Virus record (IMG/VR): IMGVR_UViG_3300025120_000474
Location: 1-26,043 of that record
Source: a virus
Strand: one strand, 5' to 3'
Length of the DNA stretch: 26,043 bases
Part shown: positions 1 to 26,043 of the stretch, piece by piece
Position numbering within the stretch: position 1 is the stretch's first letter
Layout of the letters: the number at the start of each line of letters is the position of its first letter
The notes under the pieces: generated by a model
What the model was told of the DNA's origin: nothing
Database searches by the model: none
The model's input: only the letters and a program-made list of their open reading frames with translations
Program-made: the position numbers and the translations under genes

Positions 1-1
1 A

Positions 2-628
2 TTAGTAAATGAATTAGTAACACAAAATTCATTTTTTGACAAATATTCTTTAATTGATGGAGAAACTGCTGAAATAACAGCTGATTTAAATTATGGTGAT
101 CCTACTTTACATTGGATAGTTTTACACACTAATGAAATTTTAGATCCAAGATTTGATATGACGTTTGATTCTTTTTTATTGAAAAAATATACTGAAGGCA
201 AATACACTAATATTAATGCACCACATCACTATGAGGATAGCGGTGGAAATGTTGTAAGCGCAACTATTGTGCTAACTACTACAGGCACAAATGCCAATAG
301 TTTTTCAGGAATACTAATTGATTCTGTAGTAACTAATAACACCAATGTTGGTGTTGGTGTTATAACAAGCAGATCAAATAATCAATCTGTAACAGTTGTA
401 ACTAATCCTGGCAATGGTGGTTTTATATCGGGAGATCAAATTTTATCAGTTGCTAATACGTCACATGGTGGTGTCACATTATCTAGTGTTGATATAACAT
501 CTGGCACTTCTATTACTAATTTAACAAAAGAAGTTAGAGATAATGAAAATAGAAGATTAATAAAATTACTCAAACCTTCTGTTGTAGGGGAAATAGTTGA
601 TCAATTTGAAAAAATAATTAAACAATGA
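2..628 (+). CDS. 53: Baseplate wedge subunit gp53-like, 5' truncated by window edge
   Basis: This is the 3' part of a gene for a gp53-type baseplate wedge protein, which in T4 helps join wedges around the hub. The frame is open from base 2, so the ATG at 158 is internal and about 52 further residues are visible upstream. That upstream part carries the family's key signature: YGDP, then HWIVL, then NEILDPRFD. The C-terminal end, with a charged NENRRLIKLLKP segment and a helix before the stop, also fits. Between the two lies a Thr/Ser/Asn/Gly-rich stretch of about 90 residues, from roughly base 240 to 510, that looks like an inserted beta domain. T4 gp53 is about 196 residues; here 208 are visible without the start. 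The stop overlaps the next start (ATGA at 625-628), suggesting coupled translation. The family call is from remembered motifs, and the insert's role is unknown. Confidence 0.78.
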   Translation, partial: LVNELVTQNSFFDKYSLIDGETAEITADLNYGDPTLHWIVLHTNEILDPRFDMTFDSFLLKKYTEGKYTNINAPHHYEDSGGNVVSATIVLTTTGTNANSFSGILIDSVVTNNTNVGVGVITSRSNNQSVTVVTNPGNGGFISGDQILSVANTSHGGVTLSSVDITSGTSITNLTKEVRDNENRRLIKLLKPSVVGEIVDQFEKIIKQ

Positions 629-1983
629 GTGAATATGCTACTAAGCAACTTGATAGAGCAGGTGATGTTGATATACAGGAATTAACAATAATATCTGCAC
701 AAGGTAAATTTTTAGATGTAAAGGATTATTTGTCTGAATTAAATATTTTTGAGGATATATTTTCTCCCAGTTTATACGGTAATATGTTAGTTCAAGATAG
801 TAGAAATTTAATAAAAGAGCTACCTATTACAGGTGATGAGTATATAGTTGTAAAATTTAAAACACCTACAATAAATGCTTCAATTAGTAAAACATTTAGA
901 ATTTATTCAGTTACTGATAGAAGTGTTGCCAATGATCTAAACACTCAAACTTATCTTTTACATTTTATATCTAAAGAATCAATAATAGATACTGTAAAAC
1001 CATTATACAGAAGTTTTGAAGGCAATATAGATCAAATAGTAGGTGATATATGGACTACATATTTTCAATCAAATAGAACTGTTGACATTAAAAATAATAA
1101 AATTAATTTTTTTGAAAATCTAACTCAATTATTTATTTTAAATTCACCTAAAAATAAAATAAAATATGTAAGTCCTGGTTGGACACCATTTAAAAATATT
1201 AATTTTTGTGCTTCTAAATCAATTCCATCAGAAGGAAAAGCATGTAATTATTTATTTTTTGAATCGAGTAAAAATTTTTATTTTACTAATATTGAAGGTA
1301 TTTTTAATTCTAACAACACATCTACAAATTCACCATTGAATTTAGGTAAATATTTTTACAAAGTTACAGATGTCGAACAAAAAAGTAGTGCTATTAGTAA
1401 ATTATTTCAAATATCTAGCTTTAGAATAAAGAAGACTGTAGATCATTTAATTAACTATGATAGTGGATATTTGGCTAATAGATTAATAACTTTAGACTTT
1501 ATTAACAAAGAATATAAAGCACATGATTATGATATTGTTGAAAAATTTAATACATATGCTCACTCAGAAGGAGAAAATTCAATACCGCTTTTTAGTAGTG
1601 ATGCAGTAAGAACACCACTATCTAAAATTAAATTTTATCCACAACAACCTGGTTTACATACATCTGTTGAGAACAATATAAGTGAGGTTATGCCTGAAAT
1701 ATATGGTAATAGACTATCAAATTTACTAGAACTTTCAAATTTTAAATTAATAATAGATGTGCCTGGAAGATCAGATGCAGAAGTTGGTTGTATGTTAGAT
1801 TTTGTATACCCTGATATATCACCAAGAGATGAAACAGATTCAAGCAAAACAAATGATGATATATATTATTCTGGCAATTACTTAGTTACAGCAATTAGAC
1901 ATAAAATAAATTTATTATCATATAATATGACAATGGAAATAGTTAAGGACAGTTTAAAGAGAAAAAATGAACAAGATTTTTAA
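625..1983 (+). CDS. Baseplate hub protein, gp27-like
   Basis: A 452-residue protein between gp53 and the gp5-like genes, the expected place for a hub subunit in marine T4-like phages. Near residues 40-75 it has the pattern YLSELNIFEDIFSPSLYG, then NMLVQDSRNLIKELPITG. This resembles the start of gp27/gpD-type hub proteins, where a beta-barrel domain builds a ring that carries the spike. T4 gp27 is 391 residues, so the size is comparable. The middle contains aromatic, Asn-rich sequence with no motif I recognise. Near the C-terminus, PGRSDAEVGCMLDF and YLVTAIRHKINLL fit the last barrel-like domain of hub proteins. The start overlaps the gp53 stop by four bases, and the end overlaps the next gene by 17. 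It could instead be a hub-associated structural protein. The name rests on position and on a partial motif match. Confidence 0.6.
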   Translation: MSEYATKQLDRAGDVDIQELTIISAQGKFLDVKDYLSELNIFEDIFSPSLYGNMLVQDSRNLIKELPITGDEYIVVKFKTPTINASISKTFRIYSVTDRSVANDLNTQTYLLHFISKESIIDTVKPLYRSFEGNIDQIVGDIWTTYFQSNRTVDIKNNKINFFENLTQLFILNSPKNKIKYVSPGWTPFKNINFCASKSIPSEGKACNYLFFESSKNFYFTNIEGIFNSNNTSTNSPLNLGKYFYKVTDVEQKSSAISKLFQISSFRIKKTVDHLINYDSGYLANRLITLDFINKEYKAHDYDIVEKFNTYAHSEGENSIPLFSSDAVRTPLSKIKFYPQQPGLHTSVENNISEVMPEIYGNRLSNLLELSNFKLIIDVPGRSDAEVGCMLDFVYPDISPRDETDSSKTNDDIYYSGNYLVTAIRHKINLLSYNMTMEIVKDSLKRKNEQDF

Positions 1984-3079
1984 TTCAGATGGATTTATAT
2001 GGTTTGTAGGTGTAGTTGAAAACAGAGATGATCCTGAAAAACTTGGCAGATGTAAGGTTCGAGTTTATGGGTATCATTCTGAAATAAAGGTCGATTTGCC
2101 TACAGAAGATTTGCCTTGGGCCATACCAATAAGTCCTATTACATCAGCATCTATTTCTGGTATAGGTACTACTCCTATTGGACCTTTACCTGGAACATGG
2201 GTAGTTGGATTTTTCTTAGATGGTTCTGATATGCAACAACCAGCATTTTTTGGCACTATAGGTACAAAATCTGCTCCTATATCATACAAAAGGAAAGACA
2301 GTAAACAACCATTAAATAACAGAAATGATGGTAATTTAAAAGATCAAAATGGCTTTGATATAACTGATGCAAATGGATTTAATTTAAAAACTGGAAATAA
2401 ATTTATTCAAAATTTTGATATAAAAAATGTATCATCTACATCAACTATATCAACACAATTTGGTTTGGGCACTGGAAGTAAAACTATTAGTTATGTGAAT
2501 GAATATCAAACAACTGAAGATAAAAATGGGGCAAGATATGGTAAATACGAATTATCCTCTTTTTTACCAGCAAAAACACCATTAGGAGTATCGAGACCAA
2601 CATCAAAAGGATCACCATTAAACTCATTTTTATCTAAGAGCAAATTTAATGTTCAGTTTGAAGGTTTAGTGCCTGGTACCGATTCTTTCGATAATAAATG
2701 GTCTGAAATTTCATCTAACAATCAAGATTCTTTTGAAAAAGATCAAGATGATTTTATTAAAAGAAATTATTATGATTCAATGGTATCTAATTTAAAAAGA
2801 AGAGGTATTGATCTTACTAAGTTTGGTCCATCTGTACAATCCTTAGCATATACAACATCATTACAATCTGGACCTGTTGGTGGTGCTTCTATATTTTTTA
2901 AATCCTTAGAAGGTAAATCTAAATTAACAGATAGCGATATTGTATCAAATGTAAATGAATATAAAATAAACAATGCTAGTCAAATATTTTCCAACTTAAA
3001 TTCTGAAGATTTAAATAATTTAAATAATGATTTATTAAATCAAAAAAATTCACTTAACAATTTACTACCAGATTTCTAA
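1967..3079 (+). CDS. 5: gp5-like baseplate hub protein, OB-fold part only
   Basis: A 370-residue protein whose first 105 or so residues match the N-terminal OB-fold of gp5. The signature runs WFVGVVENRDDPEKLGRCKV, then VYGYH, then LPWAIPISP, a Gly/Pro-rich loop, and the closing strand VVGFFLDG with PAFFGTIG. In T4 gp5 this domain sits on the gp27 ring and is followed by a lysozyme domain and a beta-helix. Here residues after about 110 are Ser/Asn/Lys-rich, without a visible lysozyme active site, and the beta-helix is in the next gene. The start overlaps the hub gene by 17 bases behind a weak purine-rich site. The stop overlaps the next start (TAATG), implying coupled synthesis. The OB-fold call is firm. 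What the C-terminal two thirds do is unknown. Confidence 0.75.
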   Translation: MNKIFNSDGFIWFVGVVENRDDPEKLGRCKVRVYGYHSEIKVDLPTEDLPWAIPISPITSASISGIGTTPIGPLPGTWVVGFFLDGSDMQQPAFFGTIGTKSAPISYKRKDSKQPLNNRNDGNLKDQNGFDITDANGFNLKTGNKFIQNFDIKNVSSTSTISTQFGLGTGSKTISYVNEYQTTEDKNGARYGKYELSSFLPAKTPLGVSRPTSKGSPLNSFLSKSKFNVQFEGLVPGTDSFDNKWSEISSNNQDSFEKDQDDFIKRNYYDSMVSNLKRRGIDLTKFGPSVQSLAYTTSLQSGPVGGASIFFKSLEGKSKLTDSDIVSNVNEYKINNASQIFSNLNSEDLNNLNNDLLNQKNSLNNLLPDF

Positions 3080-5256
3080 TGTCTTCTACACAAACATCAA
3101 AAATAATACAAATTATAGTTGCTAAAATACAAAGTAGGCCACCTATTCAATCTTTGCCTCCTCCAATAAGAGGTATTTTAAATAGAGTAATTCAATCTGT
3201 GGTAAATGATCAATCTAGTTTAATTTCTAATTCAATTGATTTATCAGCTAATAAAAGTTTGAATAAAATTCCTACTAATTTAATAGGACCAAACAATCCA
3301 GTTGATCTTGTAAATGGTAATTTAGACACTTCTACGCTAAAAACTAATATTAGTAATAATTTAGATAATGACCTTTCTACAACTTTGAGTCTAAAACTTT
3401 CTGATCAGATATTTCAAAAATTTACCGCTGAAACTACGCCCATTTTAAAATCATCAATTGATTTAACAAGTATTAAAAATAGCATTGATGAGGGTTCGAC
3501 ATTAGGTATTAATGATTCAGTAGATAACAACATACAAAATTTTTCTACTAATCTACTTACAGGTAACATTAAAACTCCTTCATTTGTGCCCAATGTGAGT
3601 GATTTGTTTGATAGACTAGGTAGTGATAAAGGTCAAGAAGCAATAAACCAAGATTTTGATTTTTCATTGACAAATGATTCGTTAAATGAATCTAAATCGT
3701 TTGATACCAACAGCAATGATAATCAGACAAAACTTAATTCTTTAAGAGCTGGTTTTATAGACACATCATCAACTTTTCCTGAAAATGAATATGCTGGCAG
3801 AACAGAATGTAACAAGTTAGCAACTGGTGATATTTTAGGAACTATTGTACAAGAAAAAACTAATGATAGAATATTGGGCGTGAGCTTGCCAGACAATGAA
3901 ACATTTGATCAACCTGAAAATCCTTATAATTCTGAATACCCTTTTAATAAAGTAATCCAGAGTGAATCAGGACATATTATAGAATTAGACGATACACCTG
4001 GATCTGAAAGAATAAACGTATATCATAAATCTGGATCATTTATTGAAATTGATCAAACTGGGTCTATTGTAAAAAAGACTAAAGGAAGTTCATATGAATT
4101 TGTTGATAAAAATGATCACTTATCTATATTAGGTGAAGGTAGAATATCTGTAGGTGGATCAATGAAGGTGTTTGTTTCTGGCAATGCACATATTGAAGTA
4201 GAAGGTGATACAAACTTAAAATGTTTTAATGATATAAATTTAGATGCTGCAGGTAAATTAAATCTATCAGCAACAGAAGAAATAAATTTAAAAAGTAATA
4301 ATATTAATATTGAATCTTCTTCGGTTACTAATTTAAAAACTGATGGTGATACATTTATATCTTCAACTGGCAGTACTCACAATAAATCTAACAGTTCAAT
4401 GTTTTTTCAAACTTTAGATGAATTAAATTTAAAATCGACTAATAAAATTAATGCAGATGGTTCACAAATACATTTAAATGAAGGATTATCAAAAACAGCC
4501 ACATATTCAAACAGTGCTAATGTTGGTGTTATAGGTGAAAGAAAAAGTATTTTTATACAAACAATAGATGATCCAGCTTACAACAATTACTTAGATAATT
4601 TTGGCTATGAATCTGAAGATACTGATTTTAATGATGAATCGGCTTTATTTTTAAATCAACAAAAAATAGCTGGCCTTTCTGATGGGTCTGAAATTATATC
4701 TCCATCTTTTTTAGATTCTGAAACTGTTACATCAAGCTCATCAACAATAGTTCAACCTTCTACATTTTTACTTGACAAAAAATTTATACCTTCTAATTTT
4801 CAATTATCAAAGCATTTTACTTTAGGCGATTTATCATCACGAGCTGTTGTCACTAAAAAAGTAGTTAGACCACAAGTTGGATTGTCTTATGGTCAAATAG
4901 TATTTAACTTACAAGCTATGGCACTTAATGTTTGTGAACCTGTGTTGGCTTTGTTTCCAAACATGATGGTTACATCTGGTTTTAGACCCGTTGTAGGTCT
5001 TAGAAATACTTCAGATCATTTGCGTGGTCAAGCTGTTGATATGCAGTTTAGAAATATTAATAAAAAAGATTATTATAGTATAGCAAAAAAACTTGCTCAA
5101 AATTTAAATTATGATAAGTTGTTGTTAGAATACAAAGACACTGGAACAAAACTTCCATGGATACATGTTTCGTTTAAAATTGACAATCCAAGAAAGATTA
5201 TTTTAACATACAATAACCACAAAAAAGTATCATCTGGATTAGTGAGATTAGCGTAA
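3079..5256 (+). CDS. 5: Spike protein: gp5-like beta-helix with C-terminal M15-type peptidoglycan peptidase
   Basis: A 725-residue protein with three parts. Residues 1 to about 235 are Asn/Ser/Leu-rich linker or helical sequence. Residues from about 235 to 480 match the gp5/VgrG spike: ESGHIIELDDTPGSERI is the usual lead-in, followed by short beta repeats (INLDAAGKLNLSA, INLKSNNINI) that build a trimeric needle. From about 570 to 725 there is a zinc peptidase domain of the M15 type: SGFR at 633-636, SDH...D with H647 and D654, and WIHVS with H696, giving the expected His/Asp/His metal site. Such enzymes cut peptide cross-links in peptidoglycan, so the spike should help the tail tube cross the host wall. 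T4 instead uses a glycosidase placed before the needle. The gene is coupled to the OB-fold gene before it and to the PAAR gene after it. Confidence 0.86.
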   Translation: MSSTQTSKIIQIIVAKIQSRPPIQSLPPPIRGILNRVIQSVVNDQSSLISNSIDLSANKSLNKIPTNLIGPNNPVDLVNGNLDTSTLKTNISNNLDNDLSTTLSLKLSDQIFQKFTAETTPILKSSIDLTSIKNSIDEGSTLGINDSVDNNIQNFSTNLLTGNIKTPSFVPNVSDLFDRLGSDKGQEAINQDFDFSLTNDSLNESKSFDTNSNDNQTKLNSLRAGFIDTSSTFPENEYAGRTECNKLATGDILGTIVQEKTNDRILGVSLPDNETFDQPENPYNSEYPFNKVIQSESGHIIELDDTPGSERINVYHKSGSFIEIDQTGSIVKKTKGSSYEFVDKNDHLSILGEGRISVGGSMKVFVSGNAHIEVEGDTNLKCFNDINLDAAGKLNLSATEEINLKSNNINIESSSVTNLKTDGDTFISSTGSTHNKSNSSMFFQTLDELNLKSTNKINADGSQIHLNEGLSKTATYSNSANVGVIGERKSIFIQTIDDPAYNNYLDNFGYESEDTDFNDESALFLNQQKIAGLSDGSEIISPSFLDSETVTSSSSTIVQPSTFLLDKKFIPSNFQLSKHFTLGDLSSRAVVTKKVVRPQVGLSYGQIVFNLQAMALNVCEPVLALFPNMMVTSGFRPVVGLRNTSDHLRGQAVDMQFRNINKKDYYSIAKKLAQNLNYDKLLLEYKDTGTKLPWIHVSFKIDNPRKIILTYNNHKKVSSGLVRLA

Positions 5257-5519
5257 TGCCCGGTATATCAAGAGTAAATGTAGATACAGCAGGAGGAACA
5301 ATAACTGGTCCGGGCGCTTCAACTGTATTTGTAAATGGAAGTAAAGTATCATTATTAGGAGATTCAGTAGCACCTCATGGAGATTCTCCACATAATAATG
5401 CAACTATGGTTGAAAGTTCAAATTCAGTTACTGCTGAAGGTAAAGGTGTTGTAAGACAAGGAGATTCTGCTTCATGTGGTCATACAGCAACTGGATCTAC
5501 AGATACATTTTCAGGATAA
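5256..5519 (+). CDS. 5.4: PAAR-domain spike tip protein (gp5.4-like)
   Basis: An 87-residue PAAR protein, which caps and sharpens the beta-helical spike of contractile tails. The pattern VNGSKVSLLGDSVAPHGDSP, then VVRQGDSASCGH is typical. The likely zinc ligands are H41, H46, C74 and H76. It begins in a TAATG overlap with the spike gene, so needle and tip are translated together. The length is normal for a bare PAAR protein, and no extra effector domain is attached. Confidence 0.9.
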   Translation: MPGISRVNVDTAGGTITGPGASTVFVNGSKVSLLGDSVAPHGDSPHNNATMVESSNSVTAEGKGVVRQGDSASCGHTATGSTDTFSG

Positions 5520-5526
5520 ATAAAGC

Positions 5527-5928
5527 ATGGCTACTGTAAATAGAAAAATTAGAGAATTTTCAGATATTGATTTACTTTTTGGATTCGATAGTGTTACTAA
5601 TGACGTAAATAAAAAATTAAATGAAAATGCTATAAAACAATCTATAAAAAATTTAATTTTAACTAAAAATTATGAAAGATTATTTCATCCTGAAAATGGA
5701 TGTCAGATATCATCTTTATTATTTGAAAATATTGACCCAACAACAATTTCAATTATGGAACAAAGTGTGAGAACTGTTATTGATAATTTAGAACCTAGAG
5801 CACAGATAATTAATGTTATTATAAATGAAGCTATAGATTCAAATACTATAGATGTTACTGTAGAATTTATACCTAAAAATTCTGTCAAACCAGTTACTGT
5901 AATTACAACAATAGAGAGAGCAAGATAA
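5527..5928 (+). CDS. 25: Baseplate wedge subunit gp25
   Basis: A 133-residue member of the gpW/gp25 family, a small sheath-initiator and wedge protein that binds gp6 in the baseplate. The conserved EPR triad is at residues 89-91 (NLEPRAQI). The first part, with DIDLLFGF and a run of helix ending RLFHPENGCQ, also fits; this usually reads R...P..G. T4 gp25 has 132 residues, so the size is right. It follows the PAAR gene after seven bases, with AGGA at 5513-5516 as a possible ribosome site, and overlaps the gp6 start by one base (TAATG). Confidence 0.92.
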   Translation: MATVNRKIREFSDIDLLFGFDSVTNDVNKKLNENAIKQSIKNLILTKNYERLFHPENGCQISSLLFENIDPTTISIMEQSVRTVIDNLEPRAQIINVIINEAIDSNTIDVTVEFIPKNSVKPVTVITTIERAR

Positions 5929-7787
5929 TGACACAAATTAAATCTAATGAATTATCTCAATTAGATTTTGATCAAATTAAAAATAATTTAAAACAGTTTT
6001 TAAGTGATCAAACTACCTTTGCAGATTATGATTTTGAAGGGTCAGGTCTATCATTGCTATTAGATGTACTAGCTTATAATACACATTATAATGCTTATAT
6101 AGGAAATATGTTTGCTAATGAAATGTTTTTAGATTCTGCTGTAAAAAGATCTTCTGCTGTATCAATTGCAAAACAATTAGGGTTTACACCGGCTTCTATA
6201 AGAAGTGCTAGAGCTAATTTAAATTTAACCGTAAATGAAATAGCTGCTGGAACTACCTCTATTACATTAGATGCTAAAACTCCTTTTTCGACATCAATTG
6301 GTGGTAATGCATTTACGTTTTTTAATTTAGAATCCTCAACAATAAGATCGACAGCTGGCAAATTTACATTAGAAGGCCTTGAGGTTGTAGAAGGAACATT
6401 GAAAAATTTGAGTTTTGCGGTGGCTAATCCAGGTCCAGATGAAAAATATATAATACCAGATTTAGATATTGACACATCAACTCTGAAGGTAACTGTACAA
6501 GGATCTACTTCTAATGCATCATCTGATTCATATAATTTAACAACTGATACTACTAATGTGACATCAAGCTCAAGAGTGTTTTTTCTTGAAATGACTCCAG
6601 AAGAAAAATATGAAATATTTTTTGGTGATGGTTTATTAGGTAATAAATTAATTAGTGGAAATTTAGTAAACATTGAATATCTTAAATCTAGTGGTAGTTT
6701 AGCTAATAGTTCAGATAAGGCTGACATTAAATTTACTACTACGACTATAGGAGGTTCAAGCAATGTTAATCCAATAATAACTGATGACAATCCAAATTCA
6801 GGGGCTAGCGAAGATTCATTAACAAGTATTAAATTTAAAGCACCAAGAGCCAATGCTGCTAGGAACAGAGCCGTAACAGCTTCTGATTATAAATCACTTA
6901 TTGAATCTAATTTCACACAGGCAGAATCAATTATTGTTTATGGTGGAGAAGATAATGTACCTCCAAAGTTTGGTAAAGTAATTATTTCATTAAAACCATT
7001 TGACGGATTTATTATATCACAATCAACTAAAGATTCAATTGCAAGTTCAGTTTTAAATAGTAAAAAAGTTATGTCAGTACAACCCGAATTTATAGATCCT
7101 GAATTTAATTTTGTAAATTTAGTTGTTAATGTTAGTTTTAATTCATTATCTTCAACATTGAGTTCGGAAGAAATAAAAACTTTAGTTACTAATACAATTG
7201 ATAATTATTTTTCAAATGATCTTCAAAAATTTGATAAAAATTTTATAAAATCACAATTAATTAGTAACATTTTATCTGCTGATACTTCAATTGTTTCAGT
7301 TATAATTTTAGTAAATTTACAAAAAAGAAAATCTTTAAATTTGAGCTCTATTAATACATTTAATGGTGATGATTCAATCACTTTTAATAACAGTTTACAG
7401 CCTGGAACTGTAAAAACGAGTAGATTTTTTCAATTAGTTGATAATACAACAACATTAGTTAGCATGACTGATGTGCCAAGTAGTTCTCCAGCTGATTTAA
7501 GTGGATCTGGCACTATAGTAATAAAAAATATATCAAGTGATGCAATTGTTAATAGTAGTGCAGGTTCAGTAGATTATTTAACAGGTGAAGTAATTTTAAA
7601 TGAATTTACACCAACAGCATTGCCTAATAATTTAACAGACTTTAACATTACATCAGCTATACAAGAGTCCAGTCAGAATATTGTAGCAAATAGAAATAAC
7701 ATACTTATAAGAGATAAAAGTGCGTTAAATGCGGCTGCTGGCGTGGATGCGGGGTTAACTGTTAATGTAACAGCAATAGAACTATAA
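5928..7787 (+). CDS. 6: Baseplate wedge subunit gp6 (baseplate J-like)
   Basis: A 619-residue gp6 protein, which forms the inner ring of wedges and links the hub to the outer baseplate. The N-terminal region is the most diagnostic: FEGSGLSLLLDVLAYNTHYN, then ANEMFLDSA, then RSSAVSIAKQLGFTP, roughly residues 38-90. Later parts have the J-protein core with RNRAVTASDYKSLIE, where the typical family text is RAVT..DY, and GKVIISLKP. T4 gp6 has 660 residues. It starts in a TAATG overlap with gp25 and ends in one with the gp7-like gene, so 25, 6 and 7-like look translationally linked. A long reverse-strand open frame inside it (6095-6853) is a codon-use shadow. Confidence 0.92.
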   Translation: MTQIKSNELSQLDFDQIKNNLKQFLSDQTTFADYDFEGSGLSLLLDVLAYNTHYNAYIGNMFANEMFLDSAVKRSSAVSIAKQLGFTPASIRSARANLNLTVNEIAAGTTSITLDAKTPFSTSIGGNAFTFFNLESSTIRSTAGKFTLEGLEVVEGTLKNLSFAVANPGPDEKYIIPDLDIDTSTLKVTVQGSTSNASSDSYNLTTDTTNVTSSSRVFFLEMTPEEKYEIFFGDGLLGNKLISGNLVNIEYLKSSGSLANSSDKADIKFTTTTIGGSSNVNPIITDDNPNSGASEDSLTSIKFKAPRANAARNRAVTASDYKSLIESNFTQAESIIVYGGEDNVPPKFGKVIISLKPFDGFIISQSTKDSIASSVLNSKKVMSVQPEFIDPEFNFVNLVVNVSFNSLSSTLSSEEIKTLVTNTIDNYFSNDLQKFDKNFIKSQLISNILSADTSIVSVIILVNLQKRKSLNLSSINTFNGDDSITFNNSLQPGTVKTSRFFQLVDNTTTLVSMTDVPSSSPADLSGSGTIVIKNISSDAIVNSSAGSVDYLTGEVILNEFTPTALPNNLTDFNITSAIQESSQNIVANRNNILIRDKSALNAAAGVDAGLTVNVTAIEL

Positions 7788-9304
7788 TGACTACTTCAAG
7801 AATAAAAAATAAAATATCTGCTATAGTTAGTAGTCAATTACCTGAATTTGTAAGAAATGAAAATCCAGTATTTGTTTCGTTCATTGAAGCCTATTATAAG
7901 TTTGTAGAACAAGATAAAAATTCACAAGAAATAATTCAAAATTTATTATTATATAATGATATTGATTCTACAACAGAAGATTTTATAAAATATTTTTTAA
8001 GTAATTATGCAAGCATATTGCCTGAAAATATAATTGCTAATAAAAAATTAGCAATAAAAAGAATCAAAGACATTTATGAATCAAAAGGATCGCCATTATC
8101 ATTTCAATTATTTTTTAGAATAGTTTTTAATCAGGAAATTAGAGTAAACTTTCCATATGAAAATGTTTTAATACCTTCAGGTGGTAATTTTTTACAAAGA
8201 AGATCAATAAGAGTATCAACAAGTACAGGTACAAGAGCTAATATTGTAAACAGACTTTTAAGAACTACTGTCGATAATCAAGAATTTAGTACACCTATTT
8301 TAGAAGTTAATGAAATAAATTCCACATTAACTGAAATATTTTTAGATGTAAATTTTTTAGCCACATCATATAATGTTAATGATGTCGTAACCATAACAGA
8401 TGCTACAGAGAGTGGTGGTACTGTATTATTTACAGGAAATATTGAACCAACTACAATAAGTTTATCTATTACAAACGCAGGCTTGGGATTTAAACAAGGA
8501 CAAATTTATGCAATTAATCAGTTTGGGGGATCGGGTACAAAAATATTAATTGATAATGTGACAAGTACTGGTGCAATTAGCCAAGCAAGTTTTTCAACAT
8601 TTGGCCATAGCTATACTGGCAATTTTACGGTCGACTTAAATAAAAGTAAATCAGTTAGAGAAACTACAATAGGCAGAACTTTAGTAGATAATACTGCTGG
8701 TTTTTTTAGTCATGGTAATGTTTTTAATGTTACAACTGGTATTACAAAAACATTTGGAAATAATACTACAGCTGCTGTTTCAGGCACGTCATCTATTACA
8801 GATCCTAGTGAGGCAACAATAGAATTCACAACAGGAGCTCTTGCGCTATTTCCTGGTGAATTTACTACTAATAAGGGGTTTTTATCAGAGCCTGATATAA
8901 GATTACAAAATGATTTGCTTTATCAGCCATTTGCTTATGAATTAGTTACTGGTTTAGATATAAATAACTTCAAAGATATAGTTTTAGATACAATACATCC
9001 AGCAGGGCAAAGATTATTTAATAATAGAGAACTATCTGATACTCTTGATGTTAGATCAAGTGTATCAACTACATCATCTGATACATTAACACTCACATTA
9101 TTTGATGATATATCAAATGTTGACGATAGTGGTTTTACCATAGCTCGTATACTTGGTGCGCAATTAGTTGACGAAACTGGTACAATAGTGGATAGTGGTA
9201 CAGTTGCAAGTGATGAACAATCATATTTTGCAGAAACATATGTTGTAAATCAAGATCCAACTAGTGCTGATAGTTATATAGCTGGAACAACAGAAACGTT
9301 TTAA
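7787..9304 (+). CDS. Baseplate wedge protein resembling the C-terminal part of T4 gp7
   Basis: A 505-residue protein in the gp7 position. The first 130 residues (PVFVSFIEAYYKFVEQ, then AIKRIKDIYESKGSPLSFQL, then FRIVFNQEIRV) resemble, as I remember it, T4 gp7 from about residue 600: a helical segment, then FYSTKGIEASYKFLF and NEEVEI. A later LDTIHPAGQRLF resembles the VHPVGFGF region of gp7. T4 gp7 is 1032 residues, so this would be the C-terminal half only. Residues about 225-290 contain beta-repeat text (SLSITNAGLGF, GGSGTKILIDNV) like that in the gp8-like protein. gp7 holds gp6, gp8 and gp10 together in T4. No separate gene for the missing N-terminal half is seen. If not gp7, it is still clearly a wedge-region structural protein. 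Confidence 0.6.
   Translation: MTTSRIKNKISAIVSSQLPEFVRNENPVFVSFIEAYYKFVEQDKNSQEIIQNLLLYNDIDSTTEDFIKYFLSNYASILPENIIANKKLAIKRIKDIYESKGSPLSFQLFFRIVFNQEIRVNFPYENVLIPSGGNFLQRRSIRVSTSTGTRANIVNRLLRTTVDNQEFSTPILEVNEINSTLTEIFLDVNFLATSYNVNDVVTITDATESGGTVLFTGNIEPTTISLSITNAGLGFKQGQIYAINQFGGSGTKILIDNVTSTGAISQASFSTFGHSYTGNFTVDLNKSKSVRETTIGRTLVDNTAGFFSHGNVFNVTTGITKTFGNNTTAAVSGTSSITDPSEATIEFTTGALALFPGEFTTNKGFLSEPDIRLQNDLLYQPFAYELVTGLDINNFKDIVLDTIHPAGQRLFNNRELSDTLDVRSSVSTTSSDTLTLTLFDDISNVDDSGFTIARILGAQLVDETGTIVDSGTVASDEQSYFAETYVVNQDPTSADSYIAGTTETF
8959..8966 (+). promoter_or_regulatory. Possible internal late promoter box TATAAATA
   Basis: An exact TATAAATA inside the gp7-like gene, about 350 bases before the small structural gene at 9313. 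It falls on codons for Asp-Ile-Asn-Asn, and chance matches are expected in DNA this rich in A and T. It is listed because the position could supply extra transcripts for genes from 9313 on. Confidence 0.2.
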
Positions 9305-9312
9305 GGATAGAG

Positions 9313-9783
9313 ATGAATGATTCAATAAAAGTACTTGGTAATCTCAAGATTGTCAAAACAAATAAAGATAATGTTGTAGTTGACACCAGAGAAATACCTA
9401 ATCTCGTAGTTGATAAAGGTAAAGCACTTATAGCTCAAAGATTGGTAAATCCTGGTTTCACATCAAATGCTCCTCAATCATTGGCTATAGGTGATGATTC
9501 AACTTCGCCTACTACTGGGCAAACTGCACTAGTAAGTGAAATAGCTAGAGCTAATAGTTTACCAACAGTCGGTACTTTGACTAATAGTATATCAACTGCT
9601 ACAATTACTTATGTGGGAGTATTTGGACCATCTATTCCAAGTACTACTAAGACTTTAAAAGAGGCTGCTATATTGGATACTCCAAATATTGGTGGCAATA
9701 TGTTATGCAGAACAACATTTTCTGATGTATCTAAGGGCACTTCTGATACTGTAACTATTACTTGGAATATTACAATAGCATAA
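9313..9783 (+). CDS. Small virion structural protein, function unknown
   Basis: A 156-residue, mostly beta-type protein without cysteine-rich or catalytic motifs. It begins with strand-like text and an IPNLVVDKGKALIAQRLVNP segment. It then has SLAIGDDSTSPTTGQTAL, VSEIARAN, and a late NMLCRTTFSDVSKGTSD followed by a final strand. This pattern (a free start, AIG, a T.L..E..R stretch, then a closing strand) is shared by many small phage tail or fibre-linked proteins, but I cannot name the family. A clear AAGGA site lies at 9303-9307, overlapping the previous stop. The gene sits between the gp7-like and gp8-like genes, where T4 has none. A role in joining wedge and fibre is only a guess from the position. 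Confidence 0.5.
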   Translation: MNDSIKVLGNLKIVKTNKDNVVVDTREIPNLVVDKGKALIAQRLVNPGFTSNAPQSLAIGDDSTSPTTGQTALVSEIARANSLPTVGTLTNSISTATITYVGVFGPSIPSTTKTLKEAAILDTPNIGGNMLCRTTFSDVSKGTSDTVTITWNITIA

Positions 9784-9787
9784 TATT

Positions 9788-11764
9788 ATGACTTTTAAAC
9801 TTAAAGATATATTACATAAATCATTATCTGATTCAGTTTTTAATGATTTATTTACAGGTAGATCTAATTACTATTACTTTATTGGTAAGGTAGTACCTTA
9901 TACTGGAGGTACCGTTCCTACGCCTGATGAAACAAGGATTGTTGAACAAGATACAAGAAATAGAATAATTAATTTAAAAAAAATTACCGCTGGAGATGTA
10001 TCATTAGCTATTCCTAGAAAAAATTGGAGTACAGGTACTATATATGATCAGTTTGATTTAAATTACTCTTCTACTAATCCTGCTAGTTCTGGTGCTGAAA
10101 CCTTAAAATTATCAAACTTTTATGTCATATCATCTTCATTTCAAGTATATAAATGTATTTCAAACAATGGTGGTGAAGCTTCAACTGTTGAACCATCTGG
10201 TAACCTTTTAGATGTTTTCACAACATCAGATGGTTATCAGTGGAAGTTTATGTATACAATTCCTCTATCATTAAGATCAAGATTTTTAACTGATGATTTT
10301 ATGCCAGTAACAAAATCTGTATTAGAATCTTTTTATAGTGATGGACAAATTAATTCGGTCACAGTTGATTCAAAAGGTTCAGGATATACTACTGACCCAG
10401 TAGTTAATTTAGTTGCTAATGTGCATTTTATTACCGCAAATGATGGAACTGCTTCAGTTCCTGGAGCTAACACACCAAATATTAAGCCTATAATAAATGA
10501 AACAACAGGTGCTATAGAAGATGTTATAGTATTATTTGCTGGTTCAAATATAGCAGGAGGTAATGTTTTAATAAATGATAGTGAATCAACAGGAAGTAAT
10601 TTATTTCCTAATGTAACATTTTCAATAGGATCTAATGCAGCTGTGAGTCAAACATTAATAAGTAATAGTGCTAATTTTATTCCAGTTATATCAGGCGGAG
10701 AGTTAAAAGATGTTATTATTTTAGACCCTGGCAAAAATTATACAAGTAATGGAAATACTATTATTTCTGTTTCTGGTGATGGAACTGGAGCTGTTATTAA
10801 ACCATTAATTAATGATGCAGGTGAACTTGAAAATGCAATTATATCTGAAAAAGGACAAGGATATACAAATGCTGTTTTAAATGTTATAGGTTCAGGAACT
10901 GGTGCTAGTTTATCTGTTTCATTTTCTACAGGAGATCTTAGCACATCACAAAGTATAGTAGAACTTTCGGCAATTGATGGAGCTATTCATAACTATACAA
11001 TAGTAAGTGGTGGCACTCAATATAATGTTATTCCAACTATATCTATTACTGGTGATGGAACTGGCGCTACTGCTACTGCTACAGGTGATTTTGGAAGTGG
11101 TAATTCTATTACAGGTATTACTGTAACTAATGCTGGTTCTGGTTACACTTTTGCAAATGTTGTAGTAACAGCTGCAGCAGGAAGTCCAGGTACTGATGCT
11201 GATATACAACCTATTTTTTCACCACCTAATGGACATGGTTTTGATGCTCCTACTGAATTATTTGCTGATTCGTTAATGTTTTTTTCAACATTAAGTGATG
11301 AAAAAATACACAACATACCAATTAATAATGACTTTAGACAATTTGGAATTATAAAAGATATAGAACAAAGTGGCAGCAAAAAATTATTTGGCAATGTAAC
11401 TGGAACACCATCATTTTTAGCTACATTTGATAATATAGATGATAGTTCTCCTACAGCTGGAGGAACTAATCCTATTTCCAATGATGTTGTTTTAGAACTA
11501 AAGAGTGATAATACAAGAAAATTTGTTGTAATTGAAACCAAAAATTCTACTACACAAATGTTATTGACAAGCCTAAATAATCATACTTTAGCTATATCAG
11601 ATATTTTAGTAAGCCCAACTGGAAATGAATTTACTGTTAGTTCAATTAATTCATCACCAGACATAAATAAATTTAGCGGTGAAATGTTATTTATAGATAA
11701 TAGAACAGCTGTAACATTTTCAGATGAACAACTAGTAACTTTTAGAACTATATTAAGATTGTAA
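9788..11764 (+). CDS. 8: Baseplate wedge subunit gp8-like, with beta-repeat expansion
   Basis: A 658-residue gp8-type wedge protein. The N-terminal 170 residues are diagnostic: YYYFIGKVVPYTGG, then RNRIINLKKITAGDVSLAIP, RKNWSTGTIYDQFD, VYKCISNNGG, and DGYQWKFMYTIP. The C-terminal part (GHGFDAPTELFADSLMFFS, then FRQFGIIKDIE) also fits. T4 gp8 has 334 residues, so this protein is about twice as long. The extra length is a set of repeats between about residues 180 and 490. Each reads roughly I..I.I...G.GYT..., then G.GTGA. Copies are centred near residues 197, 314, 356, 408 and 450. These are probably stacked beta units that enlarge the outer surface. It starts four bases after the preceding gene, without a strong ribosome site. 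Confidence 0.82.
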   Translation: MTFKLKDILHKSLSDSVFNDLFTGRSNYYYFIGKVVPYTGGTVPTPDETRIVEQDTRNRIINLKKITAGDVSLAIPRKNWSTGTIYDQFDLNYSSTNPASSGAETLKLSNFYVISSSFQVYKCISNNGGEASTVEPSGNLLDVFTTSDGYQWKFMYTIPLSLRSRFLTDDFMPVTKSVLESFYSDGQINSVTVDSKGSGYTTDPVVNLVANVHFITANDGTASVPGANTPNIKPIINETTGAIEDVIVLFAGSNIAGGNVLINDSESTGSNLFPNVTFSIGSNAAVSQTLISNSANFIPVISGGELKDVIILDPGKNYTSNGNTIISVSGDGTGAVIKPLINDAGELENAIISEKGQGYTNAVLNVIGSGTGASLSVSFSTGDLSTSQSIVELSAIDGAIHNYTIVSGGTQYNVIPTISITGDGTGATATATGDFGSGNSITGITVTNAGSGYTFANVVVTAAAGSPGTDADIQPIFSPPNGHGFDAPTELFADSLMFFSTLSDEKIHNIPINNDFRQFGIIKDIEQSGSKKLFGNVTGTPSFLATFDNIDDSSPTAGGTNPISNDVVLELKSDNTRKFVVIETKNSTTQMLLTSLNNHTLAISDILVSPTGNEFTVSSINSSPDINKFSGEMLFIDNRTAVTFSDEQLVTFRTILRL

Positions 11765-11767
11765 AAT

Positions 11768-14700
11768 ATGCCAACGACATTTAGTACTTCACCTCATTTT
11801 GACGATTATGATGAAACTAAGCAATTCGTAAGAGTTTTGTTTAGACCAGGTCGTGCAGTTCAAGCTAGAGAATTAACACAATTACAGACAATAATACAAG
11901 CGCAAATTGAAAGATTTGGTAAAGGAGTGTACAAGGATGGATCTTTTATATCTCCTCCTAAAACAACATATGATAATACATTTACATTTGTAAAACTTAC
12001 AGAATCTACGGGTGCAACTAATTCTGATGATGTAATATCTGGTTTAGTTGGATCTTCAATTACAAATGCTGATGGCGTTAGAGCTGTAATAATTAATCAC
12101 CAAACTTCAACTTCTGCGGGTGATCCACCTACATTGTATGTTAAGTACGAAGATGGAGGTGCAAATGAAGCCCTCGCTTTTAGTGATGGAGATACATTAA
12201 CTTCGGGCACTACAACATTGACAGCTGCGGCTTCATCAGCAACTGGAAGTGGAACTGCTTTTTCGATTGGTCAGTGTACTGTTTTTGCTAGGGGAAATTT
12301 TTTATTTGTGCCACAGCAAACACACATAGTTGAAAAATATGGTACTATAACAGATAAATTAATTGGATTTTCAATTACAGAATCAGTTGTGGATTCAGAT
12401 GATGATACATCATTACTTGATCCAGCAAGTGGAACATTTAACTTTTTTGCTCCAGGTGCAGATAGATATAAAGCTAATCTAACATTAACAAGTAGAGCTT
12501 TAAATTTTACAGATACATCTGATACTAATTTTATTGAAGTTATAAGAGTAGAAAATAGTGAGGTAATAAAAAAAGAAATTGATCCTAGATTTAGTGTATT
12601 AGGAGATACATTAGCTAGGAGAACATTTGATGAATCAGGCAATTATGAAGTAGATCCATTTACTGTAGAATTAAGAGAACATTTAAAAAATTTACCAACA
12701 GGAACTAATACTGCTGCAAATATTACTGCCACAGTAAATACAGGTATATTCCCGGCTGCAAACGGAGGCACTAATACAAAATTTGTTTCAGTAGTATCAC
12801 CTGGAAAAGCATATGTAAAAGGATATGAATTAGATGGTGTAAAAACAAGGTTTGTATCAATTGACAAAGCAAGAGATTTTTCAAATGTCACAAATGGTGT
12901 TGTTGCGAGTCAATTATCAAGTTTTGTTAAAATAGATAGCGTAAATTCATTACCTGATTTTGCAGTGGTAGAAACTCTTAATTTAAGAGACGAATATAAA
13001 AGTAGTAATGCTGGTCAAAATGGAACAATAGTAGGAACAGCAAGATCAAGAGGTTTGGTTTATCAAACTGGCAATGTTGCAACTAGTAGAGGAGGAGGTG
13101 CTCACAGAACTGCAGAATTTAAATTGCATTTATTTAATATCAATATGGAAGATGGAAAGACATTTGATACAAATGTAAAACAAATTGAATGTAATGATTT
13201 TGAATTTGCAGCCAATGTTGTTCCAACTTTAACTAATTTAACAGGTGCAGTTACTTTTAATGATGCATCTACAACAGTGAGAGGAAGTGGAACAAGATTT
13301 ACAACAGATTTAAAAGTTGGTGATGTAATTAGCGTATCTAACACATTAACTACAGATAAATTAGTTGTTAGTACAATTACAGATGATGTGACATTAACAG
13401 TCTCTTCAGCGGCTTCAATAAATTTACAACTAGCGGCCGAAGTCACATATGTTACACCTCAACTTAATACAGCAAACATAGGTGATTCTGATAAAGATAT
13501 CTTAATTTCACAATTTCCATTTGATGTTATTAAAGCAGTTGATCCAGATAATGATGATACTACTTATACAGTAAAAAGACAAGAAACGAGAACATTATCT
13601 AGTGGAGCTGTTACTATAACTGCTGGTACTAATGAAACTTTTGCACCATTTTCAACAGACAATTACTTGGCTGTTATAGTGAATGGAGCTAGAAAAGGTG
13701 AATACATAAGCATACAAAGTGGTGATATATCATTTAATGGAGGATTTACAGAAGTTACATTTGATTTTTCTTCGTCAGAAAGTTTAAGTGGAGAGGCATT
13801 AGAATTTATTTTAACTGTCAATAAAATAACTTCTGCTGCTTTAAGAAAAACTAAAACATTAAATCAAAATCAAACTATAACTATTAATACTCAAAAAGAA
13901 GCACAAGCTGCTATTATTTCGCTTGGAAAAGCTGATGTTGTTAAATTATCTAATGTTTTAATGTCAAATGTTGATTTTGACGCGTCATATACTGATTCTG
14001 GTGCTGTTCCTATTACAGATAGATATACATTAGATACAGGTCAAAAATCTACATTTTATGATTTATCTAAATTAAAATTAAATCCAGGTGCAGCTCTACC
14101 AGAACATCCTATAAAAATAACTTTTGACTTTTTTTCACATGGTACTGGAGACTTCTTCAGTGTAGGTTCATATCCAGATTATGAAGATATACCAACAGTT
14201 GAATTTGCTGGTAAACAACTTCAGTTGAGAAATTGTTTAGATTTTAGACCTAGAATAAATGATGCTGGTACTGGTTTTTCTGGCACTGGCGCATCAACAA
14301 CCGAATTCCTAGACCCAGAAATAAACTTTAAAACTTTTTATCAATTCTTTTTACCAAAAATAAATTCAATAGGTATTAATGAAAATGGAAATTATTTTTT
14401 AGTTAATGGTAAAAGTGAATTAACCCCAAGAGAACCTACCTTTCCAGCTGATCTTCTTAAATTATTTGTATTACAACAAAAACCTTATGTATTTGATTTA
14501 AATAAAGATATAGAAGTAAAAAAAGTTGAAAATAAAAGATTTACCATGAAAGATATTGGTAAAATAGAAAATAGAGTAAAAACTTTAGAATTTTATACAA
14601 GTTTAAATTTACTAGAAAGAGATGCTCAACAAACTCAAATACAAGATGAGTTAGGGTTTGAAAGGTTTAAAAATGGTTTTGTTGTTGATTCGTTCACAGG

Positions 14701-16165
14701 TCATGGTGTTGGTGATTCATTAGATAATCCCGACTACGCCGTGTCAGTGAATTTTACAAAAAAAGAAGCAAGTCCTCTTATTAAGAGTCAATTTCTTAAT
14801 ATGAGTGAAGTATCAACTACTACTGATCAAAGAGCTTCAAATAATTATGTAATTACTGGAAGTGTTGTTTCTTTGCCTTATCAACATGAAATATTAGCAC
14901 AAAATCCATTTTCAAGTAAAACACAAAATTTAAATCCATTTAATATAGGTGTATTTCAAGGAGTTATGAAATTATCTCCTCCTGGAGATCTTTGGTTTGA
15001 TGATAGAAGAGTGCCAGATGTGCAAGTGGATAGAACAGGTACGTTTGATTCATTGACTTCACAATCTTTGATCAAAAGAGATGGTAGAAATGTGTTTGGC
15101 TCATTAAATGACATTGAGCAATTGAGAAATGGTATACCTCAAAACACAGATGAATTGCCAGAAAATTTAAAAGGTTTATCTGATCTTTTAGGTTCAGTTT
15201 CACCTGCAACATCTTCTTTACAATTACAAGGTAATGAAGTTGTTAAAAATATAATTGTAGTTCCTAAAATGAGAGATGCAGCTATAAATGTAAAAGTTGA
15301 TGGAATGAGAGCTCGCACAAGAGTGTTTGCATTTTTTGATAATCAACCTATTGGTGCTTTATGTGGTCTTGTAACGGCAGAAATAAAAACTATACAAAAT
15401 AATTTGAAGGCAAATATTGCAGCTGGAGTAAGTGAAGTATTTATAACAAAAGATAGAAATGATTTATTTGCCGCCCAGTCAACTGTTTCAACAAAATTAA
15501 AAACTGATAGTGCTGGTTCTATAGAATTAAATTTTCGATATTCGTCAGACACTTTGAACTTAGACACGGGCAAAAAATTACTTAGACTTACGAGTTCTTC
15601 AAAAAATGATGTAGAAACTGAAGTTACTTTTGCAGAACAATTATTTGTAAGTGATGGTGTTATAAGAGAAGTTTCAAAAGAAGTTTTGAGACCTCCTGAT
15701 CCTCCACCCGAGCCAGAAACTACTACAACTGCTGATCAAATCAATGTTGAGAAACAAGAGGATGCTGTTGTAAGTGATGATGATGTTGAGCAGCCTCAAG
15801 AGACTGAAGAAGCAGTGGTGGATGATTCTGAGGGAGGAGATAATGTACCAGTGACTTTATTAGACTTTGTTTACGTTGATTTCAGAGGTCCTGGAAAATT
15901 TCCAAACGCAAAGGAAATAGCTTATTGGAATAATGAATTTCCAGGTGTAGGTACTACAGCAAAAACAGCTGCTGCTACTATTCCTAACTTACCACAATTT
16001 TTCACATCCATAAGTAATGGATTTTTAACAAATGGAGGAAAAGGTGAAGAAACAGAGGGTGGCTGGGCTGACGCTATAGGGAGAGAAATTGATGCGGGGA
16101 ACAGAACTATGGAAATAGAAACATCAAATTATGTAACTTATGCAACTGGGACATACACACCTTAG
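11768..16165 (+). CDS. Large DUF4815-type virion structural protein
   Basis: A 1465-residue protein, the largest in the window. Its N-terminus (FDDYDETKQFVRVLFRPGRA, then VQARELTQLQTIIQ, then QIERFGKGVYKDGSF) is the DUF4815 signature common in marine T4-like phages, where such proteins sit at the baseplate or fibre base. Around residues 487-560 there is a beta module (GSGTRF, KVGDVISVSN, TITDDVTLTV) often seen in fibre proteins. The region around residues 930-970 is helical and charged (MKDIGKIENRVKTLEF). A Pro/Glu/Asp-rich linker begins at about residue 1309 and runs to about 1360. The last 100 residues form a separate domain (FVYVDFRGPGKFPN, KEIAYWNNEFPG). That piece vaguely recalls DUF4214-type repeats in other phage proteins, a weak resemblance. 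It is followed after eight bases by its likely partner. Confidence 0.78.
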   Translation: MPTTFSTSPHFDDYDETKQFVRVLFRPGRAVQARELTQLQTIIQAQIERFGKGVYKDGSFISPPKTTYDNTFTFVKLTESTGATNSDDVISGLVGSSITNADGVRAVIINHQTSTSAGDPPTLYVKYEDGGANEALAFSDGDTLTSGTTTLTAAASSATGSGTAFSIGQCTVFARGNFLFVPQQTHIVEKYGTITDKLIGFSITESVVDSDDDTSLLDPASGTFNFFAPGADRYKANLTLTSRALNFTDTSDTNFIEVIRVENSEVIKKEIDPRFSVLGDTLARRTFDESGNYEVDPFTVELREHLKNLPTGTNTAANITATVNTGIFPAANGGTNTKFVSVVSPGKAYVKGYELDGVKTRFVSIDKARDFSNVTNGVVASQLSSFVKIDSVNSLPDFAVVETLNLRDEYKSSNAGQNGTIVGTARSRGLVYQTGNVATSRGGGAHRTAEFKLHLFNINMEDGKTFDTNVKQIECNDFEFAANVVPTLTNLTGAVTFNDASTTVRGSGTRFTTDLKVGDVISVSNTLTTDKLVVSTITDDVTLTVSSAASINLQLAAEVTYVTPQLNTANIGDSDKDILISQFPFDVIKAVDPDNDDTTYTVKRQETRTLSSGAVTITAGTNETFAPFSTDNYLAVIVNGARKGEYISIQSGDISFNGGFTEVTFDFSSSESLSGEALEFILTVNKITSAALRKTKTLNQNQTITINTQKEAQAAIISLGKADVVKLSNVLMSNVDFDASYTDSGAVPITDRYTLDTGQKSTFYDLSKLKLNPGAALPEHPIKITFDFFSHGTGDFFSVGSYPDYEDIPTVEFAGKQLQLRNCLDFRPRINDAGTGFSGTGASTTEFLDPEINFKTFYQFFLPKINSIGINENGNYFLVNGKSELTPREPTFPADLLKLFVLQQKPYVFDLNKDIEVKKVENKRFTMKDIGKIENRVKTLEFYTSLNLLERDAQQTQIQDELGFERFKNGFVVDSFTGHGVGDSLDNPDYAVSVNFTKKEASPLIKSQFLNMSEVSTTTDQRASNNYVITGSVVSLPYQHEILAQNPFSSKTQNLNPFNIGVFQGVMKLSPPGDLWFDDRRVPDVQVDRTGTFDSLTSQSLIKRDGRNVFGSLNDIEQLRNGIPQNTDELPENLKGLSDLLGSVSPATSSLQLQGNEVVKNIIVVPKMRDAAINVKVDGMRARTRVFAFFDNQPIGALCGLVTAEIKTIQNNLKANIAAGVSEVFITKDRNDLFAAQSTVSTKLKTDSAGSIELNFRYSSDTLNLDTGKKLLRLTSSSKNDVETEVTFAEQLFVSDGVIREVSKEVLRPPDPPPEPETTTTADQINVEKQEDAVVSDDDVEQPQETEEAVVDDSEGGDNVPVTLLDFVYVDFRGPGKFPNAKEIAYWNNEFPGVGTTAKTAAATIPNLPQFFTSISNGFLTNGGKGEETEGGWADAIGREIDAGNRTMEIETSNYVTYATGTYTP

Positions 16166-16173
16166 GAAAATAA

Positions 16174-18084
16174 ATGATATTAAATAGATTAGATCCAGTC
16201 GCACAAACTTTTGTAGTTGAAGAGCCTACTTATATTACTAAGGTTGATTTGTTTTTTTCTTCAAAAGATGCAAATATTCCTGTATTCTTACAAATTAGAA
16301 AGATAGTTAATAATAGGCCTAGTCAAGAAGTACTACCATTTAGTTCAACAGTAATTCCTGCGACAAGTGTTAACACATCAGAGACTGCTGATTTAGCAAC
16401 TACAGTAACTTTTGAGTCACCAATATTTGTAGATACTGGGGAGTATGCTTTAACTGTAGGGTCAGATTCTAAATCATACAATGCTTATGTGTCAGAACTA
16501 GATGGCACAGACACAAAAACTGGTAGAAGAATATCAGAACAGCCTTTAGTTGGTTCATTATTTTTGTCAGAAAATTTAAAATTATATCAACCTGATTTAT
16601 TTGAAGATTTAAAAGTAAATATTTACAGAGCCAAATTTTATACAAATGTAACTTCAACTGTTAACTTAGAATTAGTTGGATCGCCAGGAAGTTTTACTAG
16701 TATAATAGATGCATTAGTAACTGACCCATTAGAAGTTTATCCAGGTTTTAAAACTATGAAAGTTTATCATTTTAATCATGGTTTTGCTGATTCTTCCTTT
16801 ATAAATTTAAAAAATGTATCTAATATTAATGGTGTTGCTGCCAATGTACAAACAGGAGTAGATCCTACCGCATTTACAGTTAGTAATGTTGTTGGAATGC
16901 CAGGCGATCAAATACAAAATGTTGACTTTGAAATTTCTAATGTAACATTAAATTCATATACAGTCAATTTACCTCATATAGCAAATGTAGTATCAAGAAC
17001 AAGATTTGGTGGTGGATCTGTTAGAGTAGAAGAAAACACAGCTTTTTCATCTATTACACCTCAAAATTCTATTTTTAAACCAGCTGGCACAACTGTGACA
17101 AGTAAAGCACTAACAACAACTCTTGGTAGTTCTTATACTAGGGGCACAGAATTTATTGAAATACAAAATGCTGTACAAAATGATTTTGATTCAGAAAAAG
17201 TATTAGCTAGTAATTTAAACAAAGTAAAAAAAGCTTCAGATAAAAAAACATTTGAATATAGAATAGATATGTCTTCAAATAATGATAGAGTATCACCTGT
17301 CATTGATATAGAACAACTTGGCGCAAATTTTAAACGTAATTTGGTTAATAATCCATCTTATGCTAGTTTAAAAGCACATGAATTAAATTTATTATCTAAT
17401 ATAGGTGACGGTAATCTAGGTGTAGGTCATAAAGCAAACATTTATGTTACTTCAGGTAACTTTGGAATTATTAATTTAGCAAATGTGAATGATATGAATA
17501 ATGCCAATAGTATAATAAATGGTTCTATTTTAAATGTTAATGCTAATACATCACAAACAACAGGATCTGGAGCTAACAATACTGGTTTATATAGAGTAAT
17601 AGATGTGGTTACAGGAAATAGTGATAATGTAAACATAAAGGTAGCCAAGATTACAGGCAATATAGACCAAGATATTGCTAACAATAATGTTTATCATATA
17701 GTAAGCACAAATGATTTTATTACTGAAGAAGCTCCTGTGGGCGGATCAGCATTTTCTAAATATATTTCAAGACAAGTAGATTTTTTTAATCCATCTACTG
17801 GAATTAAATTTTTCTTTGATGTATCTAAACCAGCTGAATCAACAATTGAAATATACTTTAAAACCAAGCTAGCTGGTGATAGCACAAACATGAATAGTAT
17901 AGAATATCAAAAAGTTTCTGATGTAACTATAACTAATTCTTTAGGTGGTGAGTTTATTCAGTTTGAAAAAGAAGTTACTAATATTAGTGAATTTAATTCG
18001 TTAGTATTTAAAATTGTTTTAAATTCATCAGATAGTAATAAAATTCCTAAAATTAAAAATTTAAGAGCGATAGCAACAGGATGA
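16174..18084 (+). CDS. Virion structural protein with N-terminal DPVAQTF motif
   Basis: A 636-residue structural protein. The N-terminus reads RLDPVAQTF, then ITKVDLFFSSKDANIPVFLQ, then NRPSQEVLPFS. A further region has YNAYVSELDGTD, RRISEQPLVGSLFLSEN, and FEDLKVNIYRAKF. I recall this combination as the C-terminal part of large marine phage structural proteins that begin with DUF4815. Here it is its own gene. AGGA at 16164-16167 lies upstream, and an in-frame TAA at 16171-16173 directly precedes the ATG, so it is not simply a frameshifted tail of the previous gene. It probably works with the 1465-residue protein in the baseplate periphery. The stop overlaps the next start (ATGA at 18081-18084). 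Confidence 0.72.
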   Translation: MILNRLDPVAQTFVVEEPTYITKVDLFFSSKDANIPVFLQIRKIVNNRPSQEVLPFSSTVIPATSVNTSETADLATTVTFESPIFVDTGEYALTVGSDSKSYNAYVSELDGTDTKTGRRISEQPLVGSLFLSENLKLYQPDLFEDLKVNIYRAKFYTNVTSTVNLELVGSPGSFTSIIDALVTDPLEVYPGFKTMKVYHFNHGFADSSFINLKNVSNINGVAANVQTGVDPTAFTVSNVVGMPGDQIQNVDFEISNVTLNSYTVNLPHIANVVSRTRFGGGSVRVEENTAFSSITPQNSIFKPAGTTVTSKALTTTLGSSYTRGTEFIEIQNAVQNDFDSEKVLASNLNKVKKASDKKTFEYRIDMSSNNDRVSPVIDIEQLGANFKRNLVNNPSYASLKAHELNLLSNIGDGNLGVGHKANIYVTSGNFGIINLANVNDMNNANSIINGSILNVNANTSQTTGSGANNTGLYRVIDVVTGNSDNVNIKVAKITGNIDQDIANNNVYHIVSTNDFITEEAPVGGSAFSKYISRQVDFFNPSTGIKFFFDVSKPAESTIEIYFKTKLAGDSTNMNSIEYQKVSDVTITNSLGGEFIQFEKEVTNISEFNSLVFKIVLNSSDSNKIPKIKNLRAIATG

Positions 18085-18284
18085 TAAAAGTAAAAAATTA
18101 TCCTAATTTAGTTAGAGATCCAAAATCTAAAGCAATTGTAAATATAAATTCATCAGCTTATAAAGAGCATTTACAAAAAAATTTAGTTAAACAAAACATA
18201 TCACGCATGGATAATGAAATAAATACTATTAAACAATCTGTAAATGATATAAAAGAATTACTAATTAAGATGGTAGAAAAATAA
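18081..18284 (+). CDS. Small coiled-coil protein, unknown function
   Basis: A 67-residue protein. Its first half reads YPNLVRDPKSKAIVN, then SSAYKEHLQK. This resembles a small conserved gene of marine T4-like phages found beside structural genes; I cannot name the family. Residues about 40-66 (ISRMDNEINTIKQSVNDI and on) have hydrophobic residues at heptad spacing, so a short coiled coil is likely. It overlaps the preceding gene by four bases and the next by one, so it is part of the same translation chain. A role in assembly or trimer formation is possible but not shown. Confidence 0.6.
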   Translation: MIKVKNYPNLVRDPKSKAIVNINSSAYKEHLQKNLVKQNISRMDNEINTIKQSVNDIKELLIKMVEK

Positions 18285-18478
18285 TGACATATGCAAATAT
18301 TACTTTAAGAACAACTGGAACTTTATTACCTGACGCTATTACAAATGGTGTTATTGTAAAAAATGCAGCTTTAACAAATCAACAAGTAGATAACAATTTT
18401 GCTAACCTTAGTATAGAAATAAGCAATACTGCTAACACTGCTTCAACAGTAATACCATTTGCAATAGCGCTTGGTTAA
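18284..18478 (+). CDS. Short tail-fibre-motif peptide (cassette copy 1)
   Basis: A 64-residue protein. Its centre has NGVIVKNAALTNQQVDNNFA, matching the K...LTN.E.D.NF.NL motif that usually stands near the N-terminus of long phage tail fibres. Here it is alone. It ends in a hydrophobic tail with Gly last (PFAIALG), like the ending of the 49-residue gene at 18874. It starts in a TAATG overlap. It is probably a small fibre-base or virion-bound peptide; that is inferred from the motif only. Confidence 0.5.
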   Translation: MTYANITLRTTGTLLPDAITNGVIVKNAALTNQQVDNNFANLSIEISNTANTASTVIPFAIALG

Positions 18479-18490
18479 TTAAGGAATAAC

Positions 18491-18865
18491 ATGGCAAACA
18501 ATTTTAAAAATAAACTAACAGCTAATGTAAGTTTTGCAAATTCTTCAGTTGCTGCATTACCCACTTTTGCAAATGTTGGTAATTATTCAGTTCCCACTGG
18601 ATGTGTAGCTACAGTTATAGGTTTATCTTTAGCTAACAGAAATACTCTAAATGCGGCTTGTGTTGATGTGCAACTCAATACAGCAACTGGCCCTAGTGGA
18701 AACATAACATTAGTACAAGCAGCTCCAGTTCCAATTGGTGGTTCGTTAGTTGCTGTTGGAGGAGATCAAAAAGTTGTATTAGAAGTTAATCAATCAATAC
18801 AAGTGAGAGCTACTGCTGGCAATGTAGATGTTATTATGTCAATTTTAGAATCAGATCAAACATAG
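18491..18865 (+). CDS. Small beta-rich virion protein (cassette copy 1)
   Basis: A 124-residue beta-rich protein preceded by AAGGAA at 18481-18486. It contains YSVPTGCVATVIGLSLANRN, then VDVQLNTA, then APVPIGGSLVAVGGDQKVVL, NQSIQVRA, and VIMSILESD. These parts fit a jelly-roll-like or Ig-like small phage structural protein, as seen in many marine phages near fibre genes. I do not know its formal family name. It shares an outline with the 123-residue protein at 19037: a strand ending in N, a V.V.L strand, VPVxxSLV, ENQSI or VNQSI, and a final S.E. They are probably distant paralogues. It may decorate the tail or fibre base. Confidence 0.55.
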   Translation: MANNFKNKLTANVSFANSSVAALPTFANVGNYSVPTGCVATVIGLSLANRNTLNAACVDVQLNTATGPSGNITLVQAAPVPIGGSLVAVGGDQKVVLEVNQSIQVRATAGNVDVIMSILESDQT

Positions 18866-18873
18866 GGTAAGAT

Positions 18874-19023
18874 ATGGCATTAACTAAATTAAGAGGTAAT
18901 ATAATTTCAACTGGTACTGTTTCTAATGCTAAAATTGAAGAGGCTAGCATTACAAATGATAAATTGAAAATACAACCAGCATCAACAGGAAAAGCCATAG
19001 CTATGTCAATAGTTTTTGGTTAA
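18874..19023 (+). CDS. 49-residue tail-fibre-motif peptide (cassette copy 2)
   Basis: A very short gene: ATG at 18874, TAA at 19021-19023, 49 residues. AGGG lies at 18864-18867, overlapping the previous stop. The peptide begins MALTKLRGNIISTGTVSNAK and continues IEEASITNDKL. The text S.AKI..ASITNDKL is the kind of repeat found in the shafts or N-termini of long phage fibres. It ends GKAIAMSIVFG, a hydrophobic end with Gly last, comparable to the end of the 64-residue gene at 18284. The start, ribosome site and exact fit between neighbours support a real gene. Its function is not known. Confidence 0.6.
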   Translation: MALTKLRGNIISTGTVSNAKIEEASITNDKLKIQPASTGKAIAMSIVFG

Positions 19024-19036
19024 AAGGAAAATATAA

Positions 19037-19408
19037 ATGGCAAATCCAAATATTGTAGGCGTTACCACTATACTGGGAGAGACGACTTCTGTAGCAGCTG
19101 CTGTTGCTGATAGAGCTATAGCTAATAATCCAATAACCAGTGGTAATGTTTTTAAAATAAACACTATTATAGCTACTAATAATAACACCACAGCAGCTGC
19201 TGTCGTTCACGTAAATCTTTATCCTGAAGATGATTTAGGTGGCGTATCAAATGCGATAGCTCATGCAATAAGTGTTCCAGTAAATTCAAGTTTAGTTATT
19301 ATAGACAAGTCCACAAGTTTTTACTTAAAAGAAAATCAATCTATAGGAGGAAATGCTACTACTACAAGTAGCATAGTATTCACTACAAGTTTTGAAATAA
19401 TAAAATAG
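19037..19408 (+). CDS. Small beta-rich virion protein (cassette copy 2)
   Basis: A 123-residue protein starting MANPNIVGVTTILGETTSVA, preceded by AAAAGGAAA at about 19022-19030. The rest is beta-type: VFKINTIIATNNN, VVHVNLYPEDD, AISVPVNSSLVIID, then LKENQSIGGNA and FTTSFEII. The layout parallels the 124-residue protein at 18491, although identity is low, so a common fold is likely. It lies directly before the glycine-rich adhesin genes and may be a collar or connector at the fibre base; that is inferred. Overlapping reverse-strand open frames are shadows. Confidence 0.55.
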   Translation: MANPNIVGVTTILGETTSVAAAVADRAIANNPITSGNVFKINTIIATNNNTTAAAVVHVNLYPEDDLGGVSNAIAHAISVPVNSSLVIIDKSTSFYLKENQSIGGNATTTSSIVFTTSFEIIK

Positions 19409-19416
19409 GCTAACTA

Positions 19417-21375
19417 ATGGCTAGCTTTAAAGGTGGTTTAATAAGATCTACACCAATAACTAATTCACGACTTGGTCAAAATAGTGGTATCTTTGGTATG
19501 AGCAGAGTTGCTCAGCTAATAGGTAGTGTTGAATGGCCTACAAATTTTTTTGAAGTAAAAACATTCAATAGCACTCAAACTTGGACGTGTCCAACAGGTG
19601 TATCATCAATAGAATACTTAGTGATATCTGGAGGTGGTGGTGCTGGATCAAATGGTGGTGGAGGCGGTGGAGGTGGTGGTTATAAAATAGGCGTAGCTGC
19701 TGTTGCTGCTCCTAACTCATATACAATGACCATTGGTGGTGGTGGTCTTGGTGGTACTTCCCCTGATGCAGAAAAAGGTAGCAATGGTACTATTTCTTCT
19801 ATAGCTGGTCCTGGTCTTTCGACTATTGACGCTTCAGCTGGCGGTGGTGGTGCTAATTATCAGGGTAATGGTTATGCAGGTGCTTCAGGTGGAGGAGCTG
19901 GTGGTAATCCTGCACCAAATCCAGGTGCAGGACTTGGATATGGTCTTACAAATTTAGTTGGAGGAGCAGGTAATACTCAAACACCAACAACACCAGCTAC
20001 TGGAAATCTTTCACCCGATCAAGGAAATGATGGTGGAAAAGGTTCATCAGACAATAGCGCTTGGACTGTAGGAGGTGGTGGAGGTGGCGGAGGTGCTCCT
20101 GGTACAAATGCAATAGCAAATACTCCACATTATTTTCCTAACTCACAGTTAAGACAAGCTGGTAATGGTGGTGCTGGAGTTGCATCTACAATATCTGGTT
20201 CCACATTATTTTATGGTGGTGGAGGTGGCGGAGGTGGCTCGTCTAATGGACCAACTGTAGAGGGAGCTGGTGGTACTGGAGGAGGCGGTGATGGTGGAGT
20301 TACAAATCCTTTGGCTGCTCGTACTAATGGATTTAATGGAACTTTTGCTACTGGAGGGGGTGGTGGTGGAGGAGTTAATGCTGCTCTTTTAGCTGGAGGA
20401 ACAGGTGGTTCTGGTACAGTAATAATAAAATATAATATTAATATTAATAATGCAACATCAGATAGTGAAAAACTACTAACTTTTAATGGTTCAGGAGTTT
20501 GGCAAAATAATACTGGTGCTAAAGAAATTTCTTATTTAGTTGTAGGAGGTGGAGGGGCTGGAAGTCGAGCTCATAGTGTTGCTGGTTCTGGAGGAGGAGC
20601 CGGTGGATTACTAACAGGAACAGGATTAGCAGTAGTACCAGGAGCATCCTACAATATAATAGTGGGTGCTGGTGGTTCTGCAATGCCTGCAGTTCCCGTA
20701 GCAATTTCAACTTCATTAATTACAGCACAAATTGGTAGCAATTCAAGTATAATAGGCAGTGGTGTAAATAAAGAAGGTTTAGGTGGAGGTGGTGGTGGAC
20801 ATGGAGGTCAAGGAGGAGGATCTGGCCCTGGATTTCAAGGTGGAATTTTTGAAGGCCAAGGACTTCCTGGTGGAAGTGGAGGAGGAGGAGCAGCAACTAG
20901 ATCTATATTTGGTGGACTTACATTACAATCGAGTGCTCCAGATGGTTTTGGAAATAATGGTGGTGTTTCATCGCCTGGAGAAACAACAGGAACTGAATCA
21001 GCAGACCCAGATAGACATGGTGGTGGAGGAGGAGGTGCAACTGCAATAGGTGGAACTGGATCAAAAACTCCTATAACGCTTGCAGGTCCTGGCGGAGCTG
21101 GAAAAGCAAGTCCTATAACTGGCACTCCAGTAACTTATGCTGGAGGGGGAGGTGGTGGATCTGGTTCTCCTGGTGGAGCAAGTGTGGGAGCTGGAGGAGC
21201 AGGTGGAGGTGGAGCAGGTGGTAGAGGAAATGATCCAAATAATGCTATTCCTGGTACAGCTGGTACAGATAATACTGGTGGCGGTGGCGGTGGAGGTGGA
21301 TATGGTGGTTTGCCTAGTAGTGTAGCAGGTGGAGCAGGTGGTTCTGGTGTTGTAATAATAAAGATTACAGGATAA
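19417..21375 (+). CDS. Glycine-rich tail adhesin-like protein 1
   Basis: A 652-residue protein with long Gly runs, probably a receptor-binding fibre or adhesin on the tail. Residues 1-45 are non-repetitive. Then TWTCPTGVSSIEYLVISGGG opens the first glycine-rich unit, which ends GGSGTVIIKYNI near residue 345. A second unit starts at about 350 (GVWQNNTGAKEISYLVVGGG) and ends SGVVIIKITG at the stop. Inside each are strings such as STLFYGGGGG or GTPVTYAGGGG. Gly-rich segments of this kind can pack as polyglycine type II helices, as in the gp38 adhesins of some T-even phages. That structural link is an analogy, not shown here. The next gene is a paralogue. Pro-rich reverse-strand frames are shadows of GGN codons. 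Confidence 0.72.
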   Translation: MASFKGGLIRSTPITNSRLGQNSGIFGMSRVAQLIGSVEWPTNFFEVKTFNSTQTWTCPTGVSSIEYLVISGGGGAGSNGGGGGGGGGYKIGVAAVAAPNSYTMTIGGGGLGGTSPDAEKGSNGTISSIAGPGLSTIDASAGGGGANYQGNGYAGASGGGAGGNPAPNPGAGLGYGLTNLVGGAGNTQTPTTPATGNLSPDQGNDGGKGSSDNSAWTVGGGGGGGGAPGTNAIANTPHYFPNSQLRQAGNGGAGVASTISGSTLFYGGGGGGGGSSNGPTVEGAGGTGGGGDGGVTNPLAARTNGFNGTFATGGGGGGGVNAALLAGGTGGSGTVIIKYNININNATSDSEKLLTFNGSGVWQNNTGAKEISYLVVGGGGAGSRAHSVAGSGGGAGGLLTGTGLAVVPGASYNIIVGAGGSAMPAVPVAISTSLITAQIGSNSSIIGSGVNKEGLGGGGGGHGGQGGGSGPGFQGGIFEGQGLPGGSGGGGAATRSIFGGLTLQSSAPDGFGNNGGVSSPGETTGTESADPDRHGGGGGGATAIGGTGSKTPITLAGPGGAGKASPITGTPVTYAGGGGGGSGSPGGASVGAGGAGGGGAGGRGNDPNNAIPGTAGTDNTGGGGGGGGYGGLPSSVAGGAGGSGVVIIKITG

Positions 21376-21378
21376 AAA

Positions 21379-23793
21379 ATGGCTAAAAAAGTAGGTGGAA
21401 TCATATCATCAAACGAATTTACTCTAAGTCGTTTTGGCAATAGTGGTATGTTTACATTAGGACAACATATTAATGCTGTATCATTAGGTTCATGGGGTGG
21501 TAATTATGATTATGTGAAAGAATTTACTGGTTCTGGTAGTTGGACTTGTCCAGATGGAGTAACAGAAATAGAAGAATATGTAGTAATAGCTGGAGGTGGA
21601 GGTGGAGGCCATTCTTCTGGAGGTGGTGGAGGAGGTGGTGGAATGAGATTTGGCACAGGTTTGTCAGTTGTATCTGGTAAAAATTATCCTTTGAATATTG
21701 GAAGTGGAGGTCCAGGTTTTGAAGCTCCAGGAAATGGTAGAGCTTCTAACGGAGTCTCATCAGCTTTCAAAACTGAAGCTAATGTTTTGTATTATGTAGC
21801 TGTAGGAGCAGCTGATCCTGCACCAGGCAATAGATATTATGTAAAATCAACAAATGAATTTGAAGGTGTAACTGCTAATGTAGAAGCAGAAACTTTAAAA
21901 TTATATGAAGGATCAACATACAGATTTGATCAATCACATCCATCAAATAGTGGACACCCTTTTAGATTTTCTTCAACTGTAGTTTCACCAGCATCATCAG
22001 CTACTCCTTATACAACTGGGTTAACAACTAATCAACCTAGTACAGGTGCAGGATCTCCAGGTTCTAGAGTTCAATTACAAGTAGCAACACCTGCGCCTCA
22101 ACTTTATTACTACTGTACAAGCCATCCAGTAAGTGGATCAGCAAGTATGGGTGGTGCTGCCGATACTCTTGCAAATATTTCAATAGTATCTCTTGGTGGT
22201 GGTGGAGGTGGTGGTGGAGAAAATTCAGGAGATTATACTACTGGTCATAAAGGTGGTTCTGGAGGAGGTAGTGGAAATGGTACAAGACCAGCTGCTGGTG
22301 CTGCAACTCCAGTAACTCAAATTTCTGGTGAAAATACTGATAGAGGTTCTGGTGTACAAGGTTTTGGTGGTGGAGGGGGAGCTAACTACACAGCTGCTGG
22401 TCCACATCCTGCTGGAGGAGGCGGTGGTGGTGGAGCTTCAGCACCAGGTACACAGGCTTCAGCTGCTCCAGTTTTAGATGGTGGAGATGGAGGAGATGGA
22501 CAAGCAGTAACTATTTCAGGCACACCCGTAACTTATGCTGGAGGAGGTGGAGGAGGTACTGCAAGTTTTGGCGTTCTACCACCTGGTACGATTGATTATT
22601 CAAGTATAGGTTTAGGAGGTCTAGGAGGTGGAGGAAATGGAGGATCGGGATTTTCAATAGGTTTAACAGGTACAACTAACACTGGTGGTGGAGGTGGTGG
22701 CGGTGGTATACAAAATGCTCCTAGTGTTGATATTAAGGATGGAAAAAATGGTGGTTCAGGTATTATATTAATAAAATACAAAAATAATTCTGATAATAAA
22801 ATATTTACATTTAATGCATCAACAACATTTTTAAATAATATAGGTGCTAAAACAGCTGATTATTTAATAGTTGCTGGAGGAGGAGGTGGTGGTTTTGGAG
22901 GTGGGGGTGAAGGTGGAGGAGGGGCTGGTGGAATGAGACAAGGATCTGGATTGCCTCTTTTTGAAAATGAAGAAATAAGAATTCAAGTTGGAAGTGGTGG
23001 AACTGCAGCGGGTCCTACTAATTCTGGTGCAGAAAATACAAAAGGTAATGATTCATCTTTATCTACTAGCGCTATACATATTGGATCAAATGGAGGTGGT
23101 AGAGCTTCAACATCCTTTCCACAAAACCGCTTAGATACTATTGGTGGCTCTGGTGGTGGAGGAAATTATGGTGCATCAGGAAATGTTGCTATTTCATTAG
23201 ACAATACTACATTTTATACAGGAAGTGGAAATGTAAGGAATTCAATTGCTACAAGTGGATTTGGCATTACTGAAGCTGATCCTTTTCCAGTGCAAGGTCA
23301 TGCTGGTGGTTCAGCAACAGGTACTGGTACTGGTACTGGTGTTAGGAGAGGCGGTGGAGGCGGTGGTGCTGGAACAGTTGGTCAAAATGGCGCTGATGTT
23401 GCACTTAGTAGAGGAGGCAATGGAGGTAATGCAGTTGCCTCAACAATAACAGGTTCTACCGTATATTATGCTGGAGGTGGAGGAGGAACTATGGGTGAAT
23501 CACATGGTTCTGTAGGTATTGTTTCATTAGGTGGAGGAACAGGAGGTCCAATATCTGGTGCTGGAGCAGGATCTGAAAACAGTCCTGTATATGCCAATAA
23601 AGGTGGTGGAGGTGATGGATACGATAACAAAGGTCCTTCTCCATTTACACCTGCTCCCACAAATGATGGTGGAACAAACACTGGTGGAGGTGGTGGAGCT
23701 GCAACTAACACAACATTTAGAGGAACTAATCCAAATGGGATTGTAAGTGGTCAAGGTGGATCAGGAATTGTTGTCTTAAAGATTACAGGGTAG
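21379..23793 (+). CDS. Glycine-rich tail adhesin-like protein 2 with cupredoxin-like insert
   Basis: An 804-residue paralogue of the preceding protein: SWTCPDGVTEIEEYVVIAGG opens the first glycine-rich unit, which ends SGIILIKYKN near residue 470, and a second unit runs to SGIVVLKITG at the stop. Between about residues 135 and 265 an extra domain interrupts the first unit. It has LYEGSTYRFDQSHPSNSGHP, a FRFS strand, and LYYYCTSHPVSGSASMGG. This resembles the cupredoxin-like module of marine phage virion proteins. Its possible metal residues are H193, C246, H249 and M257. The gene starts three bases after the previous stop with AGGA upstream. Host-binding is the likely role. Whether metal is bound is unknown; the Cys-His-Met spacing is longer than in plastocyanin. 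Confidence 0.72.
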   Translation: MAKKVGGIISSNEFTLSRFGNSGMFTLGQHINAVSLGSWGGNYDYVKEFTGSGSWTCPDGVTEIEEYVVIAGGGGGGHSSGGGGGGGGMRFGTGLSVVSGKNYPLNIGSGGPGFEAPGNGRASNGVSSAFKTEANVLYYVAVGAADPAPGNRYYVKSTNEFEGVTANVEAETLKLYEGSTYRFDQSHPSNSGHPFRFSSTVVSPASSATPYTTGLTTNQPSTGAGSPGSRVQLQVATPAPQLYYYCTSHPVSGSASMGGAADTLANISIVSLGGGGGGGGENSGDYTTGHKGGSGGGSGNGTRPAAGAATPVTQISGENTDRGSGVQGFGGGGGANYTAAGPHPAGGGGGGGASAPGTQASAAPVLDGGDGGDGQAVTISGTPVTYAGGGGGGTASFGVLPPGTIDYSSIGLGGLGGGGNGGSGFSIGLTGTTNTGGGGGGGGIQNAPSVDIKDGKNGGSGIILIKYKNNSDNKIFTFNASTTFLNNIGAKTADYLIVAGGGGGGFGGGGEGGGGAGGMRQGSGLPLFENEEIRIQVGSGGTAAGPTNSGAENTKGNDSSLSTSAIHIGSNGGGRASTSFPQNRLDTIGGSGGGGNYGASGNVAISLDNTTFYTGSGNVRNSIATSGFGITEADPFPVQGHAGGSATGTGTGTGVRRGGGGGGAGTVGQNGADVALSRGGNGGNAVASTITGSTVYYAGGGGGTMGESHGSVGIVSLGGGTGGPISGAGAGSENSPVYANKGGGGDGYDNKGPSPFTPAPTNDGGTNTGGGGGAATNTTFRGTNPNGIVSGQGGSGIVVLKITG
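23320..23340 (+). repeat. Short GGTACT tandem repeat inside adhesin 2
   Basis: Three exact copies of GGTACT plus a partial fourth, coding for a Gly-Thr run. The unit is six bases, so gain or loss of copies would keep the reading frame and change only the length of a flexible loop. Confidence 0.7.
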
Positions 23794-23801
23794 TATAATT
23801 A

Positions 23802-23809
23802 TATAAATA
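23802..23809 (+). promoter_or_regulatory. T4-type late promoter box TATAAATA
   Basis: An exact match to the T4 late promoter box, placed in the longest intergenic gap of the window (57 bases), about 40 bases before the ATG at 23851. Transcription would start near 23815. In an AT-rich genome several chance matches are expected over 26 kb, so the location carries the weight. In T4-like phages this box is read by RNA polymerase with the late sigma factor gp55. It would drive the genes from 23851 to beyond the window. Confidence 0.7.
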
Positions 23810-23836
23810 AGTATATGTTTTTTTATTTTTTATTTT

Positions 23837-23844
23837 AGGAGAAG
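23837..23844 (+). promoter_or_regulatory. Strong ribosome binding site AGGAGAAG
   Basis: AGGAGAAG ends six bases before the ATG at 23851. It is the best Shine-Dalgarno match in the window and lies in the leader downstream of the late promoter box. It suggests high expression of the first gene of this unit. Confidence 0.75.
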
Positions 23845-23850
23845 TTTAAA

Positions 23851-24288
23851 ATGGCTCATTTTGCTGAAATTAATGACAGCAATGTAGTAACAAGAGTAAT
23901 TGTTGTCGGTAATAAAGATACAGCAGACGCCGCTGGTAATGAAAAAGAATACATTGGCGCTGCATTTTGTGAAAGATTATTTGGTGGAACTTGGAAACAA
24001 ACAAGTTATAATTCAAGTTTTAGAAAAAGATATGCAGGAATTGGATATGAATTTTGGTCTAATTTAAACACATCAGCTGCAGTGTCAGGTGCATTTATTT
24101 CACCTCTTTCAAATGTTGCTTGGACTTCTTGGTCTATGAATACAACTTCTTGTGCATTTGAATGTCCTATAACACAACCTACTCTCACTGATGATCAAAT
24201 GACAGCTGGTAATAGTTACATATGGCTTGAACATGTATATGCTGCTGATACTGACGATCCAAAAACAAAAGGATGGGTTTTAATCTAA
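23851..24288 (+). CDS. Conserved marine phage protein, probably fibre-associated
   Basis: A 145-residue protein starting MAHFAEINDSNVVTRVIVVG, then CERLFGGTWKQTSYN, then FRKRYAGIGYEF. This text is familiar to me from marine phage genomes, where such genes stand near tail fibres, but no function has been set as far as I know. It has no signal peptide or membrane segment. Several Trp residues (TSWSMN, SYIWLEHVY) in a beta-type context suggest a carbohydrate- or surface-binding role, which is a guess. It is first in the unit behind the late promoter and has the strongest ribosome site in the window, so it is probably made in large amounts. Confidence 0.6.
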   Translation: MAHFAEINDSNVVTRVIVVGNKDTADAAGNEKEYIGAAFCERLFGGTWKQTSYNSSFRKRYAGIGYEFWSNLNTSAAVSGAFISPLSNVAWTSWSMNTTSCAFECPITQPTLTDDQMTAGNSYIWLEHVYAADTDDPKTKGWVLI

Positions 24289-24555
24289 ATGGCTTATATT
24301 GGTAACTCTCCTGTATTAGGACAATTTCAAAAGTTAGATGATATTTCATCTGGTTTCAATGATTCTACAACTGCTTTTGCAGTTCAGTCTAGTGGTAAAG
24401 ATGTTAGTATTCAATCACCCCAACAACTATTAGTTTCAATAGATGGGGTTCTACAGGAACCAACTTCCGCTTATACTACTGCATCTTCAACAATTACTTT
24501 TACTGAAGCTCCTAATACAAATGCCACTTTTTTTGCTATATTAATAAATTCTTAA
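24289..24555 (+). CDS. Stand-alone tail-fibre N-terminal-like module
   Basis: An 88-residue protein that starts on the base after the previous stop. MAYIGNSPVLGQFQKLDDIS and SPQQLLVSIDGVLQEPTSAY, with a closing TITFTEAPNT strand, match a beta module often found at the N-terminus of marine phage fibres. There it usually continues into a long fibre. Here it ends with the module itself. It may be an adapter to which another fibre binds, or a remnant. No strong ribosome site is seen; coupling to the gene before it is likely. Confidence 0.62.
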   Translation: MAYIGNSPVLGQFQKLDDISSGFNDSTTAFAVQSSGKDVSIQSPQQLLVSIDGVLQEPTSAYTTASSTITFTEAPNTNATFFAILINS

Positions 24556-24578
24556 AAAATAATGAGCGAAGAATAAGT

Positions 24579-24601
24579 TAAAAATTGAGAAAGAATTTTT
24601 A
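24579..24601 (+). promoter_or_regulatory. A/T hairpin with purine-rich loop before the oxygenase start
   Basis: TAAAAATT at 24579-24586 can pair with AATTTTTA at 24594-24601, giving an eight-pair stem of A/T only. The loop, GAGAAAG, is the only candidate ribosome site for the ATG at 24604. The stem is weak and has no G/C pairs, so it could merely be chance in AT-rich DNA. Confidence 0.25.
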
Positions 24602-24603
24602 TT

Positions 24604-25185
24604 ATGGAAAAAGATTTAACAAAGTATGTTGCTAATTATGAAAATTTTTTAGATGAAAATTATTGCAAAAAAGCAGTAAAAGCTCTAAAAAAAGCAGAGT
24701 GGTCAATTCATCAATTCTATCAAGCAGGTTCAGGTGATCATATTAGTTATGATAATGAACTATCTGTATCTTGGTCAAACATAAAACAAAGACAAGAAAT
24801 TCAAGAAAAATTACACAGTGGTCTAACGAGATATCTTAATGAACTTCCTGATGTTTCTAAAGCAAAAACGCATGATTGGTTTTGTGGTTGGAATGGATAC
24901 ACTCAATTAAGATTTAACAAATATGATGAATCCACACAAATGAAACTCCATTGTGATCATATACATTCTATGTTTGATGGTAATAGAAAAGGAATTCCAA
25001 CATTATCACTTCTTGGTTGTTTAAATGATGATTATGAAGGAGGAGAACTAATAATGTGGGAAGACCAAGAAATTGAATTAAAAAGAGGGTCACTGTTGAT
25101 CTTTCCTAGCAATTTCATGTATCCTCATGAAGTAAAACCTGTAACAAAAGGTTCTCGTTATTCTTATGTATCTTGGGCTTGGTAA
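24604..25185 (+). CDS. 2-oxoglutarate/Fe(II) oxygenase, prolyl-4-hydroxylase-like
   Basis: A 193-residue enzyme of the 2-oxoglutarate/Fe(II) dioxygenase superfamily. The iron ligands are H116 and D118 (LHCDHIH) and H175 (YPHEVKPV), and R185 (KGSRYSYVSW) should bind 2-oxoglutarate. GGELIMW near 147-152 and GSLLIFPS near 162-169 are the usual core strands. Such enzymes hydroxylate protein side chains or small molecules using oxygen; the substrate cannot be told from sequence. Marine T4-like phages often carry them near structural genes, so a virion protein, perhaps an adhesin, is a possible target. The next two genes follow closely, and the last is another oxygenase of a different family. Confidence 0.85.
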   Translation: MEKDLTKYVANYENFLDENYCKKAVKALKKAEWSIHQFYQAGSGDHISYDNELSVSWSNIKQRQEIQEKLHSGLTRYLNELPDVSKAKTHDWFCGWNGYTQLRFNKYDESTQMKLHCDHIHSMFDGNRKGIPTLSLLGCLNDDYEGGELIMWEDQEIELKRGSLLIFPSNFMYPHEVKPVTKGSRYSYVSWAW

Positions 25186-25190
25186 AGGAG
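25185..25190 (+). promoter_or_regulatory. Ribosome binding site AAGGAG deciding the start at 25196
   Basis: AAGGAG directly follows the oxygenase stop and lies five bases before the ATG at 25196. It selects this start over the in-frame ATG at 25166, which would lie inside the oxygenase gene. Confidence 0.75.
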
Positions 25191-25195
25191 AAAAA

Positions 25196-25552
25196 ATGGC
25201 AAAGAAAAAGAAAATAGATACTAGTAAACCAGTTGATGAAAATGAACTATCTGAAGCTTCACAGCAAAAAATTTATAGATTATATGGTGTTAATACAGCA
25301 ATGCATTTATTAAGACCTGGAGCAAAATGGGAAATATCCAATTCATCTTTTTCTCGTTGGGATGATGATAGACCTCAACCAACTTGGAAAGATGTTGAAG
25401 AAACAATGCAGAAGATTAAAGATTTTGAAGATTCAATACCAACAGTTTGGACAGAAAAACAAATAAAAGAAATGACTGGTCAATTTAAACAAATTGAAAA
25501 GGCTATGGATTCTCAAGAAGATAATACTCAAGGAAAAGGTGGATCTGTATAA
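25196..25552 (+). CDS. Small protein, possibly fibre assembly, between two oxygenases
   Basis: A 118-residue protein beginning MAKKKKIDTSKPVDENELSE. The ATG at 25196 is chosen because of the AAGGAG site just upstream. The N-terminal Lys-rich stretch is followed by YGVNTAMHLLRPGAKWEISN, a RWDDDRPQPTW turn, and a helix (KDVEETMQKIKDFEDS). The text P.PTW.EV...M..IK recalls small phage tail-fibre assembly chaperones, but the match is loose. The rest is charged, with a Gln/Asp/Gly-rich tail. Its stop overlaps the next start (TAATG). It may be an assembly factor or an accessory of the oxygenases. Confidence 0.5.
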   Translation: MAKKKKIDTSKPVDENELSEASQQKIYRLYGVNTAMHLLRPGAKWEISNSSFSRWDDDRPQPTWKDVEETMQKIKDFEDSIPTVWTEKQIKEMTGQFKQIEKAMDSQEDNTQGKGGSV

Positions 25553-26043
25553 TGGAATTAAATAATTTGTTCCCCATTCCAGTAGGATGGTTTAATCATG
25601 AAGAAGGTTTAACAGAATCAGAAAAAAAGTTTCTTTTTAATTTAGATCAAAAACCAAATGAAGGCAATACTACAAGTTCTTATAGATATCTTTTAAGAGA
25701 TAAAAAATTATCTAATCTCAACCAATGGATTAATGAATGTGTTGAGAAATACTTTGATGAAATATATAAACCAAAGTTTGATGTAGAACCTTATGTTACA
25801 CAATCTTGGGCAAACTACACTAAAAAAGGTCAGTGGCATCATAAACATAGACATCCAAATAGTTTTATATCAGGTGTTTATTATGTGCAAGCAGATGAAA
25901 CAAAAGATAAAATATTCTTTTTTCATCCAAAAACATATCACACTATAAAGATTCACCCTCCAAGAGATTGGAATTTATTTAATTCAGAAAGCTGGTGGTT
26001 TCCTGTAAAAACAGGATCATTAGTTTTATTTCCATCAAGTTTA
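25552..26043 (+). CDS. 2-oxoglutarate/Fe(II) oxygenase, TIGR02466-like, 3' truncated by window edge
   Basis: An open frame from ATG 25552 to the last base, 164 residues visible. It contains YVTQSWANYTKKGQWHHKHR followed by HPNSFISGVYYVQ. This is the pattern of the TIGR02466/2OG-FeII_Oxy_5 family (SW.N...G..H..H.HP.S..SGVYY). The first iron ligands should be among H96, H97, H99 and H101. GSLVLFPSSL is the strand before the distal His, which lies beyond the window. The family is frequent in marine T4-like phages; its substrate is unknown. It differs clearly from the enzyme at 24604, so this is not a recent duplication. The start overlaps the previous stop by one base. Confidence 0.82.
   Translation, partial: MELNNLFPIPVGWFNHEEGLTESEKKFLFNLDQKPNEGNTTSSYRYLLRDKKLSNLNQWINECVEKYFDEIYKPKFDVEPYVTQSWANYTKKGQWHHKHRHPNSFISGVYYVQADETKDKIFFFHPKTYHTIKIHPPRDWNLFNSESWWFPVKTGSLVLFPSSL

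Follow-up and report, generated by a model that had tools for sequence, protein, structure and literature searches.

What would four very small genes, in which two short peptides alternate with two β-rich proteins, contribute to the tail-fibre region of a T4-like phage contig? The genes lie in a virus record of 26,043 bases, analysed over its whole length and referred to here as the window. A T4-like baseplate operon encoding wedge subunits, a hub/lysozyme and PAAR proteins is located 5′ of them, and the gene order runs from the baseplate genes through a 1465-residue and a 636-residue protein of the phrog_358 type and a 67-residue protein to the four small genes and two adhesins. The 67-residue protein (18081–18284, plus strand) belongs to the virion structural family phrog_473 (E 4e-16) and is kept in the related loci L088–L091. 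The 1465- and 636-residue proteins (11768–18084) match successive parts of phrog_358, so that the window may encode in two parts what is one protein elsewhere.

The four small genes and their products

The four small ORFs all start with ATG on the plus strand and are separated by gaps of 8–13 nt. The first (18284–18478) encodes a short stalk of 64 residues, designated stalk I, with a fibre-type N-terminal part followed by the C-terminal sequence IPFAIALG (tag I, 18452–18475). It is followed by partner I, or beta I, of 124 residues (18491–18865), by the 49-residue stalk II (18874–19023), which ends in GKAIAMSIVFG (tag II, 18988–19020), and by partner II, or beta II, of 123 residues (19037–19408). 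The motifs LTNQQVDNNF and AKIEEASITNDKL are present in the short peptides, the ends of which, AIALG and AIAMSIVFG, had been noted as alike in a preliminary description of the region; they prove to be C-terminal tags that are specific to the partner family. The 64- and 49-residue peptides give no local alignment with each other and have only this C-terminal pattern in common. Downstream are two glycine-rich adhesins of 652 residues (19417–21375) and 804 residues (21379–23793), both on the plus strand, which match PF21722 (Gly_rich_2) with 97.9 and 60.1 bits, respectively, against a cut-off of 24.3. Scans of the four small genes against PHROGs and Pfam gave no match to a gp34–gp38 family, a result compatible with a distant relation.

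The alternating genes are real. The ORFs lie where the preliminary description had placed them, and the four frames recur in the same order and with nearly equal lengths in three relatives of the window (L088, L089 and L090). The dN/dS ratios for the four genes, calculated among the window, L088 and L090, are 0.13–0.60, with dS saturated in one comparison. These values indicate that the short frames are real proteins, and by this measure the four genes are under purifying selection in close relatives; the lack of protein-level conservation that the preliminary description had considered is not what is found.

The two partners have a common outline, VP[IV]xxSLV, NQSI and a serine/glutamate end (SILE in beta I and SFE in beta II). 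As the preliminary description suggested, this outline reflects homology: BLASTP aligns the two proteins over 35 residues with E 4e-4, and profile-profile comparison with hhalign gives E 7.8e-7 and a probability of 92% (E 1.3e-6 and 90.5% with larger alignments of the two families). In addition, 123 ORFs are matched at E ≤ 1 by both family profiles. Judged from these alignments, beta I and beta II are distant homologues.

AlphaFold2 predicts an eight-stranded jelly roll for beta I of the window, with a mean pLDDT of 71.7 for the whole chain and 58–93 in blocks of the partner domain. The prediction for beta II was made on a relative from locus L051, and it is a similar jelly roll with 91–96 in blocks covering most of the partner domain. 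The expectation of similar folds for the 124- and 123-residue proteins is therefore borne out at the level of prediction. The PDB neighbours of the two models are largely the same. The KHP40 trimeric cement protein superimposes on the beta I model with Z 9.3 (rmsd 3.9, 110 residues aligned) and on the beta II model with Z 9.6 (rmsd 3.0, 106 aligned), and the other matches are nucleoplasmin-like proteins, Ena appendage pilins and the HFTV1 turret, although all these Z-scores exceed only moderately those of common folds. C1q heads rank lower; the values for 2jg8, Z 7.0 (rmsd 2.9, 103 aligned) and Z 7.3 (rmsd 3.0, 97 aligned), are below those of the nucleoplasmin-like and cement proteins and, being under 8, may reflect only a common arrangement of strands.

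Neither partner has a sequence relative in the PDB at E ≤ 1, and searches there with pieces of the stalks gave, apart from chance matches, only a match of repeats to known fibre shafts. The window partners have no match in Pfam and the members of the beta I family no significant one, which leaves room for a distant relation to chaperones. Beta I matches phrog_26609, weakly, and phrog_1276; the first is unannotated and both are without an assigned function. Five partners elsewhere (L279, L243, L170, L334 and L418) have insertions inside the jelly roll, in open stretches of 181–254 residues.

Pairing of tags and partners

In the first named relatives, an AIALG-like end was found 5′ of beta I and a GKAIAM.IVFG-like end 5′ of beta II; the consensus ends are ...AIALG for tag I and ...GK[AS]IAM.I[VI]FG for tag II. 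Scans of IMG/VR identified 492 encoded relatives of beta I and at least 527 of beta II, and the best 80 of each were analysed. For beta I, an upstream ORF is available in 79 loci and ends in AIALG in 79 of 79, the last locus being cut by the end of the contig. For beta II, tag II is directly upstream in 72 of the 80. In four more the partner is separated from the tagged fibre by one inserted gene, which encodes an endonuclease, and another three (L030, L037 and L065) are truncated at the end of the contig. The inserted gene is located exactly between the tagged stalk and the partner in each of the four, and encodes Endonuclease VII in L031 (3827–4342) and L043 (4495–4998) and an HNH_3 protein, with an AP2 match, in L074 (2547–3050) and L083 (4483–4989). 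A different arrangement is seen in L081 (4088–5378), where three short stalk genes of 91, 94 and 98 residues stand in a row before one beta II; two of the stalks have tags of the GK-IAF type, and a variant end adjoins the partner. The background is low: among 7,282 ORFs of at least 40 residues that lie outside the 100 nt upstream of any partner, six have a tag, namely the four stalks separated by endonuclease genes and two whose partners are cut by the contig end.

The pairing is also evident in the reverse direction. IMG/VR was searched at the DNA level for the tags alone, with degenerate patterns for ALAIALG-stop and GK[AS]IAM[AS]IVFG-stop, each of which gave at least 120 stretches. Among the 120 matches listed for tag I, 107 are followed by beta I, eight are at a contig end and five lack a partner. 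For tag II, 119 of 120 stretches were examined, L058 being left out because it was already in the set, and among these 116 are followed by beta II and three are at a contig end. The five tag I matches without a partner comprise a nine-codon frame (L177), a protein that resembles a membrane protein (L252) and three fibre-like proteins with a tag I end (L179, L199 and L210); a profile search of the last three records, which are partly fragments, found no partner match, in a search run with no positive control.

Many of these loci are near copies of one another, a redundancy that is addressed by counting distinct stalk/partner pairs. In all loci there are 344 such pairs; 325 have the tag of their own class, three have the contrary one and 16 have neither, as judged by the tag patterns used. 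The three contrary cases are divergent beta I proteins preceded by FG-type ends (in S-SRM01, in PhiW-14 and the second one in L132). Among the 16 tagless pairs are the four with an inserted endonuclease gene, L081, edge cases, variant ends (L198), tandem beta II genes (L358), two beta I proteins after an untagged ORF (L255 and L227) and β-like proteins elsewhere in the locus (L247, L253, L257, L352 and L366). In L358 (minus strand, offsets 5596–6874), a single tag II stalk precedes a tandem of two beta II genes. The β-like proteins of the other five loci have 109–113 residues and no tagged neighbour, and their different gene contexts possibly represent another use of the fold. Overall, the pairing of tag and partner is near-obligate in hundreds of viral contigs.

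The same architecture is present in the 20 named isolates that were inspected, four of which have variant ends. They are the pelagiphages HTVC019P, HTVC026P, HTVC033P, HTVC104P and HTVC203P; HMO-2011; the roseophages CRP-13 and CRP-143; the cyanophages S-TIM5, S-SRM01, Bellamy, S-SKS1 and SynMITS9220M01; Melnitz; the Rhizobium phages Y65 and I1_18; Ochrobactrum phage vB_OspM_OC; Delftia phage PhiW-14; Yersinia ruckeri phage YerA41; and DSL-LC04. The variant ends are PIMMGMIF in S-SKS1, GLVIALGG in SynMITS9220M01, ALIWAIVMG in PhiW-14 and ALIYSIVFG in S-SRM01, and the final glycine of the tag is absent in HMO-2011, HTVC104P and HTVC203P. A single scan of species genomes of bacteria and archaea yielded only one locus, in a metagenome-assembled genome.

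Exchange of stalks and adhesins around the pair

The tag follows the partner much more closely than does the rest of the stalk. In a FastTree phylogeny of 225 partners, tag class changes four times, as compared with 67 in the lowest of 30 shuffles, whereas stalk family changes 66 times, with a lowest shuffle of 90. Stalk families were defined here by the N-terminal part (13 families with three or more members, 166 rows), since single-linkage clustering of whole stalk bodies gave one large cluster. Both tag classes are present in 10 stalk families. A smaller first set, which left out six beta II loci with no direct tag, had 124 distinct pairs in 24 N-terminal families, four with both classes, and every pair matched. 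The sub-ends of tag II change 14 times against 34 changes of stalk family on comparable rows, which indicates a looser tie of the finer ends to the partner phylogeny.

When two loci have partners that are 60–80% identical, their stalk bodies are unrelated (alignment cover under 30%) in 72% of cases for beta I and 76% for beta II, and their downstream proteins in 55% and 84%, respectively. The stalks found with partners range from 49 to 794 residues, and some contain collagen-like Gly-x-y repeats (L113 and L017). The tag/partner unit is thus conserved between stalks and adhesins that are exchanged.

Among the downstream proteins, the N-terminal motif GG.IS...GVW.L...WP was detected by profile in 27 of 69 distinct proteins after beta II and in 0 of 40 after beta I; with ORFs open at contig ends left out, the count after beta II is 18 of 74. 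A single universal N-terminal motif for all proteins that follow beta II was rejected, as only the 27 of 69 match. Both window adhesins carry the motif (E about 1e-13), and the two (19417–23793) may be alternative or tandem adhesins. Where the two kinds of partner are adjacent, beta I precedes beta II in five of five loci (L084, L088–L090 and L198) and in the window, L088–L090 being close relatives of the window and the second stalk of L198 having a variant end.

These results bear on the proposal that a fibre base had been taken apart and then duplicated. A recent tandem duplication was rejected because the two stalks have no similarity and each pair belongs to a separate large family, mostly occurring singly. 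The idea of a dismantled base fares no better, because no partner is fused to a stalk in 2,553 open stretches of 180 residues or more and the stalks vary so widely in length. The window pairs are most likely, as far as sequence comparison can tell, two ancient matched modules on very short stalks.

A putative joint and its alternatives

The reading that we favour, and consider rather probable, is that each pair works as a plug and socket, with a docking tag on the stalk and a matched jelly-roll partner as the joint. The short protein would be a fibre segment, or stalk, and its last 8–13 residues, in which small hydrophobic residues alternate with bulky ones, would serve as a fixed docking tag. 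The small jelly roll encoded by the next gene would bind this tag, beta I taking tag I and beta II taking tag II. The alternation of small and bulky residues would suit a tag that is added to the jelly roll as a β-strand. The jelly roll would then receive the next fibre segment or adhesin, and the window order, 64-residue stalk, beta I, 49-residue stalk, beta II and glycine-rich adhesin, would describe a minimal segmented fibre. We infer the physical binding, the oligomeric state and the joint role, and also that position in the fibre follows gene order. That tag and partner bind is quite likely; that the partner acts as a joint between the stalk and the next segment has roughly even chances. 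Of the exchangeable connectors suggested previously, the part that fits best is connectors for the downstream adhesins, whereas exchangeability is doubtful, as each class appears to be matched to a tag of its own. The AlphaFold2 monomer models, in which tag and partner were predicted as one read-through chain, gave the jelly-roll folds but did not dock the tag in either case; it is a coil in one model and a low-confidence helix in the other.

Since tag and partner are neighbouring DNA, linked inheritance could give some of the matching, and in the extreme the two would travel together without any interaction, their genes being adjacent and open to transfer in one recombination event. We regard this extreme as very improbable, because the tag is kept while the rest of its stalk gene is replaced, and because the pairing outlasts the insertion of an Endonuclease VII or HNH gene between the two. 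An unlikely, though more serious, alternative is that the partner is an assembly chaperone of the Tfa type, a transient cap that covers the C terminus of the fibre during folding and then leaves. A chaperone would fit the small gene after a fibre gene, the pairing of one stalk with one partner and the conserved target at the C terminus, and there is a precedent in the transient chaperone caps proposed for Alteromonas phages A5 and V22 in an excerpt of PMC10579305. Against it, the predicted compact jelly roll has among its best matches structural proteins (the KHP40 cement protein, the HFTV1 turret and the Ena pilins), although nucleoplasmin-like histone chaperones score as high; a tail fibre assembly gene is annotated in YerA41 in addition to the partner, and the partner is labelled virion structural in the annotation of many records. 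Our search found no proteome that shows the partners in virions. Somewhat less likely still is a terminal receptor-binding tip resembling a C1q head but encoded by its own gene, with the downstream adhesins as independent fibres. The C1q heads among the fold matches (2jg8), the collagen-like repeats of some tagged stalks and the inserted stretches in some partners are consistent with a tip, but the partner is much more conserved than its neighbours, which is unusual for a receptor-binding tip, and both window stalks are so short that two tips would sit near the tail. The joint is preferred to both the tip and the chaperone because partner and tag are constant while the neighbours on both sides change.

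Fibre segments, tips and chaperones that have genes of their own are known from systems of the T4 and Tfa types, and the long tail fibre of T4-type phages (gp34 to gp38) consists of separately encoded segments joined end to end. The arrangement proposed here would resemble that fibre in its segments, in the small C-terminal protein and in the glycine-rich adhesins of some relatives, but its partners match no annotated family, and we know of no other case in which many unrelated fibres share a short tag at the C terminus that is matched to a jelly-roll partner. C1q/TNF-type trimeric heads sit on collagen-like or other fibres in a stalk-plus-head arrangement, and their jelly-roll fold is moderately matched by the predicted partners (Z about 7); unlike them, the partner is encoded apart from the stalk at all loci examined. 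Fibre cap chaperones, Tfa and those in the excerpt on V22 and A5 (PMC10579305), are dedicated partners that act at the end of a fibre, as the present partners may, and in both systems modules are common to distant phages, but the target here seems to be a short tag that unrelated stalks have in common, with a predicted small jelly roll as the partner. The Bacillus endospore appendage pilins and ExsF (7a02, 8pdz and 9h3d), as described in their PDB entries, are also small jelly rolls of fibres, and ExsF was solved with a bound anchor peptide, N-terminal according to the entry title; the present system is a phage system, and no sequence relation to them was found. A virion protein of similar size after the short tail fibre, S-CREM2 gp127, was considered from an excerpt of PMC10665884 and is not a partner. 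The passages on the tail fibre and structural proteins in the Melnitz paper (PMC9004378) do not mention the pair, and no description of a tag/partner system was found in open-licence papers; the system is apparently undescribed.

A broader form of the plug-and-socket reading, to which we give slightly less than even chances, is a two-channel coupling of fibres that is common to marine and other phages, with both channels in series in the window. At the same tentative level, a tag with its matched jelly-roll joint would be a standard connector by which unrelated stalks and adhesins are combined. If the tag is a connector, it would explain how fibre parts are exchanged between unrelated phages without failure of assembly, a matter of host-range evolution. 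For hundreds of unannotated viral contigs, the tag also provides a sequence handle that marks the C terminus of fibre proteins and their partner, and tag and partner are candidates for matched peptide/protein couplers. A gene for a 2OG-Fe(II) oxygenase (phrog_61; 24604–25185) lies 3′ of the adhesins in the window, and similarly named genes are found near the partner genes of Bellamy and DSL-LC04.
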